From Candidatus Poribacteria bacterium (GTDB taxonomy: Bacteria > Poribacteria > WGA-4E > WGA-3G), in NCBI GenBank assembly GCA_009841255.1, contig VXMD01000083.1, positions 1-64,000 of the forward strand: 64,000 nucleotides of DNA. Reading direction: 5' to 3'. Shown one piece after another: positions 1 to 64,000 of this stretch. The notes beneath the pieces are model-generated. The model was not told where the DNA came from. It made no database searches and worked only from the letters and a program-made list of their open reading frames with translations. Every line of letters starts with the position of its first letter. Position 1 is the first letter of the stretch. The position numbers were made by a program, and so were the translations under genes.

Positions 1-345
1 ATAGATTCGCATAAATCTGACAATATGTCAACTTATTTACGGGCTTTACTATAAAATATAGAGGGCGAGGATACAATCCTCGCCAACAAGGGGGCGGATG
101 GTTTCTTATGAAGTGTAAACATATTTTTAGAATCTACTGTATTTGGGTAATTCTATAAAGAATAGCCTTCACTTAAGAGGGTCAGGACCTACGCAAAATC
201 AAAGAATTAGATCTATCATCACGCAATCGGTGCAGTTGGGAAACCGCTACTCCCGGGGATATGTCGGGAATTGGAATTCCCTCCTACAGGAGAACGGAAC
301 ATTCAGCAAAAACGTTTGAATTCACCGGCGTAATATGCTATGATG
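1..345. other. intergenic stretch with palindromes
   Basis: No convincing gene. It holds an imperfect palindrome around 63-84 (GGCGAGG, spacer, CCTCGCC) and a REP-like unit at 266-287. A fragment at about 185-194 resembles the left end (GGACTTACGC with one mismatch) of the repeat seen near 50.3, 50.9 and 52.2 kb. Confidence 0.5.
266..287 (-). repeat. REP-like palindrome with GTAG head
   Basis: GGGAATT-GG-AATTCCC (266-281) followed by TC and then CTAC (284-287). Read on the minus strand it starts with GTAG and then the hairpin, the layout of REP elements handled by RAYT transposases. Confidence 0.5.
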
Positions 346-1536
346 TTAGCGGCGTGGAAAGAATGTATCAATTCCTGCTTCAATGTCTTCAATGGGATGT
401 CCGTGTTGCTGCTGATACGTTTCGTGGGTGTCACGCTCTGTCACTGTTAGATCGCTCAGCGGGAAAGTAATGGCTTCTCTGCTACGATTCCCGGATTCGT
501 TCATAGCGATGTTCATCTCTTGGTCTTGCCTAGCGAGTGCTGCACCGTATTCGGGTTCCGTATCGTTAAGCACAGCTGTGGCGATGCTGAGCAGCTCATC
601 TGCTACTGCCATTTGTCTCTCAGAAATGGCATAGTCCTTGAGTGGGTTTTCCCATGTCACGGTCTGTTCAGGTAATTGCAACTCGATCTTTTCAATGACT
701 TCGACACCATCTACGTCGATTGTGGTTTGCTCGGGGCGGTAAGCGATGCCGAGTGCGCCAGATTGTAGATCCTCTGCGGGTGTTACGTAGATATCCTCAC
801 CGACAATGGTGCCTTTGCTGCCATCAATCTGCGAAATGCCGGTTTGCCCGCGTCCCAAGGATCGGGCATGGATAACGTTGGAATACACCATGAGGGCGGT
901 GGCGTTGTTGTCGAATTCAATGAAGGCGAGGCTCCAGTTGTCGCTTGTATGATGCCGCTTCATTCGGTCGATAATCGGAATTACGGGGCTTGTTTGCGTG
1001 ATACCGAGCATGGATTTCGGTTCACCCCCCGCACGGAGACGGAGCATGCTCATTCCATGATGACCCCCTTCATGGAAAATTCGGTAGATCCGAGCGACCT
1101 CGCCGATAATGTCTGCTTCAATAACCTTTGACAAAAACCGCTCACGTGGCACACGGTAATAATTTTCAGCGATCTCAAGTCTGACATTATTTGCTTTGGC
1201 ACGTTCAATCATCAGGTCTGCTGTGGGGAGTGTAACAGTAATAGGGGTTTCACAAAGGATGTGAACGCCGGCATCTGCCATAAAGCATGCAATCGCGTGA
1301 TGTGCGAGCGCCGGAGCAGTAATATCAACGACATCGAGTTGTTCATGTGCGACGAGATCTCGGACGTTGGTGTACGGGTTCGCGCCATACTCGTTAGCGT
1401 AGTGCGTTGCTACTTCTTCGTCCATATCGCAAATTGCGACGAGATTGTAAATATGTTTGAGTTTCGCAATAACAGGCAGATGTGCGCCACTGCCTCGCCT
1501 TCCTGCACCAATTAAAGCGATGTTGAGTTTGGACAT
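346..1536 (-). CDS. Gfo/Idh/MocA family oxidoreductase
   Basis: Probable NAD(P)-dependent sugar or inositol dehydrogenase of 396 residues. The N-terminal Rossmann fold shows IALIGAGRRGSG at residues 6-17. The usual EKP active-site motif appears as CETP (95-98), so the conserved Lys is replaced by Thr; catalysis may differ from the family norm. The C-terminal half matches the alpha/beta substrate domain of the family. A clear TAAGGAGA ribosome site lies 6-7 nt before ATG at 1536. It stands alone, divergent from the permease gene at 1841. Substrate cannot be told from sequence. Confidence 0.85.
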   Translation of the reverse strand: MSKLNIALIGAGRRGSGAHLPVIAKLKHIYNLVAICDMDEEVATHYANEYGANPYTNVRDLVAHEQLDVVDITAPALAHHAIACFMADAGVHILCETPITVTLPTADLMIERAKANNVRLEIAENYYRVPRERFLSKVIEADIIGEVARIYRIFHEGGHHGMSMLRLRAGGEPKSMLGITQTSPVIPIIDRMKRHHTSDNWSLAFIEFDNNATALMVYSNVIHARSLGRGQTGISQIDGSKGTIVGEDIYVTPAEDLQSGALGIAYRPEQTTIDVDGVEVIEKIELQLPEQTVTWENPLKDYAISERQMAVADELLSIATAVLNDTEPEYGAALARQDQEMNIAMNESGNRSREAITFPLSDLTVTERDTHETYQQQHGHPIEDIEAGIDTFFPRR

Positions 1537-1627
1537 GGAAGTCTCCTTAACTACATAATACCAAATCTGAAAAATAAATTCGCATTTCAGAGATTTTGAA
1601 ACTCATAGGAAGTTTCTGCATGTCAGA

Positions 1628-1650
1628 GGCGCAATGAATTGCGCCACTAC
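1628..1650 (-). repeat. REP-like palindrome with GTAG head
   Basis: GGCGCAAT-GA-ATTGCGCC (1628-1645) followed by ACTAC. On the minus strand this is GTAG plus a near-perfect 8-bp stem. Confidence 0.65.
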
Positions 1651-1770
1651 GAACGGTTTTTTCGCGAATGAGAAACGTTTATTCAGAATGGGAACTCATG
1701 TGTTTCGTTTGTAATGAAGATAGCAGTTTTATAGAAATGTGTCAACGGGAAACATGGGTTCCCTAAATAT

Positions 1771-1795
1771 GGGCAGGCACAAGGCCTGCCCCTAC
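1771..1795 (-). repeat. REP-like palindrome with GTAG head
   Basis: GGGCAGGC, spacer ACAAG, GCCTGCCC, then CTAC (1792-1795). A close relative of the units at 13846-13870 and 24692-24712. Confidence 0.7.
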
Positions 1796-1840
1796 ATTAT
1801 CTCACAAACAGAGAGATTTACGGTAGTCGGTAAAAAAATC

Positions 1841-2599
1841 ATGTTCGCCATCATCCTCAAAGAACTCCATTGCTATTGTAATTCTACCAAGTATCGGCGC
1901 ATCCAGTTTCTGATTATATGTGCTCTCGCACTGCTCCTGTTCATAGCAACAGTCGAATTCTACGCCGATAGCCGGACGGGAAAACCTATTGATGTCGGGA
2001 AACAAACGTATATGCTTTTTATCATCGCCCTTTTCATTGTGCCATTTTGGGTGCCACGGCATGCCGTTGATGCGTGGTGTATGGAAGGCACCCGAAGGCC
2101 TCATCATGCCCGCCCACGAGAATATGGACAGAATGGAGCACTTCTCGCCCTAACGCCATTGGCAAATTGGCAAATCTTGATAGGTAAACTCAGTGCAATT
2201 GTGGTATGGGCAGTGTGGAGTATTTGGCTAACCATTCCACTGTTGGCACTTTCAAACTACATCGGCGGTTTAGCAATAACGCAATTGGTGAGATGTGGGG
2301 CAGTCTTATTGGTAAGTTGTATTTTCTATGCGCTTATCGGTGTCAGTTTCGCGTTATGGAATCCTCCCATTGGGGCAAAGCGTATAAGTTACGGGCTTGT
2401 TCTGCTCACCACTTTTCTCCCACTGGTTCCAGTGCCGCCCTTTAACGTAATTCCGATGTTCGCGGCGATAAGTCCATTGTGTGCACTATTGTCAATCCTC
2501 AACGCGGACCCAACGCAGCTATGGGTATGGAACATTGGGCTGTTTTGCACACTATTTTTGTTGTTTCTCCCTATCCTGCTTAAACAGATGCGTTTCTGA
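1841..2599 (+). CDS. ABC-2-type transporter permease-like membrane protein
   Basis: Integral membrane protein of 252 residues. Hydrophobic segments lie around residues 22-42, 58-76, 118-142, 150-172, 185-205 and 222-246. The stretch LLALTPLANWQILIGKL resembles the 'TPLS..EIL.GK' segment of ABC-2 permeases. I chose ATG 1841 because the open frame further upstream translates a REP-like palindrome. No ATPase gene is adjacent. The giant membrane protein follows 44 nt downstream on the same strand and the two are probably co-transcribed. Permease assignment rests on that motif and topology, so treat it as probable. Confidence 0.6.
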   Translation: MFAIILKELHCYCNSTKYRRIQFLIICALALLLFIATVEFYADSRTGKPIDVGKQTYMLFIIALFIVPFWVPRHAVDAWCMEGTRRPHHARPREYGQNGALLALTPLANWQILIGKLSAIVVWAVWSIWLTIPLLALSNYIGGLAITQLVRCGAVLLVSCIFYALIGVSFALWNPPIGAKRISYGLVLLTTFLPLVPVPPFNVIPMFAAISPLCALLSILNADPTQLWVWNIGLFCTLFLLFLPILLKQMRF

Positions 2600-2643
2600 A
2601 CCGGCTGTGCCCTTCAGCAACAGAAAGGTCCATAAATAAAAAA

Positions 2644-4590
2644 ATGGCGCAAACATCAAGATACTCACCCAACATTCAAGAAACACCGCAAACCGCACAC
2701 CCTGGTGTTACCTTTCGCGCTATTTTGATCGGCATTGTCCTCATACCGCCAAATACCTATTTTATCATGGCGAACCATCTCCGTTACTGGAGTACCTTAC
2801 CCACAACGATGTCGCTGATTTACAATGTTGTGGTCACATTGGTCGTGTTGACGTGCCTCAATTTCTTGCTCAAATGGGTATCCCCCCGTTTCGCGCTCCG
2901 ACAGGGAGAACTGCTGACTATCTACGTTATCCTCTCTATCTCATCGGCAATCGCGGGGCACGATATGATGCAGACCGTCGTGCCTGTTATTCCGAACGGA
3001 TTCTGGTTCGCGACGCCAGAAAACGAATGGCAACAACTCTTCTGGCGACATCTACCGAATTGGATGACGCTCAGTGAGTTGTCTGTCTTGCAAGATTTCT
3101 ACGATGGTGATACAACCTTTTACACACAAAGGTATCTGGCAGCGTGGTGGGAACCGATTTTATGGTGGACTATTTTTCTCTCCGTGCTGATTTGGGTGAT
3201 GATTTGTATCGACTTGCTTCTCCGGAAGCAGTGGATTGAACGTGAGCGGCTCAGCTACCCGATCGTCCGTCTGCCGATAGAAATGACATACTCGGATGGA
3301 CGCCTCTTCAAAAACGGGATGTTCTGGGCGGGCTTCGCGATCGCCGGCGGTATCGACTTAATTAATGGTATCCATGCCTTCTTTCCAACATTTCCAGAGA
3401 TACCGGTTCGTAAGGCAGACCTCGGCATCTATTTCACTGAAAAACCGTGGGATGCCATGGGCTGGACCCCCGTCTATATTCTGTCATTCGGTGTAGGGCT
3501 TGCTTTTTTAATGCCGTTGGAGATGTCGTTTTCGCTCTGGTTTTTCTATCTGTTTTGGAAAGGGGAACGCATTTTGGGACGGGCAATGGGACTTCAAGTG
3601 CTGCCTGGCTTTCCCTACGACGGACCACAAGGTGTAGGTGCGTATCTGGCGATCGCCTGCTTTGGACTCTATGGTGGACGTAGGCATTTTTATGCGATAT
3701 TCAGGAACTTGATACGGAAAGAAGACCCAAACCTGCCACCTGAAATGCGAGACACAACGGATTATCGGTGGCCAGTGGCAGGGCTGATCGGTGGTGTTCT
3801 CTTTCTGTTCATTTTCTCAAACCGAGGCGGGATGGCGATCTGGATGATAGCGTTGTATTTCGCCATTTACTATCTACTTGCGTTGGGAATTACACGCGTT
3901 CGCGCTGAGGTTGGTCCCCCAACTCATGAGATGTTTGTAGCAAACCCCCGACAATTTATCATAGATTCGCTCGGCTCGCGCATGATTCCGCCCCCGAGTC
4001 TAACGATGATGTCACTCTATTTTGCGTTCAATCGTGGATACCGTGCGCACCCAATGCCTCATACATTGGAAGGTTTTAAACTTGTGGAAGTGGCGAATAT
4101 GCGGGCAGGACGGATGGTCGTGGCACTGATGTGCGGTGTTTTTTTCGGGATTCTCGCTTCATTTTGGGCATATCTGGTGGTATCCTACAAGATAGGTGCG
4201 AATCCTGGGTTGGGCACCGGCGGTTATAATATGCTTCGCTCGTGGCTCTACTATCCGACAGAAACGAATATCCCCGCAGTGACGTTTATGGGGGTCGGAT
4301 TCCTATTTACGGGATTGCTGTGGTGGATGCGTACCCGTTTCCCGATGTTCCCGTTTCATCCTACCGGTTATGCAGTGGCGAGTAGCATGTGGACCTTTGG
4401 CTGGCTCTGGTTCTCGGTGTTGATTAGTTGGGCAATCAAAAACCTCATCTTGCGGTTCGGTGGGATTCGGCTTTATCATCGCGTATTACCGCTCTTTTTG
4501 GGACTGATTCTCGGTCAGTTTATTGTGGGCGGGACATGGGTGCTGATTCGACTAATTTGGGGTATCTCTGTTTATTCGTTTTATCGATAG
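2644..4590 (+). CDS. large polytopic membrane protein, DUF6785/DUF6784 type
   Basis: A 648-residue protein with at least 12 hydrophobic segments and no assigned function. Sequence and layout match the paralogue at 17794-19755. Shared landmarks are PxNxxF/W in the first helix region, SRFALRQGEL/SALTQGE, a GHD motif near residue 102, a WWT..L..VMICI..LLRKQW segment, and ITRVRAE(V/L)GPP.HEM near residues 417-433. I recall these as DUF6785 (N-terminal) plus DUF6784 (C-terminal). The fold looks transporter-like, but that is inference. Start ATG 2644 follows the permease gene closely. Confidence 0.75.
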   Translation: MAQTSRYSPNIQETPQTAHPGVTFRAILIGIVLIPPNTYFIMANHLRYWSTLPTTMSLIYNVVVTLVVLTCLNFLLKWVSPRFALRQGELLTIYVILSISSAIAGHDMMQTVVPVIPNGFWFATPENEWQQLFWRHLPNWMTLSELSVLQDFYDGDTTFYTQRYLAAWWEPILWWTIFLSVLIWVMICIDLLLRKQWIERERLSYPIVRLPIEMTYSDGRLFKNGMFWAGFAIAGGIDLINGIHAFFPTFPEIPVRKADLGIYFTEKPWDAMGWTPVYILSFGVGLAFLMPLEMSFSLWFFYLFWKGERILGRAMGLQVLPGFPYDGPQGVGAYLAIACFGLYGGRRHFYAIFRNLIRKEDPNLPPEMRDTTDYRWPVAGLIGGVLFLFIFSNRGGMAIWMIALYFAIYYLLALGITRVRAEVGPPTHEMFVANPRQFIIDSLGSRMIPPPSLTMMSLYFAFNRGYRAHPMPHTLEGFKLVEVANMRAGRMVVALMCGVFFGILASFWAYLVVSYKIGANPGLGTGGYNMLRSWLYYPTETNIPAVTFMGVGFLFTGLLWWMRTRFPMFPFHPTGYAVASSMWTFGWLWFSVLISWAIKNLILRFGGIRLYHRVLPLFLGLILGQFIVGGTWVLIRLIWGISVYSFYR

Positions 4591-4713
4591 GTTATCTGAA
4601 TAGCAGAAGCCCGCGCGGCGGCGGGAGTTGCCTGCCTGCGCGCCGAACTCAACCGCCTGCGGGGGAACCCTTAAGTCATCGCACAAGGCAGAGCCACGAT
4701 CAGAAGATCGCTC

Positions 4714-5511
4714 TTACACGTACCCAGCAAATTCATCTCGAACACGCACTTTATCTGCGTCATCACCGAAACCAAGACTAAACCAACCTGCATAGCCGCG
4801 CCCATTCAACTGCGCAAATAAATCCGCAAAATCAATCGTCCCTTCGCCGGGGATGAGATGGATTTCATACTCACCGGTATTGTCGTTGAGACGGACCTGA
4901 CCGATGTTCTCTACACCGAAGGCATCCAAAAATCCCCGCCATCCTTCAGGAACGAGATGCCCGTGTGCAACATTAAACGCCCACTTGAGATATGGAGAAC
5001 GAAGGGCATCGAAAAACCAGAGTGTCTCTTCAACATTATGGGGAATGTAATGGATTTCAGCATGCTCCGGTTCCCGATTGTGATTTTCAAAGAAGATAAG
5101 GATTTCTGCCTGTTCTGCTTTGTCAACTAACCGCTGGATGCGTTCAATCGCAACATCTCGACGTTGGGCGACATCTCCGAAGTGATACCCCCCATGCCCA
5201 ATGAGCCAACCGCATCCAAGCCGTTGCGCAAGCTCTAAATTTGCAAAAAGGTAGGTATCGACGGCTTCAGACATAATCGGCACGTACTCGGCATTGTTGA
5301 TTGCCGACGAAGGGTGAATACCCATAGCGATTTCATGTCTGTCACAGAGGTCTCGGACCCTGCGAACACGCGCTGCGTCAAACGAGGCTATGTCATTTGG
5401 AGGCACATCGGCTTGGAAGTCGATATATCCAAACCCATTTTCCGCCGCCCATTGGATCGATTCCTCGATCGGTTTATTTTTTGGAGCATCAAAACCAAAA
5501 CGCTCTTTCAT
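4714..5511 (-). CDS. sugar phosphate isomerase/epimerase (xylose isomerase-like TIM barrel)
   Basis: A TIM barrel of about 265 residues from the AP-endonuclease-2/xylose-isomerase-like group. Metal-site landmarks are GHGGYHFGD, FFENHN, FNVAHGHL and a final HLIPGEGTIDF segment. The frame stays open to 5586, but the start is better placed at ATG 5511: the upstream gene ends with TAG at 5513-5515, leaving one nucleotide before this ATG, a typical translational coupling. It likely acts on a sugar or sugar acid in the same catabolic operon as the GH-like gene and sulfatase. Confidence 0.8.
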   Translation of the reverse strand: MKERFGFDAPKNKPIEESIQWAAENGFGYIDFQADVPPNDIASFDAARVRRVRDLCDRHEIAMGIHPSSAINNAEYVPIMSEAVDTYLFANLELAQRLGCGWLIGHGGYHFGDVAQRRDVAIERIQRLVDKAEQAEILIFFENHNREPEHAEIHYIPHNVEETLWFFDALRSPYLKWAFNVAHGHLVPEGWRGFLDAFGVENIGQVRLNDNTGEYEIHLIPGEGTIDFADLFAQLNGRGYAGWFSLGFGDDADKVRVRDEFAGYV

Positions 5512-5512
5512 A

Positions 5513-6748
5513 CTATTCTGCAAATTCTCTGCCCTCCCGTTGTGCAGTCTCCCATTTTCGGTGTGTTGCAAAGAGTTTAACCTCAAAGGGACGCATCCGC
5601 GTTACGAACGATCCATCAGATACAGTGGTCTTCTCTTCCCCATAGAGTTCTACAAACTCGATGCCGTTGAGAGCATCCAATCCGATGACCTCTACTCCCA
5701 TGTGGGCATGTTCATCTTCATTGACAAGGACAACAAGCCAGTCTCGCCCGATTCTCCGAGCCGTAATGCTCACACCGCGTAGCGAAGTGGGGATGGGTAT
5801 ATCGGTACGTCCATCATCAATCACTTGCACCGTGACATACCGCTCAATTGGTGCTGTGAGAAAGGGTTGAAGTGCGGCGAGTTCGCTCGTTAAGGCGTAA
5901 AGCGATTGTCGAAACGCCTCTTTTTCACTGGATTTGAGATAACTGGACCCCCAATACAAAATGCCTCTCGCGCCGTGTGTAATGCAGGCATACGCCATCA
6001 GGCGCGACTCAGCAAAGGTCGGAAACGCGACGATGTCGGTGTCTCCATCATCCAAATCGTTCCATGTAAACCCCTGAAGCACCATCCATACAGGTCTACC
6101 TTTGCCGACCCGTCTCCAACGGTCCGTGGAATCAGCAAGGCGGATAGCGGGACGCCCCTCCGCTCGAATCGGATAATCGTCACATCCAGTGATGTCCACG
6201 AAATCGATATATTGTCGGACAAATTTCAGGTCGCTGTCACGCGCTTCATTTATCCAAACCTGTCGATTGTATGGGTCCACACTGCGGATGAATTCAACAG
6301 CCTCCCGCATCTTGGGCATAATTTCCGCCGCCTGTTCCTCAGAATACTCTATAGCGAGCGGCGTCTGCATCCACCATTCGCCCTTATTCGGGAACACCGC
6401 CAATTGATCTTGTTTCCAGAGCCCACTATATGCGGTGAAGCTCCACACGACCTCATCTGGACCTTCCCATACAGCGAGTGCGGGGTGCGCTGCAAGCGTA
6501 CGGATCTGCTCCTGAAACTCGGGTGTCGCACCGGATCGAAGGCCCAACGGTACCCACCCCATCATCCCGTGTGCCTGTGCGCGATCGAGTGAATCCGTGT
6601 TCCCACATCGAATGAGATTGACACCCGCTTCTGCCATATCTCTGAGCGCGTCATCATCAGCAGGATGTTCATAAAACCCGATCGGAAAAAGCCGTCGTCC
6701 ATCCTGCGTGAGAAACCCGTCGCCGTGTCCATAGAGAATATCATTCAT
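5513..6748 (-). CDS. glycoside hydrolase-like TIM-barrel protein
   Basis: Protein of 411 residues without an obvious signal peptide. The N-terminal part (DGRRLFPIGFYEHP, then MAEAGVNLIRCGN) resembles barrels of beta-galactosidase-like and clan GH-A enzymes. The segment AVWEGPDEVVW near residues 92-103 and the later ITHGARGILYWG are consistent with that, the Glu near residue 94 being a possible acid/base. A beta-rich tail follows from about residue 310. It ends 1 nt before the epimerase start. Its start abuts the repeated leader element (6748 onward), whose CCGCAAGGG supplies the ribosome site. Substrate unknown. Confidence 0.6.
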   Translation of the reverse strand: MNDILYGHGDGFLTQDGRRLFPIGFYEHPADDDALRDMAEAGVNLIRCGNTDSLDRAQAHGMMGWVPLGLRSGATPEFQEQIRTLAAHPALAVWEGPDEVVWSFTAYSGLWKQDQLAVFPNKGEWWMQTPLAIEYSEEQAAEIMPKMREAVEFIRSVDPYNRQVWINEARDSDLKFVRQYIDFVDITGCDDYPIRAEGRPAIRLADSTDRWRRVGKGRPVWMVLQGFTWNDLDDGDTDIVAFPTFAESRLMAYACITHGARGILYWGSSYLKSSEKEAFRQSLYALTSELAALQPFLTAPIERYVTVQVIDDGRTDIPIPTSLRGVSITARRIGRDWLVVLVNEDEHAHMGVEVIGLDALNGIEFVELYGEEKTTVSDGSFVTRMRPFEVKLFATHRKWETAQREGREFAE

Positions 6749-6853
6749 TTTTTAATTTTCCCTTGCGGATAAGTTTCGCGGTTTGTGATTTAAAAGTTTG
6801 CGTATTCAAGCTGAAGAAACACCCAAGCAAAAACCCTGCGCCGTTGTTGCAGA
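6748..6853 (+). repeat. interspersed leader repeat, copy 1
   Basis: Begins TTTTTAATTTTCCCTTGCGG and ends near TGCGCCGTTGTTGCAG. Its left edge touches the start codon of the minus-strand gene at 6748, so the transcript there reads CCGCAAGGGAAAATTAAAAA before ATG. Confidence 0.65.
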
Positions 6854-6854
6854 C

Positions 6855-6942
6855 TTTTTAATTTTACCTTGCGGAGGAACGACAGACGTTTAAACTATAA
6901 AGTGCGTTCCATAAAGCCGCCTGCGCCGTTGTTGCAGGCTAC
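6855..6942 (+). repeat. interspersed leader repeat, copy 2, with REP-like end
   Basis: Starts TTTTTAATTTTACCTTGCGG and ends with the hairpin GCCTGC-loop-GCAGG followed by CTAC (6939-6942). It lies tail to head with copy 1, in the gap between the sulfatase and the GH-like gene. Confidence 0.65.
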
Positions 6943-6978
6943 ATCTCCGCGTAAGGTTTCTCACGGACTCGTATATCC

Positions 6979-8358
6979 TTACGCGAATAGGTAGTTTTCC
7001 CACCATGCGACGTAATCCGCATCGCTTATATCGTGTGAGAGTCCACGTTTTTCCATGTCCTGCTTGAATCTTCCGGCCATATTTTCGTCCCAATACGCGG
7101 TAACCTCTGCGGATTCAGGTATATCACCCATGTCGCCTGTCTCTGCTATCCACGCATCGAGCTGCGCGGCGAGTCTGTTTCGGACGGTGTCATAGTCTGG
7201 ATCAGCGGCGAGGTTATTAATTTCATAGGGATCCGCTTCCAAATCATACAACTCTTCGGCGGACCGCGTCTGTTTCATGAAATGCTGTTGCGCGGGCGAT
7301 AACTTACCCTCTGCGGATAACAACGGCATCAATGCCCAGAGTGGATACTGCTGTTTCTTGTAGCCGTTGAATTGCATATAGGGACGCTCAGGGTGATAAT
7401 TGCGAATGAGTTTATAGCGGTGCGTTCGGACACAACGGATTCTGTCATCCGTTCCGTCGCACCGATCCCGCGCCGCGAAAATGGCGTCGCGCGATGTTGC
7501 ATCTGCTCCGAGGAAAACTTGCCCTTGCATGAAGTCAGGAATGTCAATGCCCGCGAGCGATAGCGTTGTCGGTGCGAAATCAACGCCGCTGATGAGTTTG
7601 TCATCGACGGTGTTGGGTTCAACATGTCGGGGACCTCGAACGATGAGTGGAATATGGGTGCCGCCATCATAGAGGAACTGCTTGCAACGGATATGTGCGC
7701 GTCCGTGATCGCTCATAAAGAAAATGATAGTGTTGTTGGAGAGCCCTTCATCATCCAGCCGTTTGAGAATTTGTCCGACCTTTTTATCTAAAATCTGAAT
7801 GCTCTCAAGGTAGAGTGCCCAATCCTTTCGAACAAGGGGATGGTCGGGATAGTAAGGCGGTAACTCGACCTCCTCAGGGGAAATAGGACGTTCTGGATCC
7901 GGCTTGAAGACGCGATGTGTATCCGGGATGTTAATCTGGGCGTAAAAGGGTTGTCCTTCGGCGCGTTCGCGCCAGTCAATACCGTCAAAGGGATGTTCGC
8001 GCTGAAAGTTGAAATCGGTTTTCCCGGGACGCTCATAAGGGGGTCCTGGACTGTTGCAGGTAAAATAGCCTGCTTCCCGGAAACAATCGGTGATAAGTTT
8101 CATATCCGCCCGTAACGGCTTATCACGATTGCTGCGATGGTTGTGGGCGTCAAAGTGGGTCTGATAGGTCCCCGTAATCAGCGCAGAGCGACTTGGCGAG
8201 CAGACGGGACAGGTGACGAAAGCATTCGTATAGCGAACGCCTTCGGATGCGATTCGGTCAATATTTGGTGTCGCAACCGCAGGTGTGCCGTAACAGCCAA
8301 GGTCGGGCGAGATATCTTCGCCATAAATCCAGAGGACATTCGGTTGTGTTGTAGGCAT
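6979..8358 (-). CDS. sulfatase (arylsulfatase family, formylglycine type)
   Basis: A 459-residue S1-type sulfatase. The formylglycine signature is CSPSR at residues 53-57 (context VCSPSRSAL). Other family landmarks are GEDISPDLGCYG near the N terminus (metal-binding Asp) and MSDHG (catalytic metal site, near residue 216). No signal peptide is visible, so it may act in the cytoplasm on imported sulfated sugars or use another export route. It needs a formylglycine-generating or anSME-type maturase, not in this window. The ribosome site comes from the leader repeat directly before ATG 8358. Likely part of the cluster with the PhyH genes upstream. Confidence 0.93.
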   Translation of the reverse strand: MPTTQPNVLWIYGEDISPDLGCYGTPAVATPNIDRIASEGVRYTNAFVTCPVCSPSRSALITGTYQTHFDAHNHRSNRDKPLRADMKLITDCFREAGYFTCNSPGPPYERPGKTDFNFQREHPFDGIDWRERAEGQPFYAQINIPDTHRVFKPDPERPISPEEVELPPYYPDHPLVRKDWALYLESIQILDKKVGQILKRLDDEGLSNNTIIFFMSDHGRAHIRCKQFLYDGGTHIPLIVRGPRHVEPNTVDDKLISGVDFAPTTLSLAGIDIPDFMQGQVFLGADATSRDAIFAARDRCDGTDDRIRCVRTHRYKLIRNYHPERPYMQFNGYKKQQYPLWALMPLLSAEGKLSPAQQHFMKQTRSAEELYDLEADPYEINNLAADPDYDTVRNRLAAQLDAWIAETGDMGDIPESAEVTAYWDENMAGRFKQDMEKRGLSHDISDADYVAWWENYLFA

Positions 8359-8445
8359 ATTTTAATTGTTCCTTGCGGATAAGTATCAGTTGCTTGTATC
8401 TTGACATTCTTCGCTTTCGAGTCGCCTGCGCCGTTGTTGCAGGCT
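8359..8445 (+). repeat. interspersed leader repeat, copy 3
   Basis: TTTTAATTGTTCCTTGCGG directly beside the sulfatase start, ending in the GCCTGC-loop-GCAGGC hairpin at 8424-8444. Here the hairpin is followed by TTGGG instead of CTAC. Confidence 0.6.
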
Positions 8446-8463
8446 TGGGTTTCGTTAGGTCCG

Positions 8464-8486
8464 CATAAACTAACAACTTATGCTAC
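8464..8486 (-). repeat. REP-like palindrome with GTAG head
   Basis: CATAAACT-AAC-AACTTATG followed by CTAC (8483-8486). Same subfamily as 17765-17787, 51007-51029 and 52264-52286, which keep the AAC loop. Confidence 0.6.
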
Positions 8487-8494
8487 AAGTAAAA

Positions 8495-9364
8495 CTACTC
8501 TGTTCCGTTAGCGTTGTCCACCACGTGGCGATCACGGAATAGCGTCCGTCGAAGTGGGGGCATTTCAGCGAGGAGTTTCGGATGGGGTTGGTAAACCTTC
8601 GCGAAACCGCTGTCGACAGGACTATACAGGTTAAAAACGGCGAGCCTGTCGTTTTCAGTATTTGTCCACTCCGTTGCGCTGTGGGTGAGCGCTTCTGTGA
8701 AAAAGAGCAGTGAACCTCCCGGACAACCGTAAGTTGCCCAAATATCGGAATCAGGATCTTGGATATCAGGCGGTGCCGTGTAAACCGATTTGTGGCTACC
8801 GGTTACTAACAGGGTTCCCCCCTGTCCCTTCTTCACCTCGTTCAATTCCCACACAATACGCGTGTGCGGACTGTAGCCTTTGCCGGGAAATGCGTTGTAG
8901 TAGTGGACATCGCCGGGGAAACGGAGTAAGCCGTTGCCGTTGTGCGGTCCGAACCGTCCCATGCCAGGCGCACGAAAAAAAAGACTCGCACTCTCAACGG
9001 AGAAACCGTAGCACTCTGGACTCGTTACAGCTGGATGCGCCGTGAATTCGTTGAGCAGTGAAACAACAAGCGGATGGTCGATGAGTTTCTGAAGCGGACC
9101 CCCGACGGGACTCCGTTCATGTTCTGGAATGGATTCCGGGTCGTGGTGTAGGCGGTAGCCGAAATCGCGCATCTCTTTGAGTTCTGATCCGGTAAATACC
9201 TCCGGTACCAGAAACCAACCGTGCGTATCAAACGCATACCGCTGTTCAGGCGTCAACTCAGGAATAGCTAAACCGTCGGCATTTCGGGTCGGGAATTCGC
9301 ATGTATCTGGTGGCAATAATGCACCGATCCACGGTTGTTGATTCTTGTCTGTCTGTTTTTCCAT
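8495..9364 (-). CDS. phytanoyl-CoA dioxygenase (PhyH) family protein with HxG motif
   Basis: PhyH-type Fe(II)/2-oxoglutarate oxygenase of 289 residues. Aligned on WHQDNGLWR of the paralogue at 35166, the expected HxD is PHNGNGLLR, i.e. H141-N-G143. The distal His is probably H228 (ALTHSATEW), with R240 placed to bind 2-oxoglutarate. HxG instead of HxD is the change known from Fe/2OG halogenases such as BesD and WelO5, so chemistry may be other than hydroxylation. PGDVH after the motif could offer another ligand. The start abuts leader repeat copy 4. It pairs with the similar protein upstream. Confidence 0.85.
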   Translation of the reverse strand: MEKQTDKNQQPWIGALLPPDTCEFPTRNADGLAIPELTPEQRYAFDTHGWFLVPEVFTGSELKEMRDFGYRLHHDPESIPEHERSPVGGPLQKLIDHPLVVSLLNEFTAHPAVTSPECYGFSVESASLFFRAPGMGRFGPHNGNGLLRFPGDVHYYNAFPGKGYSPHTRIVWELNEVKKGQGGTLLVTGSHKSVYTAPPDIQDPDSDIWATYGCPGGSLLFFTEALTHSATEWTNTENDRLAVFNLYSPVDSGFAKVYQPHPKLLAEMPPLRRTLFRDRHVVDNANGTE

Positions 9365-9476
9365 TTTTTAATGTTTCCTTGCGGTTCGGTCAGGTCGGTA
9401 TAGATATGAACGTTCCTTGCCGTATATCTAGGGGAAACGCCCAAGCAAAAACCCCTCCGCTACGCTTACGGGCTAC
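9365..9476 (+). repeat. interspersed leader repeat, copy 4
   Basis: TTTTTAATGTTTCCTTGCGG then TTCGGTCAGGT, touching the start codon at 9364. The far end GGGCTAC (9470-9476) carries the CTAC tail but a weaker hairpin. Confidence 0.6.
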
Positions 9477-9485
9477 AGGTTTGGT

Positions 9486-10406
9486 TTAAACGTCGGCGGG
9501 ATAGGCAGATGTCCGCTGGTTAAAATCTCCATTCACGACGTTGCCGCCTGCATAAGTCTCTCGGAAAAGCGTCTGTCGTTTGGACGGCATTGCTTCAATG
9601 AACTGCGGATGCGGAAGCCAATTTGACCAACGACTCGCCACCGTATTGTACAAATTCGAGATAGAGACCCGCTCAGCACCACTGACTGGAACCTGCGTCT
9701 GCGTCATAGATTCCGTGAGGAGCAAGAGAGAACCGGGCGGGCATTCATAGGTCTCCCACAACGGTGAATCCGGATTTTGCGAGACGTCTGGTATTGGATA
9801 CGCGGCTTTGTGGCTTCCCGTAATAAACCGCATATTATTTGTTTCAGCAGTGACTTCGGTGAGTTCCCATATCGCGCGTGTTAGCCCGCTCCAGCCGCGT
9901 CCTGGCACGCACCGATAAAGATGAGAATCCCCCGGTAAACGAAATAACCCGTTTCCTTTGTGAAGTCCTGACTGGATATCAGAAGGAGTTGCGGTGTTCC
10001 CGATGGACACCGATGTCTCCTCCAGTCGGAATCCATAGCAATCCTCACTTGCAGCGGGTGGATATGCCAAAAATTCATTCAGAAATCCAACGATGATCGG
10101 ATGGTCAGCGAGTTTCTGAAGTGGACCGCCGAGTGCACAACGTTCTGGTTCCGGTATACTTTCCGGTGTCTCCTGTAGCCCCTGACAGAATTCACGCATT
10201 CCTGCGATGTCAGTGTCCGATAAAACACTTGGAATCAGGAGCCAACCGTTGCGGTCAAAATCATATTTCTGCTTCTGGGTTGGAACAACAACGGGTAGCC
10301 CCTCAGCATTGGTTCGTGTGAGTTCTTCGGGTTCGACTTCAACGGCACTGCCTAAGTTTTTATTAACAATAAAAGGTTTTCTCGTTGCGAGTTCTTTGTA
10401 AGCCAT
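9486..10406 (-). CDS. PhyH-like protein lacking metal ligands (probable pseudoenzyme)
   Basis: A 306-residue paralogue of the neighbour at 8495, alignable over most of its length (shared GGPLQKL.DHP, ITGSHK/VTGSHK and PGSLL). The HxD site reads LHKGNGLFR (H149-K-G151) and the position of the distal His is Gln (SMTQTQVPV, Q236), so at most one of the three usual iron ligands remains. I start it at ATG 10406 (MAYKEL), which has AAGGAAG about 7 nt upstream, rather than the ATG at 10427. It may be a regulatory or binding partner of the 8495 protein; that is inference. Confidence 0.75.
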   Translation of the reverse strand: MAYKELATRKPFIVNKNLGSAVEVEPEELTRTNAEGLPVVVPTQKQKYDFDRNGWLLIPSVLSDTDIAGMREFCQGLQETPESIPEPERCALGGPLQKLADHPIIVGFLNEFLAYPPAASEDCYGFRLEETSVSIGNTATPSDIQSGLHKGNGLFRLPGDSHLYRCVPGRGWSGLTRAIWELTEVTAETNNMRFITGSHKAAYPIPDVSQNPDSPLWETYECPPGSLLLLTESMTQTQVPVSGAERVSISNLYNTVASRWSNWLPHPQFIEAMPSKRQTLFRETYAGGNVVNGDFNQRTSAYPADV

Positions 10407-10492
10407 CACGGTACTTCCTTTTAACATGCATCTGAAACTGAATTTTACAGTCCCGAGATGCAGGTGTTAGGTTTTGTAATCTCGATCCGGAT

Positions 10493-11104
10493 TTACGAAC
10501 GGTTCTGTGTTTCTAACATGCGGAACATGTGGCGCGCATAACTCATCGTTGAGATAAATACGAACACCAGCGCGAGACAAAGACCGTAAAATTCAATATT
10601 CGTCGGTAAGCGTGGCACTATGGGACGGAGCAGATAAAGCAGTATAACAATTGACAAAAAGAAACTCGTACATTTTCCCCATAAATTAGAACGGGTAATC
10701 ATTTTCGCCTTATATGCCAAGACAGCATTGCCGAGTACGATTAAGGTATCCCGCACAACAATCACCAGAAATGCCCATACCGGAAACCTAGCATGGAATA
10801 TAGCGAGCGCAAAGATTCCCGCGGAGAGGGCGAGTTTATCTGCAACTGGGTCCAAAATATAACCGAGTTGAGTGTGCTGCTTCAAACGTCGTGCAAAGAA
10901 CCCATCTAACAGATCCGTAATAACGGCGACAGCACCACAAGCGATAGCGACGCCCCACTGGGCACGGTAAATGAAGTAAAAGATAAATGGAACCGTGAGG
11001 AGTCGAAAAGTCGATAAGATATTACTAACATAGAAGAAATCCCGACGTGTAATCTGGATCAACCGGGTTTCGGTAAATTGATGGATGGGAGCCTTTAGTG
11101 CCAT
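10493..11104 (-). CDS. pgsA: CDP-alcohol phosphatidyltransferase (PgsA-like)
   Basis: Membrane enzyme of 203 residues carrying the full CDP-alcohol phosphotransferase motif: D64-x2-D67-G-x2-A-R-x8-G81-x3-D85-x3-D89. Length and single-domain layout fit phosphatidylglycerophosphate synthase, which makes PG-phosphate from CDP-diacylglycerol and glycerol-3-phosphate. Hydrophobic segments near 32-48, 50-64, 95-125 and 150-190. A cardiolipin synthase or other head-group specificity cannot be excluded, so the symbol is provisional. It follows the Lon-N gene with a 94-nt gap. Confidence 0.85.
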   Translation of the reverse strand: MALKAPIHQFTETRLIQITRRDFFYVSNILSTFRLLTVPFIFYFIYRAQWGVAIACGAVAVITDLLDGFFARRLKQHTQLGYILDPVADKLALSAGIFALAIFHARFPVWAFLVIVVRDTLIVLGNAVLAYKAKMITRSNLWGKCTSFFLSIVILLYLLRPIVPRLPTNIEFYGLCLALVFVFISTMSYARHMFRMLETQNRS

Positions 11105-11198
11105 TATGTTATCGCGTGATGGATAGGATTTTGTGCTGTAGGCGTGAGCATCTCAATATGGGATCTTGCCAACTTCGCCCGACACGATTGCGACATTC

Positions 11199-11867
11199 TC
11201 AATTGTTTTGGGCTGCCAGTTGAAAAGCGATTCGCCGATTCTGATCGGTCAGAATCTCGATTTCGCGTGTGAGGAGCTGTTCTAAGGGAATTGTCTCCAA
11301 CAAGATTTGTTTTTCTTCAAGCGGAATTCGTAACCGTATGCCGACTTGGTAGGCAAGTTCCCTTGGATCATCGGGTTGTTCTTCAGGTGGACTCCAAGCG
11401 AAAATTAAGCGACTGGACAATTTCTCGTACGCTTTATACAATTCTTCAGCTTGTGTTGTGAGTAATTCCGATACTGATTCAATTTCTGTATCCAAGTCAT
11501 CTAACATCCGAACCCGTCCTGTAAGATAGGAGAGATGCTCCTGAACCTCCAGAATCTGAAAGCGATACGCGCCAGCTGTGATAATATTCATGCGACCGTC
11601 ATCTAAATGTTCAACTTGAAGGATACGGGCGGCTGTGCCAATTTCATAAGGCGTTGCGGCTTCGCCTACTTCTTCTCCGTCTTTGATAAGCACAACCCCA
11701 AACTCAGACTGATGTTCCAAGCAGAATTTAACCATTGTTCGGTAACGCGGTTCAAAGATGTGTAGCGGTAAAAAGCCGCCCGGGAATAAAACTGTCTGTA
11801 ACGGAAAGAGTGGAATTTGTCGTTCATCAGACATTTGACTTTTCGATGAGAGTGGGTCACTCTGCAT
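11199..11867 (-). CDS. LON peptidase substrate-binding (Lon-N) domain protein
   Basis: About 222 residues, matching the stand-alone N-terminal domain of Lon. The opening IPLFPLQTVLFPGGFLPLHI, then FEPRYR and a FGVVL strand, is the family hallmark; a helical region follows to the C terminus. No ATPase or protease domain is present. I start it at ATG 11867 because AAGAGGAG lies 8-9 nt before it; an earlier ATG at 11903 has no such site. Stand-alone Lon-N proteins are thought to bind unfolded or damaged proteins, but the role is uncertain. Confidence 0.85.
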   Translation of the reverse strand: MQSDPLSSKSQMSDERQIPLFPLQTVLFPGGFLPLHIFEPRYRTMVKFCLEHQSEFGVVLIKDGEEVGEAATPYEIGTAARILQVEHLDDGRMNIITAGAYRFQILEVQEHLSYLTGRVRMLDDLDTEIESVSELLTTQAEELYKAYEKLSSRLIFAWSPPEEQPDDPRELAYQVGIRLRIPLEEKQILLETIPLEQLLTREIEILTDQNRRIAFQLAAQNN

Positions 11868-12144
11868 GTGAAAACTCCTCTTTACACGATGTTCAATGTA
11901 CAAGATGGATTTTACTTTCAGGTATCACTTTCTTTATATTTTTGCACAAAATATCCGATTCGTCAATAGTTTTTTTCTGCAGCGACGAATCACTGAGATA
12001 TCTTGACACTTAGTGGATTTTCCGCTATAATTCTTTTAAGCAATCTTATCACCGCTTAAGTCGTAAATTAGCGAATTTAATTTAAAATAGATATTTGTGC
12101 ATGCTCCGTGTAGGCAACGGATATCAAAACGATTGGAGAAAGTC

Positions 12145-12630
12145 GTGAATTCAGAAAAATTGGGAAACGCTTTAGCAAAATCCAAAGACATCGCTATCAC
12201 GCTTTTAGGGAGCCTGCTGTATCGGACACGTGTTGAAGGGATCCGCGATGCAGACGGAATCAAGGGTATGAAAGCCCGTTGGATAGGCGATCCAGGGAAA
12301 AACGCGATGGAGATTAACACATCCACTGGGAGTACGGACCTCAAAATAGACGGCAATACAGCACCGACTATTGAATACGTCCAAGAAGGTGAGAAACGGA
12401 CAATCGCCATCAGAAATATTAAGAACCTCTCATGCGAACTTGACCGAGAGACGCTGGACCAGATCGCCACCCCAAGAGGCGCGGGTATCGCGATGTGCGT
12501 TGGGGCGGGAGTCGGGCTACTCGGTTGGTTCCTGATTTCAGCGATCCGTGCTCTGCCTACACCCCGAACAGAACAGGACGATTCTGCAGCAATTCCTCCG
12601 AGTGTCACTACTGAAGGTCGCGGGGAATAA
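12145..12630 (+). CDS. hypothetical protein with one C-terminal membrane segment
   Basis: I do not recognise this 161-residue protein. It has a soluble, charged N-terminal region of about 110 residues and one hydrophobic segment near residues 118-137 (IAMCVGAGVGLLGWFLISAI), then a short acidic, proline-rich tail. A GTG start at 12145 is proposed because GGAGAAAG lies just upstream; an ATG at 12097 is possible. It ends 3 nt before the enolase-superfamily gene, which suggests co-transcription. Confidence 0.5.
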   Translation: MNSEKLGNALAKSKDIAITLLGSLLYRTRVEGIRDADGIKGMKARWIGDPGKNAMEINTSTGSTDLKIDGNTAPTIEYVQEGEKRTIAIRNIKNLSCELDRETLDQIATPRGAGIAMCVGAGVGLLGWFLISAIRALPTPRTEQDDSAAIPPSVTTEGRGE

Positions 12631-12633
12631 GAA

Positions 12634-13827
12634 ATGAAAATCACCGCTGTCGATCCCTTTTATTTGCGGATGCCGGACATCACAACCGCAGCAGATGGTA
12701 CACAAGACACACTTTTAGTACGCATCCAAACGGATACGGGCCTCGAAGGATGGGGTGAATGCGACGCCTCGCCGTTAGTCAGTCTCGCCGTTTATTGCTG
12801 TCCGATGTCGCACGGAAATATCATCAACATTCGCACTTCACTCGTTGGTGAAACGCTTGAGGGTCCCAATGATGTACTCCGACTGAGTGAAAAGACCCTC
12901 CGAAATGGATTGGACATTCAACAGATACAGCACGCTTATAGCGGTGCTGAAATCGCGCTGTGGGACGTTATTGGGCAGCACTTAAACACACCCATCTACC
13001 GTCTCCTCGCCGAGATGTCAGGGACATCTGACATAGCACATCCTAAGCTGCCGTATGCATCCGTCCTTTTTGGTGATACCGCCGAAGCGACCCACCACAT
13101 AGCGACGAGGTTACGCGAACAGGGGTATCGCGCGGCGAAGTTCGGTTGGGGACCGATGGGAAAATTCGGTGAGGCAAATGACATCGCACTTGTGCGTGCA
13201 GCGCGTGAAGGCATGGGACCAGACGCACAGATTATGATTGATGCCGGCGTTGTTTGGGGGAGCGATCATGAAACGGCGTACCAGCGTGCTGAGGCCTTCT
13301 CGCAATTTTCGCCAACATGGCTGGAGGAACCGCTTGCTCCCGATGCAATCAATGCCTACGGTGCGCTAACGCGTCGGAATCCGTCGGTTCGTATTGCGGG
13401 AGGTGAAGGATCGAATACCTATCGGATGGCAGAAGATATCATCGTACACGGTGGGGTTCAGTTCGTGCAGATTGACACGGGACGTATCGGTGGGATTCTG
13501 CCTTCTTTTCAGGTCCGTCAACTCGCGGAACGGCACGGTATCCAGTATGTCAACCACACGTTCAAAAGTCACCTGAGTCTTGCCGCCTCACTCCACGTCT
13601 TCGCGACGAACCCTGATTTCAATCTATTAGAATATCCAGCAGCGGGATCGGAATTGTCGCAGCGGTTAGTCACGGAACCGTTTCATGTTGAATCCGATGG
13701 AATGGTTCGGATAAAAGAATTGCCCGGACTCGGTGTGAGTGTAGATACGGAAGCGATTCGCCCGTATTTAGCACCCGTGAGAATTGAAGTCGGAACGGAT
13801 GTCGTCTTTGAACAGGGTAGTTTGTAG
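12634..13827 (+). CDS. mandelate racemase/muconate lactonizing enzyme family protein
   Basis: Enolase-superfamily enzyme of 397 residues: N-terminal capping domain (about 1-130) and a barrel. Candidate Mg ligands are D203 (MIDAG), E231/E232 (LEEP) and E258 (AGGEG). K169 (AAKFGW) and H308 (VNHTF) are in place to act as general acid/base, a layout closer to the mandelate-racemase/sugar-acid dehydratase branch than to muconate lactonising enzymes. It probably dehydrates or epimerises a sugar acid. The gene follows 12145-12630 after 3 nt and ends just before a REP-like palindrome. Confidence 0.88.
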   Translation: MKITAVDPFYLRMPDITTAADGTQDTLLVRIQTDTGLEGWGECDASPLVSLAVYCCPMSHGNIINIRTSLVGETLEGPNDVLRLSEKTLRNGLDIQQIQHAYSGAEIALWDVIGQHLNTPIYRLLAEMSGTSDIAHPKLPYASVLFGDTAEATHHIATRLREQGYRAAKFGWGPMGKFGEANDIALVRAAREGMGPDAQIMIDAGVVWGSDHETAYQRAEAFSQFSPTWLEEPLAPDAINAYGALTRRNPSVRIAGGEGSNTYRMAEDIIVHGGVQFVQIDTGRIGGILPSFQVRQLAERHGIQYVNHTFKSHLSLAASLHVFATNPDFNLLEYPAAGSELSQRLVTEPFHVESDGMVRIKELPGLGVSVDTEAIRPYLAPVRIEVGTDVVFEQGSL

Positions 13828-13845
13828 ACAGGTTGAAAAAAGATC

Positions 13846-13870
13846 GGGCGGGCACAAGACCCGCCCCTAC
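13846..13870 (-). repeat. REP-like palindrome with GTAG head
   Basis: GGGCGGG, loop CACAAGA, CCCGCCC, then CTAC (13867-13870). It sits between two convergent genes and could also act as a terminator hairpin. Confidence 0.7.
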
Positions 13871-13904
13871 ACGTAAACCGTATGGCACAGCATATAGTAC
13901 AATT

Positions 13905-16469
13905 CTATTTCAAAATCAACATCTTACGCGTAGCAGTGAAATCGCCTGCCGTTAATGTATAGAAATATACGCCACTCGCCACTGACTCACCCACCGTATT
14001 CCTGCCATCCCAATACGCCGCACGGTTACGAGATTCATAAATACCCACAAGTTGATAGCCTAATGCCAATGTCCGAACTAACTGTCCATCTGTGGAATAG
14101 ATAGAGATACTGACCTCAGAAGACCCTGCCAATTGATAGGGAATCCACGTTTCTGGGTTGAACGGATTCGGATAGTTGGCAAGCAATACAGTCCTTTGTG
14201 GAGTCAATGTTCTCAACAGTCGTTCCAGTACCGTAATCCCTCGCGCATAGGAAAAGCGATCCGGCATTGAAGTTGGGATCGTGCGTGACGCTTCTCGCTT
14301 GGCAAGCCTCAGCCATTGTTCCACCTGTGTTGTTGACAATGCGTGTGCCGAAGGTGCTCCGGCGATATTCTCGAAAGCATTTCCAATCAAGATGAGATCT
14401 TGAACATTAACAACGCCATCCCTGTTTAGGTCAGCACTATTCTCGCCAGTCTCTCCGAAAGCTGCTGCGATCAAGACTATATCTTGAATATTGACGACAC
14501 CATCTCCATTAACATCGGCAAGGACTTCCGCTATCCCTGTCAACATCGGGAATTTCCACAGGAGAACCGTTCCATCGAAACTCCCACTTGCGATTGTGCT
14601 ACCATCAGGACTGACTGCAACGCTTGTGATCGAATATGTATGACCTTCAAGTATTTCGAGTTGTTCCGCTGTGCCAATGTCCCACAAGCGGATCGTCGCG
14701 TCATAACTTCCACTTACAAGTATCGCGCCATCTGGACTGAAAACAATGCTGGTAGCATTTGCGGGATTCTCTGCCGGTGCATCACCCTCCGATGCTTCCG
14801 GATCTTCAACGATTGTTTCAGGGTCAATAGGTTTGACAAAGGTTTGCTGACGCTCAGCCGTGGTAACATTCCAGAGCGACACCGTGTCGCCACCGCCACT
14901 GGCGAGGGTCTTGCCATCCGGACTAAACGCAACTGTCCAGACATCATCTTCGTGTTCGGTGATGGTGTGGAGGACTTCATGTGTTTCGACATCCCACAAA
15001 CGAATGGTATTGTCCCGGCTACCGCTGGCAAGCATCTTACTATCCGGACTAAACGCCAAAGTTTCCACCCCTGCCTCGTGTTCCCATAGGGTTTCTATGT
15101 GCGCTCCCGTGGTTGCATCCCATAAGCGGATGCTATCGTCCTCGCTACCGCTGGCGAGGATACTTCCATCTGGACTGAACGCAAGACTGATGAGGTAGGA
15201 ATAGTGTCCCCTGAGCGTCTTAATGTGTTCACCCGTGACAGCATCCCATAAACGGACGGTATCGTCTTGGCTGCCACTAGCGAGTGTGCGTCCATCGGGA
15301 CCGAACACAACGACGTCGACATCATCTTGGTGTCCGATAAGCGTATGGCGCAACTGACCTGTGGTTGCATCCCACAAGCGAATGGTTTTGTCCCAACTCC
15401 GTGTGGCGAGGGTAGTGCCATCGGCACTGAAAGTAACGCTTGCGACAGCATCTGTGTGTCCTGTAATAGTTTTCAGATGTGCCCCTGTAGCAGGGTCCCA
15501 TGAGCGGATTGAAGCATCCCAAGCACCGCTGGTGAGCATACTTCCATCAGGGGTAAAAGTGACTGCATAAACATCAGCAGTGTGATCGGTCAAGGTTATG
15601 AGGTGTGTCCCGGTGTTTGCATCCCATAAACGGACGGTATCATCTTCACCCGCACTCGCGAGGCGGCTCCCATCAGGACTATAGGTAAGGTCATAGATAT
15701 GAGATGTATGTCCAACCAAGGTTTGTGTGACCGTCCACGTGGTAGTGTCCCAGAGGTGGATAATTGCGTTCAAATCCCCACTAGCGAGTGTCCTTCCATC
15801 TGGGCTGAGCGCGATGCTGGCGACATTATCTCGATGCTCTTCAAGCGTCTGCTTCAACTCACCCGTGGCGACATCCCATATACGAATGGTATCGTCTCGA
15901 CTGCCACTGATGAGCGTCTCACCGTTAGAACTGAAAACGAGGCTGTTAACGCCTTCTGTGTGACCTTCAAGTGTGTTCAAGAGCTCGCCTGTTTCGAGAT
16001 TCCATATACGAATGGTACCGTCTCTGCTGCCACTGGCGAGCGTCGTCCCATTAGGACTGAAAACAATGGTGCGGACACTCCTTTCATGTCCCTCAAGAGA
16101 ATGTAGTACTTCACCTGTTTCAGGATCCCATAAGCGGACGATCCCATCGAAACTTCCACCGGCAAGCATGCTCCCATCAGGGGAATATGCGAGTGCCGAG
16201 ACACTATATCCATATCCAGTAAAAAGTGCGAGTTCTTCATCGGTTGCTGTATCATAGATCCAAACACCAATGGAGCCTGCGGCAGCAAGCCGTGTGCCAT
16301 CCGGCGAATATCGAATTTCATAGAGCCACCCTTTGCCGAGGCGCGCCGTGGCACCTTCGGGCAGATGCCATTGTGGTGAATCTTGGGCAAAACTGTTGTA
16401 AGAGAAAAAGAGGGTCGTCACACAGATGACAGTTAATATAAATAATATAAAAAAAAACGTGACTTTCAT
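13905..16469 (-). CDS. secreted WD40 protein with dockerin-like repeats and FlgD/T9SS-like C-terminus
   Basis: Protein of 854 residues with an N-terminal signal peptide (MKVTFFFILFILTVICV onward, cleavage near SFAQ). I count 14 WD40 repeats ending in variants of IRLWD, enough for two seven-bladed propellers. Two dockerin-type calcium motifs follow (DVNGDGVVNIQD and DLNRDGVVNVQD). The last ~90 residues hold NYPNPFNPETWIPY and the closing SGVYFYTLTAGDF..TRKMLILK, a FlgD-like fold typical of type IX sorting domains. ATG 16469 is preferred over 16508 because AAAGGAGT precedes it. The PorV-like gene lies immediately upstream, which fits a type IX-like export link. Confidence 0.9.
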   Translation of the reverse strand: MKVTFFFILFILTVICVTTLFFSYNSFAQDSPQWHLPEGATARLGKGWLYEIRYSPDGTRLAAAGSIGVWIYDTATDEELALFTGYGYSVSALAYSPDGSMLAGGSFDGIVRLWDPETGEVLHSLEGHERSVRTIVFSPNGTTLASGSRDGTIRIWNLETGELLNTLEGHTEGVNSLVFSSNGETLISGSRDDTIRIWDVATGELKQTLEEHRDNVASIALSPDGRTLASGDLNAIIHLWDTTTWTVTQTLVGHTSHIYDLTYSPDGSRLASAGEDDTVRLWDANTGTHLITLTDHTADVYAVTFTPDGSMLTSGAWDASIRSWDPATGAHLKTITGHTDAVASVTFSADGTTLATRSWDKTIRLWDATTGQLRHTLIGHQDDVDVVVFGPDGRTLASGSQDDTVRLWDAVTGEHIKTLRGHYSYLISLAFSPDGSILASGSEDDSIRLWDATTGAHIETLWEHEAGVETLAFSPDSKMLASGSRDNTIRLWDVETHEVLHTITEHEDDVWTVAFSPDGKTLASGGGDTVSLWNVTTAERQQTFVKPIDPETIVEDPEASEGDAPAENPANATSIVFSPDGAILVSGSYDATIRLWDIGTAEQLEILEGHTYSITSVAVSPDGSTIASGSFDGTVLLWKFPMLTGIAEVLADVNGDGVVNIQDIVLIAAAFGETGENSADLNRDGVVNVQDLILIGNAFENIAGAPSAHALSTTQVEQWLRLAKREASRTIPTSMPDRFSYARGITVLERLLRTLTPQRTVLLANYPNPFNPETWIPYQLAGSSEVSISIYSTDGQLVRTLALGYQLVGIYESRNRAAYWDGRNTVGESVASGVYFYTLTAGDFTATRKMLILK

Positions 16470-16556
16470 AAATACTCCTTTTGTTATTGGGTTACCCACT
16501 TTAGGCAACCAGAATTTAGCGGGTTCCTCATGAGGTATTTGTGCAGTGCGGGAAGA

Positions 16557-17615
16557 TTAAAATTCGCCGGAGACAGAGATGCGTTGTGAGCCGCCGAGGG
16601 TGTGGGTATTGAAGGCGTAGTTGACAAAAAACGACATGGCGTTTATCCGCAAGCGGAGTCCAGCACCTGCGGAGAGTCCATGTCCATTCCAGCCACCACG
16701 GATCGCAAGGGTATTGAAGAGCCAGTATTCCGCGCCGACGCGTAGCATCAGCCCGCTACCAGCACCGCCTACCTCCAGATCAGCTTGATCGGTTTCAAAA
16801 TCCGCGCCAATCGCCCCTTTACCGAGACGCGGAACGGCAAAGTGGTAGGCCGTGCCGAATCGGAGTCGGCGCGTGCGAGTGAATGTCGGTTTGTCGGGAG
16901 TATCCCAACGGACTTGGGTGCCCGTTGCATCTAATAACATTGCACCAATCCGTAACCCCTTGTAAGGTTCCGCAATGAGTCCAATGTCGATACCGAAACC
17001 AGTTCCACTGTTTTGAAAGATAGATTGGTTGAGGAGCTTGAGGTTGCCACCGACAGCCGCCATAGGGTGGACTTGACGGGCATAAGAGATGAGCAAGGCG
17101 TTATCGGTATTGCTGAAATACTCGGCAACTTCGGGTTTGTCAATATAGGGTTCGCCGTCCTCTTTGATGCCGTTGCCATTTTTATCCTGAAAATCGCCGA
17201 GGAACCCGTTATTGTTGACATCGATGAAAGTCGTGCGCGGTATATCGTCAACGCCGAGCCGGATCCAACTCAGACCGACGCTGCCGATATCCTCAATTTG
17301 ATAGACGTAGTTGACGAAGTTATAGGTCACTAAGCCTTTGCTGAGCCAACTTCCGTCTCCGGTGCTAAAGGTATCGGAATACATCGCCGAGAAACTGTGT
17401 TTCTTGACTTTGGTAAGCCCGGCGGGATTCCAGTAAGTCGCGGTTGCATCATCGGCGACGGCAACGAAGGCACTCCCCATCCCCAAAGCACGTGCCCCTA
17501 CGCCGTGGCTGAGAAATTCAGCAGCATGCGCGCCTTCGTCTGCAGCAATACCGATTGTAGCTGGTATGAGGCTGAGTATTAGTATAAGGAGATAAATAGA
17601 TCGGCTTGTTGTCAT
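16557..17615 (-). CDS. PorV/PorQ family outer-membrane protein
   Basis: Protein of 352 residues with a signal peptide (MTTSRSIYLLILILSLIPATIGIAA). The segment GVGARALGMGSAFVAVADDA, then TYWNPAGL, is diagnostic of the PorV/PorQ and FadL-like beta-barrel group. The remainder alternates aromatic and glycine-rich strands and ends in Phe, as expected of an outer-membrane barrel. In Bacteroidetes PorV shuttles type IX cargo to the attachment complex; the next gene downstream encodes a protein with a type IX-like C-terminus, so a similar role is plausible but unproven. Confidence 0.85.
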   Translation of the reverse strand: MTTSRSIYLLILILSLIPATIGIAADEGAHAAEFLSHGVGARALGMGSAFVAVADDATATYWNPAGLTKVKKHSFSAMYSDTFSTGDGSWLSKGLVTYNFVNYVYQIEDIGSVGLSWIRLGVDDIPRTTFIDVNNNGFLGDFQDKNGNGIKEDGEPYIDKPEVAEYFSNTDNALLISYARQVHPMAAVGGNLKLLNQSIFQNSGTGFGIDIGLIAEPYKGLRIGAMLLDATGTQVRWDTPDKPTFTRTRRLRFGTAYHFAVPRLGKGAIGADFETDQADLEVGGAGSGLMLRVGAEYWLFNTLAIRGGWNGHGLSAGAGLRLRINAMSFFVNYAFNTHTLGGSQRISVSGEF

Positions 17616-17702
17616 AACTTACATTAATGAGGGGTTTCCATACCCACAGATAGGGTCATTTATGGTGAATTAGAAAAATACTTTGACGCTCTTTCACACG
17701 AC

Positions 17703-17723
17703 GTGCGATGAATCGCACTACTA
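17703..17723 (-). repeat. REP-like palindrome with GTAG head
   Basis: GTGCGAT-GA-ATCGCAC followed by TACTAC. On the minus strand: GTAGTA plus a perfect 7-bp stem. Confidence 0.65.
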
Positions 17724-17764
17724 CAAACACTTCTTTGTTCAGGGTAGGTGTAAACGTTCTGAGG

Positions 17765-17787
17765 CACAAACTAACAGTTTATGCTAC
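17765..17787 (-). repeat. REP-like palindrome with GTAG head
   Basis: CACAAACT-AAC-AGTTTATG then CTAC (17784-17787). One mismatch in an 8-bp stem; same AAC loop as the unit at 8464. Confidence 0.6.
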
Positions 17788-17793
17788 AATGCG

Positions 17794-19755
17794 TTAACCT
17801 GGTGCGAAGTCGTAGATAGGTTCACGAATAATGACACTTAAGACACTCCAGAATGCACCAACACAGTATTCACCGAGAATCACTCCGAAAAAGAAGAAGA
17901 CCATCGTTCGGTAGGTCCCGGGTCCGCCGAACCGGAGTGCCATCCATTTGAGAAAACTACTGATAACAAGGCAACTCCAAAAATAGCCAACGCCCCCCGT
18001 CATAGAGATAGGATACCCTGCCGGATGGAGGGGCCACCAAATAAAACGCATTCGCATCACCATGAGAAAGAAGGTGAGTCCCATCCCCCCCGCCATGAAG
18101 GAAATTGCGGGAATATCAGGGTCGCGCGGGAAGGCAAACAGCCCCGCAAGCCAGCCGAATTGGCCGATATGTCCTACTGAGGGTCCGATCCCACCCCCCG
18201 CGCCTGTAATCGCACCTCCGAGACGATAGAGTTCGCTGAGCGTTGCCCAAAACGATGCTAGCGACCCCAAAACAACAGCAATCACCATCGCCAATACCAA
18301 GCGTTTCGTGTTCATATTTGCGCGTTCTGCCATCTTGAAGGCTTCGAGTTGATGGGGCATAATATGTTCACGATAGCCGCGCCCACTGAAGAACCAAAAG
18401 TAGGGGAAAACTGTTAGATTATTGGGTCCGATACGGCGCGTCCCCAAAATATTGATTAAGAATTGTTGTGCGTTACACATCCCTGCCATTTCATGTGCCG
18501 GAGGACCGAGTTCGGCGCGTACGCGTGTAATAGCAATCGAAATGGCAGAAAAGAAGGCAAAGAAGGGGAGAATAATTGGGAGTGTCATGCCCGCTTTCAG
18601 ACAGAACCAGATAATATAGAGACTCGCGAGGACGATAAGTAGGAGCGATGTGCGGTATCGGATCGGTTCTTGTGAGTCATCAATACCGCCGGGCATGCCC
18701 AAGATGGTGCGCACGACATTTGCAATGTGTCTACGTGTTACAAGGAGGGCAATCACAAAGATCGCCATCCAACCGCCAATTGACTGTTCACTCCCATACG
18801 GAAACGGAGCTGGAATTGCGAGTGCGCTGCCGAAGACCCGTTGTGCTTTCTCAAACAGGTAGAAAAACCACATAGAAAAGGAGAGATCCAGTGGTAAAAG
18901 GAACCCTAAGCCGATGACAAAGGGGTAGAGCGGCACAGGGATATTGCCGACAGCGTTCCACGGTTTTTCGGTGAAAACTCTGCCCCAATTCCGGGCGTTA
19001 TGACGGACACTGAAATCCGGCAGTACTGGGAAAAAGTGTGCTAAACCGTGCCAGACATTTATCACTGCGGCGATGATAAACCCATACCATAGGATACGAC
19101 TTCGGAAGAGCTGCGCGGCGCCACCTCTTTCTGTAATTGCCATCGGGAGTTGAATAATTGGATACGCTAATTTCTCATGTTCCGTCCACTGTTTCCGAAT
19201 CAGCACATTTACACAGATCATGATGGTACCGAGTGCTATAATAAGCGAGGTCCACCACAGAGTCGGCATTATCCATGCGCCACCAATTTTAGCATTATAG
19301 AAGGGTGTATTGCCTTCGTAAAATCCGCGAATAATCTCTCTGTCGGCAACAACGAGGTGTTGCGGAATATAATTGTGGAACATATCCGCCCAATCGTTCT
19401 CAATTGTTGCGAACCAGAATGCGTGAGGAAGCGCCGGAATTGTAAGCGCCAAGGTATCATGACCCGCCAACCCCGAGGCGATAGAGAGCATGGCGTAAAT
19501 GGTAATCATCTCGCCTTGCGTTAGCGCAGAGCGCGGAGCGACACGCTTCAGGAAAAGATTTATCAAGATCAGGAAAAAGATGTTGAGCACGACATTCCAA
19601 AACAGGGAGATGGTCGTTGGATGTCCGGAGTGCCAGACACACTCAACTTCAATGACCCAAAAGACGTTCGGGGGGATTAAGAAGATGGCGATGAGGATAG
19701 CGCGCCATGTAACACCAGACGCACGGCGTTGGTCCTGTTTGTCTAAGTTTTCCAC
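17794..19755 (-). CDS. large polytopic membrane protein, DUF6785/DUF6784 type (paralogue)
   Basis: A 653-residue paralogue of the protein at 2644. It shares SRxALTQGEM/L, the GHD motif, FWFAT.EN.W, WWTSLI..LGTIMICVNVLIRKQW, FTEKPW(N/D)A, ITRVRAELGPPAHEM and PHQLE.FK. There are at least 12 hydrophobic segments. The reading starts with GTG at 19755 with no clear Shine-Dalgarno site; a later start is possible. It stands alone between PorV-like and GHMP kinase genes. Function unknown; a solute transporter is the natural guess from topology. Confidence 0.75.
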   Translation of the reverse strand: MENLDKQDQRRASGVTWRAILIAIFLIPPNVFWVIEVECVWHSGHPTTISLFWNVVLNIFFLILINLFLKRVAPRSALTQGEMITIYAMLSIASGLAGHDTLALTIPALPHAFWFATIENDWADMFHNYIPQHLVVADREIIRGFYEGNTPFYNAKIGGAWIMPTLWWTSLIIALGTIMICVNVLIRKQWTEHEKLAYPIIQLPMAITERGGAAQLFRSRILWYGFIIAAVINVWHGLAHFFPVLPDFSVRHNARNWGRVFTEKPWNAVGNIPVPLYPFVIGLGFLLPLDLSFSMWFFYLFEKAQRVFGSALAIPAPFPYGSEQSIGGWMAIFVIALLVTRRHIANVVRTILGMPGGIDDSQEPIRYRTSLLLIVLASLYIIWFCLKAGMTLPIILPFFAFFSAISIAITRVRAELGPPAHEMAGMCNAQQFLINILGTRRIGPNNLTVFPYFWFFSGRGYREHIMPHQLEAFKMAERANMNTKRLVLAMVIAVVLGSLASFWATLSELYRLGGAITGAGGGIGPSVGHIGQFGWLAGLFAFPRDPDIPAISFMAGGMGLTFFLMVMRMRFIWWPLHPAGYPISMTGGVGYFWSCLVISSFLKWMALRFGGPGTYRTMVFFFFGVILGEYCVGAFWSVLSVIIREPIYDFAPG

Positions 19756-19793
19756 AATTTTTTAAACTATTAACGCTGGTCACCGCTCTGTAC

Positions 19794-19816
19794 GGGCGAG
19801 GTAACCCCGCCCCTAC
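19794..19816 (-). repeat. REP-like palindrome with GTAG head
   Basis: GGGCGAGG-TAA-CCCCGCCC then CTAC (19813-19816), upstream of the membrane-protein gene. Confidence 0.6.
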
Positions 19817-19956
19817 CACGTTTCGCGGTGGTTTCCGGTTAAGTCTATCCCTCTTTGGATTGCCAAAAGTTAGTTTCTTGTTGTAGGAGCGGCGAATGTA
19901 ATATAAGGAACGGAAATGTAATATCCCCGACGAAATCCCCGCGCCCGTTTCAATTG

Positions 19957-21453
19957 TTAAAAATGTGTAGGCGGTTCAAGTTCTTTCAATTCCCAAAGGA
20001 GATGGCCAAATTCAAACGCGCCAGCGGCGTTTCCTCGAATAAGTTCCCCGTCAATTCCCCAAGAGAGTTTGTAAGCCGCGAGAATTTGTGTCAGCGAATT
20101 TTCCACATTCCCGTGGCACAGCAAGGCAACAGTGCCACCACCGCCACCCCCGGTAATCTTGGCACCGTAGATACCCCCCTGTTCTCCAATCTTCCGAGCG
20201 ATGTTCACGAGTCCATCAACTTCACGGGAACCGAGTCCTGCCAGATCACGGTAACTCGCATTGGATTCGTACATAAGATTCCCCGCTTCGCTGAGGTAAT
20301 CTTGGATCCGCTCGGAATCCGTATCGGCGTTTTTTATAGCAGCAATAAATTGCCGAACACGTGCGTTTTCGTAAATTGCGTGTTGGACCCGGCTCCTAAC
20401 AGCATATAACTTTTCCGGGTCAACCTGCGTCACGGTATCGACTGTTTCGCCGTACGTGTCAAGAAACGCCGCGCCCTGCATCTGCTCAGGCAACAGGTGT
20501 TCACAATGCTGGCGAAACTCCTCGACAGAAAGGTTGCACAGGTAGTTATCCGTTAACGCCTCAGATATTTTTCGAGCGATGCTGCCTTCCGCCGCCGAAA
20601 ACGCCGCTTTGAGAATCGTCAATCCCATAAAAGTGCCGGTGCGTGTGTCAATGTAAGCAGTGCTCGTTGTGCTTCTGCGCACTTTTGTATAGATACCGAC
20701 AAAACTCACGTTTAATGGACATGAAACGAACTCGAGAATTTTGTCCGGTTGACAGAGAATTGAAAGAATCTTTGTTGATGTGCCAGCGGCAGCCGTCACC
20801 TGATCCATAATCCCACATGGGGCACCAACGATTCTATTTTCAACGATCTGTGCGAGGCGCGCGATCTCCATGGCGTCTAAGTCTAAACCGTAGAGTCGAT
20901 TAATTGCCATCAATGTAGCGACCTCAATCGCTGCAGAGGAGGCAACGCCACCACCGATCGGAATATCGCTTTTGATAATTAGTGTGGCACCGTGCGGAAA
21001 TTGATCAATCTTTCCTTCCTTAAGGAGCACATAAAAAGCGCCGAGTATATACCCTGTCCACTCGGTTCCCGATTCTTGGCTGAAATGTTCCCGAACCTGT
21101 GAATACGTTTTGAGAGTGCCGTTCGTATAGAAACTATCAAGCGAGAGATGAAAGTTGGGTCTGAATTGATTTCCCGCTCGGAGTGTGATGGCACAGAGAT
21201 TTCTATCTTCTCTTGCTTGGCACGCGGCAATTGCGGTGCAGTTGAGGGTCATTTCAAAAACATTAGCGCCGCAATAATCAGCGATCCCACCCATAATGTC
21301 AAGTCTCGCAGGCGCACGGGTGACAATCACTTGCCCACCCCTTTGTAAGCCAAACGAAAAGAAGAGCTCAGGAGAATCTTCCTGTAAAAGATACTCCAAC
21401 TCAAGGAGCTGAAAGGATTTCACGCTGGAACCGTGGAGTTGTTCAACTTTCAT
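19957..21453 (-). CDS. GHMP kinase, galactokinase/L-arabinokinase-like
   Basis: About 498 residues. The opening TRAPARLDIMGGIADYCG matches the sugar-binding motif of L-arabinokinase-type and galactokinase-type GHMP kinases (RAPGRLDVMGGIADYSG in plant arabinokinase). Motif 2, the phosphate loop, is IGGGVASSAAIE; motif 3 is KITGGGGGGTVALL near the C terminus. It phosphorylates a monosaccharide at C1 or a related position with ATP. ATG 21453 is used; a GTG four codons upstream is an alternative. Stands alone, with no epimerase or uridylyltransferase beside it. Confidence 0.85.
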   Translation of the reverse strand: MKVEQLHGSSVKSFQLLELEYLLQEDSPELFFSFGLQRGGQVIVTRAPARLDIMGGIADYCGANVFEMTLNCTAIAACQAREDRNLCAITLRAGNQFRPNFHLSLDSFYTNGTLKTYSQVREHFSQESGTEWTGYILGAFYVLLKEGKIDQFPHGATLIIKSDIPIGGGVASSAAIEVATLMAINRLYGLDLDAMEIARLAQIVENRIVGAPCGIMDQVTAAAGTSTKILSILCQPDKILEFVSCPLNVSFVGIYTKVRRSTTSTAYIDTRTGTFMGLTILKAAFSAAEGSIARKISEALTDNYLCNLSVEEFRQHCEHLLPEQMQGAAFLDTYGETVDTVTQVDPEKLYAVRSRVQHAIYENARVRQFIAAIKNADTDSERIQDYLSEAGNLMYESNASYRDLAGLGSREVDGLVNIARKIGEQGGIYGAKITGGGGGGTVALLCHGNVENSLTQILAAYKLSWGIDGELIRGNAAGAFEFGHLLWELKELEPPTHF

Positions 21454-21570
21454 GTGTGTTCCCACCAGACTCCATTGTATGAATATCCCGTTAATTTATC
21501 AAGCCCTTTTTTCAAATAGAACCTGCAAAATCCGCATCCCCTTGATAGTGAAGTCCCAACATAGAAACAT

Positions 21571-23178
21571 TTACGGATTAACGACCCTAACACTCTCCCC
21601 CTGTTTTAGAGAATGCTGTCCAGCAGTGACAACCGCTTCGCCCTCGGTAAGTCCACTCAGAACTTCAGCCTCCGCCCCACGCAAAAGCCCGATTTCCACG
21701 ACACGACGCTGGCTCACTCCATCCTCAATGACGAAGACATTCTGCGTCTTTGCGTTAGCATCCTCAATGAGCGAGGCACGCGAGATGAGAATGGCGTCTG
21801 TATGCACCTGAATAGGGATGGTAACTTTCGCGAACATCCCCGGTTTCAGAGTTCCCTGCGGGTTGTCAATGCGGACTTCAACGATAGCGGTGCGACGTGC
21901 GGGTGTTAAAGTTGGACTAATAAAAGCAACGCTACCGGACATTTGGGCATCTATGCCATCAATCTCTATGAATGCCTGTTGATTAAGTGCCAATTGGCTC
22001 AACTGGACTTCAATAACTTCCACAGTGGCTTTGACGGTATCAATATTAACGATTTCAAAAAGCGGCGCTGCGGGAAGTGCCATGCCCCCTAAATCCAAGG
22101 TGCGTCTGGAGATGATCCCGGAAATTGGGGCGCGAATTGTGGCATCATTCAGACGTTTTTGAGCGAGTTTCAGAGCGACCTCTGCCTGCGTACGTGCGGT
22201 TTTCGCGGACGTAATCTCGGCTTCCCAACTCTTAGCGGTCTTTAAAGCCTCCGCGGAGATCAGTCCTGCCCGCGCGGTTTCGACTTGGGAACGCGCAAGT
22301 TCAATGTCCTTCTCCCATGTCTTCGTGGATGCTTGGGTCTGTGCAAGCCGTAAGGAGGCTTCTGCCTGCTCAACTTGTGCCTCCATGGCTTGAATATCCT
22401 CAGCACGCGCGCCGTTATCGATAAGTTGAAGTTGCTCTGAAACTATTTTCTGTTGCGCAACTGCAACGTCTAACTGCGTCTTTGCACTTTCAACGGATTG
22501 CTGACTAATTGCCCCATTTTGGAAGAGTTGCACCATGCGTTCGTGATTGCTTCTGGCATTCGCAAGGTTTGCGTCGGCTTGACTTAATCCCGCTTCCGCT
22601 TGTCGCCGGTCTTCATCACGCGCACCGCTTTTAATTTTCTGGAGGTTCGCAACAAGAGATTCCAATGCGGCTTGTGCCTGTTCTATTTGCGTGACGGTTC
22701 GGATTTCAGAGAGGTCAACTACCTGTTGTAGCGCGATCTCTGCAGCGCGAAACTGCGCCTTCGCCTGCGCAATCTGCGAACTTACACGCACTTCTGCGAG
22801 CTGCTTTGTCTGTTCATAAGCGGTTTCCGCGGCTTTCAGGGTCGCTTCGGCTTGTTGTACTGCAAGTTCCAATTCCTCATGCTCTACAACAGCAAGAGAT
22901 GTGCCTTTTTTAACACTATCCCCCTCATCTACGTTTAAGGCAACAAGACGACCCGCGACTTTCGGAAATACGCTGATTTGTGATTCCGCTTGAATGGTAC
23001 CGGACAATTCGAGTTCTGAACGAATCTCGCCACGTGCTGCTTTTTTAATTTCCACTGGCTTTAGGACTGTGGCTTGGGCTTGTTGCATCTCAGGTTTTTC
23101 TGGTTTTAGAAACCGCGGCAGGCCAATAATCGCCGCTATTGCTAATACTATGAGTATACCAATCAGTACTTTCTTCAC
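21571..23178 (-). CDS. efflux periplasmic adaptor (HlyD/MFP family) with extended coiled-coil hairpin
   Basis: Membrane-fusion protein of 535 residues, longer than the usual 350-450. A single N-terminal membrane anchor (residues 4-20) is followed by the first half of the lipoyl domain (FPKVAGRLVALNVDEGDSVKKG), a coiled coil of roughly 240 residues, the second lipoyl half (ATIRAPISGIISRR) and the beta barrel. The hairpin holds internal duplications: GARDED.RQAEA/GARAEDIQAMEA, and TWEKDIELARSQ/SWEAEITSAKTA. GTG start at 23178 with GGGGAGAAG upstream. The TolC-family gene lies 43 nt upstream, so they form an operon, but no inner-membrane pump follows. Confidence 0.92.
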   Translation of the reverse strand: MKKVLIGILIVLAIAAIIGLPRFLKPEKPEMQQAQATVLKPVEIKKAARGEIRSELELSGTIQAESQISVFPKVAGRLVALNVDEGDSVKKGTSLAVVEHEELELAVQQAEATLKAAETAYEQTKQLAEVRVSSQIAQAKAQFRAAEIALQQVVDLSEIRTVTQIEQAQAALESLVANLQKIKSGARDEDRRQAEAGLSQADANLANARSNHERMVQLFQNGAISQQSVESAKTQLDVAVAQQKIVSEQLQLIDNGARAEDIQAMEAQVEQAEASLRLAQTQASTKTWEKDIELARSQVETARAGLISAEALKTAKSWEAEITSAKTARTQAEVALKLAQKRLNDATIRAPISGIISRRTLDLGGMALPAAPLFEIVNIDTVKATVEVIEVQLSQLALNQQAFIEIDGIDAQMSGSVAFISPTLTPARRTAIVEVRIDNPQGTLKPGMFAKVTIPIQVHTDAILISRASLIEDANAKTQNVFVIEDGVSQRRVVEIGLLRGAEAEVLSGLTEGEAVVTAGQHSLKQGESVRVVNP

Positions 23179-23221
23179 TTTCTTCTCCCCTTTTAACCAA
23201 TATCGTTAATTTGTCTTTTGT

Positions 23222-24622
23222 TTATTGTAGTTTTTGTCCTATGGCTTTTTCGAGCCTCGCTAAGCCGACAATGTAATCGTGGTGTGCCTGCAGGCGGTTA
23301 ACTTCTGCCTGTGCGAGTGCGAGCTGCGTATCGGTCAGTGCGACTGTGGTAATAATTCCGTTCTGAAATTGGAGATTTGCAATGCGTACACTCTCTTGCG
23401 CTTGTGTAACCGCCTCACGCTGGACCTCAATAATCGTTTCCGCCCCACGGAGGTTGAGATACGCAGCCCGCACTTCAAATTCAACTCCGACTTTCATTTG
23501 AGTTCCGCCCAGTTGGACCTGTTTTAGCGCCGTCTCGGTTTGTTGAACGGTTGCGCGCGTCGCGAATCCATCAAAGATTGGAATATTGATTTGAAATCCG
23601 AGACTCCAAATCCTATTCATTTGGGTGAGTCTTTCATTCTGTGAAATCTGATAGTTCGTGAAGAATCCGAGATCCGGACGGCTTCGTGTTTTGGCAATGT
23701 CAATTTGTTTACGGACAGCATCTTCGGCAAATTGCGTGCGATGTACTTCGGGACGACTTTCAAGTGCCTTCTGGATGAGCCCCTCAAGTTTTAACGCCGG
23801 TATTTTATGGTTTCCTGGGATTTCAAGCGTACCTTTCACCGATATATTCTCAGAAAGTGGTATATTAAGGATCGTTTTATAGGCGTTTTTAGCGGTTTGA
23901 ACACCGTTCTGCGCACGAATGAGTTGTGATTTGGCATTTGCGAGTTGAACTTTGGCACGAAGGACATCGAAATTGGTCGCAGCCCCTGCATCCAGGGATG
24001 CCTCTGCAATTGCGAGTTGCTCTTCAACCAAAGAAACGCTTTGCTGGGCAACTCTTACAAACTCCTGAGCGACCAACGCACCATAGAAGGCCTCAGATAC
24101 ATCCAAACGGAGCTGATTAGAAGCGGCATCAACATCACGTTGCACTGCTTGATAGTTGAGCTGCGCGGCTTGATACCCGTAATAATAGCGTCCCCATGCG
24201 AAGATAGGTTGCGTTAAATTGACCGTGCCTTGAACGTTGTGATGGGCACCGAATTCCAGCTCAATCAGGTCGGATTCGTTATTCGCGCTGGGGGGTGCGG
24301 GACCATCCATTTCACCGCCTGGCCTCGGGAATCCAAACCCGCCCTCGGCTTGAATTACCGATTTTTGTATATCTTTAAAATAGGTGTAATTACCACTGGC
24401 TGTTATTCTTGGCAAGAGTCCTGCGCGTGCTGCGCGAGCTTGTGCCTCGGCGGCTTTGAGGTTCTGCTCAGCGGTCTGAAGGGTAAGATTACTCTGTTTG
24501 GCAATCTCAATACTTTCCTCTAATGTCAACACCTGTGGTTCTTGCGCTACAAGGGAGAGATTAATCAGAAGGAATAGAAAGGTTCCAACACATAAGAAGT
24601 GGTAGAACCGTAATGCATTCAT
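23222..24622 (-). CDS. TolC family outer-membrane efflux protein
   Basis: About 466 residues with a signal peptide (cleavage near LVAQ). The two OEP repeats are visible: EESIEIAKQSNLTLQTAEQN..AAEAQARAARAGLLPRI at the start, and the internal second copy including SLGFQINIPIFDGF and its long helices. TolC proteins form the trimeric outer-membrane channel of tripartite efflux or type I secretion systems. ATG 24622 chosen (GGAGGG upstream); an in-frame TTG at 24640 is less likely. It is followed closely by the adaptor gene. Confidence 0.92.
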   Translation of the reverse strand: MNALRFYHFLCVGTFLFLLINLSLVAQEPQVLTLEESIEIAKQSNLTLQTAEQNLKAAEAQARAARAGLLPRITASGNYTYFKDIQKSVIQAEGGFGFPRPGGEMDGPAPPSANNESDLIELEFGAHHNVQGTVNLTQPIFAWGRYYYGYQAAQLNYQAVQRDVDAASNQLRLDVSEAFYGALVAQEFVRVAQQSVSLVEEQLAIAEASLDAGAATNFDVLRAKVQLANAKSQLIRAQNGVQTAKNAYKTILNIPLSENISVKGTLEIPGNHKIPALKLEGLIQKALESRPEVHRTQFAEDAVRKQIDIAKTRSRPDLGFFTNYQISQNERLTQMNRIWSLGFQINIPIFDGFATRATVQQTETALKQVQLGGTQMKVGVEFEVRAAYLNLRGAETIIEVQREAVTQAQESVRIANLQFQNGIITTVALTDTQLALAQAEVNRLQAHHDYIVGLARLEKAIGQKLQ

Positions 24623-24691
24623 GGCGGTTGCGCCCTCCAATATTAGTTAGAGACAGATATTTACGAAAACACGACTCTACTAATAAAATGG

Positions 24692-24712
24692 GGGCGGGTA
24701 CAGGACCCGCCC
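24692..24712 (+). repeat. palindrome related to the REP-like family, without CTAC
   Basis: GGGCGGGT-ACAGG-ACCCGCCC. Same GC-rich stem as 1771 and 13846 but followed by ATCATT, so the GTAG head is lost. Confidence 0.5.
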
Positions 24713-24733
24713 ATCATTGTATCTAAATTATCC

Positions 24734-26620
24734 TTAATAGCGAACAATGGTTGTCGAATCGCCAACTGCCCAGACCTGACCACTTGGTGTTTGGACGAGA
24801 TCATGCAGATGGCTTGCCGTCGGAGATTCCTGCATCAACCACGTAACGCCGCCGTCAGTTGTGTGGAGAATTGTTCCACCGTCTCCAGCTGCCCAACCTT
24901 CGCTGGCATCTCGGAACAGCACAGCATTCAGGTTAGCATCCGTTGGAACTGTCTGATCGACCCATGTTGCGCCACCGTCGGTGGTTGCCATAATGGCACC
25001 TTGATCACCAGCGATCCACGCCGTCTGTTCGTCAATTGCATAGACATCGTTCAATTTCGGTCCTTGCAAGACAGATGCCCAAGTTAGCCCGCTGTCCATC
25101 GTCTTTGCGATGGTTCCAGCATCCCCAACGATCCAACCGATACTTTCATTGATAAAGTGAACACCATAGAGATTGTTGAAGCCGGCGCCCGTCATCATGG
25201 GGTCCATGTCTTGACCGATCCATGTTTGCCCTGCATCGTTGGTGTGCATAACCCTACCGGTTTCGCCGACTGCCCACGCGTGTGTTGGTGTGCCAAAACT
25301 CATGGCATAGGATCCCATAGCACTCCGCCAACTCATGATGCCTTCAAACTGGATTCGCGAGGCAGTGCCGTGGCCTTCATCACCTGGGTCGCTAACCCCA
25401 TGCCACGTCTGTCCACCATCAAGCGTTTCGACTAACGCGGCGTTGCTACCGACGATATACCCTCTATTTTCATCAACAAACCCGACGCCGAAGAGTTCAA
25501 AGACATCCCCGCTACTTTGAGGCTTCCACGTTTTGCCGCCATCGTTGGTGTGCAAAACGCTCCCTGACAAGCCGACGGCCCAACCCAGTGTGTCGTCGTG
25601 GAAATAGGCAGCACGAAGTTCGCTCGTGCTGGAAACGACATCCCAAGTGTCGCCACCATCGGTTGTGTGGAGGATAGTAGCGTCCTTTCCGACTATCCAT
25701 GCTTCGGTTGGACTCAGCATGTGAACACCCTCGAGCCGAGCTGCAACCGGACGCGGTTCAAGCGGTGTCCACGTTGTACCACCATCGGTTGTCCGAAGAA
25801 TCACTCCGAATTCCGCAGCAGCGATACCTACATTTTCATCGGCAAAATGGACATCCCAAACGGGTTCAGGCATACCGTTAGAATGTGGGACTTTACTCTC
25901 TTGAACGACCCACTCTTGCCCGTCAACGGTGGCAACGACAGCACCACCTGCCCCGACAGCCCAGCCGACTTTGTCATTTAACATGGAAATAGCATCAAGT
26001 GTGTTGACTGTGGCACTGGTCTGGAATTTCCATGTCTGTCCCCCATCTTTGGTGTGGAGGAGGGTGCCACCGCCGCCTGCTGCCCAACCGACCGTTGCAC
26101 TGACAAAGTCGATGCCTTCAATCGTATTATTAGTGCCCGGGTCTTGTTTCGCCCACGTTGTGCCCCCATTTTTCGTGCCAATAATAAGCCCGCCATCTCC
26201 ACTTGCCCATCCATGTTGGTTATCAACAAAGGAGACCGCTAACAGTGCTGTGCGAGTCCCCGTATTTTTCTTCATCCAAGTCTGTCCGCCATCCGTGGTT
26301 TTCAGGACTGTGCCATCGTCTCCAACGACCCAGCCGGTTTGCGGATCAATAAAGCGGACTTTCTTCAGCATAATGTCAAACGGCAAGGGTTGACTCGGTT
26401 GCCTGTTCCAGGTCATACCACCATCTGTGGTATGCAGAATTGTTGAATTGCTACCAACGATCCATCCGTGTTGTGCGTCTACAAAAAAGACATCTGAAAA
26501 ACCCGCCCGCCATTCAGATTCGCTTACTTTCATCCACGCTTTTTGTGCAAACGCGAACTGCAGGGTGCAAAGCAAGAGCAGGACTATCAGAATAGAAAAT
26601 ATCTGCTTTCTCGATTTCAT
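24734..26620 (-). CDS. secreted YCF48/BNR-repeat beta-propeller protein
   Basis: A 628-residue protein with a signal peptide (cleavage near FAFAQ). Repeats of the form VG(W/D)AVG..G.ILHT.DGG.TW recur about every 43 residues, roughly a dozen times. This is the YCF48/HCF136-like signature (photosystem II assembly factor fold, also related to BNR and sortilin repeats) found widely in non-photosynthetic bacteria. It probably forms one or two propellers outside the cytoplasm and binds an unknown partner. It does not carry the C-terminal TTWG tag of the other secreted proteins here. Confidence 0.9.
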   Translation of the reverse strand: MKSRKQIFSILIVLLLLCTLQFAFAQKAWMKVSESEWRAGFSDVFFVDAQHGWIVGSNSTILHTTDGGMTWNRQPSQPLPFDIMLKKVRFIDPQTGWVVGDDGTVLKTTDGGQTWMKKNTGTRTALLAVSFVDNQHGWASGDGGLIIGTKNGGTTWAKQDPGTNNTIEGIDFVSATVGWAAGGGGTLLHTKDGGQTWKFQTSATVNTLDAISMLNDKVGWAVGAGGAVVATVDGQEWVVQESKVPHSNGMPEPVWDVHFADENVGIAAAEFGVILRTTDGGTTWTPLEPRPVAARLEGVHMLSPTEAWIVGKDATILHTTDGGDTWDVVSSTSELRAAYFHDDTLGWAVGLSGSVLHTNDGGKTWKPQSSGDVFELFGVGFVDENRGYIVGSNAALVETLDGGQTWHGVSDPGDEGHGTASRIQFEGIMSWRSAMGSYAMSFGTPTHAWAVGETGRVMHTNDAGQTWIGQDMDPMMTGAGFNNLYGVHFINESIGWIVGDAGTIAKTMDSGLTWASVLQGPKLNDVYAIDEQTAWIAGDQGAIMATTDGGATWVDQTVPTDANLNAVLFRDASEGWAAGDGGTILHTTDGGVTWLMQESPTASHLHDLVQTPSGQVWAVGDSTTIVRY

Positions 26621-27022
26621 TAGATTTCATAGCGTCGGACCCCACGCCCTTTCGGTGTGGAGTGAACGCCAACCTCCTTACTTCTCAAGATGGGCTTGTA
26701 AGCAATGCCCGTCGTTTTAGATAGTGCCTTGTACTATTCAAGAACTGTGAACTGAAAGCCTTCGTGCTTCATTCTATGGTTATATAATATCACGACATAA
26801 TAATTGATGTCAACCGAAAAGTACAAAGGACTCGGTTTCCAATTTGTTGCCATCTGTATAAAAAGGGACACTCTGGACTATGATTTTACTGGCATAAAAT
26901 TTGGATTGACACCCGCTCAATACTCATGGCATAATAAATTAGACGCAGTTTCAAATGAGTCTCACAAACCTATTAAACACGGTTTGCCCAGACGCAAATA
27001 CGAAATAGATGAGGAGATTTTC
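26621..27022. other. intergenic region with a promoter-like site
   Basis: Divergent region between the YCF48-like gene and the first LamG gene. No gene is supported: the frame open from 26804 has no ribosome site, and the LamG signal peptide begins only at 27023. Confidence 0.55.
26906..26935 (+). promoter_or_regulatory. sigma-70-like promoter for the LamG gene at 27023
   Basis: TTGACA at 26906-26911, 18-nt spacer, CATAAT at 26930-26935. About 90 nt upstream of the start codon. Confidence 0.5.
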
Positions 27023-27826
27023 ATGAAATTTATGACGCGATTAACCTTTATAGGACTCAGCTTAATATTGAGCACCTGTCTGCTTGCCACCCCTGGACTC
27101 GCGCAACTCGGGATGAAAAACTTGACGGGCCTCTGGTTGTTCGACGAAGGCAGCGGCGACGTTGCTGCAGATTCTTCAGATAGCGCGCTTGATGCTACGG
27201 TGGTAGGTAGCCCGACATGGGTGAGCGGCGTATTCGGTTCAGGATTAGAACTCAATGGCTCAGATGCTTACGTCGAAGTCCCTGCACACGTGAATCCGAC
27301 AGAGGCTATCACCGTTTCGCTCTGGGTTAAAAGCATGACTGGTGACTGGAATCAGCACGGCTGGATGGTCGAAAAACGGAATGCGTATATCATCCATCCC
27401 AATCAAGGCACCAAAAACGTTTCCTGGCCCATTTGTAACGGTGGCTGCTGGAATAAACCCGGTGGCTGGCGCGACGGAGAAGTCGGACCCGATGACATCA
27501 CCGACTGGCACCTCTATACCACGACTTTCGACAGTGCAACGGGTGAATGGAATATCTATATCGACGGCGTGGCAGAGAGCACAATGGAAATCAATACCGA
27601 TCCACTTGATGCTGACGATGGTGAACTTTATATTGGGCGGGACACCTGTTGTGACGGTAGATTCGGCGATGCCGTCATTGATGAAGTCGCCATTTTCAAC
27701 GTTGCCCTCAGTGCCGCCGAGATCAAAATGATGATGGATAAAGGGCTTTCGGCGCTGCTCCTGACACCGGTTGAACCCGAGGGCAAACTCTCAACGACTT
27801 GGGCGAGCGTTAAACAGCAGTATTAA
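27023..27826 (+). CDS. secreted LamG-domain protein with C-terminal TTWG tag
   Basis: 267 residues. Signal peptide at 1-27 (cleavage near GLAQ), then a concanavalin A-like LamG domain: NLTGLWLFDEGSGDVAADSS, SGLELNGSDAYVEVP, TVSLWVK, VAESTMEI and IDEVAIFNVALSAAEI. The start is fixed by GAGGAG 8 nt before ATG 27023 and by the signal peptide. The last residues GKLSTTWASVKQQY belong to a C-terminal motif shared with six other exported proteins in the window. A rho-independent terminator follows at 27837. Probably binds glycans or matrix proteins outside the cell. Confidence 0.88.
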   Translation: MKFMTRLTFIGLSLILSTCLLATPGLAQLGMKNLTGLWLFDEGSGDVAADSSDSALDATVVGSPTWVSGVFGSGLELNGSDAYVEVPAHVNPTEAITVSLWVKSMTGDWNQHGWMVEKRNAYIIHPNQGTKNVSWPICNGGCWNKPGGWRDGEVGPDDITDWHLYTTTFDSATGEWNIYIDGVAESTMEINTDPLDADDGELYIGRDTCCDGRFGDAVIDEVAIFNVALSAAEIKMMMDKGLSALLLTPVEPEGKLSTTWASVKQQY

Positions 27827-27836
27827 ACCAATCAAG

Positions 27837-27868
27837 AGGCGGGTGATGCGTACTCTCGCCCGCCTTTT
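27837..27868 (+). terminator. rho-independent terminator
   Basis: AGGCGGG (27837-27843), 15-nt loop, CCCGCCT (27859-27865), then TTT. Follows the LamG stop codon directly. Confidence 0.7.
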
Positions 27869-27898
27869 CCCAATTTAAATACGAGGAGATGAAATTAC

Positions 27899-28687
27899 AT
27901 GTTCCTAAGAATATCAGTGTTAACCCTATTCATTGCTTGCCTCTTTGCAGTTGCCCCTTTAACTTTCGCCCAACTTCCATTGGACGGTGTCGTAAGTTAC
28001 TGGTCCTTCGATGACGGCACTATCGCTGGGGGCACCGTTGAGGATGTTTTAGGCGATAACGATGGCGAACTTGAGGGGAACCCGAAACAGATTTCCGGTA
28101 AAGTCGGCAAGGCACTTGAATTCAGCGGCGAGAATTTCGTCCATATTCCCGGCACTGCTTCATTGGAATTTTCGGGTGAAAAAGAGATGAGTGTCGTGGC
28201 TTGGGTAAATGCTGATAGCGACAGTCCTGTGAAAGGTGTTGTCGCTGGATGTTGTGGAACGATTGTTGCACAGCGTGACATCAACGGTTGGGCACTGCGT
28301 TTTGATGGTAGGAATGCCGGACAGGAAATGGAATTCATTGTCACACCCGGATGGCAAGGCGATGGCGGTTTCGGTGCTCCCAAGTTTGATAAAGGGAAGT
28401 GGCATCATCTGGTTGGCGTTGTCGCTGACAAAAAGATGCTACTCTATGTTGATGGTGAATTAGAGAAAGAACAAAATTATAACGGACCTATGACAACCGG
28501 CGGTTCAGAAACTGAGATTGGTAAAGCGAGTGACGGTGGCTTTGTAGGCATCATCGACGAAGTTATGATTTACAGTAAAGCCCTTTCAGCAGATGAAGTC
28601 GAACAAATCTTCGAAGCGGAGGGTCTTCCCGTACAACCCCAAGGTAAACTCGCGACCCGTTGGGCGCAACTTAAATCTTCACGCTAA
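27899..28687 (+). CDS. secreted LamG-domain protein with C-terminal TTWG-like tag
   Basis: 262 residues with a signal peptide (cleavage near TFAQ) and a single LamG domain: VVSYWSFDDGTIAGG, ALEFSGENFVHIP, SVVAWVN, WHHLVGVVADKKMLLYVDG and GIIDEVMIYSKALSADEV. The tail GKLATRWAQLKSSR is a variant of the shared C-terminal tag (Arg for the second Thr, Ala for Gly). ATG at 27899 follows ACGAGGAGATGAAATTAC, a good ribosome site. It is bounded by terminators at 27837 and 28694, so it is likely a single-gene unit reached by its own promoter or by read-through. Confidence 0.87.
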   Translation: MFLRISVLTLFIACLFAVAPLTFAQLPLDGVVSYWSFDDGTIAGGTVEDVLGDNDGELEGNPKQISGKVGKALEFSGENFVHIPGTASLEFSGEKEMSVVAWVNADSDSPVKGVVAGCCGTIVAQRDINGWALRFDGRNAGQEMEFIVTPGWQGDGGFGAPKFDKGKWHHLVGVVADKKMLLYVDGELEKEQNYNGPMTTGGSETEIGKASDGGFVGIIDEVMIYSKALSADEVEQIFEAEGLPVQPQGKLATRWAQLKSSR

Positions 28688-28693
28688 AGTAAT

Positions 28694-28719
28694 ACGCCCT
28701 CTTGATAGGGCGGATTTTT
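28694..28719 (+). terminator. rho-independent terminator
   Basis: CGCCCT-CTTGAT-AGGGCG followed by GATTTTTG, 7 nt after the LamG stop. Confidence 0.7.
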
Positions 28720-28784
28720 GTAGATTCGCCCATCTCTCCTCGCCACAAATTTTGCTGTCCTGTGCGAACTTTTTCACAATTTCT

Positions 28785-28813
28785 TTGACATCAATTCGCT
28801 TCTATGCCATACT
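28785..28813 (+). promoter_or_regulatory. sigma-70-like promoter
   Basis: Consensus TTGACA at 28785-28790, 17-nt spacer, CATACT at 28808-28813. It would serve the oxidoreductase-LamG pair starting at 28942 with a leader of about 120 nt. Confidence 0.6.
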
Positions 28814-28941
28814 AAACAAGTAAGTTCGGGCTTAATTCCAACTGTGGATAGCGATCAGGCGTTTGTTCCTGTCGCTTAGACTTCACCTGAGAAAGGAGTC
28901 TTTCGGCATCGTTTACAAGCCGAAAATTTGCCATCAAAATT

Positions 28942-30000
28942 ATGAAACCTGTAAAAGTAGGTGTAATTGGGTGCGGTGTGATCGGAAGTCGGCATCTCAG
29001 TATCGCATCAGAGGCATCGCATATTGAGTTAGTTGCCGCAGCGGACCTCATCGAGGCAAACAGAACACGTGCCGCTGAGCATTTCAGCCCACCCAAAATG
29101 TATAGCAACGACGTTGATTTACTCAACGACGATGATGTCGAAGCAGTTGTCCTCGCATTTCCGACGCAATACCGGACCGCCATCGCCCTGCGTGCATTTG
29201 AAAGCGGCAAGCACGTGCTGATTGAAAAACCGATCGCGATGAATGCAGGTGAGGTTGAACAACTCATCGCGGCACGGGGTGACTTAATTTCAGGGTGCTG
29301 TTCCTCACGGAAGCGTTTCACGGCATCCGCCCGGCTTGCAACGGAACTCATCACGACGGGTGGTCTGGGTGAACTCCGTACCGTTCATTGCCGCGCCATC
29401 GTAGGTGCAGGAAAAAAGCCGGACACACCCCGTCCCGCCTGGCGATTGATTAAGGCTCTCAACGGTGGCGGTATCCTTGTTAACTGGGGATGCTACGACC
29501 TCGACTACCTACTCGGTATCACAGGATGGCAACTCAAACCACAAACTGTATTTGCGCAAACATGGACCGTGCCGCAGGTGTTCACATCGCATATCGCTCC
29601 CGGCTCCGATGCTGAAACGCATTATACTGCGATTATCCGTTGTGAGGGCGGTATTGTGCTGAGCGTGGAACGCGGTGAGTTCATGACGATGCATTCGCAC
29701 GCAGATTGGGAAATTATCGGCACAGAAGGCTCCCTTAAACTGAATATGCAGGACGGAAAACCGGAAAGCATTATCCATAATCGCACGGCAACAGACGGCG
29801 GTGTAGCGTCTACATCCCTGACAGAAGCGGATGAAACATCCGAAACGGAACACAGCACGCCGTTGTCTGATTTCGCCGCCGCTATTCGAGAGAATCGTCG
29901 ACCCTCAACGAGTTTGGAAAAAGCCCTTGTTGTTCAGAAAATAACCGATGCAATTTACGCTTCCGCAGAAACAGGAACTGCTGTGGAGATAGGAGGATAA
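28942..30000 (+). CDS. Gfo/Idh/MocA family oxidoreductase
   Basis: A 352-residue NAD(P)-dependent oxidoreductase with a standard Rossmann start (VGVIGCGVIGSRH, residues 6-18) and the canonical catalytic EKP at 95-97. NWGCYDLDYLLG near residue 180 places the usual Asp and partner residues of the active site. Unlike the copy at 346, no key residue is missing. It ends TAA at 30000 and the next gene starts at 30002, so the two are translationally coupled. Substrate probably a sugar or inositol derivative. Confidence 0.9.
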   Translation: MKPVKVGVIGCGVIGSRHLSIASEASHIELVAAADLIEANRTRAAEHFSPPKMYSNDVDLLNDDDVEAVVLAFPTQYRTAIALRAFESGKHVLIEKPIAMNAGEVEQLIAARGDLISGCCSSRKRFTASARLATELITTGGLGELRTVHCRAIVGAGKKPDTPRPAWRLIKALNGGGILVNWGCYDLDYLLGITGWQLKPQTVFAQTWTVPQVFTSHIAPGSDAETHYTAIIRCEGGIVLSVERGEFMTMHSHADWEIIGTEGSLKLNMQDGKPESIIHNRTATDGGVASTSLTEADETSETEHSTPLSDFAAAIRENRRPSTSLEKALVVQKITDAIYASAETGTAVEIGG

Positions 30001-30001
30001 T

Positions 30002-30760
30002 ATGAAACCCCGTGGGTTAACAATATTATGCAGTATTTGCTTGAGTCTCATTATTGTCCCGTTTGGCAGTGCCGAAATTAACATCGACGACTTTGCTGGC
30101 ATCTGGCTCTTTGATGAAGGGAAAGGAGCAATTGCTAAAGATTTCACCGAGAACGGGAACGATGGGGAATTTGACGGCCCCAAATGGATAAATGGAAAGT
30201 TCGGCAAAGCACTGGAATTCGATGGAAGTCCGAAGTATGTCATTATTGAGCATAACGACCTCTTCAACTTTGAGGACGATGATTTTACTGTCGGATGCTG
30301 GATGAATTCGGAAAATAAAGATGCATACGTCGTGATCAAACGGAACGGCGGTGCTGGATTCTGGGCGATGAGTTCAAGTATTGACAGAGACACCGGTTTC
30401 TTCATCTTCGAGGGGGGTGGAAATCACATCGACGATGGCAAAACCGATATCGTTGGAAACGGTTGGCACCATACCGTCGCTGTTCGCAAGAAAGGCGTTA
30501 TCTCCTTGTATGTGAACGGCAAAAAGGAGACAGAACGGAATGTCGGCGCAAATATGGATAACCCGGCTATTCTGAAATTCGGTGGCTGGGGTAGCGAAAA
30601 TCTTATTGGCGGATTAGATGAAGTCTTTATCACGAAAAAAGGCGTGGCGTTAGAAGAGGAGGACATCCAACTCCTTGCGGAGGAAGGCTGGGAGGCGGCA
30701 TTAGACGTTTCGGCGAAAGGTAAATTAGCGACGACTTGGGCGACATTGAAAGCCCAGTAG
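30002..30760 (+). CDS. secreted LamG-domain protein with C-terminal TTWG tag
   Basis: 252 residues. Signal peptide (cleavage near GSAE), then a LamG domain: GIWLFDEGKGAIAKDFTENGNDGEF, GKALEFDG, TVGCWMNSE, WHHTVAVRKKGVISLYVNGK and GGLDEVFITKKGVALEEEDI. The tail is KGKLATTWATLKAQ, matching the shared C-terminal tag. The ribosome site GGAGGATAAT overlaps the stop of the upstream oxidoreductase, so a cytoplasmic enzyme and an exported protein are made from one message. Confidence 0.88.
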   Translation: MKPRGLTILCSICLSLIIVPFGSAEINIDDFAGIWLFDEGKGAIAKDFTENGNDGEFDGPKWINGKFGKALEFDGSPKYVIIEHNDLFNFEDDDFTVGCWMNSENKDAYVVIKRNGGAGFWAMSSSIDRDTGFFIFEGGGNHIDDGKTDIVGNGWHHTVAVRKKGVISLYVNGKKETERNVGANMDNPAILKFGGWGSENLIGGLDEVFITKKGVALEEEDIQLLAEEGWEAALDVSAKGKLATTWATLKAQ

Positions 30761-30810
30761 ATGCCAGTCCGTTCTATTACGTTCGGCACACAACATAGAA
30801 ATCGCACAAA

Positions 30811-31290
30811 ATGCGGACAAATTCCAGTTTCCATCTCTCTGAAAGCCATCTCCTGACGAAAGCGTTTCAAGAGAATCGGAGCCTCGTGGTATTGATCAGC
30901 TACGATGGCAAACGATATGTCAGGATTCGCAAAGTGACGCAGTACAACCTCTTGATCCAAGACGAGTTACCGATCTCTAAATTAGAGGTTGTTATGGCTT
31001 ACGCTAGCGAGGACCAGACGCGTATAAAGCCTGATCACCTACTTGACAATCAGGTGAAAGCACTCAACCAGAAGCCGATCAAAAAAATCAGGGACCGGCG
31101 GATCGTTAACATGGTCGTCGCTGTGGGTGATCCAGTGAGGATCGTCCTGCGAACTGGTGACGTTGTTACAGGGTTCTGTAAAGCGGTTTCGCGATACAAT
31201 ATCCTGCTGGACGTTAGAGGTGCCTCTGTGCTGATCTATAAGCACGGCATTCATGAATTGAAGAATTACAGAACGCCGCCATCCAGTTAG
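30811..31290 (+). CDS. tandem Sm-fold (Hfq-like) protein
   Basis: 159 residues that read as two Sm/Hfq-type units. The second (about 104-150) is clear: DPVRIVLRTGDVVTGFCKAV, SRYNILLDVRG, and YKHGIHEL (143-150), corresponding to Hfq Sm1 and the Sm2 motif YKHAIS. The first (about 11-65) shows helix LLTKAFQEN, then VVLISYDGKRYVRIRKVTQYNLLI, an Sm1-like pattern with a weaker Sm2. A basic linker (KKIRDRR) joins them. Hfq usually has one Sm domain in about 70-100 residues and forms hexamers; this could make a trimer of dimers. RNA binding is inferred. Confidence 0.7.
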   Translation: MRTNSSFHLSESHLLTKAFQENRSLVVLISYDGKRYVRIRKVTQYNLLIQDELPISKLEVVMAYASEDQTRIKPDHLLDNQVKALNQKPIKKIRDRRIVNMVVAVGDPVRIVLRTGDVVTGFCKAVSRYNILLDVRGASVLIYKHGIHELKNYRTPPSS

Positions 31291-31361
31291 AAAGATCGAC
31301 TCTATTCTTTAATCCCCGTTCCCTGAGGATGTGGGTGGGAATAAGTTCCTGCCCTTTCTAT

Positions 31362-32348
31362 TTATACAAAAAATTTCTCGGCAACCTCGGCTATGAAATT
31401 CTTGCCCATAACTCGGTAGCCCTCCGCATCTGGATGTAGGGCATCTGGGAGCAGATGTTCGTAATCAGTCCCAAACACACGCAATCCATCAACGTAATGG
31501 ACGTTCCGATCCCCGTGCGATTGAAGCGCCTCAGCAGCGGCTTGCACCTCCTCACGCATCCCCTTGAGATGGAACCCTACGGTGTTTGGCGTCTCCTCCC
31601 TCGGTGGGGAATAGATAGGCGACATCAGGACGAGCGGTATATCTGGATGTTTCTCACGGACAATCTGGACTGTCCCGATAATTGCGGGACGAAACGCACG
31701 TGGTCCTAAACTGGATGCGCCTTGAATGTTAATGCCGAGACACATCGAGATATAATCGGCAGGCAGATCACGGATCATCCGTGCCACCATTGCATCGAGA
31801 TGGCACTGTCCACCGTAACCAAGACAGGTTAGATTCAAATCGTGTTGACGTGCGACAATCGCGGGCCATGTCTGTGTCGGCGATGCCGCTGTCCGACACT
31901 GTGTGATAGAACTGCCATAGGTCACCCATCGGGGTCGAGTGTCGTTGAACGGGTTTAGGGTCGCGCCATTATCTATCTCCAAGTTGCGGAGTTGAAAACT
32001 TCCGAATTGGGGTAGCCACAACTCAATCAATTTTTCCTCACCAGACAACCCGTCAAAAGCAAAACTGTCTTTTTGCGTTAGGTCAAGCGAGGCGACAATT
32101 TCACCCTCACAACAGAGATCCAGCATCCCGCTTTCGTTCTGCGGTACGATACTGCCCGAAATTCGTGTCGTATTGCTCCGAAAACTGATGCGAACGCCCG
32201 CGGGCATCGCCGAACGTTCCAGTAGCGGCTCTGGAAATAGGACATGCATCGGGTGCGGTGTGCGCCACGGCATCACCCACGCCTCGGTTTTCTGCAGAGA
32301 GACAGCCCCCTGCCACGTTAATTGCGGTGCATCCGGCTTCAATTGCAT
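31362..32348 (-). CDS. SGNH/GDSL hydrolase family protein
   Basis: About 328 residues: a beta-sandwich N-terminal domain (to about residue 140) and a C-terminal SGNH hydrolase. Catalytic Ser lies in VTYGSSIT, block II Gly in LGYGGQC, block III Asn in LGIN, and the Asp-His pair in LPDALHPDAEGY. Such enzymes remove acetyl or other acyl groups from carbohydrates. No signal peptide. Start ATG 32348 is supported by GGGAGAA upstream and leaves 25 nt to the epimerase gene, so they are likely co-transcribed. An ATG at 32387 would overlap that gene. Confidence 0.85.
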   Translation of the reverse strand: MQLKPDAPQLTWQGAVSLQKTEAWVMPWRTPHPMHVLFPEPLLERSAMPAGVRISFRSNTTRISGSIVPQNESGMLDLCCEGEIVASLDLTQKDSFAFDGLSGEEKLIELWLPQFGSFQLRNLEIDNGATLNPFNDTRPRWVTYGSSITQCRTAASPTQTWPAIVARQHDLNLTCLGYGGQCHLDAMVARMIRDLPADYISMCLGINIQGASSLGPRAFRPAIIGTVQIVREKHPDIPLVLMSPIYSPPREETPNTVGFHLKGMREEVQAAAEALQSHGDRNVHYVDGLRVFGTDYEHLLPDALHPDAEGYRVMGKNFIAEVAEKFFV

Positions 32349-32373
32349 TGTGTTCTCCCTTACTCCTAAGCAA

Positions 32374-33186
32374 TTAGAGAGTGTCAACTAAGGCGCGCAG
32401 TTGCCGCACCCCCTTCAACATATTCTCTGGTTGTCCCCAGTGCTCAATGCTTGCGGCACCAGTGAATCCGTCAGCGACAAGCGTCTCTAACAACTGCTTA
32501 TAGTGCAACCCTGTGTCGCCAATCGGATCAAGATTTTTCTCACTATTGGGTTTCACATGGACGTGCCGTACCAATCCCTTAATATGGGCGTACCCCTCTG
32601 GCAAGGGGTTTTCTCCGCAGTGCATTCCGTTGTTGACATCCCAGCACGAGGTTAGGGCAGGACTATTTCCGAGTGCATCGATAACAGCGCGCGTCTCTTC
32701 ACAGGTTCCGGCGAGACAGGCACTTTCGTTTTCAAAACAGAGTGTAACGTTCGCGGACTCTGCAACCGGAACCACGAGCGAGAGTTTCTCAACGATGCGT
32801 TCCATATAGTCGTTAATATCCGGGCGTGGCGCGCCTTTGATACGGCGATTCGGATTCCAAAACGTAAATCCTCGAATGATTTGGGTATCAAATGCGTGTG
32901 CCAACGTCGCCATCCGGTCAAAATGGCGTCGATGCTGTTCGTATTCCTGCGGATCGTCAATGGCGCATTTACCGAAAGGTGATCCAACACTCGCAACACG
33001 GACATTATAAGCACTAAGCACATCTTGAACACGCTTCACATCATCATCGTCAATCTCGGTCACGTGCTTTCCCCAAACCCCGCCGCGGATTTCGACGGTA
33101 TTTGCCCCGGCTTGAACACCGAGCTTAATGGCTTCCTCAAAATCGGTTTTAGAAACCTCATCAGCAAAATAGCAAACATCAATCAT
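32374..33186 (-). CDS. sugar phosphate isomerase/epimerase (TIM barrel)
   Basis: A 270-residue xylose-isomerase-like barrel. Metal-site landmarks are LCFENESACL (Glu), CWDVNNGMHCG (Asp), HVHVKPN (His) and ASIEHWG (Glu) in the order expected for 3-keto-sugar or hydroxypyruvate-isomerase-like epimerases. It lies between the SGNH hydrolase and the selenoprotein with short gaps, all on one strand, so it is probably part of a transcription unit reaching up to the sulfatase at 35162. Distinct from the epimerase at 4714. Confidence 0.88.
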   Translation of the reverse strand: MIDVCYFADEVSKTDFEEAIKLGVQAGANTVEIRGGVWGKHVTEIDDDDVKRVQDVLSAYNVRVASVGSPFGKCAIDDPQEYEQHRRHFDRMATLAHAFDTQIIRGFTFWNPNRRIKGAPRPDINDYMERIVEKLSLVVPVAESANVTLCFENESACLAGTCEETRAVIDALGNSPALTSCWDVNNGMHCGENPLPEGYAHIKGLVRHVHVKPNSEKNLDPIGDTGLHYKQLLETLVADGFTGAASIEHWGQPENMLKGVRQLRALVDTL

Positions 33187-33201
33187 TTCAAAAAATGTCT
33201 C

Positions 33202-33831
33202 CTAAAATTTCTTCAATTGTGCAAGTATTGGCTCAGGACCAACGCGCTTACCACTCTTGACATCGAGATATTTCCACGCGATGTTACCATCCTGATTAAC
33301 AATATAGGTCGTTGGGCGTGCCACCTCGACTTCACTTGGGTCAATGACATTATAAGCAGCAATCGTCTTGGTATTTTCATCCGAGAGCAAGAGATAGGTG
33401 GCTTGAAGCATCTGCTGCGTTGAATTAACAGTTGCTATCGGATCAGCACTGATAGCGATCAGTTCGGCACCTTCGGCTTGAATGTCTTCATACCCCTCCT
33501 GCAACTCACCGAGTTGCGCTCGACAGTCGGCTCATGTGCCGGTGCGGTAGAAAACAATAACGAGTTTCTGCCCGCGATACTCCGAAAGACTATGGAATTC
33601 CCCATCACCATCTGGAAGCGAGAAATCGGGTGCGAGTGCGCCGAGGTCCAATCCTTCACCCATAGGGAGTTTTTTCGCTGCGTCCTCTGGCGCTGTTACA
33701 ACATGGGTTGTCCGCTCTGCGTTGCCACAAGCAGAAAAGCAAAAAATAATATAAGCGCACAGAATTGAGAAAGGCACTAAATCAGCCTTCCTCGAAAATG
33801 GCAATTTCAGGTTTACAATCCAATTGTTCAT
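33202..33831 (-). CDS. selenocysteine-containing peroxiredoxin-like (AhpC/TSA) lipoprotein
   Basis: Read through one TGA (33534-33532) the frame encodes 209 residues. The N terminus is a lipoprotein signal (CFSAC, C35). The thioredoxin-like fold runs APDFSLPDGDG, LVIVFYRTGT-U100-ADC103-RAQL, then AISADP, FPL-type strands and PTTYIVNQDG. Relatives have FYRG.WCPYC.QL, so TGA replaces the first Cys of CxxC, as expected of selenocysteine. A hairpin GCAACTC-GGT-GAGTTGC begins 14 nt after TGA. ATG 33831 overlaps the sulfatase stop (TGATG), so translation is coupled. Probably reduces peroxides in the periplasm. selA, selB, selC and selD are not in the window. Confidence 0.85.
33501..33517 (-). promoter_or_regulatory. 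candidate bacterial SECIS hairpin
   Basis: Perfect 7-bp stem with a 3-nt apical loop (GGU in the mRNA), starting 14 nt after the UGA; the first loop G lies 22 nt from it, inside the known bacterial window. The two HMA genes have hairpins of the same layout. Confidence 0.7.
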
Positions 33832-35162
33832 CAGTTTAGATTGCATGTTTCACGTCTCCCTTCATCGTCCTGTGAGTGCATCCAGTGCCGGACATCGGCG
33901 CGCATCTCTTCAAGAATTGGGCGCATCTCCGTATTGAACGCCAAATTGTTGAACTCATACGGGTCCGTCGTCACATCGTATAATTCCTCTACAGGGTGAT
34001 GTTGTGTGAGATAAACGAGTTGTGCCGTTTGCGGATCGGTTTCGGCTTTTTCGACCCAACTGTTCCACACTTCAGCGTGGCTTTCTGGAATGCCTGCAAC
34101 CTCAGTGAAGTGGGTTGTCCATCTGTTTTCAGGCATCAGGTTCAAGATGTATTTGTAGCGTGTCGTGCGGACGCAACGCTGCGGGAATACATTCATGTTT
34201 CCGTCGCGGGTATGTGTGCCGTAGATTTTATCGCGGAAAGTTGTTTGTCGTCCGAGCAGGACATTCTTAAAACTCTTGCCATCTAAACCATCCAATGGTT
34301 CGCCACCAGCGATGTCTATGAGCGTCGGGAAGAAATCAACGTGCGAAACCATCGCATCCGAGACAGTGTTGGCTGGAATCTCGCCGTGCCACTTTGCGAG
34401 AAACGGTAGACGGATACCGGTGTCATACAAGGTCCATTTACAGTGGGGCCACTCGGCACCGTGGTCGGTCGTGTAGATAAAGAGTGTATTATCGGCATAC
34501 CCGTGTGCTTCTAACATTTTATCGACCTCGCCGATGCGGGTGTCCATCGTGGTGATGTCCTGATAGTAGTTGGCAAGTGCACTCCGAGCGATAGGCGTAT
34601 CGGCAATATAGGGCGGTAGCGACAAGGTATCTGGCTCATAGATTTTGTTCGGTTCCCACGTAACATGTGGATTGCTATCGCCAAGGATGAGACAGATGGG
34701 TTGATCTGGATTCTCTTGTCGATGGCTTGAAAGAAAGCGTTCAACGGGCGCGGTGTCAAGCCCTTCTGCCCGATATTTCCGGTTATGTTCGGAGCACTTT
34801 GGAAGGAAACCCCCGATATACTCAAAATCGAAGAGTGTCTCCGGCTTCACATGCGTTTTTCCGGCGATCGCCACGCGATACCCGAGTTCTCGAAGTGTCT
34901 GCGGCAATGCCTCAAGATGGGCGTGGCACTCTGTATGATTGCCCATCGCACCGTGTCGAGCAGGATAAAGCCCTGTATAGAGTGTCGAACGGGAAGGGGC
35001 ACATGTCGGTGTCGGTGTGAAAGCGTGTGTAAAACGGACTCCCTCAGCAGCGAGACTATCCAGATGTGGGGTTTGGATCTGTGTGTTCCCGTAACAACCG
35101 AGGTATTCCCAACCGTGATCGTCAGACAGGTAAACAACGATATTCGGCTTCTTCAATGCCAT
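33831..35162 (-). CDS. sulfatase (formylglycine type)
   Basis: 443 residues. Signature CAPSR at 54-58 (context TPTCAPSRSTLYTGLYPARHG), N-terminal metal site YLSDDHGWEYLGCYG, and TTDHGAEWPH for the second metal half-site. No signal peptide. It differs clearly from the sulfatase at 6979, so the organism targets more than one sulfated substrate. Its TGA stop overlaps the ATG of the selenoperoxiredoxin, and the PhyH gene ends 4 nt upstream, making a tight operon of PhyH, sulfatase, peroxiredoxin, epimerase and SGNH hydrolase. Confidence 0.93.
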   Translation of the reverse strand: MALKKPNIVVYLSDDHGWEYLGCYGNTQIQTPHLDSLAAEGVRFTHAFTPTPTCAPSRSTLYTGLYPARHGAMGNHTECHAHLEALPQTLRELGYRVAIAGKTHVKPETLFDFEYIGGFLPKCSEHNRKYRAEGLDTAPVERFLSSHRQENPDQPICLILGDSNPHVTWEPNKIYEPDTLSLPPYIADTPIARSALANYYQDITTMDTRIGEVDKMLEAHGYADNTLFIYTTDHGAEWPHCKWTLYDTGIRLPFLAKWHGEIPANTVSDAMVSHVDFFPTLIDIAGGEPLDGLDGKSFKNVLLGRQTTFRDKIYGTHTRDGNMNVFPQRCVRTTRYKYILNLMPENRWTTHFTEVAGIPESHAEVWNSWVEKAETDPQTAQLVYLTQHHPVEELYDVTTDPYEFNNLAFNTEMRPILEEMRADVRHWMHSQDDEGRRETCNLN

Positions 35163-35165
35163 GGG

Positions 35166-36020
35166 TTAGTCGTCCTTAGCAGGTGGAAACGGCTTCGGTG
35201 GTTCAGCGGGTTTATTTTTCATAATGACAACTTCGGGCGGGAATTGGGTGCACACTTTACCGCTCTTCATTACCCATCGGAAGTTATGCCAACGATTACG
35301 CGTCTTAGAAATCTCTGGATTTGTATAGACCCCGGCGACAGCAATACGGCTCTTTTCGCTCTTGTTCGGCGGACTATAGTGCCACAGACTACTGTGCCAA
35401 ATGACGACATCTCCGGTATCCAATTCAATATGATGGGTCCCGTGCTTTTCGATCATCTCCTGAACGGCTTCACGCGGCAGTTCACCGTGTATGCTATCGG
35501 GATACAAGACGTGTTCAACAATCTCGGTTTTGTGGCTACCGGGGATGAACTGCATGCATCCGTTCTCGCGCGTCGCCGGTTCAAGGGGTATCCAGAAGTT
35601 GAAAGGTTCCGTTTCCCCATCACGCCAGAGTCCGTTGTCTTGGTGCCACGGCGTTGCGGCACCGGTACGCGCGGGTTTGAGGAAGCAACTGTTGAACTTC
35701 ATGATGATATCGTCGCCGAGGAAATAGCGTGCGATGTTGAGCACTGCCGGACCGGCGTGGATGTTGTGCCATATCAGCGGAGATTCGACACAGAAGTTGG
35801 CGAGTTTACGAAAGCGTGCGATACGTCCCTGTGGTGAATCGTCCATCGGATCCATGGGATCGTAATCGGCGAATTCACCAGCGTTGGGTAGCATAAGGAC
35901 GTTGCGAATGACACCGCGGAGTTGTGCTGCCACATCCTCTGAAATAAGATTTCGGAGGATAAAGTAGCCTTCGGTTTCATATTGTGCCTTCTGTTCAGCG
36001 TTTGGTTGCCATCGCCTCAT
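35166..36020 (-). CDS. phytanoyl-CoA dioxygenase (PhyH) family protein
   Basis: 284 residues with an intact Fe(II)/2-oxoglutarate site: H126-Q-D128 (TPWHQDNGLW), distal His in SSLWHYSPPN (H214) and R225 for 2-oxoglutarate. FIPGSHK and TGDVVIWHS are family landmarks. This conventional copy shows what the HxG paralogues at 8495 and 9486 have lost. The C-terminal tail is proline-rich (PAEPPKPFPPAKDD). First gene of the sulfatase operon; substrate unknown. Confidence 0.92.
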   Translation of the reverse strand: MRRWQPNAEQKAQYETEGYFILRNLISEDVAAQLRGVIRNVLMLPNAGEFADYDPMDPMDDSPQGRIARFRKLANFCVESPLIWHNIHAGPAVLNIARYFLGDDIIMKFNSCFLKPARTGAATPWHQDNGLWRDGETEPFNFWIPLEPATRENGCMQFIPGSHKTEIVEHVLYPDSIHGELPREAVQEMIEKHGTHHIELDTGDVVIWHSSLWHYSPPNKSEKSRIAVAGVYTNPEISKTRNRWHNFRWVMKSGKVCTQFPPEVVIMKNKPAEPPKPFPPAKDD

Positions 36021-36104
36021 TGTAATGTCCTTTTTCCGGTTGTAAGGGGTGGATGTGTCCGAGGTCTTATATTATAACACTTGCAGGCATGTATGTCAAC
36101 ATCC

Positions 36105-36848
36105 TCAGCGATCTTTGAGTCGCCCCCAAGTGGTTGTCAGTAGACCGTTCGGCGAGACAGGCAGGACGGCCTCCACGCCTTTCATCAACTCAGCAATTTC
36201 TGCCTCTGTAATGCCGCGGTTAAAGAAGATGACCTCGTCCAATCTACCGATAAACTTCTCACCGCCGAAGGTACCAAACAGCAGTTCACCGGCTTGGTCT
36301 ACATCGCCGCCCTGTTTGACGGCAGATTCAAGCGTGCCGTCTACATAAAGTTTCATTTCACTACCATCGTAGAGTCCCACGATGTGATACCATTTTTCGG
36401 GGTCAATGACGGTTTTTCCCCATACACCGCCGGTAAATCCACCGCCCGACCAGATGCCGAAGACATAGCCGCCCGGTACTCGCTCGGTTGCGGATTGAAC
36501 CTCCAGTAAATAGGAACCGTTTCGCCGAATAGCGGTATCGGAGACCCCTTTATTCATATAGACCCACGTTGCGATAGTCATTTGGTCCTTGAAATTGATG
36601 CTATCCGAGGGTTGAACGGTCACAACATGCGGTGGTTCAAATTCCAATGCACCGCCGAATTTACCCTCTGCCCATTTCGCGCCGGCAATTGCGCCATCAT
36701 TTCCGTTGCCCGACGTATCCGCTGCGGTATTGCCTTTCCCTTCGTCAAAAAGCCAGATGCCGACCGCATCGTCCAGCAGCTCTGCTGAAAGCGGATTTAC
36801 TGCGATACACAAACTACCAATGATAACAAACCAAAATATGGGTTTCAT
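36105..36848 (-). CDS. secreted LamG-domain protein with C-terminal TTWG tag
   Basis: 247 residues, signal peptide (cleavage near LSAE) and LamG domain: AVGIWLFDEGKGNTAADTSGN, GALEFEPPHVVTV, TIATWVYM, WYHIVGLYDGSEMKLYVDG and GRLDEVIFFNRGITEAEI. The tail LPVSPNGLLTTTWGRLKDR is strikingly like the end of the TolB-like protein at 56946 (LPVSP...LLTTTWG), although the folds differ. GGAGGAAAAC precedes ATG 36848, preferred over ATG 36860. Single gene with its own ribosome site. Confidence 0.88.
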   Translation of the reverse strand: MKPIFWFVIIGSLCIAVNPLSAELLDDAVGIWLFDEGKGNTAADTSGNGNDGAIAGAKWAEGKFGGALEFEPPHVVTVQPSDSINFKDQMTIATWVYMNKGVSDTAIRRNGSYLLEVQSATERVPGGYVFGIWSGGGFTGGVWGKTVIDPEKWYHIVGLYDGSEMKLYVDGTLESAVKQGGDVDQAGELLFGTFGGEKFIGRLDEVIFFNRGITEAEIAELMKGVEAVLPVSPNGLLTTTWGRLKDR

Positions 36849-37006
36849 GTTTTCCTCCATTAGTGATATACGAGTTTAGCAGAAAGGGAAAAATGTATCA
36901 AGGTTCTGCATAAGCCTACCAGAGCCATTCAGTTTTCAGTCTTTCGTCGTTGCGATTCAGAGAGTACTTGTAAAGGGATGTATCGGGAATCAGAGTTCCG
37001 TTGCTA

Positions 37007-37981
37007 CTATGGTGAGATAGACAGCGCAATGCCGATAGTTAAGATGCTGTCGGTGACAACATCTTCAATATTTGAACCATCGAGGTTGGCACGCTGAACC
37101 TTCCGTGTGTGTGGCGTTGTCCAATATATTTTTCCGCCCGAAACGTCTAAGGCAATACCGATCGGACTATTCGCATAATATATTTTTAGCCCTAAAATAT
37201 CTAACGGAATATTTATGGCAGTACCGATAAGTTTACCATATCTAATAAAGAGGGTCTTGAGATTTGAACCATCGAGATTCGCACGTTGAATCTTACCACT
37301 GAACTCATCTGCCCAATAAATCTTATTTCCATCTAGGTCCAGAGCAATACCGTTTGGCCCCCTTAAATTAGTGATGATGTCTTCAATATCTGAACCATCG
37401 AGATTTGCACGTTGAATCTTACCGGCACCAAGGTCTGCCCAGTACATTTTCCCATTGGGAACGTCCAAGGCGATGCCACGCGGACTTTGCAAATCAGTGA
37501 TGATGTCTTCAATATTTGAACCCTCAAGGTTGGCATGTTGAATCTTATTTACAGGACCCCATATTGTCCAATACATCTTATTGCCACCAATATCCAAGGC
37601 AATGCCTTCCTTTATTCCTTCACTGGATGGAACAAGTTCTTCAACGTTTGAGCCGTTGAAGTTGGCGCGTTGAATCTTACAGCCGCTCGTCCAGTACATC
37701 TGATCGCCGGAAGTGTCTAATGCTATACCAATTGGAGAGCATACGTCAGTAAAGAGGTTTTCAATGTCTGAGTTATCGGAGCGAATGCGCCGAATTCTAC
37801 CTGATCTGTTTGTCCAATAGATTCGGACATCTTTCGTCTCGGCTTTCTGTTCAACAGACGGTTCTTCAGAAGATGTGTCCTGTGACATTTTCTGGTCTTC
37901 CTCGTAACCTACGAAAAAGACGAAAACACCGATACATCCAATTCCAATTAAAGCGATTGCAAGTATTGCTTTCTTTACCAT
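37007..37981 (-). CDS. membrane-anchored YWTD (LDL-receptor class B-like) beta-propeller
   Basis: 324 residues. An N-terminal hydrophobic segment (residues 5-26) anchors or exports it; IGIGC could be a weak lipobox. Six to seven repeats of about 43 residues carry (I/M)YW(T/A) and (K)IQRANLDGSN(I)ED..T, the YWTD/LRP-type propeller pattern also seen in bacterial SMP-30/NHL-like proteins. The repeats are near-identical in places, pointing to recent internal duplication. No TTWG tag at the C terminus. Role unknown; probably surface binding. Confidence 0.85.
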   Translation of the reverse strand: MVKKAILAIALIGIGCIGVFVFFVGYEEDQKMSQDTSSEEPSVEQKAETKDVRIYWTNRSGRIRRIRSDNSDIENLFTDVCSPIGIALDTSGDQMYWTSGCKIQRANFNGSNVEELVPSSEGIKEGIALDIGGNKMYWTIWGPVNKIQHANLEGSNIEDIITDLQSPRGIALDVPNGKMYWADLGAGKIQRANLDGSDIEDIITNLRGPNGIALDLDGNKIYWADEFSGKIQRANLDGSNLKTLFIRYGKLIGTAINIPLDILGLKIYYANSPIGIALDVSGGKIYWTTPHTRKVQRANLDGSNIEDVVTDSILTIGIALSISP

Positions 37982-38084
37982 AATTTGTTTGTTACTTTTT
38001 GATAATTGCGATATCCTAAGTTAGCACTGCTACTGTAATCCAACTTGCCACCTATTGATTCTCACTGCGAAGCAATAGCACTCC

Positions 38085-38123
38085 GGAATCAAGGGTATGA
38101 ATGCCTTATGGCATTCCCTGGGG
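38085..38123 (+). repeat. interspersed GAATCAACGGTATGAATGCC-type repeat, copy 1
   Basis: GGAATCAAGGGTATGAATGC continues into CTTATGGCATTCCCTGGGG. The core GAATGCC-TTAT-GGCATTC is a palindrome. Further copies at 50402 and 60231. Confidence 0.65.
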
Positions 38124-38246
38124 GTGAGAAAACAGTCTGAAAAATCCTATCGAAGTCCCTAGCATTCGTTAGTAGCAACTTGGGTTATTATAGTTGAATT
38201 ATACTTTGTTTTGATTTGGTAGTCAACTGCTCTATAAGTCTGCCTG

Positions 38247-38275
38247 TTGAATAATTCTGAAAAATATGGTAGAGT
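38247..38275 (+). promoter_or_regulatory. weak sigma-70-like promoter
   Basis: TTGAAT (38247-38252), 17-nt spacer, TAGAGT (38270-38275), 32 nt before the nuclease start codon. Confidence 0.35.
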
Positions 38276-38307
38276 GTAACAGCAAATATGAGTCTGTGAA
38301 TTGAACG

Positions 38308-39048
38308 ATGCTAACGCAAGAAATGGTAGCCGATGTACCTACGGATCCGGGTGTCTACTTCTTCCGAGGTGCTTCAGGGAAAATCCTTTACATCGGCAAA
38401 GCGAAATGTCTACGAAAACGCGTCCGCTCCTATCTGCATAAGGTCAAAAGACGTCCAAACAAAATCAAGCGGCTCATTCGGTGGACGACAGATGTTCGGT
38501 ATCAGATCTGTCGGTCAGAACAGGAAGCACTCTTCTTAGAATCGCGGCTCATCCAAGAGCATCAACCTTCCTATAACACCGCTCTGAAGTTTGGGCGGGC
38601 TTCTTGGTATATTCGGATAGATGTCGGCGAGGCTTTTCCGCGCCTTGAAAGAGTTTCCGAAACCCAGCCGGATGGCGCGAGATATTTCGGTCCGTTGTCA
38701 AGTCGGCGATGGACAGATGAAGCAATCAACGTTTTACAGCGCATCTTTTCAGTACGCACGTGCGAAGGAGAAATCACACCGATTCCAGGATTTCGCGCCT
38801 GTTTCCAGTACCATCTAAAACGCTGCGATGCGCCTTGCGCTGCACTCATTACGCGCGAACTTTATGGAGAAATGATAACGGATATCGTCAATTTGCTGGA
38901 CGGTGAGTACGAGACAGTGCAGACAAGTCTGGTGGCAAAACGGGATAGAGCCTCGGAGGCATTGCAATTTGAGCGGGCGGCGGCGTTTCAAAAGCAGTTG
39001 CAACGGATTCAAAAAGTCTTTACGTTTTTAGATGTCCACCGGAAGTAA
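38308..39048 (+). CDS. UvrC-like GIY-YIG nuclease, short form with UVR domain
   Basis: 246 residues covering only the front of UvrC. The GIY-YIG domain (about 10-95) reads GVYFFR..GKILYIGKAKCLRKRVRSY with the catalytic Glu in EALFLESRLI (E78). A cysteine-containing middle follows (PGFRACFQYHLKRCDAPCAAL), then a UVR-type helix pair (ASEALQFERAAAFQKQLQRIQ, near 210-235). The RNase H-like nuclease and helix-hairpin-helix parts of full UvrC (about 600 residues) are absent, and the gene ends cleanly with TAA. It resembles E. coli Cho in lacking them, but keeps the UVR part. It may make the 3' incision in excision repair. Confidence 0.82.
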   Translation: MLTQEMVADVPTDPGVYFFRGASGKILYIGKAKCLRKRVRSYLHKVKRRPNKIKRLIRWTTDVRYQICRSEQEALFLESRLIQEHQPSYNTALKFGRASWYIRIDVGEAFPRLERVSETQPDGARYFGPLSSRRWTDEAINVLQRIFSVRTCEGEITPIPGFRACFQYHLKRCDAPCAALITRELYGEMITDIVNLLDGEYETVQTSLVAKRDRASEALQFERAAAFQKQLQRIQKVFTFLDVHRK

Positions 39049-39089
39049 TCCAATGACAAAAGAAAAAATCCAGAAATTTGAAAAAATTC

Positions 39090-39118
39090 TTGCCGAAAAA
39101 AATAATATGTGTTAAAAT
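39090..39118 (+). promoter_or_regulatory. sigma-70-like promoter
   Basis: TTGCCG (39090-39095), 17-nt spacer, TAAAAT (39113-39118); 31 nt before the first HMA gene, whose ribosome site is AAGGAGG. Confidence 0.5.
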
Positions 39119-39149
39119 AATGGACAATTAATTCAAGGAGGTTAACCGC

Positions 39150-39548
39150 ATGTATATCGTAAGATTATCGCTTGTTTGTCTTATTGCTTTCGTATTCATG
39201 GTAGGCTGTGGTCTGATTGGGAAGGAAGCAGAGATGTCTGAATCCGCGACCGGCACCACGGAAAAAGCCGCAATGAAAACGGATAGCGACATGGCAATGA
39301 AGACGGATGGCGACATGATGGAAGCCGCCGTTGAAGAGATCACACTAAACGTCACAGGTATGACATGAGGCGCGTGTACCAGCAAGGTGCAGGCTGCACT
39401 CAGTAAAGTCGCCGGTGTCTCTGAAGTGGTGAGTGTCTCTGACGCGGATAACACAGCTGTGGTGAAGGTTAAGAAAGGTAAAGTTAAGACTGCCGATCTC
39501 ACCACCGCAGTTCAAGGTGCTGGCTTCAGTGCCGAAGTCGCTCAATAA
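39150..39548 (+). CDS. selenocysteine-containing heavy-metal-associated (HMA/MerP-like) lipoprotein 1
   Basis: 132 residues when TGA at 39366-39368 is read as selenocysteine. Lipobox FMVGC near residue 20, a Met/Asp-rich linker (two DMAMKTDGDM-like repeats), then an HMA fold: ITLNVTGMT-U73-GAC76-TSKVQAALSKV, VSEVVSVS, AVVKVKKGKV and a final AVQGAGFSAEV. The HMA consensus is GMTCxxC, so U replaces the first metal-binding Cys. A hairpin GTGCA-GGC-TGCAC begins 18 nt after TGA. AAGGAGG precedes ATG by 7 nt. A UxxC pair may bind metal or act as a thiol-selenol redox centre outside the cytoplasm. Confidence 0.85.
39387..39399 (+). promoter_or_regulatory. candidate bacterial SECIS hairpin
   Basis: GTGCA-GGC-TGCAC, 5-bp perfect stem, loop GG at 24-25 nt after the UGA. 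Confidence 0.6.
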
Positions 39549-39560
39549 GGCTGAATCGGA

Positions 39561-39590
39561 GGGGTGGGGTTACCCACCCTTTCTTTTTTT
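39561..39590 (+). terminator. rho-independent terminator
   Basis: GGGTGGG-GTTA-CCCACCC followed by TTTCTTTTTTT, 13 nt after the stop of the first HMA gene. Confidence 0.8.
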
Positions 39591-39712
39591 AGGAACAGGT
39601 TGCAAACCACAACTCTCTTGCAGCCTTAACTCGAATAAAGTTTCAACCATCAGTGCTGAAGTTGAAGAGGCGCGATCGAGAGATCGCCCGTATCCATAAG
39701 GGGATTAAACTT

Positions 39713-40057
39713 ATGCGTCAGTTAAACGTGAGAATGCTGTTCGTCTGCTTTGCGGCACTGCTGTTTGTGTTCGCGTGTGCAGACACCTCAAAGAAAGAGG
39801 CAGAAGAAGCAGCACCCGCACAAACGGCAGAGGCAACAGTCGAAGAAGTGACACTGACTGTGACAGGCATGACGTGAGGCGCGTGTACCAGCAAGGTGCA
39901 GGATGCACTTACAAAACTTACCGGTGTGACTGAAGTTGTCAGTGTTTCTATGGAAGAGAATAAAGCTGTGGTGAAAGTTGAGAAAGACAAGGTTGAGAAC
40001 GACGCGCTCGTGAAGGCGGTTACAGACGCAGGTTTCAGCGCGCAAGTCGCTAACTAA
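39713..40057 (+). CDS. selenocysteine-containing heavy-metal-associated (HMA/MerP-like) lipoprotein 2
   Basis: 114 residues with TGA 39875-39877 read as selenocysteine. A hydrophobic start ending FVFAC (C near 22) suggests a lipoprotein; an Ala/Glu-rich linker leads to VTLTVTGMT-U55-GAC58-TSKVQDALTKL, VTEVVSVS, AVVKVEKDKV and DAGFSAQVAN. It is a tandem duplicate of the gene at 39150 and is nearly identical over the UGACTSKVQ stretch. Hairpin GTGCA-GGA-TGCAC lies at the same distance from TGA, stem kept while the loop changed. AAGGGG precedes ATG 39713. It has its own terminator at 40070. Confidence 0.85.
39896..39908 (+). promoter_or_regulatory. candidate bacterial SECIS hairpin
   Basis: GTGCA-GGA-TGCAC, beginning 18 nt after the UGA, matching the one in the upstream paralogue except for the third loop base. 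Confidence 0.6.
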
Positions 40058-40069
40058 ACCTGAGTTGAC

Positions 40070-40094
40070 AGGGCGAGATTAACTCGCCCTTTAC
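40070..40094 (+). terminator. rho-independent terminator
   Basis: AGGGCGAG-ATTAA-CTCGCCCT then TTACC; 12 nt after the second HMA gene. Confidence 0.65.
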
Positions 40095-40134
40095 CTTGTC
40101 AGGGCACCTTATCAGAGAAAGTAAATTGTGTTCC

Positions 40135-40170
40135 AATGCGAGGTTTTTACGCCTCGCATTTTCTATTTTT
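40135..40170. terminator. bidirectional terminator between convergent genes
   Basis: AATGCGAGG, 8-nt loop, CCTCGCATT, followed by TTCTATTTTTT. It lies between the HMA gene (+) and the PhyH gene (-). Confidence 0.65.
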
Positions 40171-40194
40171 TCCAGAAATTACCCGATGTCTCAG

Positions 40195-41058
40195 CTACTG
40201 TTCCTTCTTAGCATAAAGGGGATCATCAAGCAGGGACTGCACCTCGTAGATTGAGCCTTTCAACTCTGCGTAGGGTTCCGGCATGCGTACTGGCGCAGCC
40301 ACCATACGGGGTTCATTCGTCGGCTCGCCACGGATGATGCAGCTGTTGAAAGTCTCCCAATCCGGAATACCCTTCAGGGGCCACGCATCCACAGCACAAT
40401 ACTGGGCAAGCTTTAAGCGGCGCGGTTTGTCCGAGGTATTTGGGGCAGAACCGTGCAATGCCCGAACGTGATGAATCGTGATACCACCCGCCTTCAACTC
40501 AACAGGTACAGCACCTTCCGGTGTGAAATTGGGGTCCGTAACCGCACCGATAAAGGCACCGTTCTGATGATGGTCTAACGTCGGTCCTTTATGGGAACCG
40601 GGCAGTATCATCAACGCCCCATTTTCTACAGTCATATCGTCAATCACGACACCGACTGCGAGCAGATCGTCGTTGGTGTGTGGGTAAAACGCCCAATCCT
40701 GATGCCATTCAACCGGACTCCCAAACTCCGGATACTTCATGTTCAATTTATGTCCATTATACCGAATCCCCGGCCCGATGAGCTGTTCCACAATATCCAA
40801 AATCCTCGGATGCCGTAAGGCGTAATCGTATACGATATGGTGTAATCCGGGATTTTTGATACGCCGCACGCGCGGGTTCGCCGGCGTATGTCCGGGTTCC
40901 AGATCGAAGATGTCGGTATGTTCGGTGGCCTCTCTTGACTTTTCGACGAATTCATCGGTGACGCGTTGGAGGTCAGCGACCTCTTCTGCTGTCAATACTG
41001 CTTCAACACCGAGGTAACCCTTCTCGTTATAAAAATCACGTTGTTCTTGTGTGAGCAT
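40195..41058 (-). CDS. phytanoyl-CoA dioxygenase (PhyH) family protein
   Basis: 287 residues, with the standard iron site H119-Q-D121 (VEWHQDWAFYPHTND), distal His in RALHGSAPN (H202) and Arg 213/214. ILPGSHK and GGITIHH are further landmarks; HGS.PN is the commonest PhyH form, so an active oxygenase is likely. AGGAGG lies 9-10 nt before ATG 41058. A leader repeat copy sits about 50 nt upstream. Substrate unknown. Confidence 0.93.
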   Translation of the reverse strand: MLTQEQRDFYNEKGYLGVEAVLTAEEVADLQRVTDEFVEKSREATEHTDIFDLEPGHTPANPRVRRIKNPGLHHIVYDYALRHPRILDIVEQLIGPGIRYNGHKLNMKYPEFGSPVEWHQDWAFYPHTNDDLLAVGVVIDDMTVENGALMILPGSHKGPTLDHHQNGAFIGAVTDPNFTPEGAVPVELKAGGITIHHVRALHGSAPNTSDKPRRLKLAQYCAVDAWPLKGIPDWETFNSCIIRGEPTNEPRMVAAPVRMPEPYAELKGSIYEVQSLLDDPLYAKKEQ

Positions 41059-41106
41059 TATCCTGTTCCTCCTAAAGAAGTAATGTTACTATTATACATC
41101 AAAACG

Positions 41107-41196
41107 TTTTTTAATTATACCTTGCGGTTCAGTCAGGTGAATTAAACAAACGACGATCCTCTCTGTAGATCCGCCCTCCATTTCATTACGGGCTAC
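41107..41196 (+). repeat. interspersed leader repeat, copy 5
   Basis: TTTTTTAATTATACCTTGCGG then TTCAGTCAGGT, ending GGGCTAC. Unlike copies 1, 3 and 4 it does not touch a start codon; it lies between GT4 and PhyH. Confidence 0.6.
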
Positions 41197-41205
41197 TGCT
41201 ACCTA

Positions 41206-42312
41206 TCATTTGCCTGTCAAACCGGTAATTAACAATTTCTCATAAACTTTCTGTACTTTCTGGACATGCCTTTCAACACCGAACGCTTCTTCAGCGTATT
41301 TTCTGGCAGATTGTCCCATACGTTCGCTGCGGTTCGGATCTTTAGCCAGTTCAACAATTTTATCTGCTATTCCATCTATGGGGTCTAACGGCACTACGTA
41401 TCCTGTTTCACCGTGAACAATCATTTCAGTGGTGCTGCCAACTGGTGTGCCGATGACAGGTTTACCTGCCGCCATCGCCTCGGCGATAACACTCCCCGCC
41501 GAAAGGGTTATGAGTAGATCGAGTTCCTGCATCGCCTGGGGCATATCGGTGCGGTGACCTGTGAAGTGAATGAATGCCTGTACTCCATACTTGGCTACCG
41601 ACTGGCGAACTTCATGTTCATAGGTGCGGTGTTCTGCCGTATCCAGCGCGGCACCGATGACGTGAAATCTAATCTCCTTGCAGTGGGCAACAACTTTGGC
41701 GGCGATCTCAACAAACGTTTTTTGACGTTTGAAGGGTTCAATCCTACCGACAATACCAACGACATAGTCCACCGAGTGGACGGGTTCAGAAACCGGTTGA
41801 AAAGCCGATATATCAACACAATTATGAACGATGTCAATCTTTTTGGCATCAATCCCTGCTTGAATGAGCGGAACACTGCTCTGCTCGGAGATAGCGATGA
41901 TACTGTCCATCCGGTCAAACTTGTATTTTCGGACCTGGGTAGGCGTGAGAAGATTTCGGACGTGCGAAACGACAGGGATTTTCAACTGTTTTCTAACCGA
42001 CCAAAGATACGGGTTAAACCACGAATCCGAGGTATGGACCAGGTGAGCGTCGTGTGTCTCGGCGAGACGCACCAATTTTTTTGTGGCTTTGTGTCTCGCT
42101 ATCAATGATTTCGCTTTTCGCCAAGGCGGCAGATCGAGAATCACTGTGTGAATATTGGCACGCCTCAAGTGTTCTACAAAAACACCGTTATCAGGACAAA
42201 CAACAAGCGGACGATAGCGCGTTCGATCAATATTCTCGACGAGATATGCCAGTTGCTTCTCACCGCCACCGATGCTCGAACCGCAATGGCTGAGGTACAG
42301 TATCGGAACCAT
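41206..42312 (-). CDS. glycosyltransferase family 4 (GT-B fold)
   Basis: 368 residues. N-terminal acceptor domain opens ILYLSHCGSSIGGGEKQLA; the C-terminal donor domain shows VGIVGRIEPFKRQ (loop carrying the phosphate-binding Arg/Lys) and the E-x7-E motif in SVIAEAMAAGKPVIGTPVGST.TEMI. It transfers a sugar from a nucleotide donor, most likely in lipopolysaccharide or exopolysaccharide building. No other polysaccharide genes are adjacent. It ends 10 nt after the leader repeat and lies 54 nt downstream of prs. Confidence 0.92.
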   Translation of the reverse strand: MVPILYLSHCGSSIGGGEKQLAYLVENIDRTRYRPLVVCPDNGVFVEHLRRANIHTVILDLPPWRKAKSLIARHKATKKLVRLAETHDAHLVHTSDSWFNPYLWSVRKQLKIPVVSHVRNLLTPTQVRKYKFDRMDSIIAISEQSSVPLIQAGIDAKKIDIVHNCVDISAFQPVSEPVHSVDYVVGIVGRIEPFKRQKTFVEIAAKVVAHCKEIRFHVIGAALDTAEHRTYEHEVRQSVAKYGVQAFIHFTGHRTDMPQAMQELDLLITLSAGSVIAEAMAAGKPVIGTPVGSTTEMIVHGETGYVVPLDPIDGIADKIVELAKDPNRSERMGQSARKYAEEAFGVERHVQKVQKVYEKLLITGLTGK

Positions 42313-42366
42313 CTTTTTAAAGATTCACGTGTCAAATCTAACACGTCTATAAATGGCATGTAAACA

Positions 42367-43362
42367 CTACACGGGAAAATCAAGTTGCTGATCCCGGAAA
42401 ACCTGACTCACCGATCGGTGTTGATGTACTCTCAATATGGCTTGAGAGAGGAGTGGCGCGATAGAAAGCACCTTAACTTTCCCATCAAGTTGCTTTTCAG
42501 CAGGAACGGGGATCGTATTGGTAGTGACTACTTCGCGAATCGCTGGATGACTGAGCCGTTCCAACGCTGGACCAACCAATATAGGGTGTGCGATACACAC
42601 ATAAGCGGGTTCTGCCCCCGCCTCTGCCAAGGCTATGGCTTGTTGGCGAATCGTCCCACCTGTTTGTATTTCATCGTCGGTAATAATTGGGGTTTTGCCT
42701 TCAACGTCTCCAACAAGTTCGACGAACTTAACGCCCTGTCCATCAACGCCGGTTCGCCGCTTGTGCATGATGGCTAACGGGAGCCTAAGAATATCTGCAT
42801 ATTTTTCTGCTAATTTGGCGCGACCTGCATCAGGTGCAACAATTACACCATTTTCAACCTGTTTCTCACGGAAGTAATTTGTCAAGGTCGTCAGGGCGGT
42901 CAAGTGATCCATAGGAATATCGAAGAAGCCTTGTATCTGTGGTACGTGTAGATCAATAGCCATGACGCGACTCGCCCCAGCAGTCGTCAAGAGATTCGCG
43001 ACGAGTTTCGCACTGATCGGTTCGCGTCCTGTGGTTTTGTGATCTTGGCGTGAGTATCCGAAGTATGGGATAATCGCGGTAATCTGTCGGGCAGAGGCGC
43101 GTTTCATTGCGTCTATCGTGATGAGCAGTTCCATCAGATTTTCGTTAGCAGGTTGGCTCGTTGGCTGCACGATATAGATATCGGTACCGCGGATGCTTTC
43201 CTCAATCTGAACGCGAGTCTCAAGGTTGGGAAACGGCTCAATTGTAATTTTACCGAGTTCAACCCCTAAAATCGCAGCGATATCTTTTGCCAACGCCGGG
43301 TTCGCGCTGCCGGCGAATAGCCTGAAATCATCGTTAACTTGCTGGTCAATCAGTGGGGACAT
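42367..43362 (-). CDS. prs: ribose-phosphate diphosphokinase (PRPP synthetase)
   Basis: 331 residues, normal length. It makes PRPP from ribose-5-phosphate and ATP. Landmarks: FAGSANPALA at the N terminus, PYFGYSRQD (ATP loop), VMAIDLH, VIVAPDAGRAKLAE (usually SPDxGGVxRA) and TDDEIQTGGT (PRPP loop, usually DDxxDTGGT, so the Asp is Gln here). HKRR starts the flexible catalytic loop. The two departures place it in a divergent, possibly class II-like, subgroup. AAGGAGA precedes ATG 43362. Confidence 0.93.
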   Translation of the reverse strand: MSPLIDQQVNDDFRLFAGSANPALAKDIAAILGVELGKITIEPFPNLETRVQIEESIRGTDIYIVQPTSQPANENLMELLITIDAMKRASARQITAIIPYFGYSRQDHKTTGREPISAKLVANLLTTAGASRVMAIDLHVPQIQGFFDIPMDHLTALTTLTNYFREKQVENGVIVAPDAGRAKLAEKYADILRLPLAIMHKRRTGVDGQGVKFVELVGDVEGKTPIITDDEIQTGGTIRQQAIALAEAGAEPAYVCIAHPILVGPALERLSHPAIREVVTTNTIPVPAEKQLDGKVKVLSIAPLLSQAILRVHQHRSVSQVFRDQQLDFPV

Positions 43363-43461
43363 GCCAAAATCTCCTTACACTAAATTAATTTCATTCTCAC
43401 ATACTGCTCCATCGGAGCGTAAAACTGTAAATCCTATCCATTCTGTCAGGCTGTATGCATT

Positions 43462-43782
43462 CTATATAAGGATCCCCAGAAGGATCACCCATAAGATGAT
43501 AAAAACAACGGGAACAACGAGGCCAATTAAAGACTGGCGTAGTTGGATACTTCGGCTTTTTGCTTTGTAACTATCTGTATACAGAGCTATATATTCAGGA
43601 GATCTCTCAAGCAGCCGTGAAGCCGGTGGCGTCGGTTCATAGATAGAAGCGATAAGGACTCCTATTATATTACCAAAGAGGCCGATGAAAAACCATGTAA
43701 TCTTCTTGGCATCGAATTCGGACTCTTGTTCAGCCATTAGATGGGCTTCTGCTGCAGTGGGATGCTGCTGGTAGTCATTCAT
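43462..43782 (-). CDS. small hypothetical membrane protein
   Basis: 106 residues, not recognised. A cytoplasmic-looking N terminus (NDYQQHPTAAEAH) is followed by two membrane segments near 30-48 and 83-105, with a basic loop between. It lies between prs and gpmI on the same strand with short gaps and has AAGGGGTCCCTAAA before ATG, so it is probably real and co-transcribed. Confidence 0.6.
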   Translation of the reverse strand: MNDYQQHPTAAEAHLMAEQESEFDAKKITWFFIGLFGNIIGVLIASIYEPTPPASRLLERSPEYIALYTDSYKAKSRSIQLRQSLIGLVVPVVFIILWVILLGILI

Positions 43783-43816
43783 TTTAGGGACCCCTTTTTA
43801 CAATTTGCGTGTGCTG

Positions 43817-45439
43817 CTATGGAATTAACGATTCACCTGTCATCTCAGCGGGCTGATCTAAACCGAGAAGGTAGAGCGTTGTGGGTGCAATATCGGCAAG
43901 CCGTCCACCCTCACGAAGTTGCTGTCCTTTGCGTTGGTTATCGACAAGGATGAGATCTACATTATAGGTGGTATGTGCGGTGTGGATACCACCGGTGTCT
44001 GGATCAATCATCTGCTCACAGTTTCCGTGGTCAGCAGTAACGATGAGCGCACCGTTCTTTTTAAGCACGGCATCAACGATTTTTCCGACCCCTACATCAA
44101 CTGCCTCAACTGCTTTGATAGCGGCTGAGAGCGAACCGGTATGCCCAACCATGTCGCCGTTGGCGTAGTTGAGCACCATCAAATCGTATGTATCAGAATC
44201 GATGCGACGCAACATCTCTTCCGTCACACCGGGTGCGGACATCTCCGGTTTCTGATCGTAGGTCGTTACGTCACGTGGCGAGGCGATGATCTGACGATCT
44301 TCGCCTGTATACGGTTCATCTCGGTAGTCGTTGAAAAAGAAGGTAACGTGTGGAAATTTCTCAGTCTCTGCACATCGGAACTGCGTTAGTCCCATCTCGC
44401 TCACATAATCACCGAGTGTATTCCGCATTTTGGGCGGTTTTTTGACAGCCGCTTCGACCGGCATCCCTTGCTCATACTCGGTCATTGTGACAAATTTAAC
44501 GTCAGGTTTGCAATTCCGTTTAAAGCCCATCTGTCGAACAACACCGTCTTTTCCTTCTCCATGAAATGGGAATTCATTAAGACAAAAGGCTTTGGTGAGC
44601 TCTCGCGGGCGGTCGCCTCGGAAGTTATAGAACACAACGGCATCTCCGTCGGTAATACGCGGCAGCGGTTTGCCATCGCTCCCCAGAACTACGGACGGAC
44701 GGACGAACTCGTCGCCCTTACGATTGGTGTCATCAGGGTTGTCGTAATAATCACGATAGGCATCTATAGCGGCAGCAACGGTGTTGTCGATTCCCTCGGT
44801 TAAGAGGCGATATGCCACCTCAACGCGTTCCCATCGGTCATCCCGATCCATTGCGTAATAACGACCGATAACGGAGGCTATTTGTCCGATACCTATCTCT
44901 TTCAATTTCGCTTCAATCTGCTCACAAAATTGGATACCGAGGTCGGGCTGACAGTCGCGCCCATCACTGAAATTGTGAATTAAAACTTGGTCAGATGCGA
45001 GTCCGTTCGTCTTGGCGAGTGTGAGTAGCCCATAGAGGTGTTCGAGTGAACTGTGAACGCCAGCGTCGCTTGCCAATCCCATGAGATGGAGATGTGTTCC
45101 GTGCTTTTTGACCTGGGCAATTGTGTTTAAAAGCACTTTATTCCGGGCAAACTCGCCGGAGCGGATCATGGTGCTGATACGGAGGAGTTCTTGATTCACG
45201 ATGCGTCCTGCCCCGATGTTCTGATGCCCGACTTCACTGTTGCCGATGACACCCGGGGGTAAACCGACATCTTCGCCGGAGGTATGGATTTGGACGTTCG
45301 GATAGTTTTGCCGCAGCCAGTCATCTACGGGTGTTTTTGCGAGATGAACGGCGTTGGCGTGTTGAAATTCAGGATACGGATTATTGCCCCAGCCGTCTCG
45401 AATGATGAGAACGACGGGGCGTTTCTGCTGGGATGTCAT
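43817..45439 (-). CDS. gpmI: 2,3-bisphosphoglycerate-independent phosphoglycerate mutase
   Basis: 540 residues, the normal size. It interconverts 3- and 2-phosphoglycerate in glycolysis using two Mn ions. VVLIIRDGWG is the N-terminal metal site; GNSEVGHQNIGAGR contains the phosphorylated Ser; HNFSDGRD, RYYAMDRD, and the C-terminal VLNYANGDMVGHTG and TADHGNCEQM complete the metal ligands, followed by HTAHTTY. AAGGAA lies upstream of the start. A housekeeping gene in an otherwise accessory region. Confidence 0.97.
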   Translation of the reverse strand: MTSQQKRPVVLIIRDGWGNNPYPEFQHANAVHLAKTPVDDWLRQNYPNVQIHTSGEDVGLPPGVIGNSEVGHQNIGAGRIVNQELLRISTMIRSGEFARNKVLLNTIAQVKKHGTHLHLMGLASDAGVHSSLEHLYGLLTLAKTNGLASDQVLIHNFSDGRDCQPDLGIQFCEQIEAKLKEIGIGQIASVIGRYYAMDRDDRWERVEVAYRLLTEGIDNTVAAAIDAYRDYYDNPDDTNRKGDEFVRPSVVLGSDGKPLPRITDGDAVVFYNFRGDRPRELTKAFCLNEFPFHGEGKDGVVRQMGFKRNCKPDVKFVTMTEYEQGMPVEAAVKKPPKMRNTLGDYVSEMGLTQFRCAETEKFPHVTFFFNDYRDEPYTGEDRQIIASPRDVTTYDQKPEMSAPGVTEEMLRRIDSDTYDLMVLNYANGDMVGHTGSLSAAIKAVEAVDVGVGKIVDAVLKKNGALIVTADHGNCEQMIDPDTGGIHTAHTTYNVDLILVDNQRKGQQLREGGRLADIAPTTLYLLGLDQPAEMTGESLIP

Positions 45440-45499
45440 GCAAATTCCTTCTTAAGTGCCAATATATGTGAAATTCCGTTTTAAGCATGTTATACTATT

Positions 45500-45658
45500 T
45501 TATGAGACATTGAACATGACGCGTCTGTAGATGGCATGCAAGGGCAGCGTGCATTCACTTGAAGCAAGTGATAATGTATCCTCTTTAAAGGACTGCTTGC
45601 GTTCCCAAACGAGGTATTCCGAAGGCGACAGATATGTTTGTGCGGTAAGCGTTGACAT
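45500..45658 (-). pseudogene. remnant of a Uma2-family endonuclease gene
   Basis: A 52-residue open frame. Its start, LTAQTYLSPSEYLVWERKQS, matches the conserved N terminus of Uma2 (DUF820) nucleases (LTPEEYLAWERKAE..). The rest of the ~190-residue fold, including the catalytic Asp/Lys region, is missing, and the tail bears no resemblance. A broken fragment in the gap between gpmI and the cytochrome gene. Confidence 0.5.
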
Positions 45659-45722
45659 GTGTGTCTCCGTACATCTACCCTTTTGTCAAATTATTTTAAC
45701 AAATTTTTGAGGAAAAATCAAG

Positions 45723-46958
45723 ATGTCATTCAAATCTATCTTCATTTCTGTTTTTTTGGGGACATCCCTGATTGTGGTCGCGCTGATCTTCAACACGAAA
45801 CGTCCTACTACGGAAACGAGTCAACCAAGTGCTGATTTTGTGCGAGCGACAGGAAAGTGCGCAGCCTGCCACCGCCGCGAGACATCTGCAATTATTCACC
45901 AATTTGAACGCAGTGAGCACGCAAAATAGGGCGTCACCTGCTTAGATTGTCACAGAGCCGTAGAGAATCAAGAGACACAAGCACACAAAGGATTCACCAT
46001 CGCGAAGCATCTGACAGCGAAAAATTGCAGCGAGTGTCACGCGACGGAGTATACGCAATTCCTCCGAAGTCGGCACGCCGCCCCGGCTTGGGCAGCGGTG
46101 TCAGGTGCGAGAGATTTCACTCCAGAACAGATCGCCTTCGCCGAGAAGTATCATAAAGGTGCCGTAAATCGTCCTGCAAATCGACTGGCAATTACGGAAG
46201 GTGAAAGCGCGATTAACGTCGGATGTTTGGGATGCCATGATATAGGCAAACCGAACGCCGATGGCTCTATCGGTACTTGTACAGCATGTCATGCCCGCCA
46301 CTCCACCTCCATCGCCTTGGCACGGGAGCCGGAAACCTGCGGACAATGCCACATGGGACCAGACCACTCACAAATGGAAATCTATCACGAATCTAAACAC
46401 GGCGTGCTTTATAACGCACAAAAAGGGGATATGAATCTCAAAGCACCTCCGAAAATACTCACCACAGCGGATATGTCGGTTCCAACATGTGTGACATGTC
46501 ACTTAAGCGGCATAGACGGATTGAATGTGACACACGATACAACCGAACGACTTTCATATTGGTTATTTGCAGCCGTCTCCGATAAACGTCCGACCTATCA
46601 ACAGGGACAAGATGCGATGAAGGAGACCTGTTTAAAGTGTCATGCCCGGTCGCAAGTCGAAAAATTCTATCAGGAAGCCGAAGGTGTTGTTGCTGACACC
46701 AACGAAAAAATTAGAGAAGCGGCAGCGGTCATGAAATCCCTTCGCGAAGAAGGATTACTGACAGAAACCGCTTTTGATGAACCTGTTGAATTCCTCTACT
46801 TTGACATCTGGCACTACTATGGTCGAACGGCTAAACACGGGGCATTTATGGGCGGTGCTGACTTTGTCCAATGGCACGGGAATTATGAACTTTTATTGAA
46901 GACAACGGAGTTGAAAAAAATTGCTGGAGAACTTAGAGAAAACGCGAGAAATCCGTAG
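45723..46958 (+). pseudogene. octaheme cytochrome c (hydroxylamine oxidoreductase-like) with one in-frame TAG
   Basis: Read through TAG at 45927-45929 this is a 412-codon frame with eight CxxCH sites in order: CAACH, CLDCH, CSECH, CLGCH, CTACH, CGQCH, CVTCH, CLKCH. An N-terminal membrane or signal segment (residues 4-25) precedes them. HSQMEIYHESKHG, THDTTERLSYW and ADFVQWHGNYEL match the HAO/octaheme family. TAG falls in SEHAK-*-GVTCLDCH, where relatives have one ordinary residue; it cuts off seven haem sites. TAG is a normal stop elsewhere here, so a nonsense mutation, a sequencing error or read-through are all open. The membrane-protein gene overlaps its end. Confidence 0.75.
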
Positions 46959-47733
46959 CGGGTTGGCTGCCAGATTACTTGACATTTTCATCATCGCAAA
47001 CCTTGCCTTTTTGGCACTTGATGTGTTCATTGCCCACTCTGTAAACGCGTTTGACCACCCTGCAGAATGGGTCCCCTTCTATTTCTCGTTAGGTGCGCCC
47101 GGGCTCCTAGCATTCACCGTATTCACAAGAAAAAAACGATGGAAACACTGGTGTAGATTCGGCGTTGGCTGGTGCTCTATTGGCATCGGTGTTGCCGGAA
47201 TGCTTTTTCATCTCAACAGCCATTTTTTCTCCGATCTGACCCTTAAAAATCTCGTTTACACAGCTCCTTTTGTGGCTCCACTCGCTTTTACAGGGATAGG
47301 ACTTCTTTTAATTATGAACAATATGATCCACGATACGGATTTAGAATGGGCACACTGGGTTGTGTTTATGGCGGGCTGTGGATGGTGTGGAAATTTTATC
47401 CTCTCCGTTTTCGATCATGCGCAAAATGGGTTCTTCAATCCAGCAGAGTGGTTACCGGTTTTCACAAGTGCTGTTGCTATAGGATGTTTAGCAACGCTTT
47501 TTTTCGTCCCCCACCACCCCTTTTTCTTTAAATTCTGTGTCGTTGTCTTAGGGATTAATTTCATTGTCGGAGTGGCTGGATTTTTCTTTCACTTCGCAGC
47601 AGATTTGCAGGTGCCAGCGGTGGAGCGAATAGACAAATTCCTCTACGGAGCCCCTCTGTTCGCTCCACTCCTGTTTCCAAACCTCTCGTTGCTCGCGATA
47701 TTGGGTATCTGGAAATTGTCCAGTAGAAATTGA
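46921..47733 (+). CDS. hypothetical polytopic membrane protein, partner of the cytochrome
   Basis: 270 residues, not recognised by family. About seven membrane segments with many His residues at their ends (FDHPAEWVPFYFSL, then FDHAQNGFFNPAEWLPVF, a repeated 'HPAEW/NPAEW' pattern suggesting an internal duplication of the half-molecule). It starts with TTG at 46921, overlapping the cytochrome frame by 38 nt, so it is translationally coupled to it. It may anchor the cytochrome or pass electrons to or from quinone; this is inference from context. Confidence 0.6.
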   Translation: MLENLEKTREIRSGLAARLLDIFIIANLAFLALDVFIAHSVNAFDHPAEWVPFYFSLGAPGLLAFTVFTRKKRWKHWCRFGVGWCSIGIGVAGMLFHLNSHFFSDLTLKNLVYTAPFVAPLAFTGIGLLLIMNNMIHDTDLEWAHWVVFMAGCGWCGNFILSVFDHAQNGFFNPAEWLPVFTSAVAIGCLATLFFVPHHPFFFKFCVVVLGINFIVGVAGFFFHFAADLQVPAVERIDKFLYGAPLFAPLLFPNLSLLAILGIWKLSSRN

Positions 47734-47740
47734 GTAGTTG

Positions 47741-48496
47741 CTATCTTAGTCCACTCTTGAGTTTACCCCACGTTGCAGTGAGTTTTCCACGCGCTTCCAC
47801 ATCCTGTGGGGTTTCCATGACTTTTTGGATGTCGGCTTCGCTTAAGGTTTTTTCATAGAGTCGGACTTCATCAATTTTACCGGGGAAGTGGTCGGTGGCG
47901 TTGCCGAGATCATCGCCGCCAATCCATAGCTCTAAACCGGACGGAGCAATTGGGACGTTGTTGGCAGCGTCGCCTTCAAGTTCGCCATTTATGTAAACCT
48001 TCATCGTCTTTCCATCGAATGTCCCCGCGAAGTGGTACCATTCACCGACTTTCCAATCGGTCGTTGTGGATTGTGCAAAGGTATTGTTGGGTTTGACGAG
48101 AAAGTCGATGCTGTCCGCGTTGCCGAAGTCGAAGATGACGAAGATGGAGTTGTTTTTACTCATTAAGCGGTGACCTGTGAGGTCATCGTTTGGACTGAAC
48201 CACGTCATGAGGGTGATATTTTCCTCGATTGCGAAGGCAGGATCGTCTGCAACGATGACATGATCGTCTACACCGTTAAATTCGAGGGCGGTGCCGAACT
48301 TTCCCTCAACCCACTTCGGCTTACCGTGAAATTCCCCGTCGTGTCCGTTGCCTGTGACGTCTATGGCTTCTTTGCCCTCCCCTTCATCAAAGGGCCAGTA
48401 AGCGACGAGTCCGTCTTCTGCGACGTTGGCGATACTGAGATTGGTAATAATAAGGAGTGAGAATAGCAGCGACAATACAAAGATAACTTTGGGCAT
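47741..48496 (-). CDS. secreted LamG-domain protein with C-terminal TTWG-like tag
   Basis: 251 residues. Signal peptide (about 1-22), then LamG: GLVAYWPFDEGEGKEAIDVTGNGHDGEF, TALEFNGVDDHVIV, TLMTWFS, WYHFAGTFDGKTMKVYINGE and GKIDEVRLYEKTLSEADI. Tail GKLTATWGKLKSGLR carries the shared C-terminal tag. ATG 48496 is preferred over 48514 because AGGAG lies 8 nt before it. Convergent with the cytochrome-linked membrane gene, with 7 nt between. Confidence 0.88.
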   Translation of the reverse strand: MPKVIFVLSLLFSLLIITNLSIANVAEDGLVAYWPFDEGEGKEAIDVTGNGHDGEFHGKPKWVEGKFGTALEFNGVDDHVIVADDPAFAIEENITLMTWFSPNDDLTGHRLMSKNNSIFVIFDFGNADSIDFLVKPNNTFAQSTTTDWKVGEWYHFAGTFDGKTMKVYINGELEGDAANNVPIAPSGLELWIGGDDLGNATDHFPGKIDEVRLYEKTLSEADIQKVMETPQDVEARGKLTATWGKLKSGLR

Positions 48497-48798
48497 TGCG
48501 GTTCTCCTATGCAAAAGCGAAATTTTAGATTTGTATCTTGGGGAACTTACAAATATTATAACATATTTGTGAAAAAGAAGTGTAGAAAAAAATGGTCTAA
48601 ATCAGAATTTACAGGATTTTAAGATGGGTAGGATAGAGACTGTGTTATTGTCTGAATCGCGGATTATCACGGATGATGTGGATTCAGCGAATAAGAGAAA
48701 GTATTTCGTCTTAAAATTCACATCAGCCGCACAATCTGCTTAATTTGCGATGTCGGCGAAAAAATATGCTTCGTATTTAACATTTCGTGCTTATGGCA
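48497..48798. other. intergenic region, nothing recognised
   Basis: AT-rich, no open frame with a ribosome site, no clear hairpin. It follows the end of the glycine-rich protein gene and precedes the LamG gene. Confidence 0.5.
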
Positions 48799-50172
48799 CT
48801 AAGTGTTCTCAAGACGCATATCTTCTATTACTCTTTCAAGTTGTTCTACGGAGGGGAGCGCGATCTTCGGACGTTTCTGAACAATCTCTCTGAATAAATG
48901 CTCAAACTCAACGCGAAGGAAAGTCGATTGATCCTTCTGCTTGAACATGCGGTGCAGCCACTTTGGATTTATTGTTTGATCAATTTTCGCGATTACATGC
49001 TCAAGTTCGTCTTCTGTAAGCATATATTTAGAGGCAAGTTGTGCGATCTCGTCTTGCAGGACGGCAATCAAAAGTTCCGAGTCATCCTTAACAAACTTAT
49101 CCGCGAGAAATTTGGCTGCAGTAGTTCCACCAATGCCAGCACCTAATGAACCTACAATTCCGCCAATCAGTCCACCAGCCACAGTGCCAGGACCGGGAAA
49201 CGCACTACCGATTGCTGCTCCACCTGCTGCTCCACCAATCCATCCTGCAGCACCTGTTGCAACACGAGTGGTGTTAATTGCGGTGTTTTTTCCGAACTGT
49301 TGCCATGAAATTGAGCGTTTGAAAGCGGCTCGGTAGAAATCGGGCGTGCTCGTCACAATTGCTGCGACTGCCGCTGTGATAGCATTCGTGCGAAGGAGCC
49401 TTGATACATGGTTAACTGCTGCAGCACCAGCGACTGACTTTCCGAGAGAGGCTGTAGCAACTCGACGGGCGACTTCCCTGCCAGCAGGCGTGCCCGATAG
49501 AGCCTGTACACCGTTGCGAACCGATGTGGCTCCGAATGCACCGATACCTGTGCGTAACAACTGAGCACTTACGACCCCGGCAAGGATCATAGTGCTACCA
49601 CTCAACGCCGCGCAGCCAAGCGCAGCTATCGTTGCATCTTTGATGCTTTCACCGCGCCAGCGACTGTGTGCAAAGGTTACCACAAATGAAATTGGAAACA
49701 CAGATATTGAGGTCACAATCTGCGTTTTTGCATCAAAAGTTAGGGAATCAATATTTCCGGCGCGTGCAATATTTTTCGCCTGTTTGTAGGTAACTGAACC
49801 TTTGCGGACCATCTCCTCTGCCTTCGCAGGATTCTTGACTCCTGGAACTTTGCCCTGTTCAATCCGCTTACGCATGAGTTTCACGCAATCTTCCCACTGA
49901 TCTCTCGGTACTTCGAGATCTTGTCCTCCATAACGATAATATCCAGAATTTGGATCAAACGCAGCAGCAACAGTTTGCGAGGCACTTTGATAATACTTGG
50001 ATTGAACAAACACCCCATCGACAACGCGATCTGGACCGTTCAACTCGTTGGACATTCCTATTACCTCGGCTATTTTACCTTGGAGTTTGTCATTCAAATT
50101 ATTCGCATCCTCTGCTGCAAAACCATGTCCACTTGGTGAAGAATACCTTAAGATTTGTGTTTGTTCCAACAT
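48799..50172 (-). CDS. hypothetical protein with large glycine-rich membrane region
   Basis: 457 residues, no assigned function. The N-terminal ~150 residues are soluble (SSPSGHGFAAEDANNLNDKL at the start, then KYYQSASQTVAAAF). Hydrophobic segments follow near 160-225, and a glycine-zipper stretch (AGWIGGAAGGAAIGSAFPGP and onward) near 320-365. The C terminus is charged and helical. The pattern resembles membrane-inserting toxins or effectors more than transporters, but I cannot place it. I recall similar proteins in Firmicutes. ATG 50172 follows AAAGGAGAA. Isolated, beside the repeat-rich decayed region, so acquisition by transfer is plausible. Confidence 0.7.
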   Translation of the reverse strand: MLEQTQILRYSSPSGHGFAAEDANNLNDKLQGKIAEVIGMSNELNGPDRVVDGVFVQSKYYQSASQTVAAAFDPNSGYYRYGGQDLEVPRDQWEDCVKLMRKRIEQGKVPGVKNPAKAEEMVRKGSVTYKQAKNIARAGNIDSLTFDAKTQIVTSISVFPISFVVTFAHSRWRGESIKDATIAALGCAALSGSTMILAGVVSAQLLRTGIGAFGATSVRNGVQALSGTPAGREVARRVATASLGKSVAGAAAVNHVSRLLRTNAITAAVAAIVTSTPDFYRAAFKRSISWQQFGKNTAINTTRVATGAAGWIGGAAGGAAIGSAFPGPGTVAGGLIGGIVGSLGAGIGGTTAAKFLADKFVKDDSELLIAVLQDEIAQLASKYMLTEDELEHVIAKIDQTINPKWLHRMFKQKDQSTFLRVEFEHLFREIVQKRPKIALPSVEQLERVIEDMRLENT

Positions 50173-50326
50173 TAAACTGGTTCTCCTTTTCAACCGAGTT
50201 AAGTTTATTAACATCTCCCTATATTTAAACACATATTTAAGTCAAAAATCAAATAAATTTCACTACCCAAGAGTGCGAAGTCAGTATGCGAAAGGACAAC
50301 TTTGACTTCAAAACCAAATTATATGG

Positions 50327-50475
50327 GACTTACGCGAATTGAGCAAATATCGGACATTTAGACGCAAAAAGTGGTAATTTCCGTTCCTTAAACCTCCTAA
50401 AGAATCAACGGTATAAATGCCTTATGGCATTCCCCGCCCCTTATCAGGGGACTTTAAGAAGGAATGCGTAAGTTC
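50327..50475. repeat. inverted-repeat-ended element (GGACTTACGC), copy 1, containing ATGCC palindrome
   Basis: Left end GGGACTTACGC, right end GAATGCGTAAGTTC, about 10-bp inverted repeats. Inside lies the ATGCC/GGCAT palindromic repeat (50402-50440). The interior otherwise differs from copies 2 and 3. Confidence 0.6.
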
Positions 50476-50742
50476 TAATTTTTTAACTATTTTATACTTA
50501 TCGGTTTTCAGTTAAGAGGCACTCGTTTAACAGGGGAAATACGCAGAAACACCCTATCAAAAACATCCTCTTTTAACTGATAACTGACGACTATTCTGAT
50601 CGGTTGTCTATATAGAGACACCGCAGACCAAAAGGATAGGAAAAAAATGGCTGTCAGCCATCAGTAAAGACTATCCTTGTAGTTACCCACCCCTTGTGGC
50701 TGCCCTAACACTTCTTGTGGCTGACAACTGATAACTATTCCA

Positions 50743-50937
50743 CTACGAGGTTTCCGACTTTAGTTCAGCGACGTTCCTGCGAATTTTAATCGCCGCCTTA
50801 ATAATATCCTCTATGTCCTCTTCACTTGCCATCAACACATTTTGACTGAGGGAAAGACTCGTTTGACATATTTTTTTAGTTTCAGGACACTGCACACCCT
50901 CATAATTGAGATCCTGGCCGAAAAGATTAGAACAGGG
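50743..50937 (-). pseudogene. C-terminal remnant of a DegT/DnrJ/EryC1-type aminotransferase
   Basis: An open frame without a start that translates NLFGQDLNYEGVQCPETKKI, then CQTSLSLSQNVLMASEEDIEDIIKAAIKIRRN and a stop. This matches the extreme C terminus of DegT/DnrJ/EryC1/StrS aminotransferases (EGVQCPE..ERIC...W..Q..LLG). The homology stops where the repeat beginning at 50935 starts, so the gene was cut there. The pyridoxal-phosphate region is missing. Confidence 0.6.
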
Positions 50938-51052
50938 CTTACGTAATTTTTGATCATAGCACGCGTTGTCAGATGGGAATCCTGGAGAAACGCAGTCGAT
51001 TCATTGCACAGCCTAACAGGTTATGCTACAAAAGAGCACCATGCGTAAGTCC
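50935..51052. repeat. inverted-repeat-ended element, copy 2
   Basis: Ends GGGCTTACG and ATGCGTAAGTCC. About 85% identical by eye to copy 3 (52193-52309), including the internal REP-like unit at 51007-51029. Confidence 0.7.
51007..51029 (-). repeat. REP-like palindrome with GTAG head
   Basis: CACAGCCT-AAC-AGGTTATG then CTAC, inside the copy 2 element. Confidence 0.55.
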
Positions 51053-51089
51053 TAATCGTTATAGGTTTGAAAATTTGCGGGGAGAAACA

Positions 51090-51215
51090 CTAAACAGCAC
51101 GCTCAATAGACCGGTGTCGATCTGTGCTTTGGACGACAACGACCTCCGATAGATTCGTTCAGCATTTCGCTGACTGCAGGAAGGGTGAACGCGGCGAGGA
51201 AGAAATTCGCAATAG
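51090..51215 (-). pseudogene. decayed 3' end of a methyltransferase gene, duplicate of 52319
   Basis: On the minus strand NFFLAAFTLPAVSEML, then after a frameshift VVVVQSTDRHRSIERAV and stop (TAG at 51092-51090). The intact gene at 52319 ends SFLAAFTIAEVNEML, later VVQSTDRHWSIERAV and stop. The same repeat element follows each copy. A partial duplication that has since decayed. Confidence 0.7.
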
Positions 51216-51259
51216 AGCTTCTAATGAAATTTGGTAAGACTGACCAATCAAACGGTTTT

Positions 51260-51469
51260 TTATTCTCCCACGCGGTTAGAAATCCGCGCGGTTTTGAGAA
51301 TCAATCCGCCTTTTTTGTCCTTTACAAAGTTCCCATTTTCGTCAGTTAAATAGTCTTGACGTTTTTGTTCTTCGATGCCCTCAAGTAATGCTTCTGCATC
51401 ATAGTTGAACTTCGCTGCCCATTCTTCCCGAATTTGATGGATTTCGTCAATAAACGGGTCTTTCCACAT
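51260..51469 (-). CDS. small protein paired with PIN-domain gene
   Basis: 69 residues (MWKDPFIDEIHQIREEWAAK, then FNYDAEALLEG). It belongs to a recurring small family found next to PIN-domain genes, with the conserved DP.I.E...IREE.A..FNYD opening. Its ATG lies one nucleotide after the stop of the PIN gene, so the two are coupled. Probable antitoxin or accessory partner; it has no evident DNA-binding fold. Confidence 0.65.
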   Translation of the reverse strand: MWKDPFIDEIHQIREEWAAKFNYDAEALLEGIEEQKRQDYLTDENGNFVKDKKGGLILKTARISNRVGE

Positions 51470-51470
51470 G

Positions 51471-51962
51471 CTAAAAATCCTCCATTAGCAGTTGTTGCGG
51501 TGTGCAAAGGATCGGTGGTTGGTAACCTGCTTTTCTACACACCTGCTGTATCAACGGAATTTTGTTAATATTGGCAATATGTTTGAAATTCCATGTAGCC
51601 AGATACTGTACGTTGTTTATGGCGGTAATCGCTATATGAAATGAGTCAATCCGTGCTTTCAAGGGTAAAGCTCCGGCATTTATTAGATCATCACTAAGAA
51701 AATTCAGAGCCTCTCTTGGTGTATCTAACAAAGTCAGTTTTTCTAAGACATCAAGACGCTTTTGAGAAGCACCTCTATCACCTAAGCTTACTTCTTGTTG
51801 GACAATCGGTGAAGAAACAAGTTCAAATTGCTGTTCGGCAAAATTCTCCCACCAATAGCGAGTGAAATACTGGCACCCACGAATCCCTGCGTTGCTACTC
51901 GGTCTGGAAGTCAGGTAACTAATAACCGAAGTCTCAATATAAATCCGGGGTTTGGATGGCAT
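51471..51962 (-). CDS. PIN-domain protein (VapC-like putative toxin)
   Basis: 163 residues. PIN acidic positions: N-terminal Asp/Glu region IYIETSVISYL (Glu8-Thr-Ser motif replacing the usual D), Glu in SPIVQQEV, Asp in KARIDSFHIAITAI and the C-terminal LATWNFKHI (the usual Asp is absent; N is in its place). These residues form the metal site for RNA cleavage in VapC toxins; here some are atypical, as is common in this 'YIETSVISYL' subgroup. The small gene follows after 1 nt, so toxin precedes partner, the reverse of most VapBC operons. Confidence 0.75.
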   Translation of the reverse strand: MPSKPRIYIETSVISYLTSRPSSNAGIRGCQYFTRYWWENFAEQQFELVSSPIVQQEVSLGDRGASQKRLDVLEKLTLLDTPREALNFLSDDLINAGALPLKARIDSFHIAITAINNVQYLATWNFKHIANINKIPLIQQVCRKAGYQPPILCTPQQLLMEDF

Positions 51963-52192
51963 TCATTGGCCTCTGCTGTCCCAAGGTTTTATAACCACAT
52001 ATTAACACATTCCAAGGCGAATGTCAAGCCATTTTGCGAGATACATGTCGCTCCGCAAACGCTAAAATCCAATGTGAAGAAGGCTTTATTCGGTAGGGTG
52101 CCACGGTCCTATAAGCATGTCGCCCCGCTGGGGCTAAAAAATGCTACTACAAACATAAAAGTTTTATTCAAAGACCAGAAACAGTGGAACAG

Positions 52193-52309
52193 AACTTACG
52201 CAATTTTGATCATAGCACGTGCTGTTAGATGGGAATCCTGAAAAAACGCAGTCGATTCATAGGCACAACCTAACAGGTTATGCTACAAAAGAGCACCATG
52301 CGTAAGTCC
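52193..52309. repeat. inverted-repeat-ended element, copy 3
   Basis: Ends AACTTACGCAATTTTGATC and ATGCGTAAGTCC. It lies directly beyond the methyltransferase stop; the REP-like unit at 52264-52286 is inside. Confidence 0.7.
52264..52286 (-). repeat. REP-like palindrome with GTAG head
   Basis: CACAACCT-AAC-AGGTTATG then CTAC (52283-52286). Confidence 0.6.
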
Positions 52310-52318
52310 TATGGGATA

Positions 52319-52972
52319 TTAAACCGCACGCTCAATGGACCAATGCCGATCCGTGCTTTGGACGACAATGGCACCCGGCATGTTCATCTGTGTTAGCATC
52401 TCGTTGACTTCGGCGATGGTGAACGCGGCGAGGAAGGAGTCGTAGTAGAGTTTCTGTTGGTAAGGGGTATCGTTAGCGGCATACAGGTCGACAAAGGCTT
52501 GCGCATCCGTAGGTGTTTCAGGACGGATGAGATCCCGGATGAGAACTGTTCCTTGCGGGCGGGCAACTCGCTCCATCTCTTTGAGTGCCGACATCGCATC
52601 GTGGATGTGATGCACAATGCTGTTGGAGATGAGTCCGTCAAAGGTATCATCGGGATAGGGTAGGGTTTTGGCATCGACATGTTGAAGGGTTATCCGATCG
52701 GTGAGCCCGGCATCTGCGACGTGACGCTTCGCTATCTTTAACATTTCTTCGGATAGGTCGATGGCGGTGATGTGGATATCGGGACAGTGTTGCGCGAGGA
52801 GGATGGGAATCTGCGCAGGACCGGTGCCGACATCAAGAAAATGACCGGTGCTCGCACCAAGTACGACGACGCGGTCTACGAAAGCCTGGTCAACCTCACC
52901 GTGCTCCATCGCATCGTAGGCTTCGGCGGCTTCCGCTGTGTCCATAACTTCTGGTTCTACAATTCGGTTCAT
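52319..52972 (-). CDS. class I SAM-dependent methyltransferase
   Basis: 217 residues. SAM-binding motif I is FLDVGTGPAQIP, motif II acidic residue in ITAIDLSEEML, and FDGLISNSIVHHI is the post-II strand. Closest in pattern to the Methyltransf_11/25 small-molecule group (UbiE/Coq5-like), substrate unknown. Its start (ATG 52972, RIVEPEV) overlaps the 3' end of the upstream gene by 77 nt. A decayed duplicate of its last 40 codons is at 51090. Confidence 0.88.
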   Translation of the reverse strand: MNRIVEPEVMDTAEAAEAYDAMEHGEVDQAFVDRVVVLGASTGHFLDVGTGPAQIPILLAQHCPDIHITAIDLSEEMLKIAKRHVADAGLTDRITLQHVDAKTLPYPDDTFDGLISNSIVHHIHDAMSALKEMERVARPQGTVLIRDLIRPETPTDAQAFVDLYAANDTPYQQKLYYDSFLAAFTIAEVNEMLTQMNMPGAIVVQSTDRHWSIERAV

Positions 52973-53753
52973 TCTCTGATTCTCTGATGAGCTGAGCGAC
53001 AGTCACTGCATTTTGGTGGATCTGGTCTGATTGAAATTGTGTGTACATGCCAACCGCCATCGCGTCCGTCGGTTTTATATTCTCAAGCGCGAGTTCAAAG
53101 GCTGCATGAGGCTCGTTCCTACCAGCGGCTAATACCTTTATGGCGATTATCGGCATCGGTATTGCCTGTATCGTGGCGAATGCGGTATACCGATCGTCTG
53201 GCAAATAGAGTTCCCTATGTTTCGTATGATTATACAACGCACAGACATAAAAGTCAACATCATATCCTTCAGTGTAGCAATACTTGAGCACCTGCGGGTC
53301 ATGCGTGCCGAGTCCAACCGCGCAACCGAGGTCTCGGATACGTTTGAGTCCATCGCGTAAGGAACAGAGCCGTCCTTGGGCATATAACTTATCGGTCGTT
53401 CCACCGTGATGATAGATAGCAATCGGTTTATAGCGAGCGATAATCTGTAGGTAGTCGTCGAGGTTGGCGTATTCTGTATCTTTGGGTGTTTGAGCAATCC
53501 ACTGAATGGTGCCACCTGCGTTCCAGTATTCGTTGAGCGTCCGCATGATATGCCTATCGGCGCGAGCGAGGACGGCGTTAATTCCGTTCTCCTCTGCTTG
53601 CTGGAGGTCCGCCATAATTTGTTGCGCCGTATAGTAATCCTCCATGGCTTTCGATGCAGCTGGAGAATGATGCGAGATCCCGCTATACGGGTTACCGCCG
53701 ATAATGAGTCGCGTGATGCGATGCGATGCGATAGAAATTGTCGGTATTTTCAT
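52896..53753 (-). CDS. hypothetical TIM-barrel-like protein
   Basis: 285 residues, no secure family. The start ISIASHRITRLIIGGNPYSG and internal strands (INAVLARADRHI, PIAIYHHGG, GCAVGLGTHDP) suggest a TIM barrel of aldo/keto-reductase or phosphotriesterase-like type. The last ~25 residues are basic and low-complexity (CRTRSYGHSGSRRSLRC) and are read out of frame from the start of the methyltransferase gene, so an original stop may have been lost. Co-transcribed with the methyltransferase. Confidence 0.6.
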   Translation of the reverse strand: MKIPTISIASHRITRLIIGGNPYSGISHHSPAASKAMEDYYTAQQIMADLQQAEENGINAVLARADRHIMRTLNEYWNAGGTIQWIAQTPKDTEYANLDDYLQIIARYKPIAIYHHGGTTDKLYAQGRLCSLRDGLKRIRDLGCAVGLGTHDPQVLKYCYTEGYDVDFYVCALYNHTKHRELYLPDDRYTAFATIQAIPMPIIAIKVLAAGRNEPHAAFELALENIKPTDAMAVGMYTQFQSDQIHQNAVTVAQLIRESENEPNCRTRSYGHSGSRRSLRCDGAR

Positions 53754-53800
53754 TGTTTATTTTGTGAAATCCTGTCTTTAAGGTATCCCATGAATTTCAT

Positions 53801-54769
53801 TTACTCATCAATAGATTGCTTCAGTCTACCCCACACGGTCGTGTGCGTGTTGACCGTCGGAGAGACAGAAAGCGTACCTGTTGGCACCCACGTCGGTCCC
53901 ATATCTATCTCCGGATGGCGTGTCAATCTGCGGCGACTCTGCCTGAGGCGATTGACATCTATCGTATAGATGTCATAATTTCCCCCCGTCATGGACCAGA
54001 AAACCATCGTGTGCCCATCAGGATGCCAGGCGGGCACCCCATCAAACTCCAGATGGCGGGTAATCCGTCTGAGATTTCCTCCATCAACGTTTAGGGTGTA
54101 GATGTCATAATTTCCCCCTAAAACCACCGTAAAGGCAATTCGTTTCCCATCCGAAGACCAGGCGGGTGTCCATCCCGGTTCGGGTTGATTTTTGAGTCTG
54201 ATCTGATTTCCACCATTCGCGTCCATCATATAGATACCAGCGGGGTTTCTGAAAGAACGAAAGGCGATGAATCGGCTGTCAGGTGACCACACCGGGGTGT
54301 TGTTCTTCTTACCTCCGTGCGTCAACTGTTGGAGATTCGCACCACTCGGTTCGATTTTGTAGATGTTCAACGTCCCTGATCTCTCAGAGGCAAACGCAAT
54401 CCATCGTCCATCTGGAGACCATGCGGGAACCTGGTCATCTCCCGGATGGTTCGTCAACCGGTGGGATACCTTTGTCTTGAGGTTCATTACATAAATGTCC
54501 GTATTGCCGCCCCAAGAGGAACCATAAGCCATCCACTGTCCGTCCGGCGAAAACGTAGGAGAAGTCTCATTGGCGGAGTGGTCTGTCAGCTGCAGGAGAT
54601 TCTTGCCGTTTATATCCATCATGTAGATGTCATAATTTGCATTTCGCTTGGAACTAAAGGCAATACACGGAACATCGGAGGCGTATACATAAAGGTTCGC
54701 CATGAGCAAGAAATGCCCTAATAGTAGTGTCATCCCCAATACAACAATATAGGCAAGTTTCCCTTTCAT
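53801..54769 (-). CDS. secreted TolB-like (PD40) beta-propeller with C-terminal TTWG-like tag
   Basis: 322 residues with an N-terminal signal or anchor (to about residue 30). Six PD40/WD40-like blades of the TolB type: IAFSSKRNANYDIYMMDINGKN, PTFSPDGQWMAYGS, PAWSPDGRWIAFASERSG and so on, DIYTLNVDGGNLRRIT repeating about every 43 residues. The final VSPTVN..HTTVWGRLKQ matches the C-terminal tag of the LamG proteins. It lacks the N-terminal domain of true TolB, so it is not the Tol-Pal protein. Probably extracytoplasmic. Confidence 0.87.
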   Translation of the reverse strand: MKGKLAYIVVLGMTLLLGHFLLMANLYVYASDVPCIAFSSKRNANYDIYMMDINGKNLLQLTDHSANETSPTFSPDGQWMAYGSSWGGNTDIYVMNLKTKVSHRLTNHPGDDQVPAWSPDGRWIAFASERSGTLNIYKIEPSGANLQQLTHGGKKNNTPVWSPDSRFIAFRSFRNPAGIYMMDANGGNQIRLKNQPEPGWTPAWSSDGKRIAFTVVLGGNYDIYTLNVDGGNLRRITRHLEFDGVPAWHPDGHTMVFWSMTGGNYDIYTIDVNRLRQSRRRLTRHPEIDMGPTWVPTGTLSVSPTVNTHTTVWGRLKQSIDE

Positions 54770-54818
54770 TCTTATACCCCCTATCTATGTCATTCAGCAC
54801 ATTTACGGCTTTGAGAAA

Positions 54819-56417
54819 CTACTGCTTGTCTCTCCCTGCCGGACCAAAGGCTATGTGGTTTTGTTCCATGAGTTGATAAAAATCCCCGCCCGGCTCATAA
54901 GCAGAAAGATCTCGAGTAAACAGCGCATACTCACCATTGTATAGAACGGTAGCATGTAGTAGGTTATTCGCTAATGCGTCGACTTGATTCCTTAACAGAC
55001 GAAACTCCGGATCTTTCCGAGCAAATTGGGTAAGTTCTTCATTCTCAATCAATTCCAACGCGGCGAGACGGCGTTCAAGGACTCGTGGGTATACCCGATG
55101 TAAAGCGGCGAGTCTTTCCGTGCTTGTCTTTAAACTATCGTAAGGTCGTGTTTCAGGAGACACGTCTAATTCATGAAATATCTCAGCGACATCCGTGTTT
55201 AACTGACAATGTTTTGCGAGAAGGACGGACTTTAGGATAACACGCCCCTTGCGTGGTGGCTGCCACTCGCGTCGTGGATCCGCTGCTATCATCGGTGCAA
55301 AAGAGCGTTCAATCTTCTGAGGAAAATAGATACCCGGCAGGTATTCGTGATAATCAAATTCTAACGTCTCCATATAGGTTACCCCGGTTTTGAAACAACT
55401 CCACTCCTCTCCGCTTCTCTCGGTAAAAACTCTTTCCCACTTAACCACCCGGAACCCTTTCTCATGAGAAATCCAGATTTTAAGGGTCTGATACGGTAGA
55501 TGCCGAGCAGCTTCTCTGCTTCGGACAGAAGGTAAACGGAGTTGAACAACCGATGTTCGTTCCCCTTTTAAGGTTTCAGTCCCCAAGCGTTTAGACTCAT
55601 ATTTTTTCAGCAGTTGCCACATCGGTTCGGTGAGATAGGTCCCTACAGGGATCGTCGGATAAGTGAGCCAATATCTCGGATCCAGTTCACAAAGCCCTCG
55701 CCACTTATGCCGTGCTCCATGTTGAATCTGAGAGTCATACACCTCCACATATTCGAGATGTTCGGGATGCAGGTCATACACCTTCAAAGTCGTCTCTCCG
55801 ACCCACAAAACCAGATAGGTTTTATTCGCCTCGTTGTCAATAAGTATGAAACTGTCGGGATGCCTGCGAGCCGCAACGCGCACATCGTCAGTAAGGTCAA
55901 TGCCTTGCCCCATGAACTCCTGTCGAATCACCTCTATGAGTCTTCTCCGGTCGTCCCTTGCAATCTCAACACTTAGGAGTTGCTCTTTTTGGACATATAT
56001 CTCCCAATGCCGTTCTGCATCATAAATTTCGGCGATTGGAAAAGTACGTCCCACCAGCGGTGCAACCCTTTCGTTGAGAGAAAAAATCTTTTCCTCAAAA
56101 GAAGGACCCCACCCCCAGTCGACCTGGATCTGGACTTTCTCGCCTTCAAACGTCAATGCATATTCAATTTTCTCAAATTCTGCACCGCCATGCTTATAGC
56201 GTTCAATCACGAAATCGCCGGTTGCGGAGATAACCAAACCATCATGATACTTCATCCCAGCGATAATCGTTTCTAAATCAGGGGCATTAATGTTAAGCGC
56301 ATCGGAACCAACACGTCGCGGTCGTTGAACGTCCCGCTGTGACAAAACACACCCGGCAGAGAATACCATGCCTAACAAAAACATCAAAAATGCCAATTGA
56401 AGACCTCGGGTCGTCAT
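54819..56417 (-). CDS. large hypothetical lipoprotein
   Basis: 532 residues. Lipobox VFSAGC after a hydrophobic stretch (residues 6-21) indicates a lipoprotein. The central beta-rich part (LVISATGDFVIERYKHGGAE, LTFEGEKVQIQVDW) recalls LolA/RseB-type folds, but I cannot assign it. The start is ATG 56417, with AAAGGAG upstream; the frame opens earlier at 56513 but would overlap the next gene. It follows the small lipoprotein and TolB-like genes on the same strand and is probably co-transcribed. Confidence 0.65.
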   Translation of the reverse strand: MTTRGLQLAFLMFLLGMVFSAGCVLSQRDVQRPRRVGSDALNINAPDLETIIAGMKYHDGLVISATGDFVIERYKHGGAEFEKIEYALTFEGEKVQIQVDWGWGPSFEEKIFSLNERVAPLVGRTFPIAEIYDAERHWEIYVQKEQLLSVEIARDDRRRLIEVIRQEFMGQGIDLTDDVRVAARRHPDSFILIDNEANKTYLVLWVGETTLKVYDLHPEHLEYVEVYDSQIQHGARHKWRGLCELDPRYWLTYPTIPVGTYLTEPMWQLLKKYESKRLGTETLKGERTSVVQLRLPSVRSREAARHLPYQTLKIWISHEKGFRVVKWERVFTERSGEEWSCFKTGVTYMETLEFDYHEYLPGIYFPQKIERSFAPMIAADPRREWQPPRKGRVILKSVLLAKHCQLNTDVAEIFHELDVSPETRPYDSLKTSTERLAALHRVYPRVLERRLAALELIENEELTQFARKDPEFRLLRNQVDALANNLLHATVLYNGEYALFTRDLSAYEPGGDFYQLMEQNHIAFGPAGRDKQ

Positions 56418-56481
56418 GCGAAACTCCTTTTTTCGACATTTTAAAATAAGCAAAAAATAGAAAATATTAGGCAATCCACTC

Positions 56482-56949
56482 TTACTTCCACTTAAATTCA
56501 CTTGCGGGATCATGATTCTTTTTTATGTCGGTTTTGGAGATTATACCGTTTGGACGCGTATAAAATGTAAGTTGGTAGGAGTAGCCGGTTGATATGTATG
56601 TTCCACCCACTGCTAGTATACCGCCAGGCTGGCGTCGGGGATGAATCTGAAGGTTTTGTCGGACTTGACTTCCTTGCCGGGCTAAAAATCCGTGCACAGG
56701 TATGTGCCAAACAAAGGTCCGCCAACCTGTCCCGTCGTCGTTAACCTCCTTCGGTGATCCCCATTTCTGAATCGCCTTTGAGATGTGTACGCCTTTCCAT
56801 CTCCCTATAGTTTGCTGCATTTTCTCATCCGGCGAGAGTTCTGCGGTAGAGGGGTGCGCCCTATCCCTCAAATGCGCTGGGGCTGTACACCCTACCAGTA
56901 AAATGCTCGCGATAAACGCTAAGTATAAAGGGAACGCAAATCTGTTCAT
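56482..56949 (-). CDS. small hypothetical lipoprotein
   Basis: 155 residues. Lipobox LLVGC at C21. A conserved-looking core, TIGRWKGVHISKAIQKWGSP, resembles the repeated opening of SmpA/BamE-like and related outer-membrane lipoproteins (GxxxxxVxxxWGxP), but the match is weak. ATG at 56949 overlaps the TolB-like stop (ATGA), so the two are coupled. Function unknown. Confidence 0.65.
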   Translation of the reverse strand: MNRFAFPLYLAFIASILLVGCTAPAHLRDRAHPSTAELSPDEKMQQTIGRWKGVHISKAIQKWGSPKEVNDDGTGWRTFVWHIPVHGFLARQGSQVRQNLQIHPRRQPGGILAVGGTYISTGYSYQLTFYTRPNGIISKTDIKKNHDPASEFKWK

Positions 56950-57914
56950 TTTCTGATTTCACCCCATGTGGTTGTGAGCAACTGCGGTTGTGGCGATACC
57001 GGTAAAGCCGATGGGTCAAACCAATCGCCTACATAATTGCTCCCATCGTGTGTAAGTTGCGTGATAGCACGCGTCACTACATTGATTCTGAAAATCTGTT
57101 GTGCGCCTCCAACCGATCCGGAATAGGCAATTTCATCACCAGACGGCGCCCAAGCGATCATTCTTCTCCCCATGATAAGAACAGCGTCAACAAGCCTTTG
57201 AAGTCCACTCCCATCGCGGTTGCCGATAAATATCGACAACTGCCGGGGTTCTCGTCTATACAAGGCAAAAGCGATTTTGTTGTGAACAGACGACCAGACC
57301 GGTTGCCACCTTCGGGCGTCATCATCCGGCAGCAGGGTCTCCTGCTTTCGGGTTTTTAGGTTGATAAATCGGATTTGGCGGCTCGCCCAACGAACCTCTC
57401 CATGTACAACATACGCAATTTCTGTTCCATCCGGGGACCAAACGGGAGCTTGGCCATGCGCTTTTTCCATTTCAACAAGGCGATTTACCGAGGTTCCATC
57501 CGCTCTGGCAGTGTAGATGCTTAAAAATTTAGTATCCTCGTCCCGTTGAGAATAAGCAATTTTTTTTCCATCCGGGGACCAGGCAGGATAGTCTCTATAT
57601 GCGGGGTCGGTTCGAAACACGGGTCGCTCACCGCCTCCATCAGCCCGCATGATATAGAGATCACGCTCCCCACCGCGATCAGAAACAAAAAGGATCTCCT
57701 CTCCCGTTGGTGAGCAGACCGGATCGAAATCGCGTGCGCGGTGATTGGTTAATCTCACCTGTTGACTGCCATCGGGATTCATCATATAAATTTCCCTGTT
57801 GCCATCCCGATCAGAGGAAAAGATAATTTTTTCGGTTGTGAGCGGTTTCGCAGAAACAGAACACAGCAGTCCTAAACTTAAGCAACAGAAAAAGAAGACA
57901 CGTAGCACTTTCAT
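56946..57914 (-). CDS. secreted TolB-like (PD40) beta-propeller with C-terminal TTWG tag
   Basis: 322 residues with a signal peptide (cleavage near VSAK). Repeats of TolB type: KIIFSSDRDGNREIYMMNPDG, PVCSPTGEEILFVSDRGG, PAWSPDGKKIAYSQRD, PVWSPDGTEIAYV. The end, LPVSPQPQLLTTTWGEIRK, is the shared tag and is nearly identical in style to the LamG protein at 36105. GGAGGAAG lies 5 nt before ATG 57914, which is why I prefer it to the ATG two codons earlier. Heads a three-gene group with two lipoproteins. Confidence 0.88.
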   Translation of the reverse strand: MKVLRVFFFCCLSLGLLCSVSAKPLTTEKIIFSSDRDGNREIYMMNPDGSQQVRLTNHRARDFDPVCSPTGEEILFVSDRGGERDLYIMRADGGGERPVFRTDPAYRDYPAWSPDGKKIAYSQRDEDTKFLSIYTARADGTSVNRLVEMEKAHGQAPVWSPDGTEIAYVVHGEVRWASRQIRFINLKTRKQETLLPDDDARRWQPVWSSVHNKIAFALYRREPRQLSIFIGNRDGSGLQRLVDAVLIMGRRMIAWAPSGDEIAYSGSVGGAQQIFRINVVTRAITQLTHDGSNYVGDWFDPSALPVSPQPQLLTTTWGEIRK

Positions 57915-58135
57915 GAACACTTCCTCCTTAACCTTGTCGGGTAAATAGCAATTTCTATGCCAATTTAAAAACGAATGGAAAAAACAGGAGATACTGCGGA
58001 TTTAGTGGGTCTGGCGTGTGTACTTGCTGCACGAAACGGGGCAAGCAGGAAGATATCTGCACGGATTTGTGCAGATACGGCGATGGGAAACAGAAGAAAT
58101 ATGGGACAGCACAACCACTGTCCCATCATCAGAAA

Positions 58136-59092
58136 CTATCGAATGGCGATCGGATTGCCGGGAGAACCCGTCGCGCCTTTGAGCCGTAGCGGTGCGAAAC
58201 AGAAAGCGAATTCATAAACTTTCGCCGCCGCTAACTCCTCCGTGATAATGTTCTCAAGGTTGTAAATGCCGTGTTTGACAATAAACAGCTGATGCACCGG
58301 AAAAGCGAGGGTTTCATCGGGATTCGGGACGACTTCGATTCCCCAGTTATCAGCACACAACATCACAATCTTCTGATCGACGAGGTATTGCCCCGCCTCC
58401 AGTCCGATACCGGGTTCTGTTGCTCCGTAGCGATCGTTATCCGTCATCCAGAATTTACCCCAACCGGTGTGCATAATAACGACATCACCGGGTGTAATCT
58501 GAACGCCTTGTTTTTCCAAGGCACCCTCCAGATCAGCACGCGTAATCTCATAACTGTCGCTGAGGTGTTCAACGCCTTTATAGCCGGCGACATCAATGAG
58601 GACACCGCGCGTCACGATGGGTCCCACGTTCTCGACCCCGAGTTCGGTGAGCCCTTCGGCTTTGGCGAAATCGTGCTGGTCCAATCCGTTGTAGTAGAGA
58701 TCGCCGATACCGATGTGGCCGAGCCCATCAAACTGCGTGCCGATCTGACCGATCTCGCCGCTGAAGATCTCCTCAAACCACGTGGTTTTGTTTTCACCCA
58801 ATGGACCCGACATCGCTGGAATGCGTAGGCTATAATGCCGCGTTCCGAAGACAGGGATACCGCTTTCATAGACTCTGCCGAGTTGATAGACTTCCCCGGT
58901 CTTAATTAAATTCGCGGCTTCCAAGACTTTCTCTGGCGTTAGGCGGTTTACGGCGCCGCGCCGATCATCAGCACCCCACTCGGAAGGAAACCACGATTCT
59001 TGTGTGAGGGTAACGGTTGCTGTAAGGGCAAGTATACCGAAGACAAGCCCAAACAAAAGAAAAAACTGGTATTTTTTGGATTTCTCGAACAT
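58136..59092 (-). CDS. cyclase family protein (kynurenine formamidase-like)
   Basis: 318 residues with a signal peptide (about 1-30), so probably periplasmic. Metal-site segments are GQIGTQFDGLGHIG (the HxGTHxDxPxH motif of the family, here Q and G replacing two His) and DVVIMHTGWGKFW. LDH-type substrates are unknown; family members hydrolyse N-formylkynurenine or cyclic amides and esters. AGGAGG lies 6-7 nt before ATG 59092. Single gene. Confidence 0.85.
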   Translation of the reverse strand: MFEKSKKYQFFLLFGLVFGILALTATVTLTQESWFPSEWGADDRRGAVNRLTPEKVLEAANLIKTGEVYQLGRVYESGIPVFGTRHYSLRIPAMSGPLGENKTTWFEEIFSGEIGQIGTQFDGLGHIGIGDLYYNGLDQHDFAKAEGLTELGVENVGPIVTRGVLIDVAGYKGVEHLSDSYEITRADLEGALEKQGVQITPGDVVIMHTGWGKFWMTDNDRYGATEPGIGLEAGQYLVDQKIVMLCADNWGIEVVPNPDETLAFPVHQLFIVKHGIYNLENIITEELAAAKVYEFAFCFAPLRLKGATGSPGNPIAIR

Positions 59093-59206
59093 AATTACCT
59101 CCTATAGGGTTAGCAAAAGAAAGATACAAGATCGTTAACTACAATCAAAATCGAGAGATTAAAACAAACAGCCCAGACCCTATACCTACAAATGACGAGA
59201 GGTCCT

Positions 59207-60097
59207 ATGGCATTTACTTCAATTGCTTTAATTCTGCTGTCAGCATTTTGCCACGCCTTATGGAATTTCTACAGCAAATCCAGCAGAGATACACGCATCC
59301 TCTTCTTTTGGTGCGGATTTTACACCGTCGTCATAGCGTTCATCGCCTTTGGTATCCAGCGCCCCGTAATTCCGAAACCGGTATGGGGCTATATTGCTGG
59401 CTCCGCATTTGTCCACCTATTATACAAACTGTCTTTGACACACGCTTATACCGTTGGCGAGATTTCATTCGTCTATCCGATTGCGCGTGCTGCCCCCGCT
59501 TTCCTACCCCTTTTTGCTTTTCTGTTCCTAAACGAACGAATTTCCGTGCAAGGCTTTATCGGTATCTTATGCGTAATGGTCTCCATACTCCTCTATCAAC
59601 AACGCGAAAAACACATTCAGTTCAAAGCCTTCTTTCGCTTCCTACGCCAACCCGATGCGCTCTGGGCGTATGCGACCCTAGCGAGCGTCATTGGATACTC
59701 ACTGATAGACAAGCAGGGGATGTTTGAATTTCATCGTTATTCGACAGAGGCTCCCTTATGGCGCGCCGTGACCTATTATCTAATGGAGAACAGTATCTCG
59801 CAAGTCTTTTACGGACTATCCTGCCTCGCTCGGTTTCGACATCAGCAGATTGTCCAGATTGGACGAGCGGAATGGAAGCGATCCCTCGCTATTGTTGGAC
59901 TTTCATTGATCTCCTATTCGCTCATCCTCTACACCTTGATGACAGAAAAGGTCAGCTACGTGACTGCGGTCCGACAGTGTTCTGTCATTTTCGTCGTCCT
60001 ACTCGGTGGGTACGCCTTGAAAGAAACCTATACAAAACGCCGCTTGGTCGCGGCTGTGCTGATGGTCTTCGGCATCTTTTTGATAACAAATTTTTAA
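59207..60097 (+). CDS. EamA/DMT superfamily transporter
   Basis: 296 residues with ten hydrophobic segments in two repeated halves, the standard EamA (drug/metabolite transporter) layout. YKLSLTHAYTVGEISFVYPIAR and LFLNERISVQGFIGILCVMV mark the first repeat, YVTAVRQCSVIFVVLLGGYALKE the second. ATG 59207 has GAGAGG upstream; an ATG five codons earlier is possible. Its stop codon lies within a copy of the leader repeat (TTTTTAATTATGCCTTGCGG). Confidence 0.9.
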   Translation: MAFTSIALILLSAFCHALWNFYSKSSRDTRILFFWCGFYTVVIAFIAFGIQRPVIPKPVWGYIAGSAFVHLLYKLSLTHAYTVGEISFVYPIARAAPAFLPLFAFLFLNERISVQGFIGILCVMVSILLYQQREKHIQFKAFFRFLRQPDALWAYATLASVIGYSLIDKQGMFEFHRYSTEAPLWRAVTYYLMENSISQVFYGLSCLARFRHQQIVQIGRAEWKRSLAIVGLSLISYSLILYTLMTEKVSYVTAVRQCSVIFVVLLGGYALKETYTKRRLVAAVLMVFGIFLITNF

Positions 60098-60148
60098 TTA
60101 TGCCTTGCGGTTCGGTGAGATAGATTACGATAGTGAAGTGCCTTTCCG
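60091..60148 (+). repeat. interspersed leader repeat, copy 6 (partial)
   Basis: TTTTTAATTATGCCTTGCGG then TTCGGTGAGAT. The TAA stop of the EamA gene is inside it. A second copy follows at once. Confidence 0.55.
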
Positions 60149-60294
60149 TTTTTTAATTCTACCTTGCGGTTCGGTAAGGTAGGTTTAGACATCAAAGCAC
60201 CTTCCCGTATACCCGCCTGCGTGTTTTTGCGAATCAACGGTATGAATGCCGTGTGGCATTCCCCGGGGTATTTCTGCGTATTGTTGCAGGCTAC
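60149..60294 (+). repeat. interspersed leader repeat, copy 7, with ATGCC repeat nested inside
   Basis: Starts TTTTTTAATTCTACCTTGCGG and should end CGCCTGCG..GTTGTTGCAGGCTAC. Within its tail the ATGCC repeat (60231-60268) interrupts: CGCCTGCGTGTTTTTGC before it and CTGCGTATTGTTGCAGGCTAC after it. Confidence 0.6.
60231..60268 (+). repeat. interspersed GAATCAACGGTATGAATGCC-type repeat, copy 3
   Basis: GAATCAACGGTATGAATGCC, then GTGTGGCATTCCCCGGGG. Nested in leader repeat copy 7. Confidence 0.65.
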
Positions 60295-60377
60295 AATACG
60301 GGTTAATTTTTTAACATCAAAATCCTCAAACCCTTCTAAACATAACCAGAAACCTGCGGGACAATGCGAAGCAAATC

Positions 60378-61352
60378 TCAACCGAAGGAGACTCCCAATT
60401 TGACGCTTCGTTCAGGATGATTGTCCATCTCTATGTAGGCTTCGACTGAATCTTCAAACGGTACCACAGGATCAACGACACCTTCACAGTCAAATCGTCC
60501 TTGAACGAGCCACTTCCAACAGGTATCAACAATCCGCTTGAAATTCCAACGCGGGTGATCGCGGTTCGGATCGCTGTTGGCGCGTGCAAAGATGATGTTC
60601 GGAATGTTGACATGCGCGACAGCGCCGAGATCAAGTCCACCCGTACACGCTTTCGCGCGTCCCGCATAGACGATTGTCCCCTCAAAAGTGACGCTGCGGA
60701 GGGCGTCATCGAGTGCCTCGTAGATTGCACTGGTTTCTACAGCCACATCAACGCCGATCCCACCGGTTGCTTCTTTGAGCACTTCTCCGGTATTGCAGGC
60801 GGTCGGGTCAATGACAAGCTCCGCCCCCGTCTTCTCAGCGACTTTCCGCCGTCTTTCAAGTGGATCTACGGCAGCGACGAAATCCGCTCCGGCGATGCGT
60901 GCCATCTGCACCGTCATCAACCCAATCGCACCCAGTCCAAAGACAGCGACCCGCTCACCAACGCGCACTTTCCCATCACGAATCGCGGACATCGCAAAGT
61001 GTGCGGGATCGTAGCAAACCGCCTCTTTCCACGTCATCTGGTCGGGCATCTTGAGAACACTGCCTGCACGCCATGTGTGCGTCTCCTTGAGATGCCCGTG
61101 ACTGGCGACGCGTTCTCCGATCTCAAAACCTTCAACCTCGTCCCCGATCTCAACGATCCTTCCGACACACATATTCCCAAGTCCGTGTGGAAAATTTGCG
61201 TTGTTGTATCCGTAGTACGCCGTGAGTTCGGTGCCGCGCTTGGGCGCGCCGAATTCGACTTGAACCCGGACGCCGTCTGCGGGGATGGGACCGTCCTCAT
61301 ATTCTCTCAAAACGGGTTGCCGCGGGGCAACTGCTACTAATTCTTTTGGCAT
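60378..61352 (-). CDS. zinc-type alcohol dehydrogenase-like (MDR superfamily) protein
   Basis: 324 residues. MDR landmarks: VQVEFGAPKRGTELTAYYG, GNMCVGRIVEIGDEVEGFEIGERVA (substrate domain), and AVFGLGAIGLMTVQMARIAGA (NAD(P)-binding GxGxxG). The catalytic Cys-His-Glu zinc ligands of classical ADH are not obvious; FGAPKRGTE suggests the sorbitol-dehydrogenase/bacteriochlorophyllide-like 'no Cys' subgroup. Start ATG 61352, because GGAGGG lies just before it; a longer frame begins at 61448. Substrate unknown. Confidence 0.85.
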   Translation of the reverse strand: MPKELVAVAPRQPVLREYEDGPIPADGVRVQVEFGAPKRGTELTAYYGYNNANFPHGLGNMCVGRIVEIGDEVEGFEIGERVASHGHLKETHTWRAGSVLKMPDQMTWKEAVCYDPAHFAMSAIRDGKVRVGERVAVFGLGAIGLMTVQMARIAGADFVAAVDPLERRRKVAEKTGAELVIDPTACNTGEVLKEATGGIGVDVAVETSAIYEALDDALRSVTFEGTIVYAGRAKACTGGLDLGAVAHVNIPNIIFARANSDPNRDHPRWNFKRIVDTCWKWLVQGRFDCEGVVDPVVPFEDSVEAYIEMDNHPERSVKLGVSFG

Positions 61353-61634
61353 GCTTCCCTCCTTGAAATTTAAAATTTTACGTAAGTTTAACTTACGATG
61401 TAGGTTGGGTTGAACAGAGCATAAAGTCAATGGTTTGAGGGAATTCACTTTCAGAATCTTTGCTGCGTGAAGCCCTAAAATCTGAGTGAACCCAACATTA
61501 AGTTGGATTGTTGGGTTTCGCAGTATCCGTTTTCATGAACAGTTCACCGAAAAATAGTGTTTTCGTTGAGAATATATCTCGGTTCCTCACCGCTCAACCC
61601 AACCTACGGCGACTAACCAACCTAAAGCGAATCG

Positions 61635-64000
61635 CTAATGCGGAATTCCCAACTGATGCATTCGACGGTGAATCGCCTCCCGTGCTTCTTGGAACGGACG
61701 AGAGAGGAATTCCTGATGGTCATCCTCACCGTGATGGTGTGTCACGGTGCCGGGTTCATGGTGGCGCGCCGTCTCTTGAATATAGGACAACCCACCCTCA
61801 ATCAAAGTCAGCATATAGTTCGCCGTTTCCGGATCAAACATCCACCACTCACCGCCGACCGCTATGTAGACCGGAGAGGTGTGGGCGATGATGCCGCGTC
61901 CCCATCCATCGTGATGTGGAATGGCTTGGGCATAGTCAGGTCCACCGCACCGCGCCGCGATCCACGAGTGTTTGTCCACCTTCAGATTCGCTTTCAGACG
62001 TAGATGTGCTTTGCCATCTTTGTCCTCAGTCGAAGCGACAACGCGTCCCGCCTGAAGAATCTGCAAGGTATGGATCGGAAAGATGGAATCCGCCGAGGCT
62101 TCAACTTCAACCGTACCACCGTTACCGGGCAGGTTAATCGTGCTACCGATCGGTTGACCATCGACGGTTAGACGGATCATCGGACCGCCGCTGAGGAATG
62201 TGTTTCCGGCACTCATGTACTTGCACCAGTTATCGTAATTGAATTCCTCGTCGTCAGGGATATGGACGTAGGTGCGATAAACGCCTACGGGGACATCGCT
62301 ACTCATCTTATCCGTCCCACCAACGAGTGGCAATTTATAGCCACAGTTGAGATAGCGATAGTATTCAAGGTGTCCATACATCGCATTGGTGAGGTATTCG
62401 ACAGCATCAACACGTCCGGTAGCGATGAGCGTCGCCGGTTCACAATTCGGATTCGGGATGTGTGGTAACACAACGGTGCCGCCCTGGGCGTGGCATGCGT
62501 CCGCCCAATGCGAAAGTGTGACCTCCATATTTCCACCGAGCTCGGCTTCCCCTGGACCGTCTGAACACCACGGGGCGACCTGCTCCTTTAAACCGAGGAG
62601 CGTGAGATGCCCAAGGAGATGCTGACGATTCTCCTGCGTCGCATAGACAATGCTCCGACCATCGGCAGAGGTTGTGGGTCTTCCGATGAACTCCTCCGTA
62701 TTCGTAAAGAGATGCCCCCACTGCGAAAGGAGGAGATTGACAACGCCGAGATCCTCGCCTTGTGCTTCGGTATGCGCCCCTTGTGTAGAGAGGAAATGGA
62801 CGTGCGTATCGCCGCTGAAATAGCGTTCGGCGTTCATATTACACCACCGCTTTAACCGAAGTGTCAACTCGCGTTGTCCCGGTTTTATGTTGACCGTAGT
62901 CCGCAGCGGTGTGTATTCAAAGCCGCGAGCAACATCAACGATAACCTCTCCGCGAGGGAGCCACCCCTGACACGTCCCGTCAATGTAGGCGTAACTAATC
63001 TGCCCTAACCGAACATCACCACCGACATCCACGTGCCATGTCCCCATGTTTGAATTGACGTGGGCGTGGTGTCCGTGTGGGGCATAGGGCACGCCGTGCG
63101 GGGAACGGAAATGGATGCGACACGGGACAGGTTTATTTGTGTCCTCGTCAATAACAGTGGTATGCACCCAGTTCCTGCCAGAGTCGATGACCTCTACCTT
63201 AACCCGTTCGTTGGGTTGCACGATCCTTTTTTCTTCAACTTCCCCCCAATTGACCGTGCCGAGCGTCTCACCTTGGTTTTTGACCTCAACACTTGCGGAG
63301 GGCGTCGCAGACACTTCAACATACGCCGGACTGCTTTTGTTGTTTTGGGATTCCCCCCACCCCTTGAAATCGTCGTTGATAAACGCATCAGGTGCGTTTT
63401 CCGGCAACGGATGCGGATAGGTCGCAACGCCACGGTCGACATTGACCTCCATATCAAAGGGTTTATCGGCATCCTCAGATTGGGGAAGCGTGATTTTGAC
63501 TTCACGGCGCGGATGACGCGGTATCGGACTTTCGTCAAGGTAACCGAGCGTGATCGCTGCCACAATAAACCGACGTTCTTTCGGTTGGATATCGATTGAG
63601 GCGACTTCAACGCCGTCCCTCGGATTTTTCCACACCCACAAATAGTAGTCGCGCGGCGTCCCTTGGCTCACTTCGGTTTGTCGGTTGCCCGCGGAGCCCC
63701 AAGGTCCTTCGTGCCGTGGTGCTAAACTCTCCTGCCGGTCAGGTATAGCAAGGAAGGTCTGTTGTCCCCATCCCTGTGGCACACCGCCGATCTCAAAGCG
63801 TTCTCGAATCGGCACGCTCACCGATTCACCATCGGTGTAATGGAATACATAATTGGCAATCAGCCTGGCGATCGGTTCGCCTTCAGGAATACGACTCTCA
63901 AGCAAACGATGCACGAAGATAATCCGCTTCGGACTTGCCCCGACAGGAATTTGGATAGGATCGGTGTTAACGTTTTCGCCGAAGCCCAAGAAACAGGTCT
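61635..64000 (-). CDS. CehA/McbA family metallohydrolase (5' end beyond window)
   Basis: At least 788 residues, open at the window edge: codons before 63989 (ACC TGT TTC) continue the frame with no stop or start, so the gene is cut. N-terminal part is beta-rich with a carboxypeptidase-regulatory-like stretch (VPCRIHFRSPHGVPYAPHGHHAH). The C-terminal PHP-like hydrolase domain has GDTHVHFLSTQG for the HxH metal pair, then VLPHIPNPN and LVGGTDKMSS. CehA/McbA enzymes hydrolyse esters, carbamates and similar; specificity is unclear. Confidence 0.82.
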   Translation of the reverse strand, partial: TCFLGFGENVNTDPIQIPVGASPKRIIFVHRLLESRIPEGEPIARLIANYVFHYTDGESVSVPIRERFEIGGVPQGWGQQTFLAIPDRQESLAPRHEGPWGSAGNRQTEVSQGTPRDYYLWVWKNPRDGVEVASIDIQPKERRFIVAAITLGYLDESPIPRHPRREVKITLPQSEDADKPFDMEVNVDRGVATYPHPLPENAPDAFINDDFKGWGESQNNKSSPAYVEVSATPSASVEVKNQGETLGTVNWGEVEEKRIVQPNERVKVEVIDSGRNWVHTTVIDEDTNKPVPCRIHFRSPHGVPYAPHGHHAHVNSNMGTWHVDVGGDVRLGQISYAYIDGTCQGWLPRGEVIVDVARGFEYTPLRTTVNIKPGQRELTLRLKRWCNMNAERYFSGDTHVHFLSTQGAHTEAQGEDLGVVNLLLSQWGHLFTNTEEFIGRPTTSADGRSIVYATQENRQHLLGHLTLLGLKEQVAPWCSDGPGEAELGGNMEVTLSHWADACHAQGGTVVLPHIPNPNCEPATLIATGRVDAVEYLTNAMYGHLEYYRYLNCGYKLPLVGGTDKMSSDVPVGVYRTYVHIPDDEEFNYDNWCKYMSAGNTFLSGGPMIRLTVDGQPIGSTINLPGNGGTVEVEASADSIFPIHTLQILQAGRVVASTEDKDGKAHLRLKANLKVDKHSWIAARCGGPDYAQAIPHHDGWGRGIIAHTSPVYIAVGGEWWMFDPETANYMLTLIEGGLSYIQETARHHEPGTVTHHHGEDDHQEFLSRPFQEAREAIHRRMHQLGIPH

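Follow-up and report, generated by a model that had tools for sequence, protein, structure and literature searches.

A family of probable exported selenoproteins with a Sec-x-x-Cys HMA domain in Candidatus Poribacteria

Introduction

In a genome of the sponge-associated Candidatus Poribacteria (5.73 Mb, 96% complete), two adjacent genes for HMA-domain proteins are each interrupted by an in-frame TGA at a cysteine position of the metal-binding motif. This locus, which lies in a 64,000-nucleotide stretch of DNA that we analysed as a whole (hereafter the window), raises the question of whether these codons are read as selenocysteine (Sec) and, if so, what a Sec would do in such a domain. That Sec is predicted in HMA-type proteins is already known: a Sec ‘Mercuric transport protein MerP’ was predicted from two Global Ocean Sampling reads (PMC2398784), and the UxxU family, a UxxC ATPase and a MerT-type selenoprotein were also predicted earlier (PMC13188914). 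Known selenoproteins are mostly thought to be redox enzymes, whereas here Sec recurs throughout most of a phylum in what appears to be a domain dedicated to metal binding. Its place among the ligands never changes and, among the proteins examined, it occurs only in those with export signals. None of the papers that we searched links Poribacteria with selenoproteins, and an earlier description elsewhere is possible; within that literature and to our knowledge, the phylum-wide exported UxxC family, the covariation of its SECIS hairpin, the poly-HMA proteins with three or four Sec and the cytochrome/WD40 fusion are new.

Results

A tandem pair of HMA genes with one in-frame TGA each

The pair and its associated elements are located in the window as follows.

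39150..39548, + strand: putative HMA selenoprotein gene 1, 132 aa; signal/lipobox FMVGC followed by an HMA domain carrying GMT-U-GAC
39366..39368, + strand: in-frame TGA of gene 1 (predicted Sec, U73), first Cys position of GMTCxxC
39387..39399, + strand: SECIS-type hairpin of gene 1, GTGCA-GGC-TGCAC, 21 nt from the first base of the TGA
39558..39583, + strand: terminator-like hairpin of gene 1, then T-run
39713..40057, + strand: putative HMA selenoprotein gene 2, 114 aa; lipobox-like VFAC followed by an HMA domain carrying GMT-U-GAC
39875..39877, + strand: in-frame TGA of gene 2 (predicted Sec, U55), first Cys position of GMTCxxC
39896..39908, + strand: SECIS-type hairpin of gene 2, GTGCA-GGA-TGCAC
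40071..40089, + strand: weak hairpin 3′ of gene 2, GGGCGAG..CTCGCCC, tail TTTACC
40135-40160, + strand: better terminator-like site further past gene 2

A first-pass annotation of the window had described two neighbouring paralogues with one TGA each at the first Cys of GMTCxxC, and both genes and both TGAs proved real. The two proteins share 57% identity, an RBS-like sequence lies upstream of each gene, and both N-termini are hydrophobic and close with a lipobox-like Cys. The tandem paralogy, the HMA fold and the export proposed in that annotation are supported. Each gene had also been assigned its own terminator, which is clear for gene 1 only; gene 2 is followed first by the weak hairpin and further on by the terminator-like site at 40135-40160.

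Sec machinery and genetic code

The full Sec machinery was found in the source genome, in agreement with a selenoprotein reading of the pair. The tRNA-Sec, whose absence had been named as one thing that would refute that reading, scored above the Rfam cut-off with anticodon UCA, selB adjoins it, and selA (595.8 bits) and selD (361 bits) were also present, the latter with a TGA of its own inside the gene. TGA closes 4 of the 29 long open reading frames of the window, which rules out reassignment of this stop codon.

In a separate observation, an exact repeat of ~3.3 kb was found at 8466-15561 of locus L054 (G000:C50), where two lepB genes are present twice. The repeat is the result of a recent duplication in tandem or else of misassembly, and a chimeric frame arising from it (12325-13701) joins a SelB N-terminus to a LepA C-terminus.

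Sec and Cys alternate at one position across the phylum

Searches that read through stop codons recovered a homologue of the pair in 81 of 85 Poribacteria genomes, with a TGA-containing HMA gene in at least 72 (counted from the listed rows). In all Sec domains found, the TGA stood at the first Cys position of the metal motif, as opposed to the non-Cys contexts against which the annotation had cautioned, and its recurrence in dozens of assemblies made independently, some of them closed chromosomes, answers the concern that reads might show TGC. Codon changes 3′ of the TGA were more often synonymous (8-15) than non-synonymous (2-10) among orthologues. The alternation of Cys and Sec anticipated for homologues was recovered on a domain tree, where seven switches are needed and at least four are forced by supported branches, although the alignment behind the tree was short, which leaves its details uncertain. 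The canonical HMA genes that these genomes also carry (~745-aa frames and CopZ-size genes) retain Cys. Three genomes of order-level relatives carry UxxxC in place of UxxC through a one-residue insertion in the metal loop (L193, L196 and L165). No relatives were found on viral contigs or plasmids, and the Sec-HMA genes are therefore not a mobile-element family. Thiobacillus relatives were set aside as ordinary Cys HMA proteins that lack the hairpin.

A short hairpin is coupled to the TGA

Both genes of the pair carry the same stem (GTGCA/TGCAC) at the same spacing around a three-base loop that changes from GGC to GGA, exactly as first annotated. Because the two stems are identical and only the loops differ, the hairpins do not covary within the pair, contrary to what had been claimed, and the covariation expected among homologues was found at two base pairs, in distant relatives only. 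The fifth pair changes from A-U to G-C in 6 of the 59 diverse sequences, one of them a Latescibacterota homologue (e.g. GTGCG-GTC-CGCAC, where Gln is changed to Arg), with G-U also seen, while the third changes from G-C to A-U in L175 (GTACA-GTC-TGTAC), with a G-U intermediate in L071. The covariation score exceeded 500 of 500 shuffles and every slid version of the alignment.

The hairpin is also fixed in position. Its stem begins 21 nt past the first base of the TGA in 57 of the 59 diverse Sec domains, and the remaining two (L193 and L165), both with the UxxxC insertion, have it at 24 nt, a shift of 3 nt. The loop starts 24 nt after the TGA and its first base is G in 59/59, the layout of a SECIS-type element, in which a hairpin lies close 3′ of the TGA with a G opening the apical loop. 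All five stem pairs can form in 129 of 140 distinct Sec domains versus 1 of 50 Cys homologues (Fisher P = 1.9e-33, which treats domains as independent and ignores phylogenetic kinship), and the single Cys homologue with a full stem has a loop without G. Codon usage follows the same pattern: the hairpin Val codon is GTG in 136/137 domains compared to 19% of Val codons in the window’s long genes and 3/107 for a control Val located seven codons further along these genes, and the hairpin Ala codon is GCA in 135/135 compared to 31% in the window’s genes. Genes with several HMA domains (poly-HMA) served as internal controls, since the hairpin persists in their Sec domains and is disrupted in the Cys domains that the same gene encodes.

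When the two window sequences were folded thermodynamically on their own, a longer alternative stem was favoured, and folding energy was therefore not used as evidence; it is comparison among relatives that singles out the hairpin. An Rfam scan of the window gave no match, so no library SECIS model applies.

The steps through UGA decoding are strongly supported by sequence comparison, and we infer Sec insertion itself: UGA would be read as selenocysteine by SelB and tRNA-Sec, guided by a short hairpin of 5-6 bp with a three-base loop that opens with G and a stem 21 nt past the first base of the UGA.

In a Cys form of the WD40-HMA fusion described below (L188, G015:C404), five stem pairs are formable around a loop (AAC) without G, which is possibly a relic or a precursor of the SECIS hairpin.

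Fold and predicted export

Each protein matches PF00403 over a single HMA domain (37.7 and 45.7 bits, cut-off 24.8). An AlphaFold2 model has the HMA topology (E43-51, H58-67, E72-79, E84-90, H96-105, E109-113) with U55 in the metal loop, and its matches in the PDB are HMA domains, the top one being MerP (1osd, TM 0.92). The HMA signature is kept, namely G, M, the second Cys and the helix Val/Ala/Leu. The products would be exported and probably lipid-anchored, with a beta-alpha-beta-beta-alpha-beta fold in which Sec-x-x-Cys replaces Cys-x-x-Cys in an exposed loop.

Poly-HMA genes, fusions and a Latescibacterota homologue

The HMA domain is amplified at one locus into poly-HMA proteins of four to five domains, three or four of them with Sec, followed by one or two terminal Cys domains (L057, L058, L059, L060 and L061). 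In four of these five loci the poly-HMA gene occupies the syntenic place of the pair, between a GIY-YIG gene and PhyH/glycosyltransferase/prs genes, which suggests that the locus expanded as domains were duplicated and fused. Genome G076 has a tandem pair and a poly-HMA gene side by side. Two of the poly-HMA genomes, G029 and G028, are assembled in just two and four contigs, which argues against assembly error as the source of these genes. Prokaryotic selenoproteins have at most two to three Sec according to a 2026 review (PMC13188914). Poly-HMA genes have up to four UGAs to be read in one bacterial message and would serve as a naturally occurring model of processive UGA recoding, with the terminal Cys domains as a built-in control.

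The module also occurs in a 532-aa fusion (L055:6745-8343) that combines a signal peptide, a PSCyt1 cytochrome c domain, WD40 repeats and a C-terminal HMA domain with Sec. Relatives of this fusion exist in Sec or Cys versions, and in 3 of 13 loci the gene upstream encodes a ZnuA-type lipoprotein.

Beyond Poribacteria, a Latescibacterota MAG (L126) encodes in a row ArsR/SmtB, MerT-HMA(CAAC)-HMA(UGGC) and a CopZ-type 2Fe-2S chaperone, and its hairpin is the same as in Poribacteria, in the G-C form. Such a homologue was not found in 15 other Latescibacterota genomes, and the gene may have been acquired horizontally. Although a single case, this gene context is the strongest functional indication of a role with soft metals.

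Relation to known families

The pair scored below the cut-offs of the MerP, NF041115, NF045683 and CopZ models. It resembles MerP (TIGR02052; 1osd, 1afi), an exported single HMA domain with GMTCxxC, at 40-42% identity and model TM of 0.86-0.92, but has Sec for the first Cys, lipobox-like N-termini and no MerT or MerA partners. Likeness to the Sec-MerP of the Global Ocean Sampling reads is by description and not by sequence, since the published table is without motif or organism, and no pair, poly-HMA protein or fusion was described there (PMC2398784). NF041115 (UxxU_metal_bind), or putative mercuric reductase family (PMC13188914), is likewise HMA-like with Sec at the metal site, but has UxxU with two Sec per domain, whereas the Poribacteria family has UxxC; the pair reached 46.1 and 59.7 bits (cut-off 95) and none of the 85 genomes had a match above cut-off. 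Sec also occurs in heavy-metal transport in the MerT/CopZ fusion-like selenoprotein NF045683 (33.6 and 47.5 bits, cut-off 375) and the cation ATPase ABB15669, which shares UxxC, but these are membrane transporters, whereas the pair is predicted to be soluble and exported. CopZ chaperones are normally cytoplasmic Cys proteins. They resemble the pair in the HMA fold and in a metal site of CxxC type, and scores remained below cut-off for NF047957 (54.5 and 58.9, cut-off 85) and NF033795.

Proposed function and alternatives

Taken as a whole, we consider it probable that the pair are true selenoproteins, exported and probably lipid-anchored HMA proteins with a Sec-x-x-Cys soft-metal site outside the cytoplasm. 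We infer metal binding because of the HMA fold (MerP 1osd), retention of the second Cys and the gene neighbourhood of L126. Their likeliest job would be to retain Cu(I), Ag(I), Hg(II) or similar soft ions outside the cytoplasm, where the selenol would confer higher affinity and keep the site reactive at neutral pH. The proteins would buffer or trap metal rather than feed MerT, because these genomes lack a mer importer partner. A bolder reading, which we put forward only tentatively, is that an exported metal buffer based on selenium, a ‘selenothionein’, evolved in Poribacteria from Sec-HMA modules first duplicated as tandem genes and later fused into single chains with up to four Sec-Cys sites, each decoded by its own SECIS hairpin. 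The module has also been joined to a cytochrome c/WD40 protein. The domains are small and soluble and natural Sec/Cys pairs exist, making Sec as a natural metal ligand directly testable.

The strongest alternative, although we regard it as rather unlikely, is that the proteins are selenol redox proteins, in which UxxC cycles between selenol-thiol and selenenylsulfide states to reduce extracytoplasmic peroxides or disulfides, ancestral metal binding having been lost. It is retained because UxxC is a common redox motif, the usual one of selenoproteins, most known families of which are thought to be redox-active (PMC13188914), because a Cys homologue in Brocadiaceae (L121) adjoins thioredoxin-reductase-like, thioredoxin and DsbD-like genes (read by eye), and because one protein joins Sec-HMA to cytochrome c (PSCyt1) and WD40 parts. 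The partner alongside which such proteins might act, with the same low probability, is an exported seleno-peroxiredoxin encoded close to the pair:

33202..33831, − strand: lipoprotein-like peroxiredoxin; TGA 33534-33532; hairpin GCAACTC-GGT-GAGTTGC

This gene lies ~5.3 kb from the pair on the opposite strand and within 6 kb in 20 of 31 related loci, and its hairpin has the layout of those in the HMA genes with a 7-bp stem and the loop GGT. The first-pass annotation had tied it to the pair as one selenium system. The peroxiredoxin is indeed nearby, TGA-containing and lipoprotein-like, but a functional link does not follow from closeness amid strong synteny of unrelated genes. The flanking genes are housekeeping or unrelated, and the conserved neighbourhood was rejected as a clue to function. 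No metal-handling operon or mer genes were found among the neighbours of the Poribacteria pair, and the lack of such an operon counts against the soft-metal reading. Evidence against a redox role comes from the modelled fold, which is that of HMA and not thioredoxin, from the retained HMA signature, from the ArsR-MerT-CopZ gene set around the L126 homologue, and from UxxxC in the order-level relatives, which would be unusual for a redox pair.

A soft-metal site is also preferred over a role in holding or delivering selenium, akin to selenoprotein P. While the three to four Sec of poly-HMA proteins would suit such Sec-rich exported carriers, the final one or two domains are Cys in every poly-HMA gene, Sec always lies within a preserved metal-site motif and most genomes have single-Sec copies, making this improbable.

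Still less credible is mercury-specific uptake as MerP-type components of a mer resistance system. MerP is the top structural match and the MerP model TIGR02052 matches the proteins, but at 43.2 and 52.1 bits, well under its curated cut-off of 92.55. MerT was detected in no genome with Sec-HMA, although two genomes without Sec-HMA have it, MerA exceeded its cut-off in 0/85 Poribacteria genomes, and mer genes are absent near the pair. The absence of MerT and MerA largely refutes this reading, and membership in a mer operon was rejected; the label ‘MerP-like’ given at first holds for fold and sequence and fails for membership. HMA genes of 539-566 aa were initially taken for MerA, and the case examined, in G076, proved to be an HMA domain with a Gly/Asn-rich protein.

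That the TGAs are plain stops, leaving truncated short lipoproteins or pseudogenes, is hardly tenable, since decay is seen in some copies (an additional TAG in G012, a deleted motif in G061) but frame and amino acids 3′ of the TGA are conserved phylum-wide, alongside hairpin covariation, Cys alternation and full Sec machinery.

Atypical and degenerate copies

A few homologues depart from the family pattern. In G061 (L219, 1500-1810), an in-frame deletion has removed the entire GMTUGAC motif from the gene-2 orthologue, which retains the hairpin sequence and the remaining frame. A Sec-HMA copy in G012 (C129:18766; L179, L220) has a TAG within the hairpin (CAG to TAG), reflecting either a decaying copy or a sequencing error. 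In L097, L098 and L099 (6249-6747), a third lipoprotein with a homologous N-terminus adjoins the pair, with GMTRFTST and the metal motif lost. Finally, two neighbouring Cys-type HMA domains in G076:C28 (L224, 2601-5150) are placed N-terminally on unrelated lipoprotein-like proteins, one of which has a very long Gly/Asn/Asp-rich stretch.
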